64,000 nucleotides of DNA from Candidatus Vecturithrix granuli (GTDB lineage: Bacteria; Moduliflexota; Moduliflexia; Moduliflexales; Moduliflexaceae). The DNA lies in NCBI GenBank assembly GCA_000739535.1, contig DF820466.1, positions 278,144 through 342,143 of the forward strand, given 5' to 3'. Below, piece after piece: positions 1 through 64,000 of the stretch. The translations under genes and the position numbers were made by a program. The number at the start of each line of letters is the position of its first letter. The first letter of the stretch is position 1. The notes beneath the pieces were generated by a model, which had not been told where the DNA came from, did no database searches, and was given only the letters and a program-made list of their open reading frames with translations.

Positions 1-54
1 GGGCGGGGCATCATTGCGGAGGGAAAATTTGCCGAAGCGGGGCGGATGGCCTGA
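1..54 (+). CDS. possible 3' end of a gene cut by the window edge
   Basis: Frame 1 is open from the first base and ends at TGA 52-54, giving about 17 residues ending GKFAEAGRMA. The other two forward frames are also open here, so the frame choice is a guess. No product can be assigned. Confidence 0.2.
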   Translation, partial: GRGIIAEGKFAEAGRMA

Positions 55-388
55 AAACGACGCGCTCTGTGGAGCAACACATGGCCCTTATGCAGAGGAC
101 GGTGGGGCCTGTGTTCTCACTGTCAACCGCTTCTTGCGCTTACAGACGCAGGGGGGAGCACGTCGGGAGAGGTAGCGCTGTCCCCCTTGTCGTGGCCTTC
201 AGGATGACCGATACGGGCGTCTTGTGGAGACATGCAGGGATTTCATTTCCAATAGGGGGGCGATGAGAGTGGAGAGGAGACATCATATGGAAGATGCGGC
301 ATGATGTCCTGCAAGATCGTGCATGTTTAAAAAAGAGAAAACACGGATAGGGGGAACCCTTGAGACTTTATCACAACTCCCTATAGTG

Positions 389-477
389 ATCCTAAATCAT
401 TTGTGCCATGTCACTTCGACTCCGCTCAGTGACCGGGCGGTTGTCGAGCGAAGTCGAGACACAATTTATTTAGGATG
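389..477. repeat. dispersed palindrome, TCGAGCGAAGTCGA family
   Basis: This is an imperfect inverted repeat: it starts near ATCCTAAAT and ends near ATTTAGGAT, with inner arms CTTCGACTCCGCTCA and TGTCGAGCGAAGTCGAG. Close relatives lie at 7744-7833, 20389-20466 and 40994-41083, and inside the MITE at 1402-1515. It lies in the non-coding gap 55-606, where I see no convincing gene. Confidence 0.75.
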
Positions 478-495
478 GCTATAGATTTTTCTTGT

Positions 496-562
496 TACCG
501 CGTAGCGGTTGTAGTATTGTAGCCCAAGAGTCATTATTCATTCATTCTACCGCGTAGCGGTT
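496..562. repeat. two copies of the ACCGCGTAGCGGTT repeat
   Basis: The short palindrome ACCGCGTAGCGGTT occurs at about 497-510, followed by GTAGTATTGTAG, and again at about 549-562. The same motif with the same GAAGTATTGTAG-like tail recurs at 13258-13410 and 50679-50826. It behaves like a REP-type intergenic repeat. Confidence 0.7.
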
Positions 563-606
563 TAAGCTGAGATGTAACAGCGATGGGAGGTTTGGAGGGA
601 ATAAGC

Positions 607-1413
607 ATGGAATGTACAACCTGGAGCGAGAAGGATTGGCAAACCTTACTCCATACCATTCGGCAAAAGAATTGTCTGCTGATGCTTGGCCCTGATGCAG
701 CTCTTGAAAGCGATAATGACCGAGCGCGTCCGTTAACGGAAGTGTTGGCGCAGGAGTTGTCAGGTAAACTCAGGGCTGAGGTTCAGTCGCAGATTGATTG
801 CGCCAACCTGGCGCAAGTGACGCAATATTACCGCCTGGAAGCCGGCCGGAATGATTTGGAGGCAGAAGTTGACGCCTTTTATGAACAACGGCGGGAGTTC
901 AGCAGCGAACTGCACGAGCATCTGGCAGCGCTCCCCTTTTATTTTATCATCACATCCACTCCTGACCGGATGTTGTTCAATGCCCTTCAAAAAGCCAGGA
1001 AAGCTCCGATGATGGCCTATTATCATTTTCGCGGCGAAAATCCTGAGATGGTCCGGATGGGCACGGAAGAATCGCCGCTGATTTTTCAGTTGTACGGTTC
1101 GCTGGAACAACCTGCATCGCTGGTACTCACTGAGAATAATCTGCTCGACTTCCTGGCCGCTGTGATCGCCAAAGATCCGCCCCTTCCGCATAATGTGCTC
1201 AGTGAACTGCGCGACCGAAACAAGAGCCTGCTTTTTCTCGGATTCGGCTTCAAACACTGGTATTTACGTATTCTGCTGCACGTGTTACAGGGGCGCGACA
1301 AAGACAGCCGTTCGTTTGCCCTGGAACAATGTGTTCCCGGAAATGTTGATGAATTTCAGCGCACCATCCTGTTTTTCAGGATGAGCGACTATAAAATTAC
1401 GGGTAGTGGTTAA
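607..1413 (+). CDS. SIR2-like domain protein, C-terminally truncated
   Basis: The 268-residue protein resembles the SIR2-like (SIR2_2) NAD-binding fold found at the N-terminus of many conflict or signalling proteins. It has an N-terminal CLLMLGPDAAL loop, FYFIITSTPDRML in the middle, and LLFLGFGFKHWYLR near residue 215. The start at 607 is preferred over 583 because GGAGGG lies 7 bases upstream. The last codons, GGT AGT GGT TAA, are the terminal repeat of the palindromic element at 1402-1515, so the native C-terminus was probably lost by insertion. Family members usually carry a further effector or sensor domain, absent here. Catalytic activity cannot be judged by eye. Confidence 0.7.
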   Translation: MECTTWSEKDWQTLLHTIRQKNCLLMLGPDAALESDNDRARPLTEVLAQELSGKLRAEVQSQIDCANLAQVTQYYRLEAGRNDLEAEVDAFYEQRREFSSELHEHLAALPFYFIITSTPDRMLFNALQKARKAPMMAYYHFRGENPEMVRMGTEESPLIFQLYGSLEQPASLVLTENNLLDFLAAVIAKDPPLPHNVLSELRDRNKSLLFLGFGFKHWYLRILLHVLQGRDKDSRSFALEQCVPGNVDEFQRTILFFRMSDYKITGSG

Positions 1414-1515
1414 ATAGGAAGTGATGCCCGCTCGTTGAGCGAAGTCGAAACGAGCCGCTCACTGTTCCCTTCGACTTCGCTCAGGGAACGCATCACTTGC
1501 CATTTAACCACTACC
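1402..1515. mobile_element. MITE-like palindromic element, copy 1
   Basis: The ends form an inverted repeat of about 25 bp: GGTAGTGGTTAAATAGGAAG at the left, and CTTGCCATTTAACCACTACC at the right. The inside is a second palindrome of the GAGCGAAGTCGA family. A second element with near-identical ends lies at 27593-27775. No transposase is encoded. The left end supplies the stop codon of the SIR2-like gene. No clean target duplication is visible at this copy; AAAATTA occurs at 1393-1399 and 1533-1539 but not directly at the ends. Confidence 0.7.
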
Positions 1516-1533
1516 AAAAACCCTGTGGTTTAA

Positions 1534-1674
1534 AAATTAGGGGAACTTGTGGAGGATTATATTTTGTGCGATCCACCCTATCAATACGATGCTGAAACTG
1601 AGATGGTCAATTTCATCGTATTTTTACGCAAAAGGCCCTGCGCAGAAAACGCCTCGGAAAAGAAGGCAGGCTGA
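1534..1674 (+). pseudogene. possible debris of the SIR2-like gene 3' part
   Basis: Immediately beyond the element a frame is open from 1534 to TGA 1672-1674 (46 codons). It contains VEDYILCDPPYQYD and MVNFIVFLRKR, which could be the helix that normally closes a SIR2-like domain. It is not in frame with the upstream gene and has no good ribosome site. The link to the upstream gene is an inference from position and a weak resemblance. Confidence 0.25.
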
Positions 1675-1700
1675 AATCAGTTCCATGCAGGAATAATCAA

Positions 1701-1730
1701 TTGACATCACTGAAACGTTCATGTTATAAT
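1701..1730 (+). promoter_or_regulatory. sigma-70-type promoter for the thermonuclease gene
   Basis: A perfect TTGACA (1701-1706) and a perfect TATAAT (1725-1730) are separated by 18 bases, 91 bases upstream of the thermonuclease ATG. This is one of the best consensus promoters in the window. Confidence 0.75.
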
Positions 1731-1820
1731 TTTTGTTGACAGAGAAGTCGTGATATTTGTACGTATCTTTATTATCTGCGAAACACGCTGTAAAGCGATT
1801 GTCAACCGGATGGAGATGTT

Positions 1821-2405
1821 ATGACGCACATAACCAGAAGACGGAACGCCCCCAATGTGAAAAAAGAAATCTGCCGGGTACGTTCAGTGTATGATGGAGA
1901 TACCCTGACCGTGGAATGGGCGAAATCGTCCTGGCTGGGGTTCAAAACGGAAGTCCGTCCGGTCAAAGTGCGTCTGGCGTATATTGATACGCCGGAAATA
2001 CGCTATAAACAGGCTGGCGCGTTGCAAGCCAGAGAGTTGTTGGAAAAATTGGTGCAAGGCAAACATGTTATTGTCGAGTACGAACAACTTCCGAGCGGAG
2101 GGGGCCGTCGGGACGATTATAACCGGATGTTAGCGGTTGTGCACTTACAACGTACATTTTTGCCGAATGTGAACATTAACCAACTGCTTCTGAAAAAGGG
2201 ACTGGCGCGGCTCTATCACAAGCCGGATAACATCACTCCACACCATCTGAAAAAACTGATTCGCGCCGAACGGCATGCGAAACGTCGTCGTCTTGGCATC
2301 TGGAGAATGACCAGAGACCAGCAGAGCGTGAGTTCGTCAGATATTGTGCTGTATATTGTGTTAGGAATTATTGTCGGAATTGTGATTGGACTTGCTCTGT
2401 CGTAG
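1821..2405 (+). CDS. thermonuclease family protein with C-terminal membrane anchor
   Basis: The 194-residue protein has a staphylococcal-nuclease (SNase) fold. RVRSVYDGDTLTVEW begins the barrel, VRLAYIDTPEIR carries a catalytic arginine/aspartate region, and a later RDDYNRMLAVVHL segment matches the conserved YgR-like part. It ends in a hydrophobic helix (about residues 172-194, IVLYIVLGIIVGIVIGLAL), so it is probably tail-anchored. There is no N-terminal signal peptide, so the side of the membrane is unclear. GGAG precedes the start by 7 bases, and a consensus promoter lies upstream. Confidence 0.85.
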   Translation: MTHITRRRNAPNVKKEICRVRSVYDGDTLTVEWAKSSWLGFKTEVRPVKVRLAYIDTPEIRYKQAGALQARELLEKLVQGKHVIVEYEQLPSGGGRRDDYNRMLAVVHLQRTFLPNVNINQLLLKKGLARLYHKPDNITPHHLKKLIRAERHAKRRRLGIWRMTRDQQSVSSSDIVLYIVLGIIVGIVIGLALS

Positions 2406-2436
2406 TCCAATCGCCCTGAAAAAGGAATGAGAAACC

Positions 2437-3336
2437 ATGCGAGATTCAAAAACCCTGATGCTGAATGCCTGGAAAGCCGGCACCGTAATCCCGGCCTTTA
2501 ATATTCCGTATCTGCCCATGATGAAACCGGTCATGAAGGCGTTGCAAGACACGAATTGTTTTGGCCTGATTGCGGTGTCGCGGCCGGATTGGGAAAAATT
2601 CGAAGCCAAAAGCATTCGCGCTGTCTATGAAACCTATCTGGAAGTTAAAGATGAACGCGTCGCTCGCCTGCACCTTGACCATGTGCCTGTGATTGATGAA
2701 GATAACAAAGTGGTTGACTATGTGGCGATTTTGACCGAAGCTGTTGATCTCGGCTATGAATCGGTGATGATTGATAGTTCCCGTCTCTCCTTAGCCGATA
2801 ATATCGCCGCGACGCAAAAGATTGTCAATATGGCGCATAAGAAGAACGTTCCGGTAGAAGCTGAATTGGGCGCGGTGATGGGACATGAAGACGGCCCGAT
2901 GCCATCCTATGAAGAACTGTTTACTTCCGGCCTGGGCTTTACCGACCCGGATGAAGCCAAACGCTTTGTGGATGAAACCGATGTTGATTGGCTGTCGGTC
3001 GCAGTTGGCAGCGTACACGGCGCTTTATCCGCAGCCAAACGGGATCAAAAAAAGGTGGAAGCCCGTTTGAATATTGATCGCATCAAAGCGATTCAGGCCA
3101 AAATCGCCCGTCCGATGGTGCTGCACGGCGGATCCGGCATCAGAAAAGAATATTTGCTGGAAAGCTTTAAAAACGGCATTGCGAAAATCAATATCGGCAC
3201 AGCGATCAGACAGGCGTATGAACAGGGGCTGAAAGAATCCTCCGCCAAAGCCTGCGACAATGTCTATCGGACGACGGTCGAATTGATCACCGATGAATTA
3301 GAAGTCGAAGGCTCTGCGCGGATCATTAATCCGTGA
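2437..3336 (+). CDS. class II (zinc) aldolase, fructose-bisphosphate aldolase family
   Basis: The 299-residue TIM-barrel protein carries the class II aldolase signatures. LHLDHVPV holds a zinc-binding histidine, PVEAELGAVMG a zinc-ligand glutamate, and AVGSVHG and VLHGGSG the other metal and phosphate-binding loops; NIGTAIR is the C-terminal phosphate-binding segment. It should cleave or form a ketose phosphate with glyceraldehyde-phosphate or a related aldehyde. Divergence from canonical Fba (HLDHV, NIGTAIR) leaves tagatose- or other ketose-phosphate aldolase possible. It ends in a bidirectional terminator shared with the convergent PyrB-like gene. Confidence 0.85.
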   Translation: MRDSKTLMLNAWKAGTVIPAFNIPYLPMMKPVMKALQDTNCFGLIAVSRPDWEKFEAKSIRAVYETYLEVKDERVARLHLDHVPVIDEDNKVVDYVAILTEAVDLGYESVMIDSSRLSLADNIAATQKIVNMAHKKNVPVEAELGAVMGHEDGPMPSYEELFTSGLGFTDPDEAKRFVDETDVDWLSVAVGSVHGALSAAKRDQKKVEARLNIDRIKAIQAKIARPMVLHGGSGIRKEYLLESFKNGIAKINIGTAIRQAYEQGLKESSAKACDNVYRTTVELITDELEVEGSARIINP

Positions 3337-3347
3337 TGAGAACAGCT

Positions 3348-3383
3348 AAAAACCGAGTTTTTTCAAAAAACTCGGTTTTTTTC
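3348..3383. terminator. bidirectional hairpin terminator
   Basis: AAAAACCGAGTTTT and its complement AAAACTCGGTTTTT flank a short loop with T tracts on both strands, between the converging aldolase and carbamoyltransferase genes. The last codons and stop of the minus-strand gene lie inside the hairpin. The same hairpin sequence recurs at 27361-27394. Confidence 0.85.
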
Positions 3384-4301
3384 TTTTTGTCCAGGAAAAT
3401 CGTGATTCAACATCTGCTCTAACAAGGCCATGCGCACAAACACACCGTTGCGGGCCTGGCGAAAATAGGCTGCGTTGGGCAGGACGTCAACTTCGGGCGA
3501 CACTTCATCTCGGCGCACCAGCGGATGCAGCACAATCACATCGGGTTTGGCGGTTTGCAGCAATTCCGGCGTAATGCAATAGTATTCCTGTTGCAGGCGT
3601 TGCACTGTCTGCGGGTCGGAAATGCGATGATGTTGCAGCATTACCATGTATATCACATCGAGTTCACCTAAGATGCTCTGAAGATCCGCGGTTTCCTCGA
3701 ACATACTCCCGCGCTGACGCAGCACATCACGGACATCATCCGGTAAAGATAATTCCGGCGGCGACACGAGAGATAGACGCACATCATAGAACGCCAAACC
3801 TTTCGCAAGCGAGTGCATGACCCTGGCATGTTTGAGATCACCGATCAGTCCGATATGTAACCCTTCAATGCGTCCTTTTTCCTTCTGAATCGTATAGAGA
3901 TCCAGCAAGGTCTGGGTTGGGTGCTCGTCGCAGCCGTTGCCGCCGTTGATGATCGGAACTGTGGCGCATTCAGCAGCCAGATCAAGGGCAGTTTCGGTCG
4001 GATGGCGCATCACGATAATATCGCCGAAAGAACTGACCACTTTAATCGTATCTTGTAAACTCTCGCCTTTTGAAATTGCCAGTCCGTTCGTTTCCGGCAC
4101 AGGAAGTGCCTGCCCTCCTAAACGAAGTATAGCGGTTTCGAAACTCAGACGGGTGCGCGTGCTCGGCTCAAAAAACATCGGAATCAAAATTTTCCCGCGT
4201 AAAGCCTCGCGATTATAGTTCCCTTGTTCAATCTCGTGCGCCTGTGCAAACAAGGCAGTCATGTCAGCTTTTGATAATTGATTGATACGTAAGAGTGACA
4301 T
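3363..4301 (-). CDS. PyrB-like carbamoyltransferase with altered substrate site
   Basis: The 312-residue protein aligns along its length with aspartate carbamoyltransferase catalytic chains. FEPSTRTRLSFE and HPTQTLLD form the carbamoyl-phosphate site, ISKGESLQDT supplies the shared-site lysine, and GDLKHARVMHSL retains the arginine that matches E. coli Arg167. The 240s loop reads DVIYMVMLQHHR where ATCases have YMTRVQKER, so the arginine equivalent to Arg229, which contacts aspartate, is methionine. HPLPR is HPLVR. A different second substrate is therefore possible. No pyrI or other pyrimidine gene is adjacent. There is no clear Shine-Dalgarno, and a 27-bp perfect inverted repeat precedes the start. 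Confidence 0.75.
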   Translation of the reverse strand: MSLLRINQLSKADMTALFAQAHEIEQGNYNREALRGKILIPMFFEPSTRTRLSFETAILRLGGQALPVPETNGLAISKGESLQDTIKVVSSFGDIIVMRHPTETALDLAAECATVPIINGGNGCDEHPTQTLLDLYTIQKEKGRIEGLHIGLIGDLKHARVMHSLAKGLAFYDVRLSLVSPPELSLPDDVRDVLRQRGSMFEETADLQSILGELDVIYMVMLQHHRISDPQTVQRLQQEYYCITPELLQTAKPDVIVLHPLVRRDEVSPEVDVLPNAAYFRQARNGVFVRMALLEQMLNHDFPGQKEKNRVF

Positions 4302-4320
4302 AGATTAGAAAAACCGAACA

Positions 4321-4387
4321 CAACAACGGATTGAAGGAATCAACGGATGTGAGAAAGCAATCCGTTGATTCCTTCAATCCGTTGTTG
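4321..4387. repeat. 27-bp perfect inverted repeat upstream of the PyrB-like gene
   Basis: The left arm 4321-4347 begins CAACAACGGATTGAAGG, and the right arm 4361-4387 is its exact complement, with a 13-base loop. On the minus strand the hairpin ends about 19 bases before the ATG and is followed, after seven bases, by a run of five T. It could act as a leader attenuator of the carbamoyltransferase gene, or be another intergenic palindrome. Confidence 0.8.
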
Positions 4388-4496
4388 TTCAATTGATCGA
4401 GGCAATGATTCATGCCGTGTTTCACATCAGCCTGACCAGAACAGTTTTTCAAACACTCGATTTTTTTACAAGTACTTTTTGAAAATCTCAGTTCTA

Positions 4497-5372
4497 TCAC
4501 GTCAATTGGTCGAAAGCGATGGTCTGCAAATCCCCTCGCAATTTTTCCCGATCCTCAGCAGATAACGGAAAATCCGGAAGACGCAGGGACCCGCAATCAA
4601 ATCCCAGGAGGCGCATAACCTCAATCATTCCGCTCATAAAACGATATGTTTGCAGCGTCTCAGTCACTTTATTGGCCTTCTGCTGCCATTCCATGGCCTC
4701 AGCCAGTTTTCCTTGTTCGAAACAGGCATGAATGTTACGATACGCTCGGGGCATAAAATTCATTGTGGAACCGATGCTGCCTGTTGCGCCTGACATTCTG
4801 GCAAACAGACATTGTTCGTCCATGCCGGAGAAAATATACCAATTCTCCTGGCGCAGGTTCACAACTTGCTGAAATTCATACATATCCGGCCCGGTATATT
4901 TTGTGCCCATCACGTTTGGAAGAGTTACTAATAAGCTCTGCATCAGTTCGACAACTTTTGGAAAACCGAACAGATAGGGGAAAAATGGCAGGTGCGGCGC
5001 AGCGTTGGCGACCGCCTGAAAATATCCGACAATCTGCGGCATCTCTGCGTAATAGGGGGGAATAATACTGCTGATGCCTGAGGCTCCGATCTGAGCAGCA
5101 TGGCGGGTCAAAATTAAAGCATCCTGAATAGACATGCTCCCCACATGCACAACAACCGGAACGCGCTCGCGCACCTGAGTCATTACCGTTTCCGCGATCA
5201 GTTGACGTTCAGCGACAGACATGGACAGTCCCTGCCCGGTTCTCCCGCAGACATAAAATCCATCAACCTGTTTGGAAAGCAGATATTCCACTAAATCTCG
5301 TACAACAGCAATATTTACTGTATTTTCATCAGTAAAAGGCGTCACTAACGCCGGCCATGTGCCACGAAACAT
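4497..5372 (-). CDS. N-acetylneuraminate lyase/DHDPS-family aldolase
   Basis: This TIM-barrel class I aldolase has 291 residues from the MFRGTWPALVTPF start. The Schiff-base lysine lies in VMGTKYTGPDMYEF, which matches the neuraminate-lyase GxKxT pattern, and the tyrosine is in PYLFGFP. GATGSIGSTMNFMPR is the usual late motif. The GTTGE loop is GRTGQG, with glutamine replacing glutamate. ATG 5372 (or 5378) is chosen from family length. A longer GTG-started reading (5438) would run through an inserted palindrome. The likely role is reversible cleavage of a 2-keto acid sugar to pyruvate; the exact substrate is unknown. Confidence 0.75.
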   Translation of the reverse strand: MFRGTWPALVTPFTDENTVNIAVVRDLVEYLLSKQVDGFYVCGRTGQGLSMSVAERQLIAETVMTQVRERVPVVVHVGSMSIQDALILTRHAAQIGASGISSIIPPYYAEMPQIVGYFQAVANAAPHLPFFPYLFGFPKVVELMQSLLVTLPNVMGTKYTGPDMYEFQQVVNLRQENWYIFSGMDEQCLFARMSGATGSIGSTMNFMPRAYRNIHACFEQGKLAEAMEWQQKANKVTETLQTYRFMSGMIEVMRLLGFDCGSLRLPDFPLSAEDREKLRGDLQTIAFDQLT

Positions 5373-5397
5373 TGTCATGATTTTTCTCAATGTAAAT

Positions 5398-5438
5398 GTG
5401 CCCGGCACTTTTTCATTGTGTGCCCAAGTGCCGGGCAC
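5398..5438. repeat. GTGCCCGGCAC inverted repeat inside the 5' region of the lyase gene
   Basis: Arms GTGCCCGGCACTT and AAGTGCCGGGCAC (13 bp) flank a 15-base loop. On the minus strand a good AGGAGT ribosome site followed by ATGATG (5443/5440) lies just upstream of the palindrome, but that frame stops after 18 codons. This suggests the palindrome was inserted between the original start and the body of the lyase gene. Confidence 0.65.
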
Positions 5439-5481
5439 ATCATGACTCCTTCTGTGTGTTCTCTATAATGAAGCGATTTCG

Positions 5482-5685
5482 GTAACTACAAGAATCACAT
5501 ATAAGAAAGAATATTCGGACATTTGCCGAATAACTGGGCTTTTCACCCATCAAAAGTGAAAAGAATCTGTTTGTAATCCCTTCATTCATAAGTAAATACA
5601 AATTTTTTGACTTTTGATGGACGGGAACTACTGTTATTCAGTCAATATCCCCAAATTTTTGCTTATTCTTAATTCTTGTAGTTAC
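5482..5685. repeat. CTACAAG-type long palindromic element, 204 bp
   Basis: It begins GTAACTACAAGAATCAC and ends TTAATTCTTGTAGTTAC. Inner segments are also complementary (CCCATCAAAAG with CTTTTGATGG, GCCGAATAAC with GTTATTCAGTC), so the whole unit can fold into one long hairpin. Its left half is repeated almost exactly at 62785-62886. Shorter members of the family occur at 8858-8947, 12794-12880, 12917-12983 and 14893-14980. Confidence 0.8.
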
Positions 5686-5733
5686 ATAAAATCTGGGGTA
5701 AGCAAAATTTAGATCATGTATCTCATAAATAAT

Positions 5734-5843
5734 ATATCTTACATCTTATTTATTGTCTGGCAAATCCTGTCAAGCAAAACATGTAAAAAACAAAAAAATC
5801 TCCTTGACAAAAAATTTATAAATAATTGTAAGATGTAAGATAT
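5734..5843 (+). promoter_or_regulatory. promoter and paired operator-like sites of the peptide-transport operon
   Basis: ATATCTTACATCTTA (5734-5748) and its exact complement TAAGATGTAAGATAT (5829-5843) form a perfect 15-bp inverted pair, 80 bases apart. The second copy follows TTGACA (5804-5809) and covers the likely -10 region. TATCTTACATCTTA also occurs in the promoter at 14785-14818. The FCD-type GntR protein encoded at the end of this operon is the obvious candidate regulator; that assignment is inference. Confidence 0.6.
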
Positions 5844-5991
5844 GTTATTTAAAAATACCCTTAAACTATCATATCAAAAATGGAGGTGAGAAGTGCCAGC
5901 AAAAAGAAAGCTGCTGTAAAAAAAGTCCGTCGTAACATGTGAGTATATGTCAAAATTGCGCGAATTTCAGTAATGAACGAAGGAGAGTATT

Positions 5992-7632
5992 ATGAAAAAA
6001 ACAAAATTGTTTGTCTGTGTGTGTCTGGTGCAGTTGATGGTAATTAGCCTTTTGGCGACAGGAGCGTTAGCCGCAGGCCCGATGAATAGTAATCCCCTGT
6101 CCGATGTGCGGGTACGTCAGGCCATCGCCTATGCGATTGATATGGATACTATTGTCGAGACGCTGCTGGAAGGCAAAGCGCTTGTAGCGGACAGCCAAAC
6201 CCCGAACGGGGCCTGGAAAACCGAGGGATTGAATCCCTATGCCTACAATCCGGAAAAAGCCAAAGAACTGCTGGCGGCCGCCAATTGGGATCCGAATTAC
6301 ACGCTGGATGCGGTGGTGTACTATGGCGATCAGTTGACAGTGGATTTCATGACCGCAATCCAGGCTTATCTTGATGCGGTCGGCATAAAAATGAACTTCA
6401 GGAAACTGGAAGGCGATCTGGCGACGCAATTATGGACGGCTCCGGCAGATCCGATCAACGGACCTTCGGCCGTAGATTGGGATATTTGCTACGGTGCGGT
6501 GGCTGCAATGGCCATGCAAGAATTTTATCAGCGCTATCGAACCGGAGAAAAATCGAACTCGCACACGCCCGGTGACCCGGAATTGGACGCCTTAATTGAC
6601 GCTATCAACGCCTCTGCTGATCCGACTGTGCAAAAAGCTGCGTTTGCCGAATTGCAGAAATATGAGAACGAGAATCTCTTTGCCATTCCGTTGTATTATC
6701 AACAGATGTTCATTTATGAAAGCGACCGACTGAACCTCAACGGCGGCAAATACGGCAATCCCCAGTACAATTACGATTGGAACATTGTGAATTGGACTGT
6801 CACGCCGGATAAGGATGGCAAACAGGTGCTCTACACGAATACGGCCCCGGTGGAATTTTTTGAAACGCCCTGGTTCAACCCCGGTATTTACATGGCTTCA
6901 AAAGTGGTTTTCGACCGCTTGCTGCTGGCCGACGAGACCATGACGCCCTCAAAAGGAAACTTAGCTTCCGAGTACAGCCTGAGTGAAGATGGACTTACTC
7001 TGATATTCACATTGAAAGATGGCCTGAAATGGCATGACGGCTCCGATCTGACCGCGGAGGATATTAAATGGAGTATCGAATATGCGCTCAAAGTTCCCGT
7101 CCTGCACCCCGTATTTGCCAAAACGTTCAAATCCCTGGAAGGCGCGCAAGCCTTTGCCGATGGGACGGCTGCTGCAATTACGGGAATTATGATTGACGGC
7201 AATAAAATCACCCTGAAATTCGCCCAATTGGATCCGAATGTCTTGTTGACCTTCTCGCAGTTTGCGCCACTGCCGAAAAAATATTTTACTGACATTGATC
7301 CGCTGCAATTCCAACAGGCGCCTTTCTGGCAGAAACCGATCGGCTCTGGTCCGTTCAAAATCAAAGAAGTGCAGATGAACGATTATACCGTGATGGTGCC
7401 GTTTGAAAACTATCATGGTGGTGTGGCCAAAATCGAAGAGATGATCCTGTATCCCAGCGGCGAGAATGACGCCAATGTCGTCAAAAATGCCGCGGCCGGC
7501 AAACTCGATTACGGCTATACCAAAAATGTGGGCGATGTCATGGCATTAGAAGAGATGGATCACATGCGCGTGATTGCCGTGGATATTCCCTATACGCGCT
7601 CGCTGTTTATCAATAAATTCCCGAAAAAGTAA
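5992..7632 (+). CDS. circularly permuted oligopeptide/dipeptide-binding protein (SBP_bac_5 family)
   Basis: This is the secreted binding protein of a Dpp/Opp-type ABC importer, 546 residues with a Sec signal peptide (cleavage near ALA-AG, no lipobox). The order of family segments is swapped. Residues about 35-275 hold what is normally the C-terminal half (PLSDVRVRQAIAYAID, then DPELDALIDAI, then the terminal YDWNIVNWTV). Residues about 278-546 hold the normal N-terminal half (LSEDGLTLIFTLKDGLKWHD near 330, PIGSGPFKIKE near 450) and stop at RSLFINKFPKK, which would ordinarily run straight into the PLSDVRVRQ segment. Total length is normal for the family, so nothing is missing. The operon continues with permeases and ATPases. 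Confidence 0.85.
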   Translation: MKKTKLFVCVCLVQLMVISLLATGALAAGPMNSNPLSDVRVRQAIAYAIDMDTIVETLLEGKALVADSQTPNGAWKTEGLNPYAYNPEKAKELLAAANWDPNYTLDAVVYYGDQLTVDFMTAIQAYLDAVGIKMNFRKLEGDLATQLWTAPADPINGPSAVDWDICYGAVAAMAMQEFYQRYRTGEKSNSHTPGDPELDALIDAINASADPTVQKAAFAELQKYENENLFAIPLYYQQMFIYESDRLNLNGGKYGNPQYNYDWNIVNWTVTPDKDGKQVLYTNTAPVEFFETPWFNPGIYMASKVVFDRLLLADETMTPSKGNLASEYSLSEDGLTLIFTLKDGLKWHDGSDLTAEDIKWSIEYALKVPVLHPVFAKTFKSLEGAQAFADGTAAAITGIMIDGNKITLKFAQLDPNVLLTFSQFAPLPKKYFTDIDPLQFQQAPFWQKPIGSGPFKIKEVQMNDYTVMVPFENYHGGVAKIEEMILYPSGENDANVVKNAAAGKLDYGYTKNVGDVMALEEMDHMRVIAVDIPYTRSLFINKFPKK

Positions 7633-7648
7633 GAATGCTCACGTTTCT

Positions 7649-7684
7649 GATAGCACTGTGCCTGTTGCCAGTCACGGTGCTATC
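7649..7684 (+). terminator. hairpin after the binding-protein gene
   Basis: Arms GATAGCACTGTG and CACGGTGCTATC fold 17 bases after the stop codon. There is no strong T tract. It may act as an mRNA stabiliser or partial terminator that sets the binding-protein to permease ratio. Confidence 0.5.
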
Positions 7685-7734
7685 TTCTGTTTTATCGCGG
7701 AATCATTTGAATTGCTTCGATGTCGTTCAACGTC

Positions 7735-7833
7735 CGGTTTTCCGTTCACCGAGCGAAGTCGAGGTGAGCATATGGAGCAGTTGAGTTCATACGCCGTCTC
7801 GACTTCGCTCGACGTCCGGTTTTCCGTTCACCA
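7735..7833. repeat. duplicated GAGCGAAGTCGAG-family palindrome
   Basis: The phrase CGTCCGGTTTTCCGTTCACC appears twice, at about 7730-7749 and 7812-7831. Between them are GAGCGAAGTCGAG and its complement CTCGACTTCGCTC. It fills the gap between the binding protein and the first permease. Confidence 0.7.
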
Positions 7834-7857
7834 AACCTTGAGCACAAGGATGATCAA

Positions 7858-8817
7858 ATGCTAGCCTATACCATCCGACGATTCCTGGCCCTGTTGCCGA
7901 TGATGTTCGTCATCACGTTTCTCGTGTACTTAGGGTTAGAATTGACCCCCGGCGACGCTGTGTCGTATATGGTCAGCCCGGATGCGCTGGCGAATTTGTC
8001 CCCTGAGAAACTGGAAATTTTGCGCGAGTCGCTGGGATTGAATGATCCTTTTCCGGTGCGTTATCTCAAATGGCTGGGGGGCATTCTGCGCGGCGATTTC
8101 GGCTACAGTTTATCGAGCGGCGTGGCGATTAAGGACATCGTGTTTGATCGTTTGCCGGCAACGCTTGAATTATCGGCCATTGCGCTGCTTCTTTCAACCA
8201 TTTTCGGCAGTATCCTGGGAATTCTCAGCGCTTTGCGCAAAGGCCGGCTCAGCGACAACATCCTGACGGTGCTCGGCATGGTCGGGGTCTCGATTCCGCA
8301 GTTCTTCTTTGGGCTGGTTGCGATTCTTGTCTTTGCCCTGACGCTGAAATGGCTGCCGGTCGGAGGGCGTCTGATGCCAGGCTACGTGACCTTTTGGGAT
8401 CGTCTGCCGCATCTAATTCTGCCATCGCTGGTGATGGCGGCGACAATGACGGCCGGCGTGATGCGCTACGCCCGTTCCAGCATGTTAGACGCACTAAATA
8501 AAGAATATATCAAAACCGCGCGCAGTAAAGGGCTGCCCGAATGGCGCGTTAACCTCATTCATGGCTTTAGAGTCGCCTTAACCCCGGTGATTGTGCTGAT
8601 CGGCTTTCGGCTGCCCACCTTAATCGGCGGGTCCGTCGTGATCGAGCGCGTGTTTCAATGGCCGGGCATTGGGAATGAATTTGTCTCCGCTGTCAGAGGG
8701 CAGAACTACCCGTTGGTCATGATGATTGCGCTTTTCTCGGTGTTTGCGGTGCTGATAGCGAGTTTTCTGATCGATCTCTTTACAGCCCTGCTCGATCCGC
8801 GCGTCAAACTGGAATAG
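7858..8817 (+). CDS. dppB: peptide/nickel ABC transporter permease, DppB type
   Basis: The 319-residue inner-membrane protein has six predicted membrane helices. It starts with the typical MLAYTIRRFLALLPMMFVI. The cytoplasmic coupling loop reads EYIKTARSKGLPEWRV, and the late VVIERVFQWPGIG segment is characteristic of DppB/OppB. AAGGA precedes the ATG. It pairs with the DppC-type permease downstream to form the channel served by the permuted binding protein. The dpp symbol is by family; the substrate could equally be an oligosaccharide, as in many such operons. Confidence 0.9.
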   Translation: MLAYTIRRFLALLPMMFVITFLVYLGLELTPGDAVSYMVSPDALANLSPEKLEILRESLGLNDPFPVRYLKWLGGILRGDFGYSLSSGVAIKDIVFDRLPATLELSAIALLLSTIFGSILGILSALRKGRLSDNILTVLGMVGVSIPQFFFGLVAILVFALTLKWLPVGGRLMPGYVTFWDRLPHLILPSLVMAATMTAGVMRYARSSMLDALNKEYIKTARSKGLPEWRVNLIHGFRVALTPVIVLIGFRLPTLIGGSVVIERVFQWPGIGNEFVSAVRGQNYPLVMMIALFSVFAVLIASFLIDLFTALLDPRVKLE

Positions 8818-8857
8818 CAGTTATTCAATTTAGCTCCGTAGGAGCGATATGTTCGTG

Positions 8858-8947
8858 GGAAACTACAAGGATTGAGTTTACAAGGGATTGAAAACCCGGT
8901 TTTGCAATGCATCTCAAATCCTTTGTAAATTCAATCCTTGTAGTTCC
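8858..8947. repeat. CTACAAG-type palindrome between the two permease genes
   Basis: Left end GGAAACTACAAGGATTGA and right end TCAATCCTTGTAGTTCC enclose a shorter inner palindrome around TTTACAAGG. It lies inside the operon, in the 197-base gap between dppB and dppC, so it is transcribed and could affect mRNA processing. Confidence 0.8.
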
Positions 8948-9014
8948 ATGACGAGCACGGAAGATCCGGAACGTTTCTATAGATGAGCAGGAATTCCCTG
9001 GCGTAAACAAAAAT

Positions 9015-9947
9015 ATGGAAAACATGAGCGTCAAAAAGACACGCTTAGATCGGAAATTCGATAAAATTCTGGCGCAAGAAGAGGCCGGGCTGCTGCGCGA
9101 TAAACAAAGCGCCAACCGCGCGCTGCGTAAGATGCTGAACAACCGTCTGGCAGTGGCCGGATTGGTTGTGTTTACGTTAATCGTGTTGTCTGCCATTTTT
9201 GCTCCCCTGATCTGCAAGTATGACCCGCAAGCCATTGATTTACGCATGATGTTGAAGCCGCCGTCAGCACAGCACATTTTCGGCACTGATAAAGTGGGGC
9301 GCGATGTGTTTGCCCGCGTCATTTACGGTGGGCGTGTCTCGATTTTAGTGGGGCTTGGCAGCGCGTTCGCAGCCGCGTTGGTCGGCGTTACGAGCGGCTG
9401 TTATGCGGGCTATCGCGGCGGCCGGTTAGACGCCATGCTGTTGCGCGTCTCGGAGATCTTCATGGCTTTCCCGCAGATCGTCCTGGTGCTGCTGCTGGTT
9501 TCCTTTGCCGGCCAGAGCCTGATGAATCTGATCATTATTTTCACCTTGACCGGCTGGGGGTCTATGTATCGCATGACGCGCGCTAAAATGCTCTCGCTGC
9601 GGGAAGAAGACTATGTTCAGGCTCTGTGCGCCTTTGGCGTGCATACCTTGAAAATTTGCTATAAGCATATTCTGCCCAACGCTCTCGGCCCGATTCTGGT
9701 CAATATCACCCTCAGCACCGCGATGTTTATTTTAGAGGAGGCCGCGTTGAGCTTTCTGGGACTGGGCGTGCCGTTACATATTCCGACCTGGGGCAATATT
9801 CTGAATGTCGCGCAAGACCTGCGGATTTTACAAAATAATTGGTGGGTCTGGCTGCCGGTAGGCGTCATGATTTCGCTGTTTGTGTTGAGCGTCAATTTCA
9901 TCGGCGACGGACTGCGCGATTCGACGGATCCGACGCAGCAAGGATAA
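9015..9947 (+). CDS. dppC: peptide/nickel ABC transporter permease, DppC type
   Basis: The 310-residue inner-membrane permease has an N-terminal cytoplasmic region ending in NRLAVAGLVVFTLIVL. The FGTDKVGRDVFARVIYGGR segment is diagnostic of DppC/OppC. The coupling loop is REEDYVQALCAFGVHTLKI, and AALSFLGLGVP is the usual late motif. The start could be 9015 or the ATG at 9024; neither has a strong ribosome site. It partners with the DppB-type permease. Confidence 0.9.
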   Translation: MENMSVKKTRLDRKFDKILAQEEAGLLRDKQSANRALRKMLNNRLAVAGLVVFTLIVLSAIFAPLICKYDPQAIDLRMMLKPPSAQHIFGTDKVGRDVFARVIYGGRVSILVGLGSAFAAALVGVTSGCYAGYRGGRLDAMLLRVSEIFMAFPQIVLVLLLVSFAGQSLMNLIIIFTLTGWGSMYRMTRAKMLSLREEDYVQALCAFGVHTLKICYKHILPNALGPILVNITLSTAMFILEEAALSFLGLGVPLHIPTWGNILNVAQDLRILQNNWWVWLPVGVMISLFVLSVNFIGDGLRDSTDPTQQG

Positions 9948-9977
9948 CGAAGGAGTCACACACGCATAGAATCAAAT

Positions 9978-10032
9978 ACCCCGGACAGCCTTGTCCGGGG
10001 TATTCACAGACCGGACAGGGCTGTCCGGGGTA
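9978..10032. repeat. CCGGACAG palindromic repeat
   Basis: TACCCCGGACAGCCTTGTCC is followed, after GGGGTATTCACAGA, by CCGGACAGGGCTGTCCGGGG. The two nested palindromes occupy most of the 107 bases between dppC and dppD. Confidence 0.7.
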
Positions 10033-10054
10033 CAGAAGTTGTTGGGGAACCTTT

Positions 10055-11065
10055 ATGGAAAATGAGACTATTATCAGCGTCAAAGACCTGAAAGTCTTTT
10101 TCTACGCCAATCAGCGCTGTAATAAAGCGGTGAACGGCGTGTCCTTTCAGATCAAAAAGGGGCAGACGTTGGGCATTGTCGGTGAAAGCGGCTGCGGCAA
10201 AAGCGTGACCGCTTCCTCAATCATGCACTTGCTGCCATCCCTCTCGCGCATCGAATCGGGCGAAATCAGCTATTATACACCGGAAGGCGAAATCCGCATT
10301 GACCGCTTGCCCAAAAACGGTAAAAAGATGCGCACACTGCGGGGCGCAGAGATCGCCATGATTTTCCAGGACCCGATGACGGCCTTAAATCCGGTCTATA
10401 GCATCGGATTTCAAATTGCGGAAAATCTGATCTACCATCTGTCCATGAAGAAAAAACAATCGAAACAGCGTTCGATTGAAGCCTTGCGCGAGATGGGCAT
10501 TCCCCTGCCGGAACAACGGGTAAACGAGTATCCCCATCAATATTCCGGCGGCATGCGTCAGCGCGCTATGATTGCGATGGCGATGGCCTGTCATCCCAAA
10601 GTGCTGATCGCCGACGAACCGACTACCGCTCTGGATGCGACGATTCAGGCGCAGATATTCGAACTGATCGAACAACTCAAACGCAACTATAACACTGCCG
10701 TGATGCTGATTACGCACGATATGGGGGTCATAACCGAATTGGCCGATGACGTCGCCGTGATGTATATGGGCAATATCGTGGAAAGCGGCACAGTAGAAGA
10801 TGTGCTGCGCACCCCGGCGCATCCTTATACGCAAGCGCTGCTCAGTTCCATTCCGGTGCTTGGCCGGGGCAAACAGCAGGAAATCGAACCGATTCGCGGC
10901 TCAACCCCTGATCCGTATAATCGTCCGGAAGGCTGTCAGTTTCATCCCCGCTGCGACTATTTTTCCGAACGCTGTCTTGCCATGCCGTCTGAACACGCGA
11001 TCAACGCGACGCACACAGTCAGGTGCTGGCATTATGAAAAGGTCTTGAACAATGGCAAAGGATAG
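10055..11065 (+). CDS. dppD: peptide ABC transporter ATPase, DppD type
   Basis: The 336-residue ATPase has Walker A GESGCGKSV, signature YSGGMRQRAMIAMAM, Walker B VLIADEPTTALDA and the H-loop ITHDMGV. The C-terminal oligopeptide-transporter domain holds the cysteine cluster GCQFHPRCDYFSERC, which in the family can bind an iron-sulfur cluster. The start MENETIISV is chosen because it begins the family alignment; the longer frame upstream overlaps dppC out of frame. It overlaps the next gene by 14 bases, indicating translational coupling. Confidence 0.92.
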   Translation: MENETIISVKDLKVFFYANQRCNKAVNGVSFQIKKGQTLGIVGESGCGKSVTASSIMHLLPSLSRIESGEISYYTPEGEIRIDRLPKNGKKMRTLRGAEIAMIFQDPMTALNPVYSIGFQIAENLIYHLSMKKKQSKQRSIEALREMGIPLPEQRVNEYPHQYSGGMRQRAMIAMAMACHPKVLIADEPTTALDATIQAQIFELIEQLKRNYNTAVMLITHDMGVITELADDVAVMYMGNIVESGTVEDVLRTPAHPYTQALLSSIPVLGRGKQQEIEPIRGSTPDPYNRPEGCQFHPRCDYFSERCLAMPSEHAINATHTVRCWHYEKVLNNGKG

Positions 11066-12059
11066 AGAAATTATTTTAACCTTACGGGGCGTTAAAACCT
11101 ATTTCCCCGTGCAAAAAGGGGTCTTCAAGCGAACCGTCGGCCATGTAAAAGCGGTTGACGGCGTAGATTTGGAGGTGTATCGCGGCGAAACGCTGGGGTT
11201 GGTCGGAGAAAGCGGATGCGGCAAGACTACCCTGGGGAAAGCCATCTTGCAATTGGTTAAGGCCACGCACGGCGAAATTATCTATCACAGCGCCGATGGG
11301 GAACGCGACCTGCGTAAACTCAGCGACGCCGAGATGAACGTGGTGCGCAAGCGCTTGCAGATCGTTTTTCAAGACCCGTATTCATCGCTGAATCCGGCAT
11401 TCACCATCTTTGGCTCTCTGCAAGACCCGCTGAAGAAATACGGCGTCAGATCGAAAACAGAACGCCGCCGCATTATCGGCGATCTGCTGGAATCGGTCAA
11501 TATGCGCCGCGAACAGATGGATTGCTATCCGCATGAGTTTTCCGGCGGTCAGCGCCAGCGCATCGGCATCGCCCGCGCTCTGAGTATCGAACCGGATTTG
11601 ATCATCTGCGACGAAGCCGTGAGCGCGCTCGATGTTTCGATTCAGGCGCAGGTTTTAAAGCTGTTGAAAAAGATTAAGGCTGAGCGCAATTTGACCTACA
11701 TTTTTATTACCCATGATCTCAGCGTAGTTGAGTACATCAGCGACAGAGTGGCGGTCATGTACCTGGGCAAAATTGTTGAACTGGCCGCGAGCGAAGACCT
11801 GTATGCGGACACGCTGCACCCTTATACCAAAGCCTTACTGTCGGCGATTCCGGTCGCTGACCTGGATCGCAAATCGAAACGCATTGTGCTCAAAGGCGAC
11901 GTGCCCAGTCCGGTCAATCCGCCCGGCGGCTGCGCTTTTCACCCGCGATGCCCGCAAGCTCAGGAGATTTGCAGTACGCAAACGCCGCAGTTAAAAAAAT
12001 ATGTGCGACAGGGCAGGGAGCATTTTGCCTCCTGTCATTTTGTCGCAGAAAGTCAATGA
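11052..12059 (+). CDS. dppF: peptide ABC transporter ATPase, DppF type
   Basis: The 335-residue second ATPase has Walker A GESGCGKTTLGK, signature FSGGQRQRIGIARAL, a Walker B region LIICDEAVSALD, and the C-terminal GGCAFHPRCPQAQEIC cluster. It forms the heterodimeric motor with the DppD-type protein. The gene overlaps dppD at its start and is 9 bases from the regulator gene that follows. Confidence 0.92.
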   Translation: MAKDREIILTLRGVKTYFPVQKGVFKRTVGHVKAVDGVDLEVYRGETLGLVGESGCGKTTLGKAILQLVKATHGEIIYHSADGERDLRKLSDAEMNVVRKRLQIVFQDPYSSLNPAFTIFGSLQDPLKKYGVRSKTERRRIIGDLLESVNMRREQMDCYPHEFSGGQRQRIGIARALSIEPDLIICDEAVSALDVSIQAQVLKLLKKIKAERNLTYIFITHDLSVVEYISDRVAVMYLGKIVELAASEDLYADTLHPYTKALLSAIPVADLDRKSKRIVLKGDVPSPVNPPGGCAFHPRCPQAQEICSTQTPQLKKYVRQGREHFASCHFVAESQ

Positions 12060-12068
12060 AAGGTAGCT

Positions 12069-12770
12069 ATGGCTAAACGACAAACTGTTTCAGAAGTGGT
12101 GCAACACTATATTCGCGATTATATCGTCGAAAATAAACTTCGTCCCGGCGACCAACTGCCGCCGGAAGGCGATATTGCTGAAACCCTCGAAGTGAGCCGG
12201 GTTTCGGTGCGGGAGTCGGTGAAAGTCCTGCAAGCGCTGGGGATTGTGGAAGTCCGGCATGGTAACGGCCTTTTTGTGCGCGGGTTAAACTTTGATGCGC
12301 TCCTTGAAATCCTCTCCTACAGCTTGTTATTCGATCAATCGTCGCTGAAAGAACTGTATCAGGTGCGCAAATTGTTTGAAACCGGGATGCTCCCGGAAGT
12401 GATCGAGCATATCCGGGAAGAGCACATTCAAACCTGCTACAAGCATTTACAGGACTGGGAGCAGAATATGACGCAGGGACGTCCCTTCCGCGACCAGGAT
12501 CGGCTCTTCCATGTCACCCTTTGCCAGGCCATCGGAAATAATTTATTGGTGGAACTGGAGAATATTTTCTGGATTGCCTACCGCAACGCCGTCAATAAAA
12601 CGTTTCCCGACATTGCGCAGCGAGCCTATCAGATCACGCTTGACAATCATTATAAGATTCTGGCGGCGGTCGAAGCCCGCAATGTCGAATTAGCCCAGCA
12701 ACTCATGGCCGACCATTTTGAAGGCATCAAAGAACGTATCGAGATGAAGGTTGAAGAGGCTGCGGAATGA
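12069..12770 (+). CDS. GntR-family transcriptional regulator, FadR/FCD type
   Basis: The 233-residue regulator has an N-terminal winged helix (residues 1-75: KLRPGDQLPPEGDIAETLEV, then SRVSVRESVKVLQALGIVEV) and an all-helical FCD ligand domain. Metal-binding positions are visible in DRLFHVTLCQ, DNHYKIL and MADHFEG. AAGG lies just upstream of the start, and the gene closes the transport operon. The inverted TAAGATGTAAGA motifs in the 5.8-kb and 14.8-kb promoters are candidate binding sites. The inducer is unknown, probably a sugar acid or carboxylate as for other FCD proteins. Confidence 0.88.
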   Translation: MAKRQTVSEVVQHYIRDYIVENKLRPGDQLPPEGDIAETLEVSRVSVRESVKVLQALGIVEVRHGNGLFVRGLNFDALLEILSYSLLFDQSSLKELYQVRKLFETGMLPEVIEHIREEHIQTCYKHLQDWEQNMTQGRPFRDQDRLFHVTLCQAIGNNLLVELENIFWIAYRNAVNKTFPDIAQRAYQITLDNHYKILAAVEARNVELAQQLMADHFEGIKERIEMKVEEAAE

Positions 12771-12793
12771 GTAAACAGCCGAAGATATTCAGT

Positions 12794-12880
12794 GCAACTA
12801 CAGGAATGAAGAATAAGCAAGAATAGATTTCTATCATGTCCGAAATCGAATTCTTGTTTATTCTTCATTCCTGTAGTTGC
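12794..12880. repeat. CTACAGG palindrome
   Basis: GCAACTACAGGAATGAAGAA at the left is answered by TTCTTCATTCCTGTAGTTGC at the right. This is the same family as 5482-5685. It sits 24 bases after the regulator gene. Confidence 0.8.
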
Positions 12881-12916
12881 ATCGTGCCCGGGCGAACGCA
12901 CACTCATGTCTCCTCT

Positions 12917-12983
12917 GAAACTACAAGGATGACTCATAAACAAGGATGTGTGATCCCTGGTTATGTGAAATCCTTGTAGTTTC
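12917..12983. repeat. CTACAAG palindrome
   Basis: GAAACTACAAGGAT and ATCCTTGTAGTTTC form the ends of a 67-base palindrome. It is the second family member in this non-coding gap (12771-13740), which otherwise holds no recognisable gene. Confidence 0.8.
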
Positions 12984-13257
12984 ATGAAGCCGGGCGAATA
13001 AATCCGTTCATGTTCACTCCTTTGAAAATACCCGTACCAACGAACAGCCCTGTTCGTCGCTCTGCCTGAGTTTCCTTTCACCAACACCCCGTCTTTTTTC
13101 TTGACAAAAAGGAAAAAACTTCTGAGAAATTTCTTATGCCATAATGACTGGATTGAAAACAAGAGAGACAAGAACTCTGAATGACTCGTAGGCTCAGGAA
13201 CAGAGCACACAAGCACGAATGATGTCATCATGGTAACTCATGTTAAACAGTGGTTTT

Positions 13258-13410
13258 TTACCGCGTAGCGGTTGAAGTATTGTAGCAGCCGCGTCATCCT
13301 CGAAATCTCCTACCGCGTAGCGGTTGCAGAAACAGCATTGTTCAACCCCTACGGAGTATGTCGCCTCCAGCGGCCGGGGATCCTACAATACTTCAACCGC
13401 TACGCGGTAA
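13258..13410. repeat. ACCGCGTAGCGGTT repeats in inverted arrangement
   Basis: TTACCGCGTAGCGGTTGAAG plus TATTGTAG (13258-13285) is inverted at about 13382-13410. A third core copy lies at 13311-13325. The pair can form one large stem. Related copies lie at 496-562 and 50679-50826. Confidence 0.75.
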
Positions 13411-13740
13411 AGAAACAGGGCTGCGTAACATGAGTTAAAAGGAAAAACTTCTTTAATTGACGGCCAGTTTGCTGGTACTGGATATTTTTTGAAACCAATT
13501 GCTTCAACCCAGATAGCTGGTGAAACATCTGGCGAAAAACGGTTACACTTTCTTATGAATATCATAAGTGCAATAGGAAAGTTTTTTGGATTTTAGTAGT
13601 GGAGGAGTGGTCTGTGGTATCGCTCTTTGTGAAAGGCGCATATCTCCTGGGGAAAAGCCGCAGCACTGCTCCATATCCCGCGGATAGGCGTTCTCGCATT
13701 GACAATGAGGATTGGAACAATGGTTGAGCAAGGTGAGTTG

Positions 13741-14082
13741 ATGAAAACACACAGCAAATCGCGCATGAATCGCCGCGACAAACGGATTTTGGGGCAATTT
13801 GCTACATTAGTCCGGCAGCACTTCCCTGAGGCCCGGATTTGGGCGTTTGGGTCACGAGTGAACGGCAGCGCGACAGAAGAATCGGATTTGGATATCTGCG
13901 TGGTGGTTCATGCGAAAGATGAGACAATCAAACGGCACATTCGAGACGTCTCCTGGCAAGTCGGATTCGATCATGATCGGTTGATTTCAACGATTATCTA
14001 TTCTGACGAGGAGTTCGAGCGTGGGCCCTGTTTGTTCAGTCCTATCGTCAAAACCATTTTGCGCGAAGGAGTCGCCGCATGA
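13741..14082 (+). CDS. mntA: MNT-type nucleotidyltransferase, antitoxin of a HEPN-MNT pair
   Basis: The 113-residue minimal nucleotidyltransferase carries the polymerase-beta-type motif WAFGSRVNGSATEESDLDIC (residues about 35-54). ATG 13741 is preferred because AAGGTGAG lies just upstream. The stop overlaps the start of the HEPN gene (ATGA), as expected for coupled HepT-MntA modules, in which MntA AMPylates and silences the HepT RNase. The symbol is assigned by family and arrangement. Confidence 0.85.
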   Translation: MKTHSKSRMNRRDKRILGQFATLVRQHFPEARIWAFGSRVNGSATEESDLDICVVVHAKDETIKRHIRDVSWQVGFDHDRLISTIIYSDEEFERGPCLFSPIVKTILREGVAA

Positions 14083-14447
14083 AACCGGAAATCAGAGCAT
14101 TAGTCACCTATCGGCTTGAGCAAGCGGATGAAGCGCTGGAAGCCGCGCACATTCTGATCGAACACGGGCAATATCGTTCAGCAGTCAATCGGGCGTATTA
14201 TGCTATGTTTTATAGCGTCCTCTCGCTGTTAGTCGTCTCAGATTCTCAGACATCCAAGCATTCCGGGGCAATTTCACTGTTTGATCGGGATTTCGTGAAA
14301 ACCGGCACGTTTGATAAAGCCTTCTCGCGCTGGCTGCACGAAGCCTTTGAACTCCGGCAGGAATCCGATTATCAGGAATTAGTCGGCGTGTCAGGCGCAC
14401 AGGCGCAAGATGTTCTGGAACACGCCCGGCTGTTCGTGGCGGCGTGA
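14079..14447 (+). CDS. hepT: HEPN-domain protein, toxin of a HEPN-MNT pair
   Basis: The 122-residue all-helical HEPN protein has NRAYYAMFYSVLSLL typical of the family and LRQESDYQE, which fits the R-x4-Y active-site pattern of HepT-like RNases. It starts inside the stop codon of the MNT gene. The pair is a probable type VII toxin-antitoxin module. It is the only complete copy here; the region directly downstream holds fragments of another MNT gene. Confidence 0.82.
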   Translation: MKPEIRALVTYRLEQADEALEAAHILIEHGQYRSAVNRAYYAMFYSVLSLLVVSDSQTSKHSGAISLFDRDFVKTGTFDKAFSRWLHEAFELRQESDYQELVGVSGAQAQDVLEHARLFVAA

Positions 14448-14552
14448 AAACGCAAATCACTTCCCAGCTTTCAGCAGCAGGGACTGGAGAAGACGCTCAA
14501 TAAAAGCAAACTTGTTTTGGAAACTCGCAGACGTATTTCCGATGTAACATAG

Positions 14553-14633
14553 TCAACAGAAGCATTCGAACGCGGACCCTGTTCGCAAAGTCTCTGGCGA
14601 TCAATCGCCAGGCTCAAAGCAGAAGGACGCTGA
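14553..14633 (+). pseudogene. remnant of a second MNT nucleotidyltransferase gene
   Basis: One frame reads EAFERGPCSQSLWRSIARL and ends at TGA 14631-14633. It parallels the end of the intact MNT gene (EEFERGPCLFSPIVKTILRE). Just upstream in the same frame, RRRISDV resembles IKRHIRDVSW of the intact gene, but a stop codon and a deletion of about 15 residues intervene. The gap 14448-15068 holds no other gene. Confidence 0.6.
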
Positions 14634-14784
14634 AGCGCCCTGGAAAATTCAGCGGCGGGTTTCAGCCTGCTTCGGCTTTGAAACAGGTCATTGATGGCCG
14701 GAATGACCCAAATTCATTCAGCATTTACCATTCACGTTATTCCCTTTCCCTCCTCGGCAAAATAAATATTTTTGGATATTTTGC

Positions 14785-14818
14785 TTGACAAATCTTATAT
14801 AAGTTATCTTACATCTTA
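14785..14818 (+). promoter_or_regulatory. promoter and operator-like site of the sugar ABC operon
   Basis: TTGACA (14785-14790) is followed by TATCTTACATCTTA (14805-14818), which matches 14 of the 15 positions of the inverted pair upstream of the peptide operon at 5734-5843. The site covers the expected -10 region, which fits repression. Confidence 0.55.
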
Positions 14819-14892
14819 CGTAATATAAAAGACGCGCTATTCACCGTTTACCCCAAAGAAATTGTTATGAGCGGGCGCTCGGCCGGCATGAT

Positions 14893-14980
14893 GAAACTAC
14901 AAGAATGGCATATAAGAAAGAATACATGTCTGTCATGCATGGCATCGAATTCTTGCTTATTCCTTAATTCCTGTAGCTTC
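14893..14980. repeat. CTACAAG palindrome in the leader of the sugar operon
   Basis: GAAACTACAAGAATGGC is paired with GGAATAAGC-type sequence ending CCTGTAGCTTC. The element lies between the promoter at 14785 and the first gene at 15069, so it would be part of the mRNA leader. Confidence 0.75.
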
Positions 14981-15068
14981 AAAGGAGATGATGTCTGCGC
15001 AAAATTGTCGAGATGAGTAAAAGCTTGAAAAACAATTATTATCACATCTTATTGGAAGGAGAGCAATT

Positions 15069-16589
15069 ATGAAAAGAATCATGACGCTGTTGGTTTTGGT
15101 ATTGGTCTTTCTGCCGCTTTATGCCCTTCATGCAGAAGACCCCGTCGAAATCGTGATCTACAATAATTCCGGGGCCATGAGCGCGGCTCAGGGCGGCGCG
15201 GCGAGCGATCCGAAACATGTCGAATTCATCCATGACTATATTTTGAAACGAACCGGGGTTTCCGTCAAGGTTATTCCCCCTGTAATCGGCAATGAAGAAG
15301 AAAAGCTGAACGCCATGCTGGCCGGCGGCGTGCAGGTGGATGCCTTTTGGGGTAATTGGGATAAATATTACGGCAAAGGCGTAATCATCCCGCTGAATGA
15401 TTTAATGCCAAAGTACGGCCCCAGTATTCTGCCCAAGTGGCCGCAAGAATCAATTAAGGCCATGACCGACAAAGACGGCAATTTATGGGGTATTCCGCGC
15501 GTTACGCCGACCATTGCGACCAATCCCTGGGTCAGAACTGATTGGGCTGAAAAATTAGGCGTCAAATTCCCAGAAACCATTGATGAACTGGAAACCTATT
15601 TGGAAGCCTGTTCGCAGAACAAAGACAAACTAGCGGGGGATGATACCATTATTCTGTTAGCCGAAATTCAAGGCAAACATAATTCACAAGGCATCTTCCA
15701 AACCTTTGTCGGCGGATTCACTGAATATGGTTTTTCGAATTGGCCGGATGAAGGCAAGATTAAGCCGTATTTTCTCCAGGAGGGCTACCTTGATTTTCTC
15801 ACCACCATGAACCGCTGGTACAGCAAAGGCTATATGTATCCCGAATTTGCGTCGCTCAGTCGCGAAAAAGTGCGGGAATTGGTGAAAACAGGACATGTGG
15901 CCGCCACCGCCACCTGGTACTCCAACGTCGCCAATGTTCACTGGGATATGAATCAGGTCGCGCCGGAAGCGAATTTTGAGATGATCCCGCTCGGTATCGA
16001 GGGTCCAAAAGGCAAAGCTGAAACTGTGCGGCCGGCTACCACTCAGGGGATGATGATTTCGGCTCAAAGCAAACATCCTGAAGCGGTTGTGAAAGTGATG
16101 GAATTGTTATATTCTTCACCGGAAGCTTATGCCACTAGTTCAAAAGGCCCTGAAGGAGTTAACTGGGAGTGGACCGATAAAGAGAAAGGACTCTTTAAAC
16201 TCCTGACCGAGCAGCTTAACTATGTCAGAGAGTTTGATTTTGCCGTCGGACTGCCGGTTCAGGCGACGGCCGGGGTTGATAATGCGATGTTCTTAAAGGA
16301 AAATGAAGTGTGGGGATTGGCCGGAAAAGGAAAACGTCCGCCGATGGGATTGGACTTCTCACGCGGCAAAATGCCCTATGACGCTGGCGTGATTTACGAC
16401 GTGAACGAATTGGCTGAAAAAATCCCGACCTATAACGATCTGGTCAGAGTGATTGAAGAAGAACAGATCAAGTTCATCACTGGCGACCGCCCGCTTTCTG
16501 AATGGAACGACTTTCTTCAAGAACTGAATGACCTGGATCTGGCGACCTGGATTGATGTACACACGGAAATCTACAACCGCAATCAGTAA
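15069..16589 (+). CDS. sugar ABC transporter substrate-binding protein, LplA-like
   Basis: The 506-residue secreted protein has a signal peptide ending near LHAEDP and no lipobox cysteine. Length and composition fit the LplA/YtcQ-type extracellular solute-binding proteins that serve oligosaccharide importers. GNLWGIPR and QGMMISAQSKHPEAVVKVME are typical family segments. A GGAAGGAG ribosome site precedes the ATG. It heads an operon with two permeases but no ATPase, so a shared MsmX-type ATPase encoded elsewhere is expected. Confidence 0.85.
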   Translation: MKRIMTLLVLVLVFLPLYALHAEDPVEIVIYNNSGAMSAAQGGAASDPKHVEFIHDYILKRTGVSVKVIPPVIGNEEEKLNAMLAGGVQVDAFWGNWDKYYGKGVIIPLNDLMPKYGPSILPKWPQESIKAMTDKDGNLWGIPRVTPTIATNPWVRTDWAEKLGVKFPETIDELETYLEACSQNKDKLAGDDTIILLAEIQGKHNSQGIFQTFVGGFTEYGFSNWPDEGKIKPYFLQEGYLDFLTTMNRWYSKGYMYPEFASLSREKVRELVKTGHVAATATWYSNVANVHWDMNQVAPEANFEMIPLGIEGPKGKAETVRPATTQGMMISAQSKHPEAVVKVMELLYSSPEAYATSSKGPEGVNWEWTDKEKGLFKLLTEQLNYVREFDFAVGLPVQATAGVDNAMFLKENEVWGLAGKGKRPPMGLDFSRGKMPYDAGVIYDVNELAEKIPTYNDLVRVIEEEQIKFITGDRPLSEWNDFLQELNDLDLATWIDVHTEIYNRNQ

Positions 16590-16639
16590 GCCGATCATTC
16601 TCGATTGAAGGCACTCAAGAAGGGCATAATGTGATCTTT

Positions 16640-16805
16640 CAATAATCCACCCCCCATCCCTCCCAGGAGAGGAATTCGTGCATCGGCACGGAGACCTATT
16701 CCCTCCTGGGAGGCAGGACTGTGAAGTTCTACCCCCTCAGTCCCCCGCAAGCAGGGGATGTCATTCGTTTCCCCCCGCTTGCGGGGGGAACAAAAGGGGG
16801 GTGAC
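16640..16805. repeat. G/C-run hairpin repeats between binding protein and permease
   Basis: Several short inverted repeats lie here: CCTCCCAGGAG with CTCCTGGGAGG, and CCCCGCAAGCAGGGG and CCCCGCTTGCGGGGG. The same kind of C-rich/G-rich filler occurs at 35115-35193. No open frame with family resemblance is present before the permease start at 16899. Confidence 0.6.
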
Positions 16806-16898
16806 AGGTTCTCTCCGCAAGAACTTAACGGCTCTGCTCCTGTGAGGGATGAAAGGTGGGTTTCACAAGTCAATTCTATACCCTTTGGAGATATCGCT

Positions 16899-17819
16899 AT
16901 GAAACTGTTCTCCTCATCGCGGCGCAATGAAGTGCTGGTACTCTACGCCTTAATGCTCCCCGGCTTGCTCTATTTTCTTCTTTTTCGCATCATTCCATTG
17001 TTAGGAACACTGGTGGCCTTTAAGGATGTCGCGCCTTTTCAGGGGTTAGAAGCCATCATCACCGCCCCCTGGGTAGGGTTCAAACATTTCCAAAAATTTA
17101 TGAGTTCGCACTTTTTTTGGAATATTTTAGGAAATACCTTTATTTTAGCCGGACTGCGTATGATTTTCGAGTTTGGGCTGCCGATTGTGCTGGCGCTCTT
17201 AATCAATGAAGTAATCAATGTCTATTTCAAAAAAAGTGTGCAAACCATCTCCTACATGCCCTATTTCATATCTAATGTGGTGTTAGCGGGCATGGTCTTC
17301 AATCTGCTGTCGCTGCACGGCGGGTTAGTTCCGGAAGTGATCCGGTTTTTCGGCGGGCAGCCGGAATATTATGTCGGCAAAGCCAGCACCTTTCGGATCG
17401 TCCTGGTAGCAGCGATTGTGTGGAAAAATGTCGGATGGGGTTCGATTATTTATCTGGCCGCGTTATCCGGCATCGATCCGGAACTCTACGAAGCGGCGGA
17501 ACTGGACGGCGCGAATCGCTGGCAGCAGACCATTCATATTACCCTGCCCGGCATTAGTTTTGCGATTGCCATCATGTTTTTGTTACGCATCTCGGTGGTG
17601 CTGAATCAGGGCTACGAGGAAACTTTGCTGCTGTACAGCCCGCCGGTGTATAAAGTTGCCGATATTATTGATACGTATGTGTTCAGAATCGGTCTGCAGC
17701 AACTCAATTATTCGTTTGCCGCTGCGGTCGGTTTATTCAAATCCTTCCTCGCCCTGGGGCTGGTCTGGGGGTCGAATTGGGTGACGAAAAAATTAGGACA
17801 CGAAAGTTTATATTCGTAA
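16899..17819 (+). CDS. sugar ABC transporter permease, LplB-like
   Basis: The 306-residue protein has six membrane helices, and the coupling loop is EAAELDGANRWQQTIHITLP. The start at 16899 is chosen because TTTGGAGA lies 8 bases upstream and because MKLFSSSRRNEV begins the family-like N-terminus; the upstream in-frame sequence derives from repeat DNA. It pairs with the following permease. Confidence 0.88.
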   Translation: MKLFSSSRRNEVLVLYALMLPGLLYFLLFRIIPLLGTLVAFKDVAPFQGLEAIITAPWVGFKHFQKFMSSHFFWNILGNTFILAGLRMIFEFGLPIVLALLINEVINVYFKKSVQTISYMPYFISNVVLAGMVFNLLSLHGGLVPEVIRFFGGQPEYYVGKASTFRIVLVAAIVWKNVGWGSIIYLAALSGIDPELYEAAELDGANRWQQTIHITLPGISFAIAIMFLLRISVVLNQGYEETLLLYSPPVYKVADIIDTYVFRIGLQQLNYSFAAAVGLFKSFLALGLVWGSNWVTKKLGHESLYS

Positions 17820-17839
17820 ATTTAGAGGAGGCCGCATCT

Positions 17840-18718
17840 ATGAGTACGATACTTCAGTCAAAAGGGGAACGAACCTTCAGAATGTTCAATGCTATTCTGT
17901 TGACGGTCATTTCCGCGCTGTTTCTGCTTCCGTTTTTAACCGTGTTAACCACATCGTTCGTCTCCAGCCAGGAATATACTCAACGCGGGCCGTTTATTCT
18001 ATTTCCGCAGCATTTCGACTTTGGCGCGTATAAAATGCTGCTGTTCCAGGGGATGGCTGTGCTAAACGCCTATAAAATCACCCTCATGCGCACGGTCATC
18101 GGTACCTTTTTGCAATTGATGGTCACGGCGCTGCTGGCGTATGGCCTGTCTAAGACCGACCTGCCCGGGCGGCGTCTGATTATCACGCTCCTCGTGTTCG
18201 TGATTGTGTTTCCGGTACAGATTATTCCACTGTTCCTGCTGAACAAGAGTCTCGGCCTCATTGACTCGTTTTGGTCCCTGATTTTCCCGCGCCTGGTGAA
18301 TACGCAATATGTGTTCATCATGATGGCGTTTTTCCGGCAAATTCCGCCCAGCCTGGAAGAATCGGCCAAAATTGACGGCGCCAATTATCTCCAAATTTTC
18401 TTTAAAATTATTCTACCCCTAAGTCTGGCGTCGTTTGCGACAATCGGGTTATTTTATGCGGTCTGGCAGTGGAACGATTGGTTTGACGCGGCGATGTTCA
18501 TTATTGATGCAGCCAAGCTCCCGGTTCAAAATCTGATGCGCACCGTTGTGCTGTCCTCGACAATGGCGGAAGTGATGACGCCGGGACAATTGCCCCCGCC
18601 GGGCGAAGCCATTAAAGGGGCGATGATTATTATTTCCACCCTGCCGATTCTAATGATCTATCCCTTTGTGCAAAAATATTTTGTCAAAGGATTTATGATC
18701 GGTTCCGTGAAAGGCTAG
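17840..18718 (+). CDS. sugar ABC transporter permease, YtcP-like
   Basis: The 292-residue permease of the MalG side has the coupling loop EESAKIDGANYLQIFFKI and ends with VQKYFVKGFMIGSVKG, the usual terminal motif. ATG 17840 follows AGAGGAGG. The earlier in-frame start would overlap the previous gene out of frame and lacks a ribosome site. Confidence 0.88.
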   Translation: MSTILQSKGERTFRMFNAILLTVISALFLLPFLTVLTTSFVSSQEYTQRGPFILFPQHFDFGAYKMLLFQGMAVLNAYKITLMRTVIGTFLQLMVTALLAYGLSKTDLPGRRLIITLLVFVIVFPVQIIPLFLLNKSLGLIDSFWSLIFPRLVNTQYVFIMMAFFRQIPPSLEESAKIDGANYLQIFFKIILPLSLASFATIGLFYAVWQWNDWFDAAMFIIDAAKLPVQNLMRTVVLSSTMAEVMTPGQLPPPGEAIKGAMIIISTLPILMIYPFVQKYFVKGFMIGSVKG

Positions 18719-18751
18719 GCAGGAACGCCGGAAGTCGCAAGGAGAAGACCT

Positions 18752-19855
18752 ATGAATCTTACATCAAAAGAGTGTGTCCAAAAAACCATTAATCACCAGG
18801 AGCCGGATAGGGTTCCCGTTTACATCAACGCTGACCAGCCGGTAGTCCAGCACTTAAAACGCGCATTGAATGTGACCACAACCCGCGAATTGCTGCGCGC
18901 GTTGCATGTGGATATTTTCGATATGCGCGGAATAGATATTCGCGGCGACAGCAGCGTGATGCCGAAATATATCGGCCCGAAAGACACGAGCATCCCCGGC
19001 GATTGGAGCGGCAATATCACCGAACTGTGGGGCATCAAAGAAATTGTGGTGCAGACAGAGAGCGGCCCGACAATCACCCAGGTTGAATACCCACTGGCAG
19101 AAGCCAGCAGCCTTGAAGAACTCGAACGTTATTGCTGGCCTGACCCTGATTGGTTCGATTATTCTGATCTGCGTGAACGCCTGCAAGAATGGACGGAATT
19201 CGCAATTTTGTGCAGCGGCTGCTCGGTGTTCCAGCATCCGACTTTTGTGCGCGGCATGGACAAGTTGATGCTGGATATGGCGACCAATCCGGCAATGGCG
19301 GATTTTGTATTTGATAAGTTTACGGATTTTTACTATGAATTCTATCGCCGCATCTTCCAACAGGCCGGGGATCTGATTGACATTTTTGCGCTGGCCGATG
19401 ACCTGGGCATGCAGAACACGCTGTTGATCAGTCCGCGCATGTTCGAAAAATTTGTCGCGCCCCGCTTACAAAAGATGGCAGAGCTTGCCCATCAATATGG
19501 CATCAAACTCCTGCTCCATTCCGACGGCAACATTTACAAAATTATCCCGCGCCTGATCGAGCTTGGCGTTGACATTTTGGATCCGATTCAGCCGGAAGCC
19601 ATGGACCCGTTGCAGATCAAGGCCGAATTTGGCGACCGCTTATGTCTGCGCGGCGGCATCAGCGCGCAGCAGATTTTGACGCGCGGAACAATTGACGATG
19701 TTGTGATCGAAACAAAGAGGATCCTCGATCACTTAGCCCCGGGCGGCGGCTATATTTTAGCCCCGGGCCATCCGGTGCTGACCGTTGATATGCCGACCGA
19801 AAACATCATCGCCCTGTATGCAACTGCGTTTACATGCGGCCGTCACGTTAAATAA
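18752..19855 (+). CDS. uroporphyrinogen decarboxylase (URO-D) family protein
   Basis: The 367-residue TIM-barrel protein of the URO-D/MtaA superfamily starts MNLTSKECVQKTINHQEPDR, which is typical. LLLHSDGNIYKIIPRLIELG replaces the HxCG zinc motif of methyltransferase members, and APGHPVLTVDMPTENI is the usual C-terminal stretch. Such genes recur in carbohydrate-uptake operons without a proven reaction; haem biosynthesis is unlikely in this context. It is the last gene of the sugar operon. Confidence 0.8.
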   Translation: MNLTSKECVQKTINHQEPDRVPVYINADQPVVQHLKRALNVTTTRELLRALHVDIFDMRGIDIRGDSSVMPKYIGPKDTSIPGDWSGNITELWGIKEIVVQTESGPTITQVEYPLAEASSLEELERYCWPDPDWFDYSDLRERLQEWTEFAILCSGCSVFQHPTFVRGMDKLMLDMATNPAMADFVFDKFTDFYYEFYRRIFQQAGDLIDIFALADDLGMQNTLLISPRMFEKFVAPRLQKMAELAHQYGIKLLLHSDGNIYKIIPRLIELGVDILDPIQPEAMDPLQIKAEFGDRLCLRGGISAQQILTRGTIDDVVIETKRILDHLAPGGGYILAPGHPVLTVDMPTENIIALYATAFTCGRHVK

Positions 19856-19874
19856 TTATCGCTTCAGGCGCTTG

Positions 19875-19899
19875 AACCTCTCATGATAAGAGGTTTTTT
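19875..19899 (+). terminator. rho-independent terminator after the URO-D gene
   Basis: AACCTCT, loop CATGATA and AGAGGTT are followed by TTTT. It lies 20 bases past the URO-D stop and overlaps the last codons of the convergent LOG-family gene. Confidence 0.8.
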
Positions 19900-20378
19900 G
19901 CTATTTCAATGGCTTCTTGCGGGGTTTTCACCAGGATCAACTGCGCTCGTTCAGTTTCGTCAAACAGATTGCTGACATCAAAATCCATCAGAATCACGGA
20001 TTTTCCGGCTTTGACCGCCAGCGCGACTTCGGAAAGCGTGCCGGCGCTGCCGCGACAGGCGATAATCACATCACTGGTGAGCACATTGATATTGTTGCGT
20101 CCGCTGCCTAAATCGGTTAAAATGGGAATGTCAATGTAGTTAGAAACATTGCGCAAATCCGGGTCGGGCAGAATGCCAACTGTTAACCCTCCGGCTTCTT
20201 TGGCCCCACGCGCCGAGGCATCCATCACGCCGCAATTGCGCCCGCCGTTCAGCAAAATCCAGCCTTCCTGGGCAATCAATTTGCCAAGCTGATACGCATA
20301 TTCGACGGCAGAGTCCGCCGCATTATTCCCCGCGCCCATGACGCCGACAATCGGGCGTCTTTGATGTAATTTTTTCAT
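19881..20378 (-). CDS. LOG/TIGR00725-family nucleotide-binding protein
   Basis: The 165-residue Rossmann-like protein has PIVGVMGAGNN at the N-terminus, LLNGGRNCGVMDASARGAKE, and a C-RGSAGTLSEVALAVKAGK loop corresponding to the PGGxGTxxE motif of lysine-decarboxylase-like (LOG) proteins. The glutamate is retained, but the PGG is altered. The start MKKLHQRRPIV is chosen; the longer reading runs through a dispersed repeat. The substrate is unknown. It is the last gene of the minus-strand ABC cluster but separated from it by a palindrome. Confidence 0.75.
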   Translation of the reverse strand: MKKLHQRRPIVGVMGAGNNAADSAVEYAYQLGKLIAQEGWILLNGGRNCGVMDASARGAKEAGGLTVGILPDPDLRNVSNYIDIPILTDLGSGRNNINVLTSDVIIACRGSAGTLSEVALAVKAGKSVILMDFDVSNLFDETERAQLILVKTPQEAIEIAKNLLS

Positions 20379-20388
20379 ATAGTGATTA

Positions 20389-20466
20389 CATGAGTTCTGT
20401 CTCGACTTCGCTCGACAACCGTTCAGTGTCCGGCGGTTGTCGAGCGAAGTCGAGACACAACTCATT
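20389..20466. repeat. TCGACTTCGCTCGA palindrome
   Basis: CTGTCTCGACTTCGCTCGAC and GTCGAGCGAAGTCGAGACAC face each other around a short centre that repeats GTTCAGTGTCCGG. It separates the LOG-family gene from the permease gene, whose stop codon it touches. Confidence 0.8.
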
Positions 20467-21295
20467 ACCGTACAAACATCCGTTGATACCCGTAAATCAG
20501 AAGCGTTGTGACGACAGTTAACATCACAGAAAGCGCGTTCGCCAGCGAGAGATTATAACTGACATCAGATACCTGGGTATAAATCAGAAGCGGCAGAATA
20601 TTGACACCGGTTCCGACAAGCGCGAAGGCTGTGCCAAACGCGCCCATCGCTACTGCAAAGAGCAAAGCGGAACCAGCCAGCAGAGATGGGCCAATCGCCG
20701 GAATGATGACTTTAGAGAGAATCCGTCCCCAACCCGCGCCCAGGCTTTCGGCCGCTTCGATCAGTGACCAATCCAGATTGGTCCAGGCCGCCATCATGGT
20801 CAGTATCATCCGGGGAATCAAAAAATATAAATACGCCAACACAAGACCTTTCCAGGTGTAGAGATAAGCCGAAAGGTTTGCAGGATCTTGCTGCAACACC
20901 TTTGCCAGCAGTAAAGTAAACGTCCCGCTGCTTCCGAAGGTAATAATGAACGCATACGCAATCACTAAGCCTGAAAACGACAACGGTACTGAAACCAATG
21001 ACAGAAGCACATTTTTTCCTCGTTCTCCGAGTCGGAAAATCAGATAAGAGAGGATGCCTCCGCTTATCACTCCGAGGAGCGTCGTTGTCAGCGCCAAAAC
21101 GAAGCTGTTTTTGAGCGCATTCACGTTTACCGATTCAAAGAGCGTTTCAGCATAGTAGCGCAGAGTAAACCCTTCTCCCTCCACATAAAAGCTTCCGAGA
21201 AACACCATTAACAACGGGAAGACAAAAAAGAAGAGCAAGAGCAGGATCAACGGAAGTAACAGCCAATAGGTTGTGTGTGCTGCGTATTTTTTCAT
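20465..21295 (-). CDS. ABC transporter permease, PotB/FbpB-like
   Basis: The 276-residue permease has about six membrane helices and the coupling loop EAAESLGAGWGRILSKVIIP, typical of the polyamine/iron/thiamine branch of ABC importers. MKKYAAHTTYW is taken as the start; a GTG 14 codons earlier is possible. It follows the binding-protein gene, and the second permease is at the head of the operon. Confidence 0.85.
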   Translation of the reverse strand: MKKYAAHTTYWLLLPLILLLLFFFVFPLLMVFLGSFYVEGEGFTLRYYAETLFESVNVNALKNSFVLALTTTLLGVISGGILSYLIFRLGERGKNVLLSLVSVPLSFSGLVIAYAFIITFGSSGTFTLLLAKVLQQDPANLSAYLYTWKGLVLAYLYFLIPRMILTMMAAWTNLDWSLIEAAESLGAGWGRILSKVIIPAIGPSLLAGSALLFAVAMGAFGTAFALVGTGVNILPLLIYTQVSDVSYNLSLANALSVMLTVVTTLLIYGYQRMFVR

Positions 21296-21400
21296 GAATA
21301 TTTCTCTGGATGATGTACCGAGAAACTCCAGTTTCACGGGCGCGAAATAATAATTTCGTGCTACATTAGGAGCGGGAAGTTCCCGCTCCGTTGCATAAAC

Positions 21401-22477
21401 TTATTGTCCTCCAAGCACCATATCGCCCCACATTTTTTTGACTTCTTCCAGCTTTTCCTTAGCCACGATCCAATCCACATCATGCGCTGCTTGATAGGCT
21501 TCGGCCGGGAGTAATTTCTCAGCGACTTCGGCCGGCAACTCGACGCCGGGCACGGCGGGCCTGACAAAGCCTTCGGCAAAAATTTTCTGACCTTCATTCG
21601 ACATGATAAAAGAAAGCCAGAGTTTGCCGGCATTCGGATGAGGAGCGCCTTTGACAAGGCTGATGACATAAGGAACTGTCACAGTGCCTTCACTGGGGAT
21701 AATCACGGTCGCATCGGCTTCGCCGACATATTTCGCTTTATAACCGTTAAAGTCATACGTAATCCAGATCGGGATTTCTCCTTTGAGAAACTTTGCATAG
21801 GGCACTGTGGCTTCATAGCGTTTGATATTGCCAGACTGATGGAGCTTTGCTAAGAATTCAATGCCGGGTTTCGGATTATTTTCATCCCCACCCATGGCAT
21901 AGGCGGCCGCCTGCGTAATAGCATGACCAACCCCGGTCGTTCTCGGATCGAGATAGACAATACAACCTTTATATTCCGGTTTGAGCAGATCACTCCAGGT
22001 GGCAGGATGATTCTTCACCAGCTTATTGTTCACGACAATGGCTACAGTTCCGACATGGATCGTGAACCAATGTCCCTCAGGGTCTTTCAATTTTTCAGAG
22101 AGCTTGTCGAAATTCGGCGGCAAAAACCCCTCAGTAACTCCTTTTTCCTTGGCAATCGGGCCATACGTCACGCTGTAATAGGCGGTATCAGCCTGCGGAC
22201 GGCGTTGTTCTTTTTCCAGACGCGCCACGGTCACGCCGCTTCCCAGATCATTATACACGATACTCATGTCCTGATACCGTTCTTCAAAGGCTTTAAAGGC
22301 CCCAACCCAATTAGCCCAGCCTGGGCCGGTATCGTAACTGATGACTAACCCCTCTTCCAACGCTTTCTGGTATAATTCCGTCTCCCCCGGAAACAATTCC
22401 GGATCGAATCCATAGGTCAATGATGCCATTGTCAGCATCATAACAAGAGCAAACAGAAAAAACACCTGCTTTTTCAT
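21401..22477 (-). CDS. ABC transporter substrate-binding protein, PotD/FbpA-like
   Basis: The 358-residue periplasmic protein has a signal peptide cleaved near LTYGFDP. It belongs to the SBP_bac_6/8 type: VISYDTGPGWANWVGAFKAF opens the mature fold, and WSDLLKPEYKGCIVYLDPRT and GAPHPNAGKLWLSFIMSNEG are characteristic of the iron, phosphonate and thiamine binding group. The ligand cannot be told from sequence. A strong GGAGGAAATGA ribosome site precedes it. Confidence 0.85.
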   Translation of the reverse strand: MKKQVFFLFALVMMLTMASLTYGFDPELFPGETELYQKALEEGLVISYDTGPGWANWVGAFKAFEERYQDMSIVYNDLGSGVTVARLEKEQRRPQADTAYYSVTYGPIAKEKGVTEGFLPPNFDKLSEKLKDPEGHWFTIHVGTVAIVVNNKLVKNHPATWSDLLKPEYKGCIVYLDPRTTGVGHAITQAAAYAMGGDENNPKPGIEFLAKLHQSGNIKRYEATVPYAKFLKGEIPIWITYDFNGYKAKYVGEADATVIIPSEGTVTVPYVISLVKGAPHPNAGKLWLSFIMSNEGQKIFAEGFVRPAVPGVELPAEVAEKLLPAEAYQAAHDVDWIVAKEKLEEVKKMWGDMVLGGQ

Positions 22478-22517
22478 AGGTCATTTCCTCCTTGTACTTT
22501 TATCAGATCGTTGAACA

Positions 22518-23585
22518 TTATGATGACAATACCCATACGTCTTCTCGATGAAAATATAAGGAAACCGTCTCACCTCCTTTGACATGATATTGCGCCAATT
22601 CCGGGACATCCACAAAGAGCGTGACGCCCTGCACATTGACTGCCAATCGGATCATCGGCCCAAAAAATACTTTGCCTTCTACATGGCCTGTCAACAGATT
22701 CCTTTTCGATCCGTCCAATTCACTAATGTCACGTTCAGTAACAAGCGTAATTTTTTCGGGACGAATAACCACTTGAACCGTTGCAGTATTTTGCTGAAAA
22801 GCAGGAGTACAAAGTGTTATTCCATTCCAGGAGATTTCTCCTTGTTCTTGTGAAATGACGTTTGCCGTGAGAATATTCGAAATTCCGATGAATGAAGCCA
22901 CAAATTGGTTTGCAGGCTGCTTATAGATAGTTTCAGGCGCGCCAACTTGCTGAATGATGCCTTTCTCCATCACAACCACTCGATCTGAGATCGAAAGGGC
23001 TTCTTCCTGATCATGCGTCACATAGATTGTCGTGATGCCTGCTTGCTGTTGAATGCGCTTAATTTCGTAGCGTAACATCAAGCGAACTTTGGCATCCAGC
23101 GCGCTCAACGGCTCATCGAGCAGCAGGATTTTGGGTGAAATCGCTAACGCTCTGGCAAGCGCGACGCGCTGCTGCTGGCCGCCGCTCAATTCACGCGGAC
23201 GGGCCGCTTCTTTACCCTCAAGTTTCACCAGGCGGATAAGCTCAGAGACTTTTTGGGCGATTTCGCTTGCCGGAATTTTTCGGGCCTGAAGTCCAAAAGC
23301 AATATTGTCAGCCACATTAAGATTCGGAAATAAGGCGTAATTTTGAAAGACGATACCGACGTTGCGTTTCTTTGGAGCAACTTGGTTCACAACATCCTGG
23401 CCGAAAAGGATATTGCCCTTATCAGGCTGGATGAAGCCAGCAATTAACCGCAGGGAAGTCGTTTTTCCACATCCGCTCGGCCCAACAATTGATAAAAATT
23501 CCCCATCCTGGATCGCCAGCGAGAGATCCTGAACCGCCTGCACGTTTCCAAAATGTTTGCTGATATGGTCAAGAGTGACTTGCAT
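22518..23585 (-). CDS. ABC transporter ATPase, PotA/FbpC-like
   Basis: The 355-residue ATPase has Walker A GPSGCGKTTSLRLIAGF, Q-loop FQNYALFPNL, signature LSGGQQQRVALARAL, Walker B ILLLDEPLSALDA and H-loop VTHDQEEAL, then a C-terminal TOBE-like domain. The start MQVTLDHISKHFGNV is chosen because it begins the ATPase fold and lies 2 bases after the stop of the permease; longer readings run into that gene. Confidence 0.9.
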   Translation of the reverse strand: MQVTLDHISKHFGNVQAVQDLSLAIQDGEFLSIVGPSGCGKTTSLRLIAGFIQPDKGNILFGQDVVNQVAPKKRNVGIVFQNYALFPNLNVADNIAFGLQARKIPASEIAQKVSELIRLVKLEGKEAARPRELSGGQQQRVALARALAISPKILLLDEPLSALDAKVRLMLRYEIKRIQQQAGITTIYVTHDQEEALSISDRVVVMEKGIIQQVGAPETIYKQPANQFVASFIGISNILTANVISQEQGEISWNGITLCTPAFQQNTATVQVVIRPEKITLVTERDISELDGSKRNLLTGHVEGKVFFGPMIRLAVNVQGVTLFVDVPELAQYHVKGGETVSLYFHREDVWVLSS

Positions 23586-23587
23586 AC

Positions 23588-24400
23588 TTACATTCCCAAT
23601 TCTTCGCGTTTTATCCCCATGAATTTCATTAAAAGAGTCAAGCCCCACAATGAAAGCACTGCTGCCACAAGCAGAACCGATGTAGCAGAGCAGGCAAATC
23701 CGGTTGAAAAATAAAAGGCCTGGTATAAGGCGACCGGATACGTTTGAGTTAATGAACCACTTAACAACACAGCCAATTGGAATTCTCCAAGCGAAATGGC
23801 GAAGGTCATCAGCGCACCCGCGATAATGCCGGGAAAGAGGTTGGGAAGAAGCACCTGACGAGTTTTGAACCATGCGCCGGCCCCCAGGCTTTCTGCGGCT
23901 TCATTGAGCTTTTCCCATTCAATCAGATGCAGGTTCGCCATAATCGGTTTGATCATAAACGGCAGGGTAAACACACAATGGGCGGCTAATAAAATCTGCC
24001 AGGTGCCAACCAGGGAAAAAGACGGCCAGTTATACGCCTGAATCAGACCCATTCCCATGACCAGAGGCGGAACGGCAATCGGCAGAATAATCACACTATC
24101 GAAAAAACGCTGCAACATCTTGCTGTGGGACATATAAATCGCATACACAGCCGGAATCCCGATCAGCAGATTCATGGCGACCGTCATGGCGGCGATGAAT
24201 AAACTCATCCACAGGGCGCGTGTGAACATCACATTCGAGAACACTTCCTGAAACCATTCGAGCGTCACGCCCTCCGGAAAGGGTGTTCCAAACCATTTTT
24301 TTCCAAAGGAGCCGATGATAATCAGCGCCATAGGCAGGAGCAGGTAGATGATAAACATTCCAAGCAGAAGATATTTCAGTAATCCTCGAAAATTGAACAT
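23588..24400 (-). CDS. ABC transporter permease, PotC/FbpB-like
   Basis: The 270-residue permease has an N-terminal membrane helix (LLKYLLLGMFIIYLLLPMAL) and the coupling loop NEAAESLGAGAWFKTRQVLL. It is the first gene of the minus-strand operon: permease, ATPase, binding protein, second permease. Confidence 0.88.
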   Translation of the reverse strand: MFNFRGLLKYLLLGMFIIYLLLPMALIIIGSFGKKWFGTPFPEGVTLEWFQEVFSNVMFTRALWMSLFIAAMTVAMNLLIGIPAVYAIYMSHSKMLQRFFDSVIILPIAVPPLVMGMGLIQAYNWPSFSLVGTWQILLAAHCVFTLPFMIKPIMANLHLIEWEKLNEAAESLGAGAWFKTRQVLLPNLFPGIIAGALMTFAISLGEFQLAVLLSGSLTQTYPVALYQAFYFSTGFACSATSVLLVAAVLSLWGLTLLMKFMGIKREELGM

Positions 24401-24769
24401 GGCAGTATTCTTTCATAAAATCTCGAAGATCAGCGGTGAACATCCATCAAAAGGACAATCCGTTTTAGGGTCAATTGTCAAGTTTTATTTCACGTACATC
24501 TCAGAAGACGGCATGGTTTTCATTGAATCGTCAATTAGAAACGGAGGCGTATCGTGAGTATCAGAACAAAATGGGACGATTCTTTCCGAGATTGCGATAA
24601 TGGGGTGATCGTAAGCGATGGGATTGATATTCGTCACCTAAACCTGGATAAAAAAACCTTTTAACACTGCTCAATTTTAAATTGCTTAACTGGGTCTTTA
24701 GACGGGCAGAGACTCCCGGAGCCTATCAGACTCCTGGAGTCTCTGCCCGTCATCTGTGAAGTTTCCATC
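24401..24769. other. non-coding gap with a strong hairpin
   Basis: No gene is seen in this stretch. A 51-base inverted repeat at 24701-24751 (arms GACGGGCAGAGACTCC and GGAGTCTCTGCCCGTC) lies 19 bases past the end of the VWA gene on the minus strand and could terminate it, though no T tract follows. The remainder should contain the promoter of the permease operon. Confidence 0.55.
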
Positions 24770-26518
24770 CTAAAAATACGACGAGATGCTCACATACACG
24801 GTCTCAATATTCTCAAGCGTGCCGGTGTACATCATGGCGTTACTGTACAGCGAAATTTCTTTGAGCGTATCCACATCCGCGTCATCGCCGTAGGCAATCG
24901 TAAAAATTTTGGTCACATCCGGGGCCAGTTCCGGGTTGCGCGGCAGCAGGGCGAGCAATTCCTGTTTGGTGGTTCGGCTCGAGGTGTCTTTGCCGTCGCT
25001 GAGCACCACAATGCCATACAAGCGCGGTTCTTTCTGCGCGGCTTTGTGCTGTTCAATGGTTTGCAACGCGTATTTAACCGCGTCGTAGAGCGGGGTTTTG
25101 CCTTCGCCGTAAAGTCCCTGGATTTTTTCAATGAGCGGTTCGCCCACATCGCGCACATATCCGAATTGGCTCAATTCAAAAATCCCCTGCCCAAAGGTCA
25201 GCACTTGTAGTTGGTCGTCTTGCTCCATCTGTTTCACAAACACTTCCGCGCCTTTATTTGCTTGTTTCATCGGCTCGCCTTTCATGCTGCCGGAAGTATC
25301 AATCAACAGATAGACGGTTGATTTTTTCTTGGTCTGGTGCCAGAGTTCCTGAATACGCTTGGTAATATCCTCGCTCGGGGTTTCAAGCACATTCATCGGT
25401 TTAACCTCGGGATTCACACCATGTGCGCGATCAATCGGCGACTCAAGCGGAATGTTCGCAATCGCTGGACGGTAGCCGTATTTCATCAAACGTTTTTGCT
25501 GCGGTTCGGCTAACAAGAACTCACGAAACACCTCAGCGGCTTTGCGCTGTTCCGGCGAAACCCAATCAGCGTCGGGAATCGCAAAGGGATGGTCAGACCA
25601 GAACGTACCTTCTTTGGGATAGATTGCGACCACCGGAAAGGCTTTATCCGGGTATTTGGTATTAGCTTCCACCACTGTATTTTCATACAAGGTGAGCGCG
25701 CTCAGATACGACGGCCCATTATGTACGAACTTTTCCATCAACCAGGTCGAGCTATCGCCATAGTGAACGATTGACTGTTCAATGGCGTGCATTTCATTGA
25801 TGACTTCGGATCGGCTGAAATCTTCCATCGTCAAACCTGAGGTTTTGCCGGCCGCCGCATAGACCAGAGAAATCACGGAGAGCAGGGCGGAATTACTGAA
25901 ATCCGGGTGCGAATGTCCGAACTTAAACGCACCCCATTCCGGGTGATTATAGGCCGCCCAACCTTGCGGATTGGTGGTAATCGCCATCAGGTCGCTCCAG
26001 CCCAGTTCTTTATCAGGGTATCCCAGAGCTTTCGCCATCGGTTCCCACATTCCAATCACCAGCGCAGTTATCACCAAAGGCTGCGACGATGAAATCAGGG
26101 CTTTGCCATGCCTGACTTTCCAGGTATAGTTGATCATATCAAACCAGGCCGCACTCGCCGGATTCCAAATGGTCGGCTGAATTTTGCCGTCCAGAATAGC
26201 CTGCATCGAATCGCCGGAACGTACCGGATACATCTCAACCACAATTTTTTTGCCGTCAACCGTATAATTGCCGTTGTTAAACTCCGGGATGACTTCATTC
26301 ACCCAATCATCTTTGCCTTTACTCTGATAAAAGCTGATGTGTACTGTTTCTTGCGAAGTTTGCGCCGGCTTTGCCGTCTGAGCCGTCTGCGGCTTTCCTT
26401 GCGGTTGCAGTGCGGAGTCTGGCTTTGGGGCGCGTGAGAATAATTGCTGATACACAACAAATCCGCACACGCCGAGAAAAATCAGCACGATCAAGAATTT
26501 TAAAATTTTATTTCCCAT
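24770..26518 (-). CDS. membrane-anchored substrate-binding domain fused to a von Willebrand A domain
   Basis: The 582-residue protein has an N-terminal membrane helix (residues 6-24), a Pro/Gln-rich linker, and a periplasmic-binding-like domain (about 58-360; VHISFYQSKGKDDWVNEVIP, then QPTIWNPASAAWFDMINY). A VWA domain follows (about 395-580) with a complete MIDAS: DTSGSMKGEP, a TPLYDAVKYA threonine and LSDGKDTSS. It is probably displayed on the outer face of the inner membrane. The binding domain suggests ligand sensing rather than transport, as no permease is adjacent. It follows the coiled-coil membrane gene by a few bases. Confidence 0.8.
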   Translation of the reverse strand: MGNKILKFLIVLIFLGVCGFVVYQQLFSRAPKPDSALQPQGKPQTAQTAKPAQTSQETVHISFYQSKGKDDWVNEVIPEFNNGNYTVDGKKIVVEMYPVRSGDSMQAILDGKIQPTIWNPASAAWFDMINYTWKVRHGKALISSSQPLVITALVIGMWEPMAKALGYPDKELGWSDLMAITTNPQGWAAYNHPEWGAFKFGHSHPDFSNSALLSVISLVYAAAGKTSGLTMEDFSRSEVINEMHAIEQSIVHYGDSSTWLMEKFVHNGPSYLSALTLYENTVVEANTKYPDKAFPVVAIYPKEGTFWSDHPFAIPDADWVSPEQRKAAEVFREFLLAEPQQKRLMKYGYRPAIANIPLESPIDRAHGVNPEVKPMNVLETPSEDITKRIQELWHQTKKKSTVYLLIDTSGSMKGEPMKQANKGAEVFVKQMEQDDQLQVLTFGQGIFELSQFGYVRDVGEPLIEKIQGLYGEGKTPLYDAVKYALQTIEQHKAAQKEPRLYGIVVLSDGKDTSSRTTKQELLALLPRNPELAPDVTKIFTIAYGDDADVDTLKEISLYSNAMMYTGTLENIETVYVSISSYF

Positions 26519-26521
26519 AGG

Positions 26522-27343
26522 TTAAGCCCTCCCTGGCAGCGAAAGATGATCGTTCAACGCGGAATCCAATTGTTCCACATCGCCTAACAATCCGTTCAAT
26601 TGTTCGGCCACCTGATCACTTTCAGCCTTTGCCAGCGAATATTCTGCGGTTTTCAGCTTCATCATTTTGAAATACATGCTTTCCAGCGACATGGAAATAT
26701 TCGTTACCTGCGAAACCAGGCGTTCATACACTTGTTGAATGTCTCGAAAAGTTTCAAGCTGCTTATGGCGAGCGTCAAGGGCTTGTTGATATTGCTGTTT
26801 GGAAAAATCATCGCGCACGTTCTGAATTTTCTCTTGAAGCAGGGTCACATCCTGATTCACTTTGGCAATATTCTCTGAGGCCAGATACACGCGAATATCC
26901 TGAGCTTTGAGCAGCAAACCGTGGCTGCGTTCGATCAATTCTTCAATTTGCCCCAAATCGCCTAATAGTCCGCGTGTAAAAACATCAGCCCCGCTATATA
27001 AGGCATGAATTTTTTCCTGAGTGCCCGTAATCGTGTCGCGCAACTGCTGTAATTCCTTGATTTTCAGCGAGGGTGCACTGATTTCGCGTTTGAATTCGGC
27101 CTCGGCCGCAATATCTTCGGTACGATCAAAACGATGTAAAATTTTTTTGACAAACTCCTCGCTGCTGAAATCAAGATAACATAAGATGCCATAAGCTATC
27201 ATTCCAAGTGGAATCAGGGCGAGTGAAAAGAAGGCTCCGCTCAGTATGCCAACGCCGAGCACAAAGAGATTTTTAGGATTCATCAGCGCGGCTTTCACGA
27301 TTGTGCGCTGTTTCGCCTGACGAGTCATGACTTCATTGCTCAT
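26522..27343 (-). CDS. membrane protein with long coiled-coil domain
   Basis: This 273-residue protein is not recognised. Two membrane helices lie close together (about residues 27-58, LFVLGVGILSGAFFSLALIP then LGMIAYGILCYLDF). About 200 mostly helical, heptad-like residues follow. There is no enzyme motif. The adjacent VWA/binding-protein fusion begins within 4 bases of its stop, so the two are co-translated and may form one complex. Confidence 0.65.
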   Translation of the reverse strand: MSNEVMTRQAKQRTIVKAALMNPKNLFVLGVGILSGAFFSLALIPLGMIAYGILCYLDFSSEEFVKKILHRFDRTEDIAAEAEFKREISAPSLKIKELQQLRDTITGTQEKIHALYSGADVFTRGLLGDLGQIEELIERSHGLLLKAQDIRVYLASENIAKVNQDVTLLQEKIQNVRDDFSKQQYQQALDARHKQLETFRDIQQVYERLVSQVTNISMSLESMYFKMMKLKTAEYSLAKAESDQVAEQLNGLLGDVEQLDSALNDHLSLPGRA

Positions 27344-27360
27344 ATATGCATTGCACGTCT

Positions 27361-27394
27361 AAAAACCGAGTTTTTTCAAAAAACTCGGTTTTTC
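27361..27394. repeat. hairpin identical to the 3348-3383 terminator
   Basis: The sequence is the same stem and loop as at 3348. Here it lies between divergently oriented genes (27343 minus and 27930 plus), where no transcript is expected to end, so it may be a repeated unit as well as a terminator sequence. The rest of 27395-27592 shows no gene. Confidence 0.6.
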
Positions 27395-27592
27395 CTGCAA
27401 ATAAATTTCTGAGAATCTCCAGGAAACATATTTTTCAGGTAATGCTAATTTGGACTGGTAAACTTGTCAAACGGATTTTTCTTGTATTTCTTTCAATCAG
27501 CCTGGAAAGCGTTTTTACGCAGTTTCTTGCTTGACAAAACAAGCTGTTCGATATGGAGAAGTGATCGCAATACAACGTCTTTTACAAAAATT

Positions 27593-27775
27593 GGTAGTGG
27601 TGAAATGGTAAGTGATGAATGTCGGAACAGTGTCCAGAACACAGGAGTGCGATGAGGCCATTGCATCAGGGCAACGCCCTGACAGGCGCGGCATCAGAGA
27701 TGCCGTTGCGACGATCGCGTCGCACTCCTGACCGCCCCCTGGCCATGAGTCATCACTTACCATTTCACCACTACC
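27593..27775. mobile_element. MITE-like palindromic element, copy 2, with target duplication
   Basis: The ends GGTAGTGGTGAAATGGTAAG and CTTACCATTTCACCACTACC are a perfect inverted pair and match copy 1 at 1402-1515. The element is flanked by the 8-base direct repeat CAAAAATT (27585-27592 and 27776-27783), as expected for transposition. A nested palindrome, CAGGAGTGCGA with TCGCACTCCTG, belongs to a family also seen at 31719 and 43958. It encodes no transposase. Confidence 0.8.
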
Positions 27776-27929
27776 CAAAAATTAACATTATCAGAAATAC
27801 GGTTCGTAGCCAACGCTTTAGCGTTGTTTTCAGCCTGTTCAGAAACGCTGAAGCGTTCATTACGAGCCAATTTCATTCTTGTCGATAATGTCTATTATTG
27901 ATACTTACTGAAGACATGGGTGTTCGAAA

Positions 27930-28499
27930 ATGACAGCATCAATCGAAAAGTGGGAAATTTTGGACTCGCGCCACGTATTTGAGCATCATTGGTACAGATT
28001 ACGGCAAGATCGGGTGCAATTGCCTGATGGAACCATTCTTGATGATTATTTTGTGTCGGTGCGACGGGATGTGGTTTTGATTTTTGCCCTGACGCCAGAC
28101 AATCAGATTCCTCTGGTACGGCAATATAAACATGGCGTGCAAGATGTGCTGCTTGAATTACCGGGTGGATTTGTGGATGACGGCGAGCCTGCTGAGGCTG
28201 CCGCCAGACGGGAACTGCGAGAAGAAACCGGCTATTGCAGCGATCATTTGCACCTGTTAGCGCGGGTACATGATAATCCGACAAAAGACACCAACTCGCT
28301 GTATCTGTATCTGGCGACAAATGCGGTTAAACACCATGAACAAACACTGGATCAAACAGAAAACATCAGCATCGAGTTGGCATCTCTGTCTCAGATCAAA
28401 TCGCTTGTGGTGAATGGTGAAATTCATGTCTCTGGTTCAATCGCGACAATTTTTCTGGCCTTAGAACGCTTGAAGCACCTCAAAAGGTTCGATGAATAA
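27930..28499 (+). CDS. Nudix hydrolase, ADP-ribose pyrophosphatase-like
   Basis: The 189-residue protein has a complete Nudix box: GGFVDDGEPAEAAARREL continuing into REETGY. VPLVRQYKHG-like and ELPGG segments match ADP-ribose/nucleoside-diphosphate-sugar hydrolases. The 3' end overlaps the convergent lipoprotein gene by 20 bases. Confidence 0.85.
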   Translation: MTASIEKWEILDSRHVFEHHWYRLRQDRVQLPDGTILDDYFVSVRRDVVLIFALTPDNQIPLVRQYKHGVQDVLLELPGGFVDDGEPAEAAARRELREETGYCSDHLHLLARVHDNPTKDTNSLYLYLATNAVKHHEQTLDQTENISIELASLSQIKSLVVNGEIHVSGSIATIFLALERLKHLKRFDE

Positions 28500-29805
28500 G
28501 GAAGGTGGTTTTTCCTGGTTCTAAACGGATGTGTTCGAAGACGCGGCGGTAAGCAGACTGCCCGCCGATGCCTGAAAAAGACAGTTCAACGTCTTTGATT
28601 CCCGGTTCAACCAGCAGATGCGCCACCTGAATATTAGCCGGGAGCAAAAACCACTGACGCGTATCTGCGCCTTCGGTTAATTCGGTTAACCCGCCGAATA
28701 ACCAGCCCAGAATTTGGTTCTTTTTTTCGATTTCGTACTCCGCCGCGCATTTCAGGATGTTGCGAGTGGCAGCCTTTGCCATGACGCGTAGACGCCGATC
28801 CTCAAGATTCTTGAGGGCAATCTGCGCCAGATCTTCAACCAGGTCCAGTGCCTGCGTCGTCTTGCCAACTGATACAGCGGCCTGAGAGAAATTGGGAATG
28901 CGCGTGACAAATTCAGGAAAGGCGAATTTCAGATAACAGCCGGCATCCTCTTTGTCATTTAACTCTACATATTGGCGATACGCTTTTTCGATTTTGTAGG
29001 GAATCTGCCCGTTCTCCCAGATCACCACCAATCTGGCAGCCTGACGATATTCTTGCTGTGTGGGCCAATCCTGAATACCAAAGGTTTGCTGATACTCATG
29101 AAGCACATCATTAAAGCCTAACGCTGAAGCGGTTCGTAAAAGATCGTGTTCCAACTGCGCCGGAACTGGGGTGCCATAGAATTCCTGATAATCATCGCGA
29201 TAGGCGTTGTAGGCGTTACGATAGTCAATAAAGGCGTCATTGACTTCTCCCATGGCATCATAAAGGATGCCGGAAAGGTAGAGGCTGAACGCATCCGTCT
29301 TATACACATTTTTGTGTTCATAGCGGTCATTTAACTCTCGCAGAAGCGTGTTGATCCGGCGGCATTCGACCAGCGCCTCGTGCAACTCGCCCAGCATCAG
29401 ATAATTCAAGGCCATATAATAATGGACAATCACCTGTTCAAAATCCTCGCCCTGATATGCCTGGATTTTTTCGGTAACAAGCCATTCTGTCGCGGTTTCG
29501 GTGACACTTACTGTCTTTAAAGCTTCCATGCGCGTCACCGCTTGTTCAAATAACTGGTTACTTTCCGTATATTTGCCGTTCAGATGGGCTACTATTCCAT
29601 GTTCCAGGGCATACAGGACTTCATTTTTGGATTGTTGCAGCTTTTCCTTGTTCGCAATCAGATCTTCGGCGCGTTGATAATTGCCGCGCATGAGTTCTTG
29701 TTGCACGTCGCGCATGGTATCAAAATGAGTACTTGCGCATCCGCTTAGAAAAATCAGGAATAGCAAGAGAAATCCGCAGCACTGTCTGGAATTCGTATGT
29801 ATCAT
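28480..29805 (-). CDS. COG3014-type outer-membrane lipoprotein
   Basis: This 441-residue lipoprotein has a signal peptide ending at the lipobox LSGC. TPR-like helical repeats occupy most of residues 30-330 (NGKYTESNQLFEQAV, ALNYLMLGELHEALVECRR). A C-terminal beta-rich part follows. The family is usually encoded with an LpoB-type lipoprotein, as here, suggesting a link to penicillin-binding-protein activation or envelope growth. Confidence 0.78.
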   Translation of the reverse strand: MIHTNSRQCCGFLLLFLIFLSGCASTHFDTMRDVQQELMRGNYQRAEDLIANKEKLQQSKNEVLYALEHGIVAHLNGKYTESNQLFEQAVTRMEALKTVSVTETATEWLVTEKIQAYQGEDFEQVIVHYYMALNYLMLGELHEALVECRRINTLLRELNDRYEHKNVYKTDAFSLYLSGILYDAMGEVNDAFIDYRNAYNAYRDDYQEFYGTPVPAQLEHDLLRTASALGFNDVLHEYQQTFGIQDWPTQQEYRQAARLVVIWENGQIPYKIEKAYRQYVELNDKEDAGCYLKFAFPEFVTRIPNFSQAAVSVGKTTQALDLVEDLAQIALKNLEDRRLRVMAKAATRNILKCAAEYEIEKKNQILGWLFGGLTELTEGADTRQWFLLPANIQVAHLLVEPGIKDVELSFSGIGGQSAYRRVFEHIRLEPGKTTFLIHRTF

Positions 29806-29842
29806 TATGTTGTGTCATGCGTTCGCGTGCTGTAGTCTGATG

Positions 29843-29876
29843 AAAAACCGGGTTTTTGAAGAAACCCGGTTTTTTC
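29843..29876 (-). terminator. hairpin between lpoB and COG3014 genes
   Basis: AAAAACCGGGTTTTTG and GAAACCCGGTTTTTTC form a stem with T tracts on either strand. It lies 64 bases after the LpoB-like gene and 38 bases before the next start, so it may attenuate read-through. Near-identical hairpins occur at 52675-52707 and 57993-58029. Confidence 0.7.
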
Positions 29877-29940
29877 TCTTGAAATCCACAGTACGTAAGC
29901 ATCAGAGAAGTCCGTATGAATGGCTGTGTGTTGTCGCAAA

Positions 29941-30546
29941 TTACAGGCGAACCCCGCCTTTTTCCACGTATTTTTTCACTGCCTTCTGGCCGAGCCAGGT
30001 TTTTTCAGCGCTTTCAATGTTAACCAGTTCTAAATCAACCTGATAAAAATATACGCGCTTTTTGCCTTCCATATCAACAATCTTGTTGATTACCCCTTGC
30101 AGAATGAAATCTGCGCCAAGTTCTTCGCGCAGACGTTTGCGGGTTTCCGGCGAGGCAAATTCTTGTTGATCCTGACGAACTGCTCGTAATTCATCTAACG
30201 CTGCGCCGCTCTGAACCACTCTGGCGCGTCCTGAATTCAGAAACGCTCGTTCCAAATCTTTAACAAACACATCTGGACTGATGTGTTCATCAGTTTTATT
30301 ATACACTGTGCCGACCGCGACCACCGGCAATTTTCCAGCGGCTTCAATAAATTTGCCCTGCCAGGGGGCAGACAGGCAATCGTTAATCATTTCATCCGAA
30401 ACCATCTGTGAATCCGTATCGTTCCATTTGCCGCTGAGATCAATGATCTCACGTTCATCCACGCGATAGACTTTGGTCGCGCAACCTACCAGCGAAAAGA
30501 CAAGTCCAAGACTGAGTATGCTTGCTGCTAAACGAAATTTCTTCAT
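29941..30546 (-). CDS. lpoB: LpoB-family penicillin-binding-protein activator lipoprotein
   Basis: The 201-residue lipoprotein has the lipobox LVGC near residue 20. The conserved core reads KLPVVAVGTVYNKTDEHISP, FLNSGRARVVQSG, and GADFILQGVINKIVD, as in LpoB proteins that stimulate class A penicillin-binding proteins from the outer membrane. The start is set at MKKFRLAASI because GGAGGAGA lies 4 bases upstream. Its neighbour COG3014 is the usual partner. Confidence 0.85.
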   Translation of the reverse strand: MKKFRLAASILSLGLVFSLVGCATKVYRVDEREIIDLSGKWNDTDSQMVSDEMINDCLSAPWQGKFIEAAGKLPVVAVGTVYNKTDEHISPDVFVKDLERAFLNSGRARVVQSGAALDELRAVRQDQQEFASPETRKRLREELGADFILQGVINKIVDMEGKKRVYFYQVDLELVNIESAEKTWLGQKAVKKYVEKGGVRL

Positions 30547-31103
30547 ACGTTCTCCTCCTGAATATGTGACATTAAGAAACTTCAACCATTTCTGTGAATT
30601 TCTCAAATTCTTCTTGAAAATACGTGCTTGCTAAGCTTTGCATGAACATTGACAAGGCTTCAACCAACTACGTTGAAAGCAACCTGCTCCAATTGTATGA
30701 AAGTACTCCCCCTTTTAATAGCATGAATCATGCCAGATCCACATCTTTTACTCATGGCCTTTTTGCAATGCAGTTGTATGTTCTGGCGATATTCTCAGAG
30801 AAACCGTACTTCATAGTCGGAAATAACATTTCCAAACTGATACATGTCCGTGCGATCTGTCAAGGGGAATTTCACATTGAAATGCTCACACCATGAATAT
30901 TATTTTACTGTGGTGAAAACATGTCCACAAGAAAAAGTTGACAAAAACGAGAGCGTGCAAAAATTTCCGACATCGAGCATAATAAGTGAAGGGGTTCTGC
31001 TGTAAGCGACCACGCGATTAGTGAAACTCGAAGAGGTGGGATTACTCTATAACACAAAGAAACGCTGTAACCTTCAAAATGGTTATTAAGGAGAAGGATG
31101 ATT
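30547..31103. other. non-coding gap
   Basis: No gene with family resemblance is seen. A TTGACA at 30938-30943 could belong to the promoter of the following gene, but no good -10 is spaced from it. Confidence 0.4.
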
Positions 31104-31640
31104 ATGAAGCAAAAACACGAACTGATCGAACAAGCAGCTCAAGCAGGTTTTCAATACGAACAAATCTATCGCGGCTGCGCCCAATGTACGATTGCTGCTG
31201 TACAAGATACGCTTGACCTCAGAAACGATGCCATTTTTAAAGCCGCCAGTGGTTTGGCCGGCGGTTGCGGAGGAACGTGTAATGGGATTTGTGGCGGATT
31301 ATCAGGGGGGATCATGATGATGAGTGCCTGTTTTGGACGATCACGTACAGGTTTTGGCTCTGAAAACGACGAAAAGCAATGTTCTTCCCGGATGGCAAAA
31401 GACCTGTATCAAAAATTTGTGGATACCTATGGCTCAGGAATCTGCAAAGAAATTCACAGAGAGATTTTCGGCAGGACCTTTGATTTCTGGAATGCTGAAG
31501 AGAAGCAGGCCTTTGAAGATGCCGGAGCGCATACTGAAAAATGTCCGTCCGTTGTGGCGAATGCCTCCCGGTGGACGATGGAACTCATCCTGCAAGAGCT
31601 TGAGCAACGCGGCCTGGATCTGAAAGATTTCACCTTGTGA
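31104..31640 (+). CDS. C_GCAxxG_C_C family protein
   Basis: The 178-residue protein matches the C_GCAxxG_C_C family of redox-associated proteins. IYRGCAQCTIAAVQD holds the first cysteines, ASGLAGGCGGTCNGICGGLS the glycine-rich cysteine cluster, and KCPSVVANASRW the last one. The cysteines suggest metal or iron-sulfur binding; the reaction is unknown. AAGGAG and AGAAGG lie upstream of two in-frame ATGs (31098, 31104). Confidence 0.85.
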   Translation: MKQKHELIEQAAQAGFQYEQIYRGCAQCTIAAVQDTLDLRNDAIFKAASGLAGGCGGTCNGICGGLSGGIMMMSACFGRSRTGFGSENDEKQCSSRMAKDLYQKFVDTYGSGICKEIHREIFGRTFDFWNAEEKQAFEDAGAHTEKCPSVVANASRWTMELILQELEQRGLDLKDFTL

Positions 31641-31718
31641 AGCCGTAATAACAACTCAACGCGATCTTCATGACCTGATCACAACAGGAAAACTTTGCAG
31701 TCATAGTCATTTAGATCA

Positions 31719-31771
31719 CAGGAGTGCGAAAGCTCTGCTTTCGCTGTCAAAGCAGAGCTTTGACACTCCTG
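31719..31771. repeat. GGAGTGCGA palindrome
   Basis: CAGGAGTGCGAAAGCTCTGC and its partner GCAGAGCTTTGACACTCCTG form a near-perfect stem. The same unit lies at 43958-44005, and its outer arms occur inside the MITE at 27593-27775. Confidence 0.8.
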
Positions 31772-31853
31772 ATATCTATTCATTAAAATTTATGTTACAG
31801 GAACATCTTTGAGTCTCAGGCTAATGAGGCGCAGGAATAATGCCAGATCGCGT

Positions 31854-32639
31854 TTATTTGATAGTTGCTTTCGTCGCCCCGGTACTAATTCCCCCATCTA
31901 CCAGGAGCGTCTGGCCAGTTATGTATGCGCTGGCGTCAGACGCAAGAAAAACGACAGCGCCGTCTAAATCATGGGGCTGCCCCACTCGTTTCAGAGGAAT
32001 ACGATCAATGATGTATTCAACCCACGCAGTATTGTCGTACAGCGCTTTTGTCTGTTCAGTTCGAAACCAGCCCGGTGCCAGACAGTTGACCGTAATTCCG
32101 TAAGGCCCCCAGTCATCAGCAAGACTCATCGTCATTTGTTTCACTCCTCCGCGGCTGGCGCAGTAAGGCGTAATGCCTGCATATCCGGCCATGGTCGTAA
32201 CGGAGCCGATATTGATTACTCTTCCGTAGCTGCGCGGAATCATCTTTTTCGCCACCGCCTGAGCCACAAAAAAACTCCCGCGTAAATTCGTGTCGAGCAC
32301 CAAATTCCACTCATCCCAGGAAACCTCTACCGCCGGTTTTCTGACATTACAACCGGCATTATTGACCAAAATGTCAATTTTCCCGTAATGATCGTAAGCC
32401 GCCGCAACCATTGTCTGAATACTATCATAATCCCGGACATCTAAGGCTAACGGCAGCGATTTTCGCCCCAGGGCTTCTATTTCAGCCTTAAACGGTGTCA
32501 ATGATTCCAGAGTTCTGCTGGTAATCACCACATCGGCCCCGGCATGAGCCAACGCTCTTGCCAGATATTGACCTAAGCCTCTGCTTGATCCGGTTACAAT
32601 CGCAACTTTTCCCGTTAAATCAAATAAATTTCCACTCAT
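31854..32639 (-). CDS. SDR-family oxidoreductase, gluconate-5-dehydrogenase-like
   Basis: The 261-residue short-chain dehydrogenase has the nucleotide motif TGSSRGLG, the structural motif NNAG, the catalytic serine region NIGSVTTMAGY, and YCASRGGV. The usual YxxxK lysine is arginine. This is a genuine CGC codon, so activity may be altered. LVDGGIST is the standard C-terminal motif. It is the last gene of the TRAP-linked catabolic cluster. Confidence 0.82.
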   Translation of the reverse strand: MSGNLFDLTGKVAIVTGSSRGLGQYLARALAHAGADVVITSRTLESLTPFKAEIEALGRKSLPLALDVRDYDSIQTMVAAAYDHYGKIDILVNNAGCNVRKPAVEVSWDEWNLVLDTNLRGSFFVAQAVAKKMIPRSYGRVINIGSVTTMAGYAGITPYCASRGGVKQMTMSLADDWGPYGITVNCLAPGWFRTEQTKALYDNTAWVEYIIDRIPLKRVGQPHDLDGAVVFLASDASAYITGQTLLVDGGISTGATKATIK

Positions 32640-32666
32640 AGATCGAATCTATCCTTTCAATGGGTC

Positions 32667-33698
32667 TCACGGTTCGAGAATGACTTTCATTAAACCCGGC
32701 TCTTTGTTATATAAGCGCTCAAACCATGCTGCGCCTTCTGCAAGAGGAGCGGTATGAGTTTTCAAGATACCCACATTAATTCTGCCATCGGCAATCATGT
32801 CCAAACAGGCCGGATATTCCCCACAAGAGGAACATGACCCGTTAACAGCAATCTGTCTGGTAACAACAGCTTGCAGCGGAAATTCTACCGTAGGCGCCAG
32901 ATTTCCGACAAGGGTGAGTTCTCCTCCTTTTCGCAGCGATGAGATCGCGGTATTCACTGCTGCGGTATTTCCGACAACTTCCAGGGCAATATCTGCCCCA
33001 CGGTTATGGGTCAGCCTCCGAACTTCATTCGGAACATCCACAACATCTGCTCTTAAGCCCTCATTTGCCCCTAACTGCAACGCTAAATCTAATTTCGCCT
33101 GGTCAATATCCACTGCAATGATTTTGCCGCACCCTGCGACGCGAAGCGCTTGAATCGCTAACAAACCGATCATCCCCGCCCCCACCACAACAGCCGTATC
33201 ATTCAATGAAATCGAGGTCAGTTCCACCGCATGAAAAGCGATTGAAACCGGTTCGACCATCGCGGCTTGTTCAAAGGAAAGTCCCTCGGGCATTCGATAG
33301 AGAATGCGTTCAGGAACGGCGACATATTCAGCAAATGCCCCGTGTTGGCGGTATTCACCAGGAGAAACCCCCAAAACCCTCCGATTATCGCAGAGATTAA
33401 TCTGCCCTTGACGGCAATAAAAACATTCCCCACAATAGATTGTCGAATCAAAAGTCACCCGCGCTCCTTCTGAAAAATTGCGGACGTCAAGTCCTTTTTT
33501 GACAATAATACCTGATGCCTCATGTCCCATAATGAGTGGAGGAATCCGTCTGCCGCTGCTCCCATCCATGCCATGTACATCACTGCCACAGATTCCGCAG
33601 GCTTTCACCTGGATCAGTACCTCATTCGAAGCAATCTCTGGCTCCGGCATCTCTTTGTACACAAATTTGTTGTATTCTTCCAATACCAGTGCTTTCAT
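32667..33698 (-). CDS. zinc-dependent alcohol/polyol dehydrogenase
   Basis: This is a 343-residue medium-chain dehydrogenase. CGICGSDVHGMDG and GHEASG hold the catalytic zinc ligands, and CGECFYCRQGQINLC the structural zinc cysteines. VVVGAGMIGLLAIQALRVAG is the NAD-binding Rossmann loop. It resembles sorbitol/threonine/galactitol-phosphate dehydrogenases. ATG 33698 has GGAG 9 bases upstream. The neighbours suggest oxidation of a polyol or sugar acid brought in by the TRAP system. Confidence 0.87.
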   Translation of the reverse strand: MKALVLEEYNKFVYKEMPEPEIASNEVLIQVKACGICGSDVHGMDGSSGRRIPPLIMGHEASGIIVKKGLDVRNFSEGARVTFDSTIYCGECFYCRQGQINLCDNRRVLGVSPGEYRQHGAFAEYVAVPERILYRMPEGLSFEQAAMVEPVSIAFHAVELTSISLNDTAVVVGAGMIGLLAIQALRVAGCGKIIAVDIDQAKLDLALQLGANEGLRADVVDVPNEVRRLTHNRGADIALEVVGNTAAVNTAISSLRKGGELTLVGNLAPTVEFPLQAVVTRQIAVNGSCSSCGEYPACLDMIADGRINVGILKTHTAPLAEGAAWFERLYNKEPGLMKVILEP

Positions 33699-33743
33699 CT
33701 TCACAATCTCCTTTCTTTGCAACTCCCATAAATTCTCATTCTG

Positions 33744-35069
33744 CTAATGATCCAGGGTCTTTAGCGCCAGTTTTGCTACCCCAACCAACGAACATTCTTT
33801 TCGGACGGTAAATGTATAACCTGAAAAAACCGTGCGTTCTTTATATTGTTTCAAAGTTTCATTTGCGCCTCCTCCAGTGAGAAAGACTGAAGAATGAAGC
33901 GATAAATGTTTCTGGCATTCCTTCAGCGTGACCACCATCGGCTGCATCACGCCTTCCGCAACTGCTCGAATCAGGTCTTCCCGCGTCGTTTTCAGGGTTA
34001 AGCCGGAAAATACGCCTTTTTGCTGAACCATACTAAATCGGTTTCCGCTCAAATGGGGATGAAACACTTCCGAGGAACCGGTTTTTTTCAACACTTCAGG
34101 CAGATAGTCTTCATAAAAGGTTTTTTTCTCCATTTCCCGGCAGAATTGAGTTCTGAACCATTCTAATGCAATCCCTCCGACGGTAATCGTAAAAATCACC
34201 CAGCGATCGCGCAAAACATGGGTCCGTAAATTATATTTTTTGCTGGGATACGGCGTTTTGGTCGTCACGGTGAGAATCTCGCTGCTTCCGGCAATGTCCA
34301 AAATTTCACCTTCATTCACGCTTCCGGCCCCATAGGTCGCGCACGCCGTGTCGCCGCCTCCCATGATCACAGGAGTTCCGGCCTTGAATCGGAGCGTCTC
34401 TGCCGCTGTTTTCATCAATCCCCCGACAAGTTGGTCGCAGTTCACTACCTCCGGGAGTTTTTCTTGCGGAATGTGAAATGTGTGGGTTAATTCCTGATTC
34501 CAATCCCCATATTTCACAGTTTCATATATTCCAGTCATAGAAGCGTTTGTGGGATCTATCAACCAACGATCCACCAGGCGTTTCATCAGGAAAGTGTTTA
34601 AATGTCCAAATTTGTAGGCCGACTGAAAGATTTCTGGTTCTTTTTCCTGAATCCACAACAAGCTAGTCAGCGAAACCCCTCCCGGATAAGGTAAATTTCC
34701 GGTGATCGCTAAAAATGTGTTCTCTCCAACTTGCTTGAGCGCTCTTCTGGCCTGGGAATAACTTCTGCGGTCGAGGTGGATAATCGAATTTCGCAGAGCC
34801 TGTCCCTCTGAGTTCATCGGGGTCATGGCGGGGCAAAATGTGCAAAAAGCAATTACGCCGATCCGGTCGGCGTACGATGAAAACTGCCGGGCAGCCTTTA
34901 CAAAGGCGTTCCAAATTTCCTCCGGATCGATCTCGATGCCCATATTCTCAACAACAGTATATGAGTACTGCTCCTGAACATGCTCGATAATTGTCAGATC
35001 GCGATCCATTATGGCGGCTTTCAAAGAAGAGGTTCCTACGTCCACAGTAAAAATATAGGTGTCAGCCAT
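33744..35069 (-). CDS. FGGY-family carbohydrate kinase
   Basis: The 441-residue kinase of the xylulokinase/gluconokinase type has FTVDVGTSSLKAAIMD at the N-terminal phosphate site and VIMGGGDTACATYGAG in the second domain. VFLTGGGANETLKQY is the C-terminal adenosine motif. The sugar is unknown. It lies between the 2-hydroxyacid dehydrogenase and the zinc dehydrogenase. Confidence 0.87.
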   Translation of the reverse strand: MADTYIFTVDVGTSSLKAAIMDRDLTIIEHVQEQYSYTVVENMGIEIDPEEIWNAFVKAARQFSSYADRIGVIAFCTFCPAMTPMNSEGQALRNSIIHLDRRSYSQARRALKQVGENTFLAITGNLPYPGGVSLTSLLWIQEKEPEIFQSAYKFGHLNTFLMKRLVDRWLIDPTNASMTGIYETVKYGDWNQELTHTFHIPQEKLPEVVNCDQLVGGLMKTAAETLRFKAGTPVIMGGGDTACATYGAGSVNEGEILDIAGSSEILTVTTKTPYPSKKYNLRTHVLRDRWVIFTITVGGIALEWFRTQFCREMEKKTFYEDYLPEVLKKTGSSEVFHPHLSGNRFSMVQQKGVFSGLTLKTTREDLIRAVAEGVMQPMVVTLKECQKHLSLHSSVFLTGGGANETLKQYKERTVFSGYTFTVRKECSLVGVAKLALKTLDH

Positions 35070-35114
35070 ATCTGTTCAAGCTAGTACATGATTTCGGAAA
35101 TAAGTATACATTCT

Positions 35115-35193
35115 GACCTCCCCCCCGGCCCCCTCCGAAGGAGGGGGAGAAACTCCCCTCTCCTTTGGGGAGGGGATGGGGGAGGGGTTTTTC
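35115..35193. repeat. C/G-run palindromes in an intergenic gap
   Basis: CCCCCTCCGAAGGAGGGGG and CCCCTCTCCTTTGGGGAGGGG are adjacent hairpins, followed by GGGTTTTT. The composition is similar to the filler at 16640-16805. Confidence 0.6.
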
Positions 35194-35232
35194 GATCTGT
35201 GTACTTTTTTCCAAAACGCTGTGCCAGTTCCG

Positions 35233-36198
35233 TTAGCCCCTCTTAAGAGCAGCCTTATTATAGAGATGTTTGGGTTCACGCCCAGCGAACACATCAATCA
35301 CAGCTTCAGCCGCTTCTACTGCGGCCCGCACCACACATTCCTTCGTTAAGGCTGCAGCGTGAGGCGAAAGAATCACATTATCCAGCGTGGCGAACGGGTG
35401 ATCCATTGCTACAGGTTCCTCCTCAAAAACATCCAGTCCGGCCCCGGCAATCTTCCCGGCTTGCAGCAACTCGACTAATGCGGATTCGTCAACCACGCTG
35501 CCGCGTGCGGTATTGATGAAATAGGCCGAGGGTTTCAACAGTTTGAGACGTTCTTTATTGAGCAGTCCTTTTGTGTCTGAAGTGGCTGGTAAATGGACGC
35601 TGACCACATCGGCCGCTGCGAGCAATTCTTCAAGTTCGCAGAAAGTCACCTTGAGTTCGGAATCACCTGCATGAGAAAGATAGGGATCGTAGGCCAGAAT
35701 GTTCATGCCAAATCCCTTTCCCATAATAGAAGCGACATACGAGCCGATTCTTCCGAAACCGATGATCCCCAGCGTTTTTTGATACAATTCCCCTGAGCGA
35801 TACGCATTACGGCTTTTCCAATTCCCTTTGCGGACTTCATGATCGAAATACGGAAGGGTTTTGGCAAGAGCGACGATCAGCGCGACCGCATGTTCGGCAA
35901 CGGAAATGCTGTTGACCCCGGGCAAATTACACACCATGACGCCATGCTCCGACGCTGCTCCGACATCAATATTATCAACGCCCACGCCGGTGCGACTAAT
36001 GACTTCAAGTTGAGGGGCTGAAGCGATCATCTCACGCGTAATGGCGCTGGTTGTGCGTAAGATGACTCCCTGTACATCTTTGATCAACTCAGCAACGGTA
36101 TCTTGCGATGGATCAGGAGCAATCACCAGTTCTACCTTCCCTTTGAGAACGTCCATCCCTTCATCACGAATTTTTTGAGGCAGCAACACTTTTTTCAT
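35233..36198 (-). CDS. D-2-hydroxyacid dehydrogenase, phosphoglycerate-dehydrogenase-like
   Basis: The 321-residue NAD-dependent enzyme has IIGFGRIGSYVA as the dinucleotide loop. Catalytic Arg is in NTARGSVVDE, Glu in LDVFEEEP, and His in LSPHAAALT. There is no ACT regulatory domain. Its start overlaps the stop of the DapA-like gene by 4 bases, so the two are coupled. Substrate inference from the cluster: a glycerate- or hydroxypyruvate-type product of aldol cleavage. Confidence 0.87.
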   Translation of the reverse strand: MKKVLLPQKIRDEGMDVLKGKVELVIAPDPSQDTVAELIKDVQGVILRTTSAITREMIASAPQLEVISRTGVGVDNIDVGAASEHGVMVCNLPGVNSISVAEHAVALIVALAKTLPYFDHEVRKGNWKSRNAYRSGELYQKTLGIIGFGRIGSYVASIMGKGFGMNILAYDPYLSHAGDSELKVTFCELEELLAAADVVSVHLPATSDTKGLLNKERLKLLKPSAYFINTARGSVVDESALVELLQAGKIAGAGLDVFEEEPVAMDHPFATLDNVILSPHAAALTKECVVRAAVEAAEAVIDVFAGREPKHLYNKAALKRG

Positions 36199-37100
36199 AA
36201 CAACCCCTCTTTCTCAAGAACAGCTTTCAACGCGGCTTTCTTATCTTCACTTAACGGCAGTAATGGAATTCTCGGTGCGCCGCCATGATACCCGAGGAGA
36301 TCCATCGCGGCTTTGACGCCGGCAACCCCGAATTTTCCTGCGGCGTTGCTGCTCAGCTCACGAAGATACACATCAAGTTTCTGGGCTTCTTCAATGTTTC
36401 CGGCTTCATAAAGTTCTTGCAGTTTACAACACGGTTCAGGAAGATAATTCGCCATTGAAACCACGCCGCCAACTGCGCCGGCCTCAAGAGCTTTGTAAAG
36501 CTTATTGATCGTCCCGGCCATGACGTAAAAATTGGCTCCCTCAGGAACCGCGTTGATATAGACGGAAATATCTTCCGAGGACGTATCTTTCATACCGGCA
36601 ATATTCGGATGTACAGCCAACTCAGAAATGATCCGCTGTGAAAATGTCAGCCCCGCAGAAAATTTAGGCGCATTATACAACATGATCGGAATCGGTGATT
36701 GATCGGCGATGACGGTATAATATTTGATTAAGGCGTCGTCAGTCATGGACGACACAAAGTAATGAGGCGCCAGAATCGTTGCAAAATCAATCCGTTTGTC
36801 GGCAATCCTTTTAATAAATTCAATGGTGGCTTTTGCTGATTCCCTCATAACGCCCGCAATTAAACATTTATCCGCCGGCGTGTACTGTTGATACACGTCA
36901 ATCACCTTCACGGATTCCTCATCGCTTAAGCTTCGGAATTCCCCATTACTTCCAAGCGGCATATAGCCGCGTAATTTTGTCTGATTATACCGTTCGATAT
37001 TTGCCGCGATTTTGTCATAGGCGACGTTTTCATGTTCATCAAAAATCGTCATACACGGCGGAAATATTCCTGATAATTTCTCTTTATAGTTTCGCTCCAT
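36195..37100 (-). CDS. DHDPS/NAL-superfamily class I aldolase
   Basis: The 301-residue TIM barrel has GSNGEFRSLSDEE, the glycine-rich loop seen in 2-keto-4-hydroxyglutarate-type aldolases. LYNAPKFSAGL contributes the catalytic tyrosine and IAGMKDTSSED the Schiff-base lysine. It probably cleaves or dehydrates a 2-keto sugar acid to pyruvate. AAAGGAGG precedes the start. First catabolic gene after the TRAP genes. Confidence 0.85.
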   Translation of the reverse strand: MERNYKEKLSGIFPPCMTIFDEHENVAYDKIAANIERYNQTKLRGYMPLGSNGEFRSLSDEESVKVIDVYQQYTPADKCLIAGVMRESAKATIEFIKRIADKRIDFATILAPHYFVSSMTDDALIKYYTVIADQSPIPIMLYNAPKFSAGLTFSQRIISELAVHPNIAGMKDTSSEDISVYINAVPEGANFYVMAGTINKLYKALEAGAVGGVVSMANYLPEPCCKLQELYEAGNIEEAQKLDVYLRELSSNAAGKFGVAGVKAAMDLLGYHGGAPRIPLLPLSEDKKAALKAVLEKEGLL

Positions 37101-37245
37101 ACGCTAAAGACCTCCTTTATCATAATTCACATCATCTCTACAACAAAACCATCAATTCCCCAACGACGCACTCCTGAACGTCGAATTACCGCCGGAAGAA
37201 AACGGGAGAGTAAACCAGTTGCCTCTCTGGAACACTGGAACAGGT

Positions 37246-38532
37246 TTAGAGAAATCCGGTAAGTCTGGGAATAATAAGGACAAGTTCGGGAATGTACGTA
37301 ATAAGCAGGAGTACAAGAACCTCTATCGCTATAAAAGGCAGCGCTTCGATGGCGATACTTTCATAGGATGTTTTGGCAATCGGGACTGCCGTAAAAAGAC
37401 ACACGCCAAGCGGCGGCGTCGTTAAACCGATATTGACATTCACGATCATGATCAAAGCAAAATGCAACGGATGCACCCCGTACTTTGTCGCCAGAGGAAG
37501 AAGAATTGGCGCGAGAAGAATGACGTTGGCACCGGTTTCCATGATCATCCCCATAAAAAGCAGGAAGGCATTCACAAGCAATAAAAACATGATTTTGCTT
37601 TCAGTCACCGACAGCATGATCTGCGCAATTTGCGCCGGAATCCGTTCGATCGTTAAGACCAGGCCAAACAGTTTGGCGGTCGAAATGATCAATAAAATGA
37701 CCGAAGACACCACCGCGCATTCGAGCAGACTTTCCAAAATATCTTTCAGGGTCAAGCTGCGATAGATCAGCAGCCCTACCAGAAAGGCATACCCACATGC
37801 GAGTGAAGCGGCCTCAGTGGCGGTAAATTTTCCACTCAAAATCCCTCCGATAATAATGACTGGCATAATAAGCCCGATGATCGCGCTTTTCGTTCGTTGA
37901 AAAATCTCTTGCTTCGGAATCGGCTCGGTTCTTCGAGGATGATGATCTCGGATCGCATAGAACAACGCTAACATCATCAGCCCAAGTCCGATTAAGACAC
38001 CGGGAATAAACCCTCCCATGAATAATGCTCCGATCGATTCCCCGGTCACTGTTCCATAAATGACCATGATAATACTCGGCGGAATAATCGGACCAATGAT
38101 CGAGGATGTCGTGGTTACTGCCGCACTATATGAAGCCGAATAGCCTTCCTCTTTCATCGCTGGGATCAAAATCGAGCCGATGGCGGCGGTATCTGCGACA
38201 GCGGCCCCGGTTAATCCGGCGAATAAAATACTGACCACTATATTCACCTGGGCCAAGGCTCCCGGCAAACGTCCGACAAGTATTTGCACAAAATTGATCA
38301 AATCCTTCGTGATACCAGTACGATTCATCAACTGCCCGGCAAGGATAAAAAACGGAATTGCCAGTAAGACGAAGCTGTCAACGCCATTATAGAGTTGCTG
38401 TCCAATGATCGTAATCGGAATATTACCAAAAAAGACGAAGTAGATGATTGTACCGACTCCGAACACAAAAGCAATCGGAATTCCCATCGCCATCGTCACA
38501 ATAAAAACAGTCACTAATACAGTCAGCGTCAT
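37246..38532 (-). CDS. dctM: TRAP transporter large permease, DctM
   Basis: The 428-residue polytopic protein of the DctM family has MGIPIAFVFGVGTIIYF at the N-terminus and FAGLTGAAVADTAAIGSILIP, the characteristic glycine-rich loop. SIIGPIIPPSIIMVIYG and NVNIGLTTPPLGVCLF are the two inverted re-entrant motifs. It forms the ion-driven import channel with DctQ and DctP. Confidence 0.93.
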   Translation of the reverse strand: MTLTVLVTVFIVTMAMGIPIAFVFGVGTIIYFVFFGNIPITIIGQQLYNGVDSFVLLAIPFFILAGQLMNRTGITKDLINFVQILVGRLPGALAQVNIVVSILFAGLTGAAVADTAAIGSILIPAMKEEGYSASYSAAVTTTSSIIGPIIPPSIIMVIYGTVTGESIGALFMGGFIPGVLIGLGLMMLALFYAIRDHHPRRTEPIPKQEIFQRTKSAIIGLIMPVIIIGGILSGKFTATEAASLACGYAFLVGLLIYRSLTLKDILESLLECAVVSSVILLIISTAKLFGLVLTIERIPAQIAQIMLSVTESKIMFLLLVNAFLLFMGMIMETGANVILLAPILLPLATKYGVHPLHFALIMIVNVNIGLTTPPLGVCLFTAVPIAKTSYESIAIEALPFIAIEVLVLLLITYIPELVLIIPRLTGFL

Positions 38533-38554
38533 AACCTTAGTATTCCTCCTGTGC

Positions 38555-39067
38555 TTATTGACTTAACAAGAATTTTTTGGGATCATCACTCGTGAATACT
38601 CCGGCAATATAATAGAGCACATGCACGATCATCATCAGCACACCTAATGGTATTTGCAGTTTGACATAAATCACTGAGACCGGAATGATGTCGCCGGTCT
38701 GATCTACAGCTTTTATTGCGGCATCTATACCGAACCAGAGTACATACAGTAAAAAAATTAAAACCAGGATGTTTGAGATCTGAATAATGAGCTTCACAAG
38801 GGGTGTATAGGGGATGCTTTTGACAAGAACTGTAATTCCAATATGCCCGCCCCGTTTCAGAGCAATGCTGGAACTGACAAATGCGATGCCGATTAAAAGC
38901 CAGCGCGCAAATTCTTCACTCCATGAGGGCGCTCGACCTGCCATTCGTAAAAAAACGCTTCCTAACACGATCACTGTCACAAGGAATGCGTAAAGAATAC
39001 TCATCCACATTGCAATACGGTCAACACGATCGCTTGCTGTTTTGAGTAATTGCATGATCTTGTCCAT
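38555..39067 (-). CDS. dctQ: TRAP transporter small permease, DctQ
   Basis: The 170-residue protein has four membrane helices and the conserved WSEEFARWLLIGIAFVSSSI and RGGHIGI segments. The start MDKIMQLLK is chosen because AAAGG lies 9 bases upstream. It sits between dctP and dctM. Confidence 0.9.
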   Translation of the reverse strand: MDKIMQLLKTASDRVDRIAMWMSILYAFLVTVIVLGSVFLRMAGRAPSWSEEFARWLLIGIAFVSSSIALKRGGHIGITVLVKSIPYTPLVKLIIQISNILVLIFLLYVLWFGIDAAIKAVDQTGDIIPVSVIYVKLQIPLGVLMMIVHVLYYIAGVFTSDDPKKFLLSQ

Positions 39068-39131
39068 GATTGTCATCCTTTTCACCTGGAAGCGGAGGTG
39101 GTTTGCGAACCACCCCGCGCATATCATTCGC

Positions 39132-40202
39132 CTAATATCCCAAAGCGGCTTCAGCTTCTTTCACAGCCTCAAGAAATCCATCCACAACTTCAGCGCCAAC
39201 TTCGCCTTTTAACCATTCAATGACCGGAGGTTGGGCCTTGTCCTGAAACATTTTCACTTGTTCAGGAGTCGGAGAATACACTTCCATGTTCTCTTGTAAG
39301 ATCTTCATTCCCAATACCCGGCTCATAAATGCTTCTGCGGCGCGGTCGGCGCGCGCACCATGCAGACCGCCGATCTTCAGAACATGTTGATAAGATTCAG
39401 GGAAACTGCGAAATTTGTCGGCATTCATCACCAACATGTTTTCGCTCCAGGTATGTCCATCCAGCGTGAGATATTTTTGGACTTCATACAATTTCCCGAC
39501 AAACGCAATAATGGAAATCGGGTTTTCTTGACCATCAATCACGCCGGTCTGAAGGGAGGTATAGACTTCAGGCCAGGAAATCGGAATCGCTTTCGCGCCT
39601 ACGGCTTCCACGGTTTTGACAAACACAGGCGATTGCATCACGCGAAATTTGATCCCTTCCATATCTTTCGGTTCGTGAATAGGTCTGATGTTATTGGTGA
39701 AGTGACGAACCCCATTTTGTCCCATACCAAGACACACCAGGTTCGCTTTTTTCTCCATCTGATCCATCAAATCTTGCCAATACTGGCTGTTATCGAACAC
39801 CCACCAGGCAATCTCATCGGATTGAAAGACATACGGAATATTAATCACCTGATATTCCGGAAAGAATGGCCCCATATTGCCGGTTTCGATACAGAGATCC
39901 AATGTCCCTGATTTCACCATTTCAGTGGCCTCCTTACTGCCTCCTAATTGGCTTGACGGGAACAGTTCTACTTTAATGGCTCCATTGGTTGTTGTTTCGA
40001 CATAACTCTTAAAAACAATCGCATACGCATGTTCCGGTTCAGGAATGTTCGCCGTGTCCGGCCATGTGGGATTATCACTATACCCCAACCGCAATACCAC
40101 CGGTTTTTCAGGCGTCGGGTTCAATTCTGCTGCGAATACCTCAGTAACTCCCAAACTGAATACAACCAGCACTAATAACACTGCACACGATGTACGATAC
40201 AT
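39132..40202 (-). CDS. dctP: TRAP transporter substrate-binding protein, DctP
   Basis: The 356-residue periplasmic protein has a signal peptide cleaved near VFAAE. ELFPSSQLGGSKEATEMVKS and IKFRVMQSPVFVKTVEAVGA hold the conserved carboxylate-binding arginine region, and TGVIDGQENPISIIA is the usual late motif. The ligand is probably a sugar acid or other carboxylate. ATG 40202 with AGGAG at optimal distance is preferred over the GTG two codons earlier. Confidence 0.92.
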   Translation of the reverse strand: MYRTSCAVLLVLVVFSLGVTEVFAAELNPTPEKPVVLRLGYSDNPTWPDTANIPEPEHAYAIVFKSYVETTTNGAIKVELFPSSQLGGSKEATEMVKSGTLDLCIETGNMGPFFPEYQVINIPYVFQSDEIAWWVFDNSQYWQDLMDQMEKKANLVCLGMGQNGVRHFTNNIRPIHEPKDMEGIKFRVMQSPVFVKTVEAVGAKAIPISWPEVYTSLQTGVIDGQENPISIIAFVGKLYEVQKYLTLDGHTWSENMLVMNADKFRSFPESYQHVLKIGGLHGARADRAAEAFMSRVLGMKILQENMEVYSPTPEQVKMFQDKAQPPVIEWLKGEVGAEVVDGFLEAVKEAEAALGY

Positions 40203-40365
40203 ACCCACGCTCCTTCTTGTTTTTGTTTATCCTCGTTTGTCAGCACTTTACAACCTATCCTTTTACAACCTTATCCGATCATTTCGTTAACACACATCAC
40301 CTCCTCTTCCCATGATACACTGCATTTGTCATGATAGATCACATCTTGAAATATTTATATCAAAT

Positions 40366-40623
40366 TCATATTCTTCTCGGATAGTTAATAATATATTGTC
40401 GAATCAATGTTTCTTGAGTTGGCAGGCGCCCACCGTCTTTAAACTTTCTGGTGAGAATACTATCTTGTAAGGCATTCGCGAACATCTGCACAAGATTGGT
40501 ACATTTAAGGCGTGAAATAATGACCGGAGGTTCCTTGGAATTCTGTATCTTTTGCATGGAATTTACCTGGGAAAAGAATAACAATCTCCTCCTTAACAGA
40601 CAGCAAGATACTCTGAATATCAT
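40366..40623 (-). pseudogene. truncated GntR-family regulator
   Basis: The 85-codon frame contains the start of a GntR winged helix: LVQMFANALQDSILTRKFKD, GGRLPTQETLIRQY. It breaks off before the recognition helix (the usual SRxTVREAL), and no continuation appears in another frame. It lies directly upstream of dctP on the same strand, where the regulator of such a cluster is often found. The real start may be the internal MQKIQNSKEP. Confidence 0.6.
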
Positions 40624-40649
40624 CTTATCTTAGTAAATTATGAGATTAC

Positions 40650-40680
40650 ATTATAAAAACTACACATCTCTTTCTGTCAA
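40650..40680 (-). promoter_or_regulatory. promoter reading towards the TRAP operon
   Basis: On the minus strand TTGACA (40680-40675) and TATAAT (40655-40650) are both perfect, with a 19-base spacer; TTTATA offers a 17-base alternative. It lies upstream of the GntR remnant and the TRAP operon. Confidence 0.6.
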
Positions 40681-40993
40681 GTATTTTTTATTTTTACCTG
40701 TGCCGTACTGTGTATTCTCAGCAGTTGTTTTTAAAATGCTATCTTTGCCCGGAAAAAAGTGATTTATCAACATTTTGAAGGGAAATTATTATACCGAATT
40801 TTTACCCAAAGCTGCTGTAATTGAAAAAGAGAATATCTAACAATCGTATAAATCTGAATCTGAAAAGCATGGAAACGTTAAAGCGAAGAATGGAGAGATA
40901 TTCCATGAGGATTAAACCAATGCCTGGCTGAAATGGTCGCATGACAGATCGCTAACGCCAAAGAAGATATCTCACTTCCAGTGATCGATAGAC

Positions 40994-41083
40994 ATCCTAA
41001 GTCATTCGTGTCTCGACTTCGCTCGACAATCACCCGGTCACTGAGCGGAGTCGAAATGACATAACGCAAATGATTTATGATCC
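40994..41083. repeat. TCGACTTCGCTCGA palindrome
   Basis: It is the same element as 389-477, in the opposite orientation: GTGTCTCGACTTCGCTCGAC is followed by CGGTCACTGAGCGGAGTCGA. It occupies part of the long gap 40681-41274, which shows no other gene. Confidence 0.75.
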
Positions 41084-41274
41084 CGATATATGCAGCCATA
41101 ATGACCGGAGATACTCTGAAACTCCATGAGAATCGCGGGTATTATTGACATAGAATCCTATTATCTAAATACTCCACGAAAAATTTAGGCATTCTTGCAA
41201 GTCTATAAGAATGGCACTGCCGCGTGGAGGCCACCTGCAAGATGGGCTCCACGGAAAACTGAACAGTCTTCATG

Positions 41275-41964
41275 TTACCTCTCGAATTTGAGCGATTGAT
41301 CAAGTTCAAAGTTGACAATTGTTCGATAAGGAATTTGCAGAGTTCGCGGCCGTGCTATCATTTTTAACGAATTGGTGCCAATCAGCGTTTCAGCTTTCGT
41401 CTGGACGATGTATGGTTTTGTCGTAATGGGGATAATTTTCCGATTCATTTCAAGCTCCTTGAGTTCAATCACGAGCGTCGCGCCGACGCGATCCTGTTGG
41501 GCCATGACCACCTGTCCATTCACTTTCGTATCTTTTGGAATCACCACTTTGTCATCTACCACTACGCTTTTGGTGATCACTCCGGTAAACCAATCCTCTG
41601 GTTTATTTTGATTGATGTCGATCGTATCCAGCAGCGACACAGAAAGCTGAGTTCCAGGGTTAAGCGCAAGTTCTTTGGGTTTGGGTCGCGGAGTTGCAGG
41701 CCCCGCTGTTTCGATTTTAGGGGCAGACGATGGCTGGCCTGGTAACGAAGAAACGGTTGATGAGAATGTGAGGGCTAACACATCTTTCACAGGATAAACT
41801 ACTATTTTATTGTCTGACTGAAACCGAATTGTTTGTTGGGTTCCACCCATGTATTGCCCTTCGACCAAACGTCCATCTTTGAGCTCTAAGGTATCCGCCC
41901 AGACAAAGGCAGCAAGTAAAGAGCACAGACTACAAGCCAAAAGTAAAAAGAGTAATTTTTTCAT
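41275..41964 (-). CDS. exported protein of unknown function
   Basis: The 229-residue protein has a signal peptide cleaved near FVWADT. Residues 24-60 (LELKDGRLVEGQYMGGTQQT, then IRFQSD) look like a small beta domain that recurs in exported proteins. A Pro-rich linker follows. The C-terminal part (GTQLSVSLLDTIDI, VVIPKDTKVNGQVV) resembles the beta fold of TrbI/VirB10-like conjugation proteins, without the rest of that system. The start has GGAGATAGG upstream. Confidence 0.6.
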   Translation of the reverse strand: MKKLLFLLLACSLCSLLAAFVWADTLELKDGRLVEGQYMGGTQQTIRFQSDNKIVVYPVKDVLALTFSSTVSSLPGQPSSAPKIETAGPATPRPKPKELALNPGTQLSVSLLDTIDINQNKPEDWFTGVITKSVVVDDKVVIPKDTKVNGQVVMAQQDRVGATLVIELKELEMNRKIIPITTKPYIVQTKAETLIGTNSLKMIARPRTLQIPYRTIVNFELDQSLKFER

Positions 41965-42154
41965 AAGACCTATCTCCTTTTTGTACGCCGAAACACTATT
42001 TCGGAATAACGAAACGATGTTTTGCGTTGCATTTTCACATTATTTCTCTGATACTTTTTCATACAATACGGGTATAATTTGACTTTGTCAAGTCAAGATA
42101 TTTCGCTGTTCGTCATAAAGAATATACAAGATTCGTACCAACATTCATGATATC

Positions 42155-42796
42155 TCAGGAAATGCCATGTTCTTTTTTGTAGGCGGTCCAATTTTTCTTC
42201 AAATCAATAAACGCCTCGACATTCGGTTGAAGGAGAAACGGGTTGGTTTCGCGTTCACGCCCAATTGTTGATTCCGGGGCCACGCCGTAATTATGACCGG
42301 GAAAGACTCGTGTGTTATCAGGGAGAGCCATGAGTTTCTGATGCAATGACACATATTCGGTTCCGGCCTGCTGCCCAAAATCGGTGCCGCCGATTTTGCC
42401 GACAAAGAGGGTATCGCCTGTAAATACGGCATCACCGATGTACAGACAGATCGAATCCTCGGTATGTCCGGGCGTGTGCAAAATCAGAATGTCCAATTCT
42501 CCTAACGGAAAGCGGGCTTCATCTTCAACCGTGATCCCGGATTCTGAATCGGTCTCCCCAAACAATAAAGGAACTTTCCCGGTCAGTTTTTCAATCGTTT
42601 CATTGCCATTGGTATGATCATAATGACCATGGGTGTTGAAGATATAGGCAATGGCATAGCCGTGTTTTTGGGCAAATTCAACGATCATCTCAGGATGATA
42701 CGATGGATCGATCACCACGGCCTTGCGCGTGATCTCATCAGCGGCCAGATAGCCAAAATTCCGGTCGCCGCCAATGACAAATTGTTTGACAAGCAT
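42155..42796 (-). CDS. MBL-fold hydrolase, glyoxalase II/persulfide dioxygenase-like
   Basis: The 213-residue metallo-beta-lactamase-fold enzyme has the full metal set: [27 protein letters not shown] and VFPGHNYG. The short length without the glyoxalase II C-terminal domain fits small thioester hydrolases or persulfide dioxygenase-like proteins. It follows the alcohol dehydrogenase gene. Confidence 0.87.
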
Positions 42797-42869
42797 CGTA
42801 TGAATTTCACCGCAAATACGCGAAGGCGCAAAGAATATTTTTCTTCGTCACGTCTCTGCGGCTCATGAA

Positions 42870-43904
42870 TTATGAAGATGAAATTCTCAGTACTTTTGCT
42901 CCGCGAATTTTGCGTTCTTTTAATTCCAGTAAAGCGGTATTGGCCTCTCGCAATGGGAATTCCTGTACTTCCGGTTTGATCGGAATTTCTGCGGCCAGAG
43001 CCAGAAATTCGCTGACATCGCGTCGTTCGACATTCGCCACGCTCTTGATCTCTTTTTCCAACCACAAATGAGTCGGATAATCCAGACGCTGCAATACTTC
43101 CTGGTCGCCACGTTCTTTCCGAATCGCATTGATCACCAGGCGTCCGCCGGGAGTCAAGTTTTTCAGGGCTTCGACAATCGGTTTCCAAACCGGTGTGGTA
43201 TCAATAATGGCATCCAATAGCTGCGGCGGCGCGTCTTCAGAATCACCGGCCCAGGCTGCGCCGAGTTCTCTGGCAAACTCCTGTTCTTGCTCACTGCGAG
43301 CAAACGCAAACACCGGCATATTGGGGTATTTATGTCTGACCATCTTCAGTACCAGATGCGCTGAAGCGCCAAAACCGGTCAAACCAAGTAACTGCCCATC
43401 TTTCAAGCCGGTTAAGCGTAAGGAGCGATACCCGATGGCCCCGGCGCATAACAGCGGGGCGGCTTCAGCATCGGAAAACATCAAGGGAATCGGATAGGCG
43501 AAATCTTCGGCAACCGTCATGTATTCGGCATAGCCCCCGTAAGCGTCACGACCGGTAGCTTGAAACTCAGGACACAGGTTTTCCTGTGCCGACCGGCAAA
43601 ATTTACAGGTTCCGCAGGCGGAATAAATCCAGGCGACGCCAACGCGCTCGCCTATCTGAAATCGCCGGGCCTGTTCCCCGAGTCGAACGACCTTTCCCAC
43701 CACCTGATGACCTAAGATCATCGGAAAAAATGCGGGCGGGGTGCGCCCTTCAATTTCATCTAATTCCGTGTGACACACTCCGCACACAGATACCTGCACC
43801 AGAATCTCTTTTGCCTCTGGAACCGGTTCTGCCATTTCCACAAGCTTCAACGGCGTTTTGCAGCGGCTGAGGTCGCAAAGTTCAGGTAACACCATAGCTT
43901 TCAT
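42870..43904 (-). CDS. zinc-dependent alcohol dehydrogenase, AdhP-like
   Basis: The 344-residue medium-chain dehydrogenase has VCGVCHTELDEIEG and LGHQVVGKV as catalytic zinc sites and ACGTCKFCRSAQENLC as the structural zinc lobe. LLGLTGFGASAHLVLKM replaces the usual GxGGxG with GFGASA, as in the YjgB/AdhA-like branch. GAGGAATTC lies upstream. It is probably an aldehyde/alcohol oxidoreductase. Confidence 0.87.
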   Translation of the reverse strand: MKAMVLPELCDLSRCKTPLKLVEMAEPVPEAKEILVQVSVCGVCHTELDEIEGRTPPAFFPMILGHQVVGKVVRLGEQARRFQIGERVGVAWIYSACGTCKFCRSAQENLCPEFQATGRDAYGGYAEYMTVAEDFAYPIPLMFSDAEAAPLLCAGAIGYRSLRLTGLKDGQLLGLTGFGASAHLVLKMVRHKYPNMPVFAFARSEQEQEFARELGAAWAGDSEDAPPQLLDAIIDTTPVWKPIVEALKNLTPGGRLVINAIRKERGDQEVLQRLDYPTHLWLEKEIKSVANVERRDVSEFLALAAEIPIKPEVQEFPLREANTALLELKERKIRGAKVLRISSS

Positions 43905-43957
43905 ATCGGAATTCCTCTAAACTATCAATGGATACGGACGCACTCGAATATAAAGTC

Positions 43958-44005
43958 CGGAGTGCGAAAGCTCTGCTTTCGCTGTCAAAACAGAGCTTTG
44001 ACCCT
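43958..44005. repeat. GGAGTGCGA palindrome
   Basis: CGGAGTGCGAAAGCTCTGCT and the arm AACAGAGCTTTGACC form a stem almost identical to 31719-31771. It separates the sugar isomerase and dehydrogenase genes. Confidence 0.75.
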
Positions 44006-44053
44006 CTCAATTTATCCGTGTGTATCCGTATTCATCTGTGGTGACATACTGTT

Positions 44054-44905
44054 CTACTGTTCTAAGTGTTTACGCACAAAGGCAAAGCCTTGACGAACAA
44101 ACTCTCGTCCGTCAGGGCACACATTATGGAACATCCCGCGCTGATAGGCAAAGTCATCAATCGTGGAATTATAGGTTTCAAGCAGAATGCAGCCGTTGAA
44201 CTCAATTTCCTTTAACGCATCAAAAACCGTCTCCCAGGGCACAATGCCGCCGCCGGGCACACCTCGGTCATTTTCACACGCATGGAGGCCCCATAAGCGG
44301 TCGCGCACCGTGCGAATCGCCCGGGCGTAATCGCGAACTTCGGTCACCAGATGATAGGTATCTAACAAGGCGTACAGATTTTCATGCTCAGCCAGCGTGA
44401 TCAGGCGCATAAGCTGGTCCGGCGTGTTGACGACGTGCGTGCGGAAATGGCTCATCGGTTCGAGCACGATTTTCACGCCTTGCCGCGCGGCATAGTCGGC
44501 CAGGCGGTGAAGTTGCTCCGCCGTGCGCGGGTATTCATCCACCGGCGGCCGGCGGCGTTTCACCACGCCCGGATGTCCGTACAACGCGCCGCAATAGGCA
44601 ATGGCCCCGACTTCAACACATAGATCCACCTGGCGGGTGTGCCAGGCCAGCCCTTTGGCTCGTTCGGCCGCGTCATCAGCCGAAAGATCGCACTCTAACG
44701 GCCACTCCCCGCCCGGACCGACGGTGAGGTGCAGCCCCAATTCTTCGGCTTTGCGTCGCGTAAGTGCTCGCGTGAAAGGAATATCGTCGCCCACCGAGAG
44801 TTCCACCACGTCGGCGCCAAGTTCTTTGGCCGTATCCAGCACGTACAGCGTGTTGTCTGACCATTGCTCGATAAACAGGTAAGAATGTACTCCGTATGTA
44901 ATCAT
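44054..44905 (-). CDS. sugar phosphate isomerase/epimerase (xylose-isomerase-like TIM barrel)
   Basis: The 283-residue TIM-barrel protein of the AP-endonuclease-2/psicose-epimerase family has metal ligands visible as the glutamate in VKIVLEPMSHF, the aspartate in ALLDTYHL, the histidine in LWGLHACENDRG and the glutamate in CILLETYNS. The arrangement matches D-tagatose/D-psicose 3-epimerase-like enzymes. The substrate is unknown. It is locally GC-richer than most neighbours. Confidence 0.83.
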   Translation of the reverse strand: MITYGVHSYLFIEQWSDNTLYVLDTAKELGADVVELSVGDDIPFTRALTRRKAEELGLHLTVGPGGEWPLECDLSADDAAERAKGLAWHTRQVDLCVEVGAIAYCGALYGHPGVVKRRRPPVDEYPRTAEQLHRLADYAARQGVKIVLEPMSHFRTHVVNTPDQLMRLITLAEHENLYALLDTYHLVTEVRDYARAIRTVRDRLWGLHACENDRGVPGGGIVPWETVFDALKEIEFNGCILLETYNSTIDDFAYQRGMFHNVCPDGREFVRQGFAFVRKHLEQ

Positions 44906-45304
44906 AGCGATATTGAAATTTTTGAAGGATTGATAAGACGATAAGACTTTATCGTTGAAACATTGTCACAGTTCATTGTGGCGATCAGCGCAGAGAATTG
45001 TCAATAGGGAAATGGAAATTTTCTTGACATAACTTGAAGCGAGATGTGAAAACACGAACAACTCTGGAGCAAGGAAAACCCGTTGAGTTGGCGGCGGCAG
45101 TGTAGAATACATCTATGTATAAGCATGACGGATGGCGAGAGAGAGCTAAACATACTTGAAGATGGGCAGTTGCTTGGATAATAACATTGTTAGGCAAAAT
45201 AAATACATGATACTTGCAATAAGCTTATTGATTTCTTTAGGTAAAAAATCATTACGACTACGAAAAGAATATTAAAAAGCTTGTTGATGAGTACTACAAT
45301 TGTT
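44906..45304. other. non-coding gap with an integron-core-like heptamer
   Basis: Nothing codes here. Composition drops from about average to strongly AT-rich towards 45300. ATTGTTAGGC (45186-45195) ends in GTTAGGC, a match to the integron core GTTRRRY. It faces GCCTAACAAT at 46586-46595 on the far side of the caspase gene. Confidence 0.4.
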
Positions 45305-46540
45305 ATGAAACAATATAAAATAATAATATTGGTTTTTGCTTTGATAATAGTTCCCAATAATGAATTAAAGGCAAAAGGATGTAGGGTGAATTATCGGTGG
45401 CAACAGATAGGTCCTGATTCAGAAACTGATTTTTTAGACTTAAAAGAAATTACTTTTGTTTTAAGTGATGATTTTATCAATAATTATGATATGGTAGGTT
45501 TTCCATCATTTATTTTGAATCAAACCAACATGCAACTGCTTGATATGAACCAAGATGGTTATTCAGATCAAGATTTTGTTGAAAGAATCGATAATCTAAT
45601 AATCTGGAAATCTGCTAATGGCTCTCGAAGAATCACAACAAGAGGTTGTGGTAGTGGTAGTGGATTTAACCCTGATTGTGGCTATGCTTTCATAAGTTTT
45701 AAGCGTAAACCGCATCTAATAAGTGGAAGCGGGAATATAGAAATGCATGCAAAGGGGATTTTACCAAATGGAGAAGAATATCGAAGGGATCATATCGCTG
45801 AGACTTCATTTTTTGACTGCCCGATCGAGACAGAAAATGATAGTTTTAGTAATTCTAAGCGACAATTAGCATTAGTAATTGGGAATGCTAATTATTTAAA
45901 TGACCCTTTGTCAAATCCAATAAATGATGCTCATGCAATGTCAAAAGTACTAGAAAATTTAAGGTTCGAAGTCATAACATATGAGAACGTCAATCAAAGC
46001 GATATGAAGCGAGCAATAGACGAATTTGGTCAGAAACTTAAAAATTATGATGTTGGCTTATTTTTCTATTCTGGTCATGGTGTTCAAGTGAATGGAGAAA
46101 ATTATCTAATTCCTGTTGATGCAAACCCCAGAAACGAAGCAGATATTGAATATGATGGTGTGAATGTTGGGAGAGTGCTTGCCAAGATGAAGAATGCGAA
46201 TAGTTTAACTAATATTGTGATATTAGATGCTTGTCGAGACAATCCTTTTGAAAAAAGTTGGACAAAAAGTTTAACAACGAAAGGATTAACGTTTATGAAT
46301 GCCCCAACAGGATCAATTATAGCATATGCCACAGCCCCAGGAAAAGTGGCTTATGATGATTCAACAAAATCTAATAGCTTTTATACAGCAGCCCTTTTGG
46401 ATTATATTGGAATGCCCAATATTTCTATTTTGGAGATGTTTCAACAGGTTCGAACTCGTGTTATTGAAGCGACAAATGGCAAACAAACGCCTTGGGAATC
46501 AACGTCATTAACGAGAAATTTTTATTTTAAGCAAGAATAA
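45305..46540 (+). CDS. secreted caspase-like (peptidase C14) protein
   Basis: The 411-residue protein has a signal peptide (MKQYKIIILVFALIIVPNNE). An uncharacterised N-terminal domain (about 25-185) contains DMNQDGYSDQDF, an EF-hand-like loop. A caspase domain (about 190-405) starts at RQLALVIGNANYLNDPL, with catalytic His in FFYSGHGVQ and Cys in VILDACRDNPF. The start 45305 fits the signal peptide. The gene is far more AT-rich than its neighbours and is flanked by integron-core-like sequences, so it was probably acquired. The target is unknown. Confidence 0.83.
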   Translation: MKQYKIIILVFALIIVPNNELKAKGCRVNYRWQQIGPDSETDFLDLKEITFVLSDDFINNYDMVGFPSFILNQTNMQLLDMNQDGYSDQDFVERIDNLIIWKSANGSRRITTRGCGSGSGFNPDCGYAFISFKRKPHLISGSGNIEMHAKGILPNGEEYRRDHIAETSFFDCPIETENDSFSNSKRQLALVIGNANYLNDPLSNPINDAHAMSKVLENLRFEVITYENVNQSDMKRAIDEFGQKLKNYDVGLFFYSGHGVQVNGENYLIPVDANPRNEADIEYDGVNVGRVLAKMKNANSLTNIVILDACRDNPFEKSWTKSLTTKGLTFMNAPTGSIIAYATAPGKVAYDDSTKSNSFYTAALLDYIGMPNISILEMFQQVRTRVIEATNGKQTPWESTSLTRNFYFKQE

Positions 46541-46585
46541 TGAGATAAGTAATAAAGTTGCAAACCTTTAATAATCAATAAGGTA

Positions 46586-46635
46586 GCCTAACAATGCGCA
46601 TTAACCGGAGTAAAACCCGCTGCGCAATGTTATGT
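46586..46635 (+). repeat. attC-like recombination site candidate
   Basis: GCCTAAC (46586-46592, matching RYYYAAC) begins a stem TAACAATGCGCA that pairs, with one mismatch, with TGCGCAATGTTA; the site ends in GTTATGT (46629-46635). The terminal heptamer deviates from GTTRRRY. With GTTAGGC at 45189 it frames the caspase gene like an integron cassette. No integrase is present in the window. Confidence 0.4.
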
Positions 46636-46871
46636 TGATTGCCCGCTGTCAGGTTTTTTTGTACTGTCAGCTTGGTTACTTCCGATCAAAGGTGAGTCTT
46701 GTCGCCTCAAGCCGGGCATTAAGGGCAATTAGGACGATAAGTTCCATTTTACCAACGGAACAACGCAATAGAAGGGATTCTCAGAGAGAATGGGTGGTCA
46801 GGACGGACACAGTCATCATGAGACATGGTATGATAATACAGAAATAGAATCAGGAGAGAAGGGAGATAGTC

Positions 46872-47129
46872 ATGATAAAAACCTATCAATTTGACTCAAT
46901 AATCCAAGAAAATGGAGTTATTATGCTCCCGAAGCATATGCAGCCGTTACAGAGGCATCACGTGAGATTGATCGTGATCGATTTAGAACCCTCACGGTTC
47001 GACTCAGTAACGCTGTTAACTGAGATTACTCAAAAATATAAGATGATCACGGAAGAACAAGAGTTGTCCATTGATGAGATTTATGCGCAACGGGAGCAGA
47101 GCCATGAACGAACCTTTGTGTTTGATTGA
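46872..47129 (+). CDS. antitoxin of a VapBC-like pair
   Basis: This short acidic-tailed 85-residue protein begins MIKTYQFDSIIQENGVIMLP, like the beta-strand DNA-binding start of DUF104/AbrB-like antitoxins, and has a helical C-terminal end (SIDEIYAQREQSHERTFVFD). GGAGA lies upstream. It overlaps the PIN gene by 26 bases, which supports the antitoxin role more than its own sequence does. Confidence 0.65.
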   Translation: MIKTYQFDSIIQENGVIMLPKHMQPLQRHHVRLIVIDLEPSRFDSVTLLTEITQKYKMITEEQELSIDEIYAQREQSHERTFVFD

Positions 47130-47556
47130 TACTGATGTCTTGAGCTATATCCTCAAACGACGAGAACCGTTCTATCAACGAAGTCGTGATTATCTCGCCA
47201 GGTATGAGCGTTTCACGATCAGTTGCCTGACCTATTACGAATGTTTACGAGGGTATAAAGCGGTGAACGCGATACGGCGATTACAGGTATTCCACGAATT
47301 ACTCCAGATTACTGATGTCCTCTATCTTGAACAAAGTATCCTGGAAAAATCAGCAGAAATCTATAGTGTTCTGAAGCCGAAAGGGGAATTGCCAGGAGAA
47401 TTTGATCTGATTATCGGAGCAACTGCTCTTACTCATAATATGAGCATCGTCACCAATAATATCCTCCATTACCAAACAATTCAAGGCTATTTTCCCCTCC
47501 ATATTACGGATTGGAAGAGACCACACGATAAAGACGAGCCTAGAAATATGGAATAA
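47104..47556 (+). CDS. PIN-domain toxin, VapC-like
   Basis: The 150-residue PIN RNase has acidic active-site residues in CLIDTDVLSYIL, in the SCLTYYECLRG glutamate, and in GEFDLIIGATAL, with VTNN near the end. The start 47104 follows GGGAG; the longer reading begins inside the antitoxin gene without a site. Substrates of such toxins are typically tRNA or rRNA. Confidence 0.85.
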   Translation: MNEPLCLIDTDVLSYILKRREPFYQRSRDYLARYERFTISCLTYYECLRGYKAVNAIRRLQVFHELLQITDVLYLEQSILEKSAEIYSVLKPKGELPGEFDLIIGATALTHNMSIVTNNILHYQTIQGYFPLHITDWKRPHDKDEPRNME

Positions 47557-47586
47557 AGGGGAAGACTGCTCTAAAGAGGAGGCAAC

Positions 47587-48132
47587 ATGAACAACATCAC
47601 CCTGTCGACCCAGCGCCTTGAATTAATCGCGGCCACGCTTGAGCATCTTTGCGCGGAATTAGACGCCCCTGAACGTCTGGCATCCCCCTTGAATGCTCAG
47701 GTGGCACCCGGCTGGCCCCCGGGCGAATACGATCGGGATGCCCAGGAATTCTTCCGAGACCGCCTGAAAGAAGGCGGCAGCGCAGCCATCGGCTGGTACA
47801 GTTGGTACGCCGTGCGACGAGCAACTCCCGGCCAACCTCCGGCTCTGGTGGGCGCAGGCGGATATTTCGGGCCTCCTGGTGAATCCGGGGAGATAGAAAT
47901 CGGATTTTCGGTCATACCCGCCTGGCAAGCTTTGGGATACGCGACCGAAATTGCCCGGGCCCTTGTTGAACGGGCTTTTGCCGATGTGCACGTGAACAAC
48001 GTGATTGCCCATACTGCCCCTGAGAATTTAGCCTCGCGCAAAGTCCTTGAAAAATGCGGATTTCATTACGTTGGCCTTGATGCGGACTCCGGCAACTGTC
48101 TTTTTGAAATCCAACGAAACACCGCTTCATAA
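47587..48132 (+). CDS. GNAT-family N-acetyltransferase, RimJ/RimL-like
   Basis: The 181-residue protein begins NNITLSTQRLELIAATLEHL, typical of the RimL-like branch. The acetyl-CoA region reads GFSVIPAWQALGYATEIARA and NLASRKVLEKCGFHYVG. The GAGGAGG ribosome site is excellent. It follows the VapBC pair by 30 bases. The substrate is unknown. Confidence 0.87.
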   Translation: MNNITLSTQRLELIAATLEHLCAELDAPERLASPLNAQVAPGWPPGEYDRDAQEFFRDRLKEGGSAAIGWYSWYAVRRATPGQPPALVGAGGYFGPPGESGEIEIGFSVIPAWQALGYATEIARALVERAFADVHVNNVIAHTAPENLASRKVLEKCGFHYVGLDADSGNCLFEIQRNTAS

Positions 48133-48202
48133 CAAAAGGCAGGCTGAATAATAACCCTTCCGGATCGATTCCCAGGCATCCCTCCTTGCCTTCAAACATA
48201 TC

Positions 48203-49243
48203 TTATGCCAACAGTTTTTTTAAGTTGTCGGTAAATGGGGGAGTTACGACTCCCTTTTCCGTAACGATCGCCGTAATCAATTCGTGCGGCGTCACATCGA
48301 AAGCCGGGTTATATACCTTCACATCCTCCGGCGCAATTTGACGACCGTACCAATGCGTAATTTCCCGCCGGTCGCGTTCTTCGATGGGAATGTCTTTCCC
48401 GGAGGGACAATTCATATCAATGGTCGGAGTCGGCGCGGCAATATACATCGGAATCCCAAAATATTTCGCCAGAATCGCCACAGACATTGTGCCGATTTTA
48501 TTGGCGACATCACCATTGGCGGCCACGCGATCCGTGCCTGTAATCACTGCGTCAATTTTTCCCTGCGACATGACTACTCCCGCCATATTATCGCAGATCA
48601 GAGTCACATCAATCCCTGATGTGTGCAATTCATAACTCGTCAAGCGCGCGCCCTGGAGATACGGGCGTGTTTCGTCAGCATACACTTTGAGATTCCAGCC
48701 ACGTTCTTTTGCTAAATAGATCGGGGAGGTTGCCGTACCATATTTTGTTGTCGCTAATACCCCGGCATTACAATGCGTCAAGATCGTCATGCCATCTTTG
48801 AGCAGCGGCAGAAAATTTTCGCCGATATGTCTGTTAATCTCAATATCTTCTGCGTGAATCGCAATCGCTTCTTGTTCAAGAAGCTTTTTCTTTTCAGGTA
48901 CCTGAAAATCTTTCAATGAATCGGCCTTTGCGACCATACGATCGATTGCCCAGAACAGGTTAACCGCTGTCGGACGGGATGTCGCCAGGTATTCACCATT
49001 TTTTCTGACGATCTCCATAAATTCCTCATGGGACATCTCTTCCAGGTTCTGGATTCCAAGCACCATCCCATAGCCTGCTGCTACTCCGATTAACGGCGCG
49101 CCGCGCAGTTCCATATCCTTGATCGCATAAAACACCTCTTCAATGGTCGTTTTCGGGTTATATTCGGTAACTGCCGGGAGTTTGATTTGATTCAATACGT
49201 AAAAAACTCCGTCCTTCCATTCAATATGTTTAAAATCTTCCAT
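48203..49243 (-). CDS. mtnA: S-methyl-5-thioribose-1-phosphate isomerase
   Basis: The 346-residue methionine-salvage isomerase belongs to the eIF2B-like family. [49 protein letters not shown] and [20 protein letters not shown] (catalytic Cys and Asp) are all present. No other salvage gene is adjacent. The start codon has no Shine-Dalgarno; a long inverted repeat begins 7 bases upstream of it. Confidence 0.92.
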
Positions 49244-49249
49244 GTTGTG

Positions 49250-49342
49250 AAGTGACTAAAGTGACAAAAGTGACAAGTGAACTAAAATTATAGGTCTTCA
49301 CAAACTTTAATTCACTTGTCACTTTAGTCACTTTAGTCACTT
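49250..49342. repeat. 37-bp-arm inverted repeat directly upstream of mtnA
   Basis: Arms at 49250-49286 and 49306-49342 are nearly perfect complements, each built of GTGACTAAA/GTGACAAAA units. The element fills almost the whole gap between the AGE-family gene and mtnA and sits where the mtnA ribosome site should be. Confidence 0.8.
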
Positions 49343-49378
49343 AAAAAAATTCGTTTCTTCACAAATCCTGTCACATCG

Positions 49379-50560
49379 TTAAACAGCCATTTCTTCCAGC
49401 AATTTCCAGCAATACCATTGCATACGGGGCAGATGGAAGGGGCCTTTCCACATATTGCCTTTCAAGGGCACCGAAATTCTCCCATCCCGGTGCAGATAGC
49501 CGTACCATTCACCGTATTCAGGATCGGGAAAATAGGTATAAGCCCAATCGTGAATCTGCTGATGCCATTGGGCGTATTTCTCATCACCGGTCATCTGGTA
49601 AGCGAGCAGCGTGGCGATAATAGCTTCATTCTGAGGCCACCAGAATTTCATATCGTGCCAATATTCCTGCACCGGCAGCCCCTTGGCATCGCGGTAGTAA
49701 ATGATGCCGCCGTATTCTTGATCCCAACCCCATGTCCACATCCAATCGAGAATAGTCGTGCCGATTTTAAGCAAGTGAGGATCATTGTTGCGTAATTTGG
49801 CTTCGTGCAACGTAAACCAGGCCGCTTCAATCGCATGGCCGGGACACATCATCCGTCCGTCAAAATGGTCAATGAATTCACCATTTGGACCAACCGTTTC
49901 CAGAACCGCTTTGAATTCAGGTTTCATGAAATCCCGTTCGATTTCCGCGATACAACGATTAATCCATTCGTTGCACAGGGTCGGATCGTCAACAGCCTCG
50001 CGCAAAATCTGGGCGGTGACAATCAGAATCATCGGAATCGCCAATGCTTTGCCGGCGCGGGTTTCAGGATTGAATTTCGGCGGAATCAAGCCGGGAGTCG
50101 TCAGATAGCGAATAATCAGCTTGAATAAGTCAAGTGCCTCTTGCTGCGCCTGCTTATCACCAGTTGCTTTGCTATAGGCGGCCAGCGCGATCGTCGCAAA
50201 GGTTTCGCTGAAAATATAGCGGCGTTTGCGAACCGGCCGCCCTTCACGCGTGACCTGAAAGAACATGCGGCCATCAGCATCGAACCCGTGTTTCCGGATA
50301 AAATCAATCCCATGTTTTGCCAGTTCCAGCCATTCAGCGCGCGGTTCGACCGTATTATACAGCGTTGACAACAGCCAGGTAAAACGTCCCTGCTGCCATA
50401 TTCCCTTGTCAGTATCAATGACCGTGCCATCACGATCGAGCGCAAACATAAAACCGCCGTATTCTCGGTCAACACAATGCTTAATCCAGAACGGCAGCGT
50501 ATCATTCAATAACCCATCACGATACACCGTGAGTAATTCATTTATGCGTTGTGGAGTCAT
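49379..50560 (-). CDS. AGE-family epimerase/isomerase (N-acylglucosamine 2-epimerase-like)
   Basis: The 393-residue alpha/alpha-barrel protein has DREYGGFMFALDRDG at the start, MCPGHAIEAAWF and FWWPQNEAIIATL with catalytic histidine and glutamate positions, and KGPFHLPRMQWY with the second catalytic histidine. Members act on N-acyl-D-glucosamine, cellobiose or mannose. Downstream of a MalEFG-like importer, a role in the imported sugar's metabolism is likely. Confidence 0.88.
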   Translation of the reverse strand: MTPQRINELLTVYRDGLLNDTLPFWIKHCVDREYGGFMFALDRDGTVIDTDKGIWQQGRFTWLLSTLYNTVEPRAEWLELAKHGIDFIRKHGFDADGRMFFQVTREGRPVRKRRYIFSETFATIALAAYSKATGDKQAQQEALDLFKLIIRYLTTPGLIPPKFNPETRAGKALAIPMILIVTAQILREAVDDPTLCNEWINRCIAEIERDFMKPEFKAVLETVGPNGEFIDHFDGRMMCPGHAIEAAWFTLHEAKLRNNDPHLLKIGTTILDWMWTWGWDQEYGGIIYYRDAKGLPVQEYWHDMKFWWPQNEAIIATLLAYQMTGDEKYAQWHQQIHDWAYTYFPDPEYGEWYGYLHRDGRISVPLKGNMWKGPFHLPRMQWYCWKLLEEMAV

Positions 50561-50678
50561 ATTTTTACAATTAAATACAACGAATGTAAAACAACACGGA
50601 TTAAGCTTACAAGGACAGTTCCAATCCCTGTCATTTTACACTCGCATATTGAAAATTCGTGATTATTTACCAGGCTCA

Positions 50679-50826
50679 TTCGCCGTAGGCGATACAGTAT
50701 TGTAGAAAAGATGAGCACTTCCCATACCTCAATTCGCCGTAGGCGATAGACAGTGCAACCGCTACGCGGTAAAAAGGATGACAGCGGCGTTACCCATTAC
50801 TACAATACTTGAAGTCCTACGGACTA
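50679..50826. repeat. CGCCGTAGGCGA/CGCGTAGCGG repeat cluster
   Basis: TTCGCCGTAGGCGATACAGT followed by ATTGTAG occurs at 50680-50705. A core repeat lies at 50734-50748, the inverted AACCGCTACGCGGTAA near 50757-50772, and CTACAATACTTGAAGTCC near 50800. The last two mirror the 13258-13410 and 496-562 copies. It fills the gap between the permease and the AGE gene. Confidence 0.7.
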
Positions 50827-50850
50827 TCACTATGAAATAGTTACGAATAC

Positions 50851-51699
50851 TTATCCTTTTACAGCGCCCAGGGTAATGCCGCGAATCAGGTAACGCTGGA
50901 CAAACAGGGCAAACAGCAGCATGGGTACAATCATCACCACAGCCATGGCCGACATTTGTCCCCACAGAATTCCTTTATCAGTGACAAAGCTAGCGACTGC
51001 AATGGAGAGTACCATTGCTTTTCTGCGGGCGACGCTGGCCGCAATCAGAAATTCGTTCCAGGAAAGAAAGGCGGTCAAAATTGCGGCTGAAGCCACGCCA
51101 GGCGCGGTCATCGGCAAAACGACATGCCAGAAACGCTGCCAGGGATTTGCGCCATCAACTACCGCCGCTTCTTCAACTTCTTTAGGCAACTCGTTAAACA
51201 CGATCAGCATGAGCCAGGTGACAAAGGGAATCGTAATTCCCAAATGACCAACAATAATCGCCCAGACAGTATCCAGCAGCTTAAATTGCCGCATGATCAA
51301 AAAGTAAGGGATCACGGTCGTGACTCTCGGATAGAAGCGGATAAAGAGGAACATGAATACCACCGAACTCAGCCATTTGCTTGATAAGCCCATGCGGGCT
51401 AATCCATAGGCCGCCAGTGTGCCGAACACAATTGTGACAACTGTCGTCACGCTGGACACTATCAGGCTGTTGGTGAAAAATTGGGATGTCTTGGGATTCC
51501 CAAACGCCTGCTGATAGTGCTCAAACGTCACTTCGGTGGGCAGAATCGTCGGAGGAACAGTTAAAAATTCACGCGGCAGTTTCAGGCTGTTGATCAGCAG
51601 ATACGCCAGAGGAATCAAAACGGCAAGACAGGCAATGATCAGGATGAAGACGCGTAGGCTCTGCAACAGGGTGTGATGAAAAGCGAGGCGACGATATTT
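50851..51699 (-). CDS. sugar ABC transporter permease, MalG-like
   Basis: The 282-residue permease has the coupling loop EEAAVVDGANPWQRFWHVVL and ends YLIRGITLGAVKG, typical of MalG-type proteins. ATG 51699 follows CGGAGA. It is last of the three transport genes. Confidence 0.9.
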   Translation of the reverse strand, partial: KYRRLAFHHTLLQSLRVFILIIACLAVLIPLAYLLINSLKLPREFLTVPPTILPTEVTFEHYQQAFGNPKTSQFFTNSLIVSSVTTVVTIVFGTLAAYGLARMGLSSKWLSSVVFMFLFIRFYPRVTTVIPYFLIMRQFKLLDTVWAIIVGHLGITIPFVTWLMLIVFNELPKEVEEAAVVDGANPWQRFWHVVLPMTAPGVASAAILTAFLSWNEFLIAASVARRKAMVLSIAVASFVTDKGILWGQMSAMAVVMIVPMLLFALFVQRYLIRGITLGAVKG

Positions 51700-51726
51700 C
51701 ATAGATATTCTCCGGCTCAAAACATG

Positions 51727-52650
51727 TTAACTGGTTGCCAGCCGTCGCTGAAGCCAAAAGACCAGCGCGATCACTGCGGCGGCAAAAGCCATAAAAATCC
51801 ATGAGGCCGCGGCCGCATGTCCTAAATTAAAATTACGGAGTCCCAGGGTATAAATAAAGAATGTCAGGGTATAGGTGCTATAGCCCGGGCCGCCAAACGT
51901 GAGCGAATACACGGCATCCAGGGAAAGCAGAGAATCTAACATTCTGAGCATCAGGGTTAAGAGCAGCAAAGGGGTCAACAGCGGAAGTTCGACCTTCCAA
52001 AACATTTGCCAACGCGAAGCTCCGTCAATAGCAGCCGCTTCCAGGAGTTCATCAGGAATTCCGGTAATACCGGCGGCAACCACCAACAGCACAAACGGCG
52101 TGGCCTGCCAGATGTCCAGCAGCATCACCGAAATTAACGCCCAGGTCGGTGAGGCCAGCCATTCAGGGCCTTGCACTCCGATATAATTGAGGAGATGATT
52201 GACCAGGCCTGCGCGAGAATTCAAGAGCATACGCCATAATGTTCCGGCCGCAACCGGCGCAATCACCATCGGGAGAATCAGCACAGTACGCACAGAGCGC
52301 ATCAACCAACCTGAACCCATGGTCAGGTAAGCTAAACCCATGCCCAGGAGCATTTCCACCACAATCGCTCCGCCGGTAATATAGAAGCTATTACGGACAG
52401 ATCGTCTGAAAACATCGCTGCCGAGCATTTTCGCAAAATTCTGGACGCCGTTAAAGCCCTCGGGAGTCTGCGAACTGGTCAACGACCATTCCTGCACCGC
52501 AAGAAAGGCGGAATAAATGAGTGGATAGAATTGAACGACAACGACTACAAGAAAGGCCGGGAACACAAACGCTGCCATCCAGGGCCAGTCATGTTGTACT
52601 CTTCGGCGTCGTTTTAATTGGAGTTGCTCTGTCAAAACAGTGTGCGCCAT
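51727..52650 (-). CDS. sugar ABC transporter permease, MalF-like
   Basis: The 307-residue permease starts with a basic cytoplasmic segment (LKRRRRVQHDWPWM) and has the coupling loop LEAAAIDGASRWQMFWKVEL. There is no ATPase in this operon, so a shared one encoded elsewhere would be needed. Confidence 0.9.
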   Translation of the reverse strand: MAHTVLTEQLQLKRRRRVQHDWPWMAAFVFPAFLVVVVVQFYPLIYSAFLAVQEWSLTSSQTPEGFNGVQNFAKMLGSDVFRRSVRNSFYITGGAIVVEMLLGMGLAYLTMGSGWLMRSVRTVLILPMVIAPVAAGTLWRMLLNSRAGLVNHLLNYIGVQGPEWLASPTWALISVMLLDIWQATPFVLLVVAAGITGIPDELLEAAAIDGASRWQMFWKVELPLLTPLLLLTLMLRMLDSLLSLDAVYSLTFGGPGYSTYTLTFFIYTLGLRNFNLGHAAAASWIFMAFAAAVIALVFWLQRRLATS

Positions 52651-52674
52651 TTCCTTCCCACATTTTCTTCGACC

Positions 52675-52707
52675 AAAAACCGGGTTTCTTGAAGAAACCC
52701 GGTTTTT
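52675..52707 (-). terminator. hairpin between binding protein and permease genes
   Basis: AAAAACCGGGTTTCTTG and AAGAAACCCGGTTTTT form a strong stem with a T run, within the operon. This is the usual place for partial termination, which keeps binding protein in excess over permeases. Confidence 0.75.
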
Positions 52708-52715
52708 GGAGTGTA

Positions 52716-53975
52716 TTACTTTTGCTTCAATCCCTGAGCGTCTGCAATTTCGACCAGCGCGGTTGGAACCTTAATTTCAGCCCAGGCGGCTTGAGAATTT
52801 TCGACCACCTGTTCAGGCGTGATTGAGCCGATCATCAGTTCCCCGGTGTTACGGAAGAAGATTTCAAAGGCTTCAAAGGTCCAGGGCAGCGATTTTGCGC
52901 GGCTCAGATTATCTAATTGGCCGGGATAGTCGTGGGCATGTTGTTTTAACAGTTCTTCATCTTCATACGTTACGCGATGCGGAGAGCCAATGCCGAATTC
53001 CAGCATAAATTCTTTGGCGCGTTCCGGATTACTGTAGGCTTTGATCCATTCCCAACTTTCTTCAGGATTATCGCTGTATGTTGAGATGAAAAGGTTCCAG
53101 GCGCTGACCATCGGAAAGCCCGGACCAGGAAAATGCGCCAGACGCCAGTTGCCGACCACTTTCGACTTGGCCGGATCATCCGCGGCCGCCCGCACAAAAC
53201 TCGGCCAGCAAATTAATGTGGCGGCTTTCCCATCCAAAAATACGGCGTTGGCCTCATCAATGCTCAGGCCTACCGCATTACTGGGGTTATATTCCAACAG
53301 CCCGGCCATTTTCTGCAACGCCACGACCGCTTTGTCTTTTTCTAACTGGTATGCGCCATCTTTATTGACCAGATAGCCGTCGTACATCCCCAGGAAGATC
53401 GCCGGGTTCTGTTCAGGCGCGCCCCAAGCGTACACATTCGCAGCAATATCCGTTCCGGCCAGAGCGTCTTTGAGCTTTTTGAGCCGGTCAATAAATTCAT
53501 CCCAGGTTTGCCAATTGGCATCAATACCATATTTTTCAAAAAGATCGGTGCGATACAGAATGCCGTACGCGTCAGCGCTGTAGGGTACGCCAATGCGTTT
53601 ACCGCCGTAAAAATTGGAAGGCCCGGGCGACCAGATGCGTTCAATGAACGTGTCGCCGTATTTGTCGCGTGTGACGAATTCATCCAACGACAGCATGTGT
53701 TCAAACACCGAAGCAATCCAGAATTCGCCGGACATCACGTCAAATTCCCCGGTGCCGGTTGTCAAATCCGTAATATGATTCTGATTCAGCACCGCCCAGG
53801 GGGCGGCCACAAGTTCCACCGTGATCCCGGTATTCTTTTCAAAGTCTGCTTTGATTTTTTCAGCCGCTTTATCGTACGTACCAGATTGCATATAGGTGAC
53901 GGTAATTTCAGCGGCCGAGACATTCAAGGCGAACATGCCGATTAAGAGCATAATCCACAAACTTTTGTTTTTCAT
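52716..53975 (-). CDS. sugar ABC transporter substrate-binding protein, MalE/UgpB-like
   Basis: The 419-residue periplasmic protein has a signal peptide ending at VSAAE. It is an SBP_bac_1-type protein: ADFEKNTGITVELVAAPWAV opens the fold, GVPYSADAYGILYRTDLFEK is the conserved domain crossing, and WNLFISTYSDNPEESWEWIK is typical of the family. ATG 53975 has GGAGGG upstream. It is the first gene of the operon. Confidence 0.9.
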   Translation of the reverse strand: MKNKSLWIMLLIGMFALNVSAAEITVTYMQSGTYDKAAEKIKADFEKNTGITVELVAAPWAVLNQNHITDLTTGTGEFDVMSGEFWIASVFEHMLSLDEFVTRDKYGDTFIERIWSPGPSNFYGGKRIGVPYSADAYGILYRTDLFEKYGIDANWQTWDEFIDRLKKLKDALAGTDIAANVYAWGAPEQNPAIFLGMYDGYLVNKDGAYQLEKDKAVVALQKMAGLLEYNPSNAVGLSIDEANAVFLDGKAATLICWPSFVRAAADDPAKSKVVGNWRLAHFPGPGFPMVSAWNLFISTYSDNPEESWEWIKAYSNPERAKEFMLEFGIGSPHRVTYEDEELLKQHAHDYPGQLDNLSRAKSLPWTFEAFEIFFRNTGELMIGSITPEQVVENSQAAWAEIKVPTALVEIADAQGLKQK

Positions 53976-54135
53976 ACGTAAACCCTCCTTGAGCCAGCTC
54001 ATTGCATTGTTGATAGGTTTATAGTTCTCGCGTCAGCGAGTTTCTCCGATATACTCCCAACCAATCCTTTTTCAGGCGTTTCCCATGTTTTCTTCACGTT
54101 CCGCCAGAACATCACCTCCTTCATTGCAGTGATAT

Positions 54136-54164
54136 GATCTAAAAGCGAACGTTCGCTTTGTCAA
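54136..54164 (-). promoter_or_regulatory. promoter with LacI-type palindromic operator as spacer
   Basis: On the minus strand TTGACA (54164-54159) is followed 17 bases later by TAGATC (54141-54136). The spacer is the perfect 18-bp palindrome AAAGCGAACGTTCGCTTT (54142-54159), whose central CG and spacing fit LacI/GalR-family operators. Binding would block the promoter of the sugar ABC operon. No LacI regulator is encoded in the window. Confidence 0.7.
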
Positions 54165-54297
54165 GTAAAAAGATAGGTTTTTCTCTGCACGGCTGCCCGC
54201 GTTTTTTTCGGAAATTTTCTTGACAACACACAAAAGAAGTTTGAAAAAAAAGAGGAACATTAAACAAACATATCACATAAATCACACCTAATCACGA

Positions 54298-54304
54298 GTT
54301 AAGC
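54298..54304 (+). other. GTTAAGC heptamer, possible integron core
   Basis: GTTAAGC satisfies GTTRRRY. It is followed by short palindromes (AGCGGCGATCCGCT). It matters only with the attC-like structure on the far side of the DinB-like gene; alone it could be chance. Between here and 54513 no other gene is seen. Confidence 0.25.
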
Positions 54305-54513
54305 GGCGATCCGCTGTTGCTCCATACCGTCTCGCGGAGGGAGGGTAACTTATCCCGCGCCCCGCTAGGCATATCAAAATTCACAGAATATGTTCAGACT
54401 GTGGGCATCAACATAATATTGCAAAAGAATAAAAGAGAGAAATGAGAGGGGCAATTGGATCAACACGATACTGCGTGATGAGAGAGAACATCATGCGATG
54501 AGGAGGAATGGCT

Positions 54514-55011
54514 ATGCACCATAAACTTATTAAGCTATATACCTATAATTGGTGGGCAAATACACGCATTCTGGATGCTATTGAAAGTTTAAGTGAAGAT
54601 GAGTTAGAAACTGATCTGGGAGGGAGTTTTGCATCGATCTATCAAACGATTAACCATATTTTCCGGGTAGAATGGCTGTTTCTGAGGCGATGGAAAGGAC
54701 TCTCCACTGACACACCATTCAGCATGAAGAAGAAGGAGACGCTCAGAAAATCATGGGAAGAACTCGAACAAGAACGGAAGACGTATTTTCAAGAACTCGA
54801 TGAGCATGCATTGGATGGCACCCTTCAATATTGCGATACAAAGGGTCAACTGATCATTGTAACATTATGGCAAGCGATCTTTCAATGCCTCAATCATTCC
54901 ACATTTCACCGGGGACAGATCATCAGCAAATTCAGGCAGATCGGGAAGGTACCGCCATCCACAGATTTTATAACATATTGTCGTGAATCAGAAAACAGAG
55001 AACAACCATGA
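54514..55011 (+). CDS. DinB-family putative metal-dependent protein
   Basis: The 165-residue four-helix-bundle protein has LYTYNWWANTRILDAIESL at the start. The DinB metal histidines are visible in TINHIFRVEWLFLRRW and in LNHSTFHRGQII. ATG 54514 is chosen because GAGGAGG is at optimal distance. Members often act in thiol transfer or stress. It is flanked by integron-core-like sequences. Confidence 0.83.
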   Translation: MHHKLIKLYTYNWWANTRILDAIESLSEDELETDLGGSFASIYQTINHIFRVEWLFLRRWKGLSTDTPFSMKKKETLRKSWEELEQERKTYFQELDEHALDGTLQYCDTKGQLIIVTLWQAIFQCLNHSTFHRGQIISKFRQIGKVPPSTDFITYCRESENREQP

Positions 55012-55083
55012 AAAAATAAGCTGTCAAAGAAATAACCTATAACTCATGCAGATCAATACTATAGGTCATAATATACACGTTTA

Positions 55084-55247
55084 GTCTAACGACGTGCGTG
55101 CAGGCGACTGCGGAACGGCGGGCGAAGAAACGTCAGGTGAATCCTGAACGAAAGTTGCGCCTGTCGTCCCTTGTGCCTGAAAGTGCGGTGTTTCTGCGTT
55201 GTCTCGCCTGCGACGGGGGGTGACGTTCAATTCGTGCTTTGTTAGCG
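55084..55247 (+). repeat. attC-like structured region after the DinB-like gene
   Basis: GTCTAAC (55084-55090, fits RYYYAAC) and GTTAGCG (55241-55247) bound a 164-base GC-rich stretch with complementary parts (GCAGGCGAC near 55100 with TCGCCTGC near 55203). Size and layout resemble long, VCR-type attC sites. The right core deviates from GTTRRRY at one base or more. It contains no gene. Confidence 0.4.
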
Positions 55248-55325
55248 ATCTCCCTATGTAGAGTTATCGCTGAAATTTCATTGCTATTTGTTGATTCTGG
55301 AAATATTCATTCTTCTGTTTGCTCA

Positions 55326-57755
55326 TTAGCGGGCTTTTATTGGCGGCACATAGCGTTTGAGCAATAACGAAAGCGAGACGACCGTAACGGAACTCATGGC
55401 CATCGCAAATCCGGCCAATTCCGGTTTAAAGGTGATGCCGAACATGGGGTATAAAATGCCGGCTGCGACCGGAATCAAGGCAGTATTGTAGGCAAAAGCC
55501 CAGAACAGATTCTGTTTGATACGCTGCATGACTTTACGGCTTAATTGCACGCCGGCGACAGCATCCAATAAATCATCTTTCATCAGCACAATGTCGCCGC
55601 TTTCAATCGCGACATCCGTGCCGCTGCCAATCGCAATGCCGACATCCGCCTGCGCCAACGCCGGAGCGTCGTTAATACCATCACCAACAAAGGCGACGCG
55701 TTTTCCTTGTTCCTGAAGACGTTTGACTTCATTGGCTTTATCCTGCGGCAACACTTCAGCTAATACATGCTCGATGCCGATCTGGTTCGCAATCGCTGTA
55801 GCAGTGCGTTTGTTGTCGCCCGTAATCATCACTACATCCAGACCTTCCTGCTTGAATGCCGAGATCGCTTTTTTTGTGGTATCTTTGAGAGCATCCGCAA
55901 TTGCGATCATCCCGCGCAATTGATTGCCGAAAGCTGTCAGAATTACGGTTTTGCCTTCCTGTTCCAATTTCAAAATCCTCTCTTCGTGTTCTTGCGTCAG
56001 GGTGATCTGTTGCTTTTCTTTGAGCAGCACTCTGTTCCCGATGAAGATTTCCTGACCATCGACTTCAGCCGCTACACCTTTGCCGCCAAAGGTATCAAAG
56101 TGAGCGCTTTCTTGCAATTCCAATCCCCATTCTTTCGCCTTTTTCACAATCGCCTGACCTAAAGGATGTTGTGAATTGATCTCAACACTGGCAGTTAACA
56201 TTAATAAGGTCTTCTCATCGGTACTAATGGCAATTACATCCGTCACTTCTGGTTTGCCTTTCGTCAGAGTACCAGTTTTATCAAAGACGATCGTGGTTAA
56301 TTTTTCCGAAATTTCCAGGGCTTCGCCATTTTTTATTAAAATGCCAAGTTCCGCGCCGCGCCCGATGCCGACGGTCACGGCTGTAGGGCTTGCTAACCCC
56401 AGGGCGCAAGGGCAGGCGATCACAAGAATCGCAATCAGGGTTGAAAAGGCAAATAAGATCGGCGTCCCAACAAGAAAGTACCAGACAATGAAGGCCAGAA
56501 TCGCTATGGCAAGAATCACCGGAATAAAATAACTCACCACAGCATCCGCAATCCGTTGAATCGGCGGGCGCGATCCTTGCGCTTTTTCTACTAGTTGGAT
56601 AATTTGCGCGAGCACCGTATCTTTCCCGATTTTCGTGGCTTTGAATTGAATGACGCTATTGGTGTTCAGCGTTGCGCCGACGACCGTATCCCCCGTTTTT
56701 TTCAAGTTCGGCACTGGTTCGCCAGTAATCATGGATTCATCCACATAACTTTCTCCGGCAATGACTTCGCCATCTACCGGAAATTTTTCGCCGGGCCTGA
56801 CGAGAATAGTGTCGCCAATAGAGACATTTTCAATCGGAATTTCCTTTTCATGCCCCTCACGAATCACCGTTGCAGTTTTCGGTTGCAATCCCATCAGGGT
56901 TTTGATGGCTTCTGAGGTTTTACCTTTAGCACGCGCTTCTAAATAGCGTCCGATCGTCAAAAAGGTCGCTAAAAACACCGCGGCTTCGTAAAAAATAAAC
57001 TCTTTGGGCAGCACACCAAAGGTACTGAGTAAACTTGCGGCAAAGGCGACTCCGATACCCATCGAATACATGACATCCATGTTTAGGGTTTTATGCTTTA
57101 ATGACCGATACGCCGCTTTAAAAATCGGGTGACTGACGAATACAAAGGCAGGAGTTGCAATCACAAACATGATCCAGGCCATTACCGTATGTGACAAGCC
57201 CAGATGGACATACATCAATCCCATCAGTAAGATTCCGGAAATGCTGCCCACAATAGCGCGGCTCAATTTCTCGTGCATCTCTTTTTCACGAGCGACTTTT
57301 TCCATATCTTCACTAACTTCACCTTCAACTCCCAGATAGTGATAACCGGCATCTTCTATCGCCTGTTTCATGTCGGATAGAGAAACTACGGCGCGATTAT
57401 AGGTGACGCTGGCTTTTTCCGTACCTAAATTGACTTCGACCATTCGCACACCATCGAGTTCACTCAAGGCCTGTTCAATCGCTTTGGTACACATAGCGCA
57501 GGTCATACCGCCGATTTTAATGCTAGCAGTCTCATTCATTGCATTATATCCTGCCTCTTGAATTGACTTTTCCAGGTCTGTCAGCGTGACTTTTCCAGGA
57601 TCATATTCAACGCTAGCGGTCTCATTACCCAGGCTCACCTCAGCGAGTACCACCCCATCCAAACCTGCCAGAGCATGCTCTACAGTTTTGGAACACATTG
57701 CACACGTCATACCACGAATCTTTAACGCGGTTCGTTTGGTTTCAATTGTTGCCAT
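55326..57755 (-). CDS. copA: copper-translocating P-type ATPase
   Basis: The 809-residue P1B-1 ATPase has two N-terminal metal domains, each with the GMTCAMC motif (residues about 14-20 and 82-88). It has the intramembrane [15 protein letters not shown], phosphorylation site [19 protein letters not shown] of the P1B family, and [16 protein letters not shown]. It exports Cu(I) across the inner membrane. It lies downstream of CopZ and the DsbA-like gene on the same strand, with a terminator hairpin in between. Confidence 0.95.
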
Positions 57756-57992
57756 CTATGTTTATCAACCAGAGATTACACAGATTTGACAGATGCAAGA
57801 GGGTTCGTTTTGATATTTATCCATACGTACGGTCACTCTTTCAAGATAATCTGCGGAATCCGGACAATCTGTGGTCATTTATCCTTTTTGACTCTATTTT
57901 TAACATGTATCAATCTGATACGTGGATGTTTCATTGTTCCTTATTTTTTATTATGCTGTTTTCCTGGAATGTCAAGAGAGGAAGGCGCAGAT

Positions 57993-58029
57993 AAAAAAAA
58001 CCAGGTTTCTCTGAGAAACCTGGTTTTGG
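57993..58029 (-). terminator. terminator after the CopZ gene
   Basis: On the minus strand CCAGGTTTCTC and GAGAAACCTGG are followed by a run of eight T. It lies 22 bases past the CopZ stop and well upstream of the CopA start, so CopA needs its own promoter or read-through. Confidence 0.85.
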
Positions 58030-58051
58030 TAGCGTCGCTATTTTTTGAACA

Positions 58052-58261
58052 TTACGCTTCCGGCGGATAGCCGATTTTCTCTAAAGTTGCACGAAGATCA
58101 TCCCAACTGGTTTGGGCGTCATCCCATTCAACCATAACCTTTTTGGTCGCAACAGCGGCGCTCGCCGAGGAAACGCCAGATACGCTACGAAGAGCTTTTT
58201 CAATCCGCATTTTACAATGTCCGCAACTAATATTGGGAACATTGAATGTTTTTGTTTGCAT
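58052..58261 (-). CDS. CopZ-like heavy-metal chaperone
   Basis: This 69-residue single HMA domain carries the motif NISCGHCKMRIEKAL, a CxxC with histidine before the second cysteine, then a typical beta-alpha-beta order ending LEKIGYPPEA. ATG 58261 follows GGAGG. Its place before CopA suggests it delivers Cu(I) to the pump. Confidence 0.9.
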   Translation of the reverse strand: MQTKTFNVPNISCGHCKMRIEKALRSVSGVSSASAAVATKKVMVEWDDAQTSWDDLRATLEKIGYPPEA

Positions 58262-58332
58262 ACACTTTTCCTCCATATTTTTATGGTTATTCGTAATTTT
58301 GTCTGGCCCCTCCAGGAGAGGATTAAGCGAAA

Positions 58333-59271
58333 TTATTGTTCATTCTGAAGCATACGATCGAGTTCTGCTTTGAAGGCGTCAAAGGGTTGAGCGCCGGTCA
58401 TCAACTTAACTTCTCCGGTTTTATTATGTCGGAGAATCGTTCCCGGTGTTCCTGAAATCCCACTGTTCGCGCCTTCAGCCAGATCGTTCTGAACGCGCTC
58501 AGTATATTTCCCGCTATCCAGACATTCTTGAAATTTCTGCTTATCCAGCCCGATTTCTTCGGCCAATGGGGCAAGTTGTTCAAGCGGAAAACCTTTGCCG
58601 TTGGATGTGGTGCGTTCATAAAGGAAGTTACTATACTTCCAAAACGCCTCATTGCCCCCTAATTCCGCAGCACATTCAGAAGCTTCCGCTTGCTTTTGCG
58701 CGCCAGGATTATGAAATTGCAACGGATAATGGCGATAAACCCAATTCACCTTGCCATTGTATGCCTCAATGATTTTTTTCGCCGTGAGGTGAAAGGTCTT
58801 ACAATACGGACATTCAAAGTCGGAATATTCAATAAAGGAAATTACCGCATCGGGGTTGCCATAAATGTGATCCCGATCTTTGTCAACAGGTCGCACATTT
58901 TTAGCTTTTTCTCTGGCTGCTCGTTCTTGTTCTTCGCGCGCTTTGATCTGCGCTTCGCGCTGTTTCTGAATGTAGCGTTCGACCCCGGCGTCAACTTGCT
59001 GTCTAATAAACTCGCCATTTTTTAACTCAGTCAGAATATCTTCCTTAATGCGCTGGCTGAGTTGCACCTCATCAATCTGCTCTTGTTGCGTAATAAATTC
59101 GCCATTTTTTAACTCAGCCAGAATATCTTCCTTAATGCGCTGGCTGAGTTGCACCTCATCAATCTGTTGTTGAGGAGTTGACGGTCGCATTTGAAGCGCA
59201 ACAAAAACAAGTGACGCGGAGATTAACACGGCAGCTAAAATAATTGCTCCAATCAATTCTTTCTGTGTCAC
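58333..59271 (-). CDS. membrane-anchored DsbA-family thiol oxidoreductase
   Basis: The 312-residue protein has an N-terminal membrane helix (8-27) and a charged helical stalk containing a 29-residue tandem duplication (LSQRIKEDILAELKNGEF is repeated). A DsbA/BdbD-type thioredoxin domain follows, with active site DFECPYCKTFH and cis-proline loop SGISGTPGT. It faces the periplasm. It probably forms or rearranges disulfides and is grouped with copper-handling genes. Confidence 0.88.
   Translation of the reverse strand: MTQKELIGAIILAAVLISASLVFVALQMRPSTPQQQIDEVQLSQRIKEDILAELKNGEFITQQEQIDEVQLSQRIKEDILTELKNGEFIRQQVDAGVERYIQKQREAQIKAREEQERAAREKAKNVRPVDKDRDHIYGNPDAVISFIEYSDFECPYCKTFHLTAKKIIEAYNGKVNWVYRHYPLQFHNPGAQKQAEASECAAELGGNEAFWKYSNFLYERTTSNGKGFPLEQLAPLAEEIGLDKQKFQECLDSGKYTERVQNDLAEGANSGISGTPGTILRHNKTGEVKLMTGAQPFDAFKAELDRMLQNEQ
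59005..59178 (-). repeat. 87-bp tandem duplication inside the DsbA-like gene
   Basis: Two units, 59005-59091 and 59092-59178, are almost identical at DNA level and encode 29 residues each of the charged stalk. The few differences suggest a recent in-frame duplication. Confidence 0.85.
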
Positions 59272-59338
59272 AATCCTTTTCCAGTTCTAAAAACTGTCTC
59301 GATACGTTCAAGAGACAACCTCAGAAATTCGGAGTTCC

Positions 59339-59737
59339 TTATTCGTTTTTGTTATTCACAAGAACCTCGTAATTGAGGTTGACATAGACGTCATGCGGAT
59401 TTTTCCACATTACACAGAGAGTATCCGGTTCTGCCTCATCTTCCAATTCATCGTAATCCAATTCTCCTTCCAGGGTTGTTACCTGCTTCTTATTCACAGG
59501 ATAGACTACGTTTTCTCCCTGATGATAATGGATATTAAAATCTATGAGCTTCGAACTGGTAAAAGAAAATTGGAGAACCTCTCCTTGTTTCATTTTCAGG
59601 CATTCTTCATATATCCGTCCAGGTTTTATTCTGACTTTGGGTTCTGCTGCCATAATCTGTTGAGATGCACAACTTCCGAGGAGCAGAAAGACTACCCCCC
59701 AAAATACCATCTGTTGAATCTGTGTAAATTTTGACAT
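59339..59737 (-). CDS. small lipoprotein, GOLD-like fold possible
   Basis: The 132-residue lipoprotein has the lipobox LGSC near residue 23. The mature part is beta-rich and acidic (LQFSFTSSKLIDFNIHYHQG, then DELEDEAEPDTLCVMWKN), ending VYVNLNYEVLV, reminiscent of small GOLD-type domains. ATG 59737 follows GAAGGAAAA; the longer reading overlaps the upstream gene. Histidines, methionine and cysteine could bind metal, but this is conjecture. Confidence 0.65.
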   Translation of the reverse strand: MSKFTQIQQMVFWGVVFLLLGSCASQQIMAAEPKVRIKPGRIYEECLKMKQGEVLQFSFTSSKLIDFNIHYHQGENVVYPVNKKQVTTLEGELDYDELEDEAEPDTLCVMWKNPHDVYVNLNYEVLVNNKNE

Positions 59738-59777
59738 AAATTTTCCTTCTGAATTGCAAGCAATAGGCTTCGATTTG

Positions 59778-60230
59778 CTACCCAAGAATATTGCGTGCAA
59801 ACAGATGAAGTACGATAGAGACGACGAATAACACTGCCAGTACTCTATGCACTGGCAACCATTTTTTGATCCGATATTTCTTGCCAATAAGCGCGACCAG
59901 CATCATCACCACCACAATCCACCAGGCCAATGGCCCTGTGTGGATTCTGAACATCGATCCCAACGCAAGATCCCCGTGAATATAGGCTGAAATAATGAGC
60001 GCAATCCCAATATATGGGTGAATCTTACTTAACGGTTTATTCAGTTTTTTCAGGAAAGGTTGCTGGTTCGCGTAAACATGTCTGTTGATTCTGCGGAACG
60101 TGAATAACGCGATCGCAATCAGCGCAAGCACAATATTTACCCAACCTAAAAATGCGATCACGTCATACACAAATAGATATTCATTTTGCCCGAATAGCTC
60201 ACTCAGTTTTGAAATCAGAAATTCACTCAT
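59778..60230 (-). CDS. four-helix membrane protein, b-type-cytochrome-like
   Basis: The 150-residue inner-membrane protein has four helices. Histidines lie in KIHPYIGIALIISAYIHGDL and at HRVLAVLFVVSIVLHLFARN, paired across two helices as in haem-b proteins of the ferric-reductase/cytochrome b561 type. It is first in the minus-strand copper/thiol group. It could supply electrons to periplasmic redox partners; this is inference. Confidence 0.65.
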   Translation of the reverse strand: MSEFLISKLSELFGQNEYLFVYDVIAFLGWVNIVLALIAIALFTFRRINRHVYANQQPFLKKLNKPLSKIHPYIGIALIISAYIHGDLALGSMFRIHTGPLAWWIVVVMMLVALIGKKYRIKKWLPVHRVLAVLFVVSIVLHLFARNILG

Positions 60231-60450
60231 ATAACAAACCTCTTCTTTTCATTGTATTCTGAATTAAGCCTGGAATGATAGCCATGCTACTATCATCAGG
60301 CGCGCTTCACTATTGTCAAGCCTGAAGAAGATTATTTTTAAAAACCGAACATATTCTTTCAGTTTACGGTACTTTCTATTTGACAAATTCGGGAGATGGT
60401 TTCTATGAGTAACTCGACCATGAAAATGAAATTATTGTGGATGAAGATTT

Positions 60451-61020
60451 ATGCAAATTTTTCAAAAAATACCATCAAAGTTTAAAAGATTTTTGCCATT
60501 TTTGCTGATTTTTCTGGCAGTGGTCTATCTGAGTGAACGAGAAAAACAATTTCCCCTGTCCGCGCCTCAGATGAAGCTGTTATCCCCGGAGATGCGAACG
60601 CAGAAGCAAAAAGATTTTACCCTCCCCACCCTCCACGGAGATCTTGTGCGTCTCGCTGATTTTCGAGGAAATGTTGTATTATTAAATGTCTTTGCGACCT
60701 GGTGCCATCCCTGTCGCGATGAGATACCCTCGTTAGAAGCCTTGTTTCAAGCGTATCAATCTCGGGGATTTGTGGTATTGGGAGTCTCGACCGATACAAA
60801 TGGGGAAAAGGTGCTTCCGCCGTTTATCAAAGAGTATGCGCTCACGTTTCCGATTGTCGTTGATACGGATAAACAGGTATCACAACAATATGGGGTGCGA
60901 GGAATTCCCGCGACCTTTTTGCTTGACCAACATGGAAGAATCGCTGGAATGCTCTCAGGAAGCGTAAATTGGGACAGTGAAGAAGCTCATGCTCTGATTG
61001 AACAGTTGTTACAGGAATAG
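60451..61020 (+). CDS. TlpA/ResA-like thiol-disulfide oxidoreductase
   Basis: The 189-residue protein has an N-terminal membrane anchor (14-26) and a thioredoxin domain with active site FATWCHPCRDEIPSLEALF and the cis-proline GVRGIPATFLLDQHG. It faces the periplasm and is reducing in known relatives (cytochrome c maturation, copper-site assembly). It is divergently placed from the copper/DsbA group. Confidence 0.9.
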   Translation: MQIFQKIPSKFKRFLPFLLIFLAVVYLSEREKQFPLSAPQMKLLSPEMRTQKQKDFTLPTLHGDLVRLADFRGNVVLLNVFATWCHPCRDEIPSLEALFQAYQSRGFVVLGVSTDTNGEKVLPPFIKEYALTFPIVVDTDKQVSQQYGVRGIPATFLLDQHGRIAGMLSGSVNWDSEEAHALIEQLLQE

Positions 61021-61058
61021 TTTTTTAGCAATTCAACGGATAACCTCTCTTCTTCGCC

Positions 61059-61997
61059 TTAAAATTGGTGTTGTGACATATTTTCTCTGGTCACGTCAAT
61101 CCAGGCGGAACCGTAAAGGACCTGCCCTTGCATTCTGACATGGGTATATCCCGAAATTCCTAAATCCATGCCATCTACGATGGGTTTGTCTTGAAGCACC
61201 ATCACCGCCAACTTATTCAGCACATAGCCTGCGTCAGCCGGATCCCAGAAACTAATCAGCTTATTTGCGCCATTTTTCAAATATACACCGCAGGCTGACA
61301 CTAATCCAGTACCGACGACAGCAATTTTCTCCTGAAGACCAAGTTCCGAAACTGCCCGGCCAGCACCTTCTGTGCAAGTCATTCCGATCCCCAGAATTCC
61401 TCGCAGATTCGGATATGCATCGAGAAGCTCTTTGGTTTTCTGATATGCCAACGCAGGGTCGTCATGATCTTCAATTTTTCGGGTCGCCATTATCATCTTT
61501 GGATAGGTATCGATCTGGCGAGTAATTGCAGCATTCGCCCATTCGCTATGGGATTTTGTGGTCAAGCTTCCTAAGATAATCAGATATTCCCCTTCGGCCT
61601 GCATATAGTGAGCCAGATGATCCATAAGATGGACGCCATAAGCCGCATTATCGAAGGGTTCAAGATCATAATGACGATTACGAAGGTTTGACGCTTCATG
61701 AGCGATAACGATGATACCCTGTTTACAAGCCTGACGCAAGGTTAACTCCAGGGCCTGGGGAAAATAGGGAACGATGCATAAGGCATCAACCTGTTGTTGC
61801 ATCGTCTGTTCAATCAGTTGGGTTTGTAAATGTTCATCAGCGTGCGGTGGTCCGATTAAAAAAGCGTGATGGCCTGTATCTGCGCTGAATTTTTTCACGC
61901 CTTGCTCCATGCGATCAAACCACGCATGGCCATTTTTCATCTTAACGATTGTAGCAAGGGTATAGTGAGAGGTAGAAGGCTTATGCGATTGTTCCAT
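61059..61997 (-). CDS. LsrB/RbsB-like sugar-binding protein without signal peptide
   Basis: The 312-residue protein has the type I periplasmic-binding fold (SBP_bac-4): YTLATIVKMKNGHAWFDRM, then VDALCIVPYFPQALELTL, then LIILGSLTTKSHSEWANAAI. The order resembles autoinducer-2/rhamnose-binding proteins. It starts with a hydrophilic MEQSHKPSTSHY; an in-frame stop lies five codons upstream, so no hidden signal peptide or DNA-binding domain exists. It is therefore cytoplasmic or exported by another route. No transporter genes are adjacent. Confidence 0.75.
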   Translation of the reverse strand: MEQSHKPSTSHYTLATIVKMKNGHAWFDRMEQGVKKFSADTGHHAFLIGPPHADEHLQTQLIEQTMQQQVDALCIVPYFPQALELTLRQACKQGIIVIAHEASNLRNRHYDLEPFDNAAYGVHLMDHLAHYMQAEGEYLIILGSLTTKSHSEWANAAITRQIDTYPKMIMATRKIEDHDDPALAYQKTKELLDAYPNLRGILGIGMTCTEGAGRAVSELGLQEKIAVVGTGLVSACGVYLKNGANKLISFWDPADAGYVLNKLAVMVLQDKPIVDGMDLGISGYTHVRMQGQVLYGSAWIDVTRENMSQHQF

Positions 61998-62236
61998 GGT
62001 GTACTGTACCTATACGTTGTCCTTGTGAATAATATTGTTGAGAGCATTCATCATGACAAAGGGTTAAAAATTTCAGGAGAAAATGTCAAGGGAATTTCAG
62101 AAGAAGTTACAGGAATTTCCTTGAACATTTTTGGGGTTTTTGTTATAAAGCCTTTTGTGTTCATGACAATGATCCCATACAAACACGTGAGCGCACCAAC
62201 ATGTGTTGCTATCTTTTCTGAAAGAAGGAACAATTT

Positions 62237-62632
62237 ATGAATGACATTGTTGTCAAAGAGGAACAGAGAGGGTACAGCATTCACGTTGAACCACTCCATC
62301 GTCTGATTACTTGCAAATTATATGGATTTTTTGATAGCCGCTTTGAACGCCAATATCATGATGATTTTTTTCGAGTTCTTGCGTCATTGCACGTTCCTGA
62401 AGTCTTTCTGCTTGTTGATACAACTGAATATCCCCCCCAATCAAAAGAAGTTCAGGAAATTCGGCAACGAATTATTCACAAACTCGCAGAGTATCATGTG
62501 ACCAAATTGGCCTATGTAGCTGCAAAAGCGCTCAATCGCTTACAATCTGAGCGATTGGCGAAGCAAAAGTCTGAAGTGAAAATCGCTTTCTTCAAGTCTG
62601 AAGAAGAAGCGCGAGCCTGGCTGTTGAAGTGA
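62237..62632 (+). CDS. SpoIIAA/STAS-like protein
   Basis: The 131-residue alpha/beta protein has a beta start (HVEPLHRLITCKLYGFFDSR), LLVDTTEYPPQSKEVQEIRQ, and the C-terminal IAFFKSEEEARAWLLK typical of SpoIIAA-like proteins. AGAAGGA lies upstream. Its function is unknown. Confidence 0.75.
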   Translation: MNDIVVKEEQRGYSIHVEPLHRLITCKLYGFFDSRFERQYHDDFFRVLASLHVPEVFLLVDTTEYPPQSKEVQEIRQRIIHKLAEYHVTKLAYVAAKALNRLQSERLAKQKSEVKIAFFKSEEEARAWLLK

Positions 62633-62674
62633 TGCCCATCATAACGACTAATGAGAAGGACAGGTAAATTTTTC

Positions 62675-62712
62675 TTGACAATATATTAGAATATTCTAAT
62701 GTTTATTAGAAT
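62675..62712 (+). promoter_or_regulatory. promoter with palindromic operator for the CoA-disulfide-reductase-like gene
   Basis: TTGACA (62675-62680) is followed by the perfect 16-bp palindrome ATTAGAATATTCTAAT (62685-62700) in the spacer, and a further half-site ATTAGAAT lies at 62705-62712. A redox- or metal-responsive dimeric repressor is likely; the family is unknown. Confidence 0.55.
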
Positions 62713-62784
62713 TCGATTGTTTCAAGAATTTCGAAGACTTATTCCCGAAACAACGTGAAGATAACCTATCATGCGGACTTATAA

Positions 62785-62886
62785 GTAACTACAAGAATCA
62801 CATATAAGAAAGAATATTCGGACGTTTGCCGAATAACCGAGCTTTTTGCAAATCAAAAGGGGAAAGAATCTATTTGTAATCACTTA
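62785..62886. repeat. CTACAAG-type element, half copy
   Basis: The first 70 bases or so match 5482 onward almost exactly (GTAACTACAAGAATCACATA, then the GCCGAATAAC segment), but the right half is absent. It lies between promoter and gene. Confidence 0.75.
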
Positions 62887-62902
62887 CAAGGAGAAAAGGA
62901 AC

Positions 62903-64000
62903 ATGATTGAGCAGAAAAAAATTGTGATCATTGGCGGCGTTGCCGGAGGGGCAACTGCGGCAGCGCGTTTACGCCGTCTGGATGAACATGCCCATATTGT
63001 CCTGGTGGAACGAGGCGCAGACATCTCGTTTGCCAACTGTGGGCTTCCGTATTATATCGGTGGAATTATCGAAAAACGCGAAAGTCTGTTCGTGACCACA
63101 CCGATAGCATTTAATAAGCGTTATAACATTGATATTCGCACCAAAACCGAGGCACGGCGCATTGATCCTGTGAAAAAAGAAGTCGAATTATACAGCTTTG
63201 AAAAGGATAAGACCTATATCGAAAGCTATGACAAATTGATTCTTTCGCCCGGCGCATCACCGATTCGCCCGCCCATTCCAGGCATTGAGGATCCTCGCAT
63301 TTTTACCTTACGCAGCATCCCGGACACGGACAAGATTAAAGCATATATCCATGAAAAGATGCCCAAACGAGCGCTCGTAGTTGGCGGTGGATATATCGGC
63401 TTAGAAATGGCTGAAAGTCTGCACCATGCCGGATTACGGGTGACAATTTGCGAAAAGCTGGAACAGGTGATGATGCCCCTCGATTTTGAAATGGCTGCGC
63501 TGGTGCATCAACACATGCGCATACGTAATATTCAATTCTATCTCAAAGATGGCATAAGCCGCTTTGTTACCTATCCCGATCATATTGAAGCAGTGCTTGA
63601 AAGTGGGAAAGTGATTCAGACGGATATGGTCATTTTTTCCATCGGGGTGCGCCCTGAAGTGGAACTCGCTAAAGCAGCCGGATTGCGACTTGGCGAAACC
63701 GGCGGAATTTGGGTTGATGAATACCTTCGATCTTCAGATGAACATATTTATGCCATCGGCGATGCGATTGAAACCACTCATCTGGTCACAAAAGAAAAAT
63801 TTCTGGTCAGGCTGGCTGGCCCTGCCAATAAACAGGGACGCATTGTCGCAGATAATATTTACGGAAAACAGGAAAAATATATCGGCTCACTAGGAACGGG
63901 CATTGTGAGGGTATTCGATATTGTCGTCGGCAGCACCGGCGCCAATGAAAAGATGCTCAAAAAAGCCGGGATTCCCTACCGGGCCTCTCTCACCCACTCT
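62903..64000 (+). CDS. FAD/NAD(P)-dependent disulfide oxidoreductase, CoA-disulfide-reductase type, partial
   Basis: The reading frame runs past the window end (366 codons seen). KIVIIGGVAGGATAAARLRR is the FAD-binding start, ISFANCGLPYYIGG holds the single active-site cysteine of CoA-disulfide reductases/NADH oxidases, RALVVGGGYIGLEMAESL binds NAD, and HIYAIGDAIE is the second FAD motif. The dimerisation domain has just begun. Some relatives carry a C-terminal rhodanese domain, which would lie outside. AAGGAG precedes the start. It probably reduces CoA disulfide, persulfide or polysulfide. Confidence 0.9.
   Translation, partial: MIEQKKIVIIGGVAGGATAAARLRRLDEHAHIVLVERGADISFANCGLPYYIGGIIEKRESLFVTTPIAFNKRYNIDIRTKTEARRIDPVKKEVELYSFEKDKTYIESYDKLILSPGASPIRPPIPGIEDPRIFTLRSIPDTDKIKAYIHEKMPKRALVVGGGYIGLEMAESLHHAGLRVTICEKLEQVMMPLDFEMAALVHQHMRIRNIQFYLKDGISRFVTYPDHIEAVLESGKVIQTDMVIFSIGVRPEVELAKAAGLRLGETGGIWVDEYLRSSDEHIYAIGDAIETTHLVTKEKFLVRLAGPANKQGRIVADNIYGKQEKYIGSLGTGIVRVFDIVVGSTGANEKMLKKAGIPYRASLTHS

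Follow-up and report, generated by a model that had tools for sequence, protein, structure and literature searches.

A natural circular permutation in a DppA/OppA-type binding protein of Candidatus Vecturithrix granuli and its relatives

The window analyzed here, a 64,000-nucleotide stretch of the Candidatus Vecturithrix granuli genome, contains a gene (5992-7632, + strand) for a 546-residue solute-binding protein (SBP) of the SBP_bac_5 family (PF00496; DppA/OppA class, cluster C) whose two halves appear to stand in the wrong order. This raises the question of whether the order is real and, if so, whether such a protein can still serve a transporter, what it might carry, and how the rearrangement arose. 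A sequence-only reading of the window had proposed a natural circular permutation; we followed it up with profile searches, structure prediction, comparison of homologous loci, and phylogenetics.

Chain order of the window SBP

The whole chain matches PF00496 with 209.6 bits (cut-off 32.4), and each half passes on its own. When the halves were searched separately, residues 28-275 aligned to profile positions 209-328 (E = 7.6e-27) and residues 276-546 to positions 4-207 (E = 3.3e-35), i.e., two complementary pieces in swapped rather than colinear order, which bears out the claims of the sequence-only reading that the protein is permuted and that both halves are complete. Matches to sequences in the PDB are swapped in the same way, with query residues 303-541 corresponding to the first half of the solved chain and 16-139 to the second; every solved chain among the matches listed is in canonical order. 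As a positive control, the unpermuted relative from Proteiniclasticum ruminis (L058) aligned as one colinear stretch (PF00496 positions 2-327) and matched OppA/AppA nearly end to end. Because L058 is colinear in the same searches, the permutation is a property of the window SBP sequence and not of the search. With the same swap preserved in dozens of relatives from several phyla (see below) and an unswapped cousin in clostridia, the window SBP is a genuine case of natural circular permutation among SBP_bac_5 proteins. None of the NCBIfam equivalog models for Opp4A, DppA, or NikA reached its cut-off (best Opp4A, 172 bits vs. 650). The other SBPs of the same genome are canonical, among those that could be ordered from their matches.

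The chain begins with a Sec signal peptide (residues 1-28; 5992..6075, + strand) that, as proposed, is fitted to the new N-terminus: it consists of MKKTK, a hydrophobic core, and a final ALA-A, and is of type I, with the lipobox absent. The mature sequence opens with NSNPLSDVRVRQAIAYAID, and the domain II half (residues 34-270; 6091..6801, +) runs from the RVRQA helix to the old C-terminus, YDWNIVNWTV. A new linker of approximately TPDKDGKQ (residues 271-278; 6802..6825, +) then joins the old C-terminus to the old N-terminus. The domain I half (residues 279-546; 6826..7629, +) starts at VLYTNTAPVEFFE, includes VLYTN...FFE, WHDG, and PIGSGPF, and finishes with a long strand, ...YTRSLFINKFPKK, the chain ending at SLFINKFPKK. 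Comparison with canonical C- and N-termini showed that the linker exists, as had been claimed, but is shorter than first thought: YDWNIVNW, which had been counted as part of it, is how proteins of this family ordinarily end (...YDWNIQNWKVN in the canonical sisters).

Ordinary-order close relatives were found in 12 clostridial genomes and two of another order (L058, L084-L094, L131, and L132); they share approximately 50-68% identity with the permuted form per half and have the same operon. Where permuted chains start and end, these sisters carry a loop of up to ~5 extra residues (NKFKKADGSK-SPLAD). The termini of the window SBP lie in this loop, which connects the strand ...SLFINKF to the RVRQA helix; they fall just before the helix, where the sequence-only reading had placed them. 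All 12 of the unpermuted proteins that were checked are lipoproteins, vs. 3 of 44 permuted ones (the N-termini of L036, L038, and L098 have a lipobox). In these three, the lipid anchor would attach on the domain II side, and not on domain I as in ordinary lipoprotein SBPs of the class.

Predicted fold, operon, and likely cargo

An AlphaFold2 model of the window SBP, run on an alignment of 35 permuted sequences, has a pLDDT of 91.2 and a pTM of 0.87. With a sequential aligner, which gives one piece per alignment, model residues 222-509 superpose on OppA 1-274 (Z = 21) and residues 4-229 on DppA 271-495 (Z = 20.8). Two-piece superposition on OppA/NikZ and DppA/AapF gave Z = 20-22, as for a two-domain DppA/OppA fold, while whole-chain TM-scores from Foldseek were just 0.32-0.41, in keeping with a permuted chain. 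The model, which fits OppA and DppA in two swapped pieces in the superposition that the sequence-only reading had called for, shows a predicted fold that retains the ordinary two-domain arrangement, with domain II and the old C-terminus first in the chain and domain I second.

DSSP places the C-terminal strand of the model at E498-513 in mature numbering, i.e., residues 525-540 (7564..7611, +). Two hinge strands have been described in SatA (PMC11364026), and from secondary structure and analogy with that protein we infer that the inter-domain hinge here is formed by the C-terminal strand together with IPLYYQQMFIYES. If both are hinges, neither crossing would be lost, the chain being opened only in the loop that follows one of the two; the usual Venus-flytrap closure should still work if both crossings persist.

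The gene heads an intact dpp-type operon, as had been claimed. It is followed on the + strand by a dppB-type permease (7858..8817; NCBIfam Opp2B/Opp4B, below the equivalog cut-off), which adjoins the SBP in homologous loci, a dppC-type permease (9015..9947; Opp4C, below cut-off), and dppD-type (10055..11065) and dppF-type (11052..12059) ATPases. Next to these lies a GntR/FadR-family regulator (12069..12770, +), for which the nearest model is NanR (below cut-off), and divergent from the SBP is a DHDPS-family aldolase (4497..5438, - strand), for which the best model is N-acetylneuraminate lyase, NanA (below cut-off). The SBP-dppBCDF arrangement is conserved around permuted and unpermuted SBPs alike. 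We put the probability at roughly 85% that this is a functional permuted cluster C SBP of DppA/OppA type serving the adjacent DppBCDF-like ABC importer.

Two repeat features were also observed. The gap between the SBP and dppB holds a REP-like element (7731-7832), in which a direct repeat, CGTCCGGTTTTCCGTTCACC, surrounds an inverted TCGACTTCGCTCG; its core motif has seven copies in the genome. An inverted pair, ATCTTACATCTTA / TAAGATGTAAGAT, lies at 5736 and 5829 (5736..5841) between the promoters of the aldolase and the SBP, and the 13-bp site TAAGATGTAAGAT or its reverse complement occurs in three copies (5736-5748, 5829-5841, and 14806-14818). These sites are a candidate operator of the NanR-like regulator; the inverted pair was not seen upstream of the homologue in L021, a relative from the KSB3 division.

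Neighboring genes give clues to cargo. A relative of the NanA-type aldolase is present at 38 of 50 permuted and 13 of 14 canonical loci (51 of 64 together), and several of the remaining loci are short contigs. NanE occurs at 13 loci and NanK at six, an acetylesterase or N-acylglucosamine 2-epimerase at some, and two outgroup loci also have NanE. For the window itself, the 20 kb examined contained neither NanE nor NanK, and some alphaproteobacterial clusters have other sugar-acid enzymes instead. Because NanA-type aldolases, and at times NanE or NanK, accompany both permuted and unpermuted SBPs, we lean toward a cargo of sialic acid, or of a 3-deoxy-2-keto sugar acid related to it, and not of peptides; after import, the NanA-type aldolase would split such a sugar acid in the cytosol.

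The term “oligopeptide-binding” used in the sequence-only reading thus holds as a family label, while the neighbors point to a sialic-acid-like substrate. An ordinary peptide importer, with a permuted SBP that binds di- or oligopeptides like DppA/OppA, would agree with the peptide/nickel type of both family and transporter class, and with the closest solved sequences, which include DppA and a peptide/aminoserine-binding protein. We consider it unlikely, though by no means negligible, as NanA-type aldolases, and sometimes NanE, NanK, an acetylesterase, or N-acylglucosamine 2-epimerase, lie beside both forms of the SBP, and no peptidase was present among those neighbors that were annotated.

Other neighbors vary by group. 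In canonical clostridial operons (L108-L114), the NanA-type aldolase downstream of dppF is mostly followed by an FAD-dependent oxidoreductase and AXE1-type acetylesterases. In several Rhodobacteraceae and Hyphomicrobiales (L040, L042, L043, L045, and L060), sulfatase genes lie upstream of the SBP beside the aldolase and SBP genes, which makes a sulfated substrate possible there.

Distribution, origin, and integrity

A scan of genome contigs yielded 43 loci, nearly all in permuted order; the exceptions are L058 and the distant L063 (canonical), L057 (truncated), and L054 (split). Altogether, the homologue search that the sequence-only reading had called for found the same order and the same breakpoint in ~45 further species from at least five phyla. 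Carriers belong to the KSB3 division, Spirochaetota, Alpha-, Gamma-, and Deltaproteobacteria, and Bacillota, along with one Marinimicrobia MAG, and include the finished chromosomes of Breznakiella homolactica and Devosia rhodophyticola. Additional spirochaetal members share 46-61% identity with the window SBP. The breakpoint is identical in all permuted sequences, and the linker is short and variable. Spread by plasmids was considered and rejected, since in all 1,675 plasmid records that gave a match the identity stayed below 60%.

The permutation likely arose once, a view favored by the identical breakpoint and by parsimony, despite trees that weakly disagree. The SBP gene would first have been duplicated in tandem; the first copy would then have lost domain I while keeping its signal peptide, and the second would have lost domain II, giving the order signal peptide-II-I. 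Most likely this would have happened a single time, in a common ancestor with the unpermuted clostridial clade, and the permuted gene would then have spread horizontally. A duplicated intermediate was not observed.

More than one origin, or a return of the clostridial canonical clade to ordinary order, appears improbable, although certain trees favor it. FastTree phylogenies with distant canonical outgroups nest the canonical clade among the permuted sequences, for SBP and dppBCDF alike, and the domain II half alone rejects a grouping of all permuted sequences (p-AU = 0.022), placing the canonical clade with L029. We did not take the FastTree nesting at face value, as the base of the tree lost resolution under a mixture model with more rows, while the domain II half still prefers nesting. 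Under that model the concatenated SBP tree groups all permuted sequences (support 40/0; 27/0 without the long outgroups), and the grouping is not rejected by the domain I half or by the dppBCDF tree (p-AU = 0.444), so that these data sets are compatible with a single origin. The identical breakpoint in all permuted sequences also argues against repeated events, and it is mechanistically unlikely that the ancestral order would be restored exactly. For the clostridial clade in particular, reversion from the permuted form or repeated permutation at the same loop is more doubtful still; if true, it would mean that binding proteins can evolve reversibly through whole-domain permutation.

Both halves and the junction are under strong purifying selection. 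Relative to L021 (81% identical), the window SBP has a dN of 0.116 and a dS of ~2, which is near saturation so that only the sign (purifying selection) is safe; both halves behave alike, and the linker region (residues 263-282) is 95% identical. A degenerate or non-functional gene fragment retained by chance is therefore highly improbable, even though one homologue, from Devosia algicola (L054), is split in its assembly: we rejected this explanation on dN/dS and conservation, and it also conflicts with the intact operon. The Devosia algicola SBP (L054, 8001-9625) is a permuted member in two ORFs, by frameshift or assembly error.

Least credible of all is an assembly artefact that fused parts of two tandem SBP genes, for although the window genome is a 21-contig assembly with an estimated contamination of 10.75% and many SBP genes, misassembly is excluded by independent assemblies (KSB3, Spirochaetota, Pseudomonadota, Bacillota, and a Marinimicrobia MAG), the two finished chromosomes among them, that show an identical order and breakpoint, as well as by purifying selection across the junction. 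Thus, neither outcome that the sequence-only reading had named as contrary to its claim was observed, as the profile match is not colinear and ~45 other assemblies exclude misassembly.

Comparison with known systems

The DppA/OppA class is among the most numerous classes of bacterial binding proteins. No report of a permuted SBP_bac_5 protein was found in the open-licence literature, and as far as that literature was searched, the class had no earlier example of natural circular permutation. The earlier statement that no case had been described therefore holds for SBP_bac_5, but not for binding proteins in general, since natural permutations are known in cluster B and in glycine-betaine-binding proteins.

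With a natural matched pair, one can test directly what chain order does to folding, hinge motion, ligand release, and transporter docking, and whether it matters that the N-terminal anchor has moved from domain I to domain II. For biosensor design in the DppA/OppA class, the common breakpoint indicates a site where permutation is tolerated. The locus also illustrates a failure mode of annotation, in which profile searches return two partial matches and the rearrangement is overlooked.

TpMglB-2 (Tp0684) of Treponema pallidum, assigned to “Type Ic/Cluster Bc”, is a natural circular permutation kept in many species, and it still binds glucose and changes conformation (PMC4990184). In that protein, part of one lobe was moved and a fourth cross-over added, and the moved part is only 13% identical to its counterpart (PMC4990184); in the window SBP, whole halves are swapped and both are clearly homologous to the family. 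The window SBP also lacks the Type I/cluster B fold of TpMglB-2, its fold and profile being those of cluster C. Glycine-betaine-binding proteins form another permuted family (PMC2395249), but they belong to a different cluster, with <24% identity and a permutation recognised from structures only (PMC2395249). A widespread permuted family with strong similarity to unpermuted sisters is rare, the TpMglB-2 and betaine-binding forms being too distant for direct comparison.

SatA (of the sialic-acid importer SatABCD; PDB 5z99) shares with the window SBP the SBP_bac_5 family, a Dpp-type importer, and two hinge strands (putative here), and its sialic-acid context may also apply to the window SBP (PMC11364026, PMC10017367), but SatA has the ordinary order. 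Its Neu5Ac site includes a His-Ser pair and a single Arg (PMC10017367). SatA is not closer to the window SBP than other SBPs are: 5z99 matches with E = 4.6e-18, well down a list in which DppA-type chains reach 1e-35.

The window SBP has the profile, fold, size, and DppBCDF-type partner genes of other DppA/OppA cluster C SBPs, from which it differs in its swapped halves, its new termini before the RVRQA helix, and its new linker; we place it in a permuted subfamily and not among the ordinary members. The clostridial unpermuted relatives share its operon and NanA-type aldolase but have the ordinary chain order.
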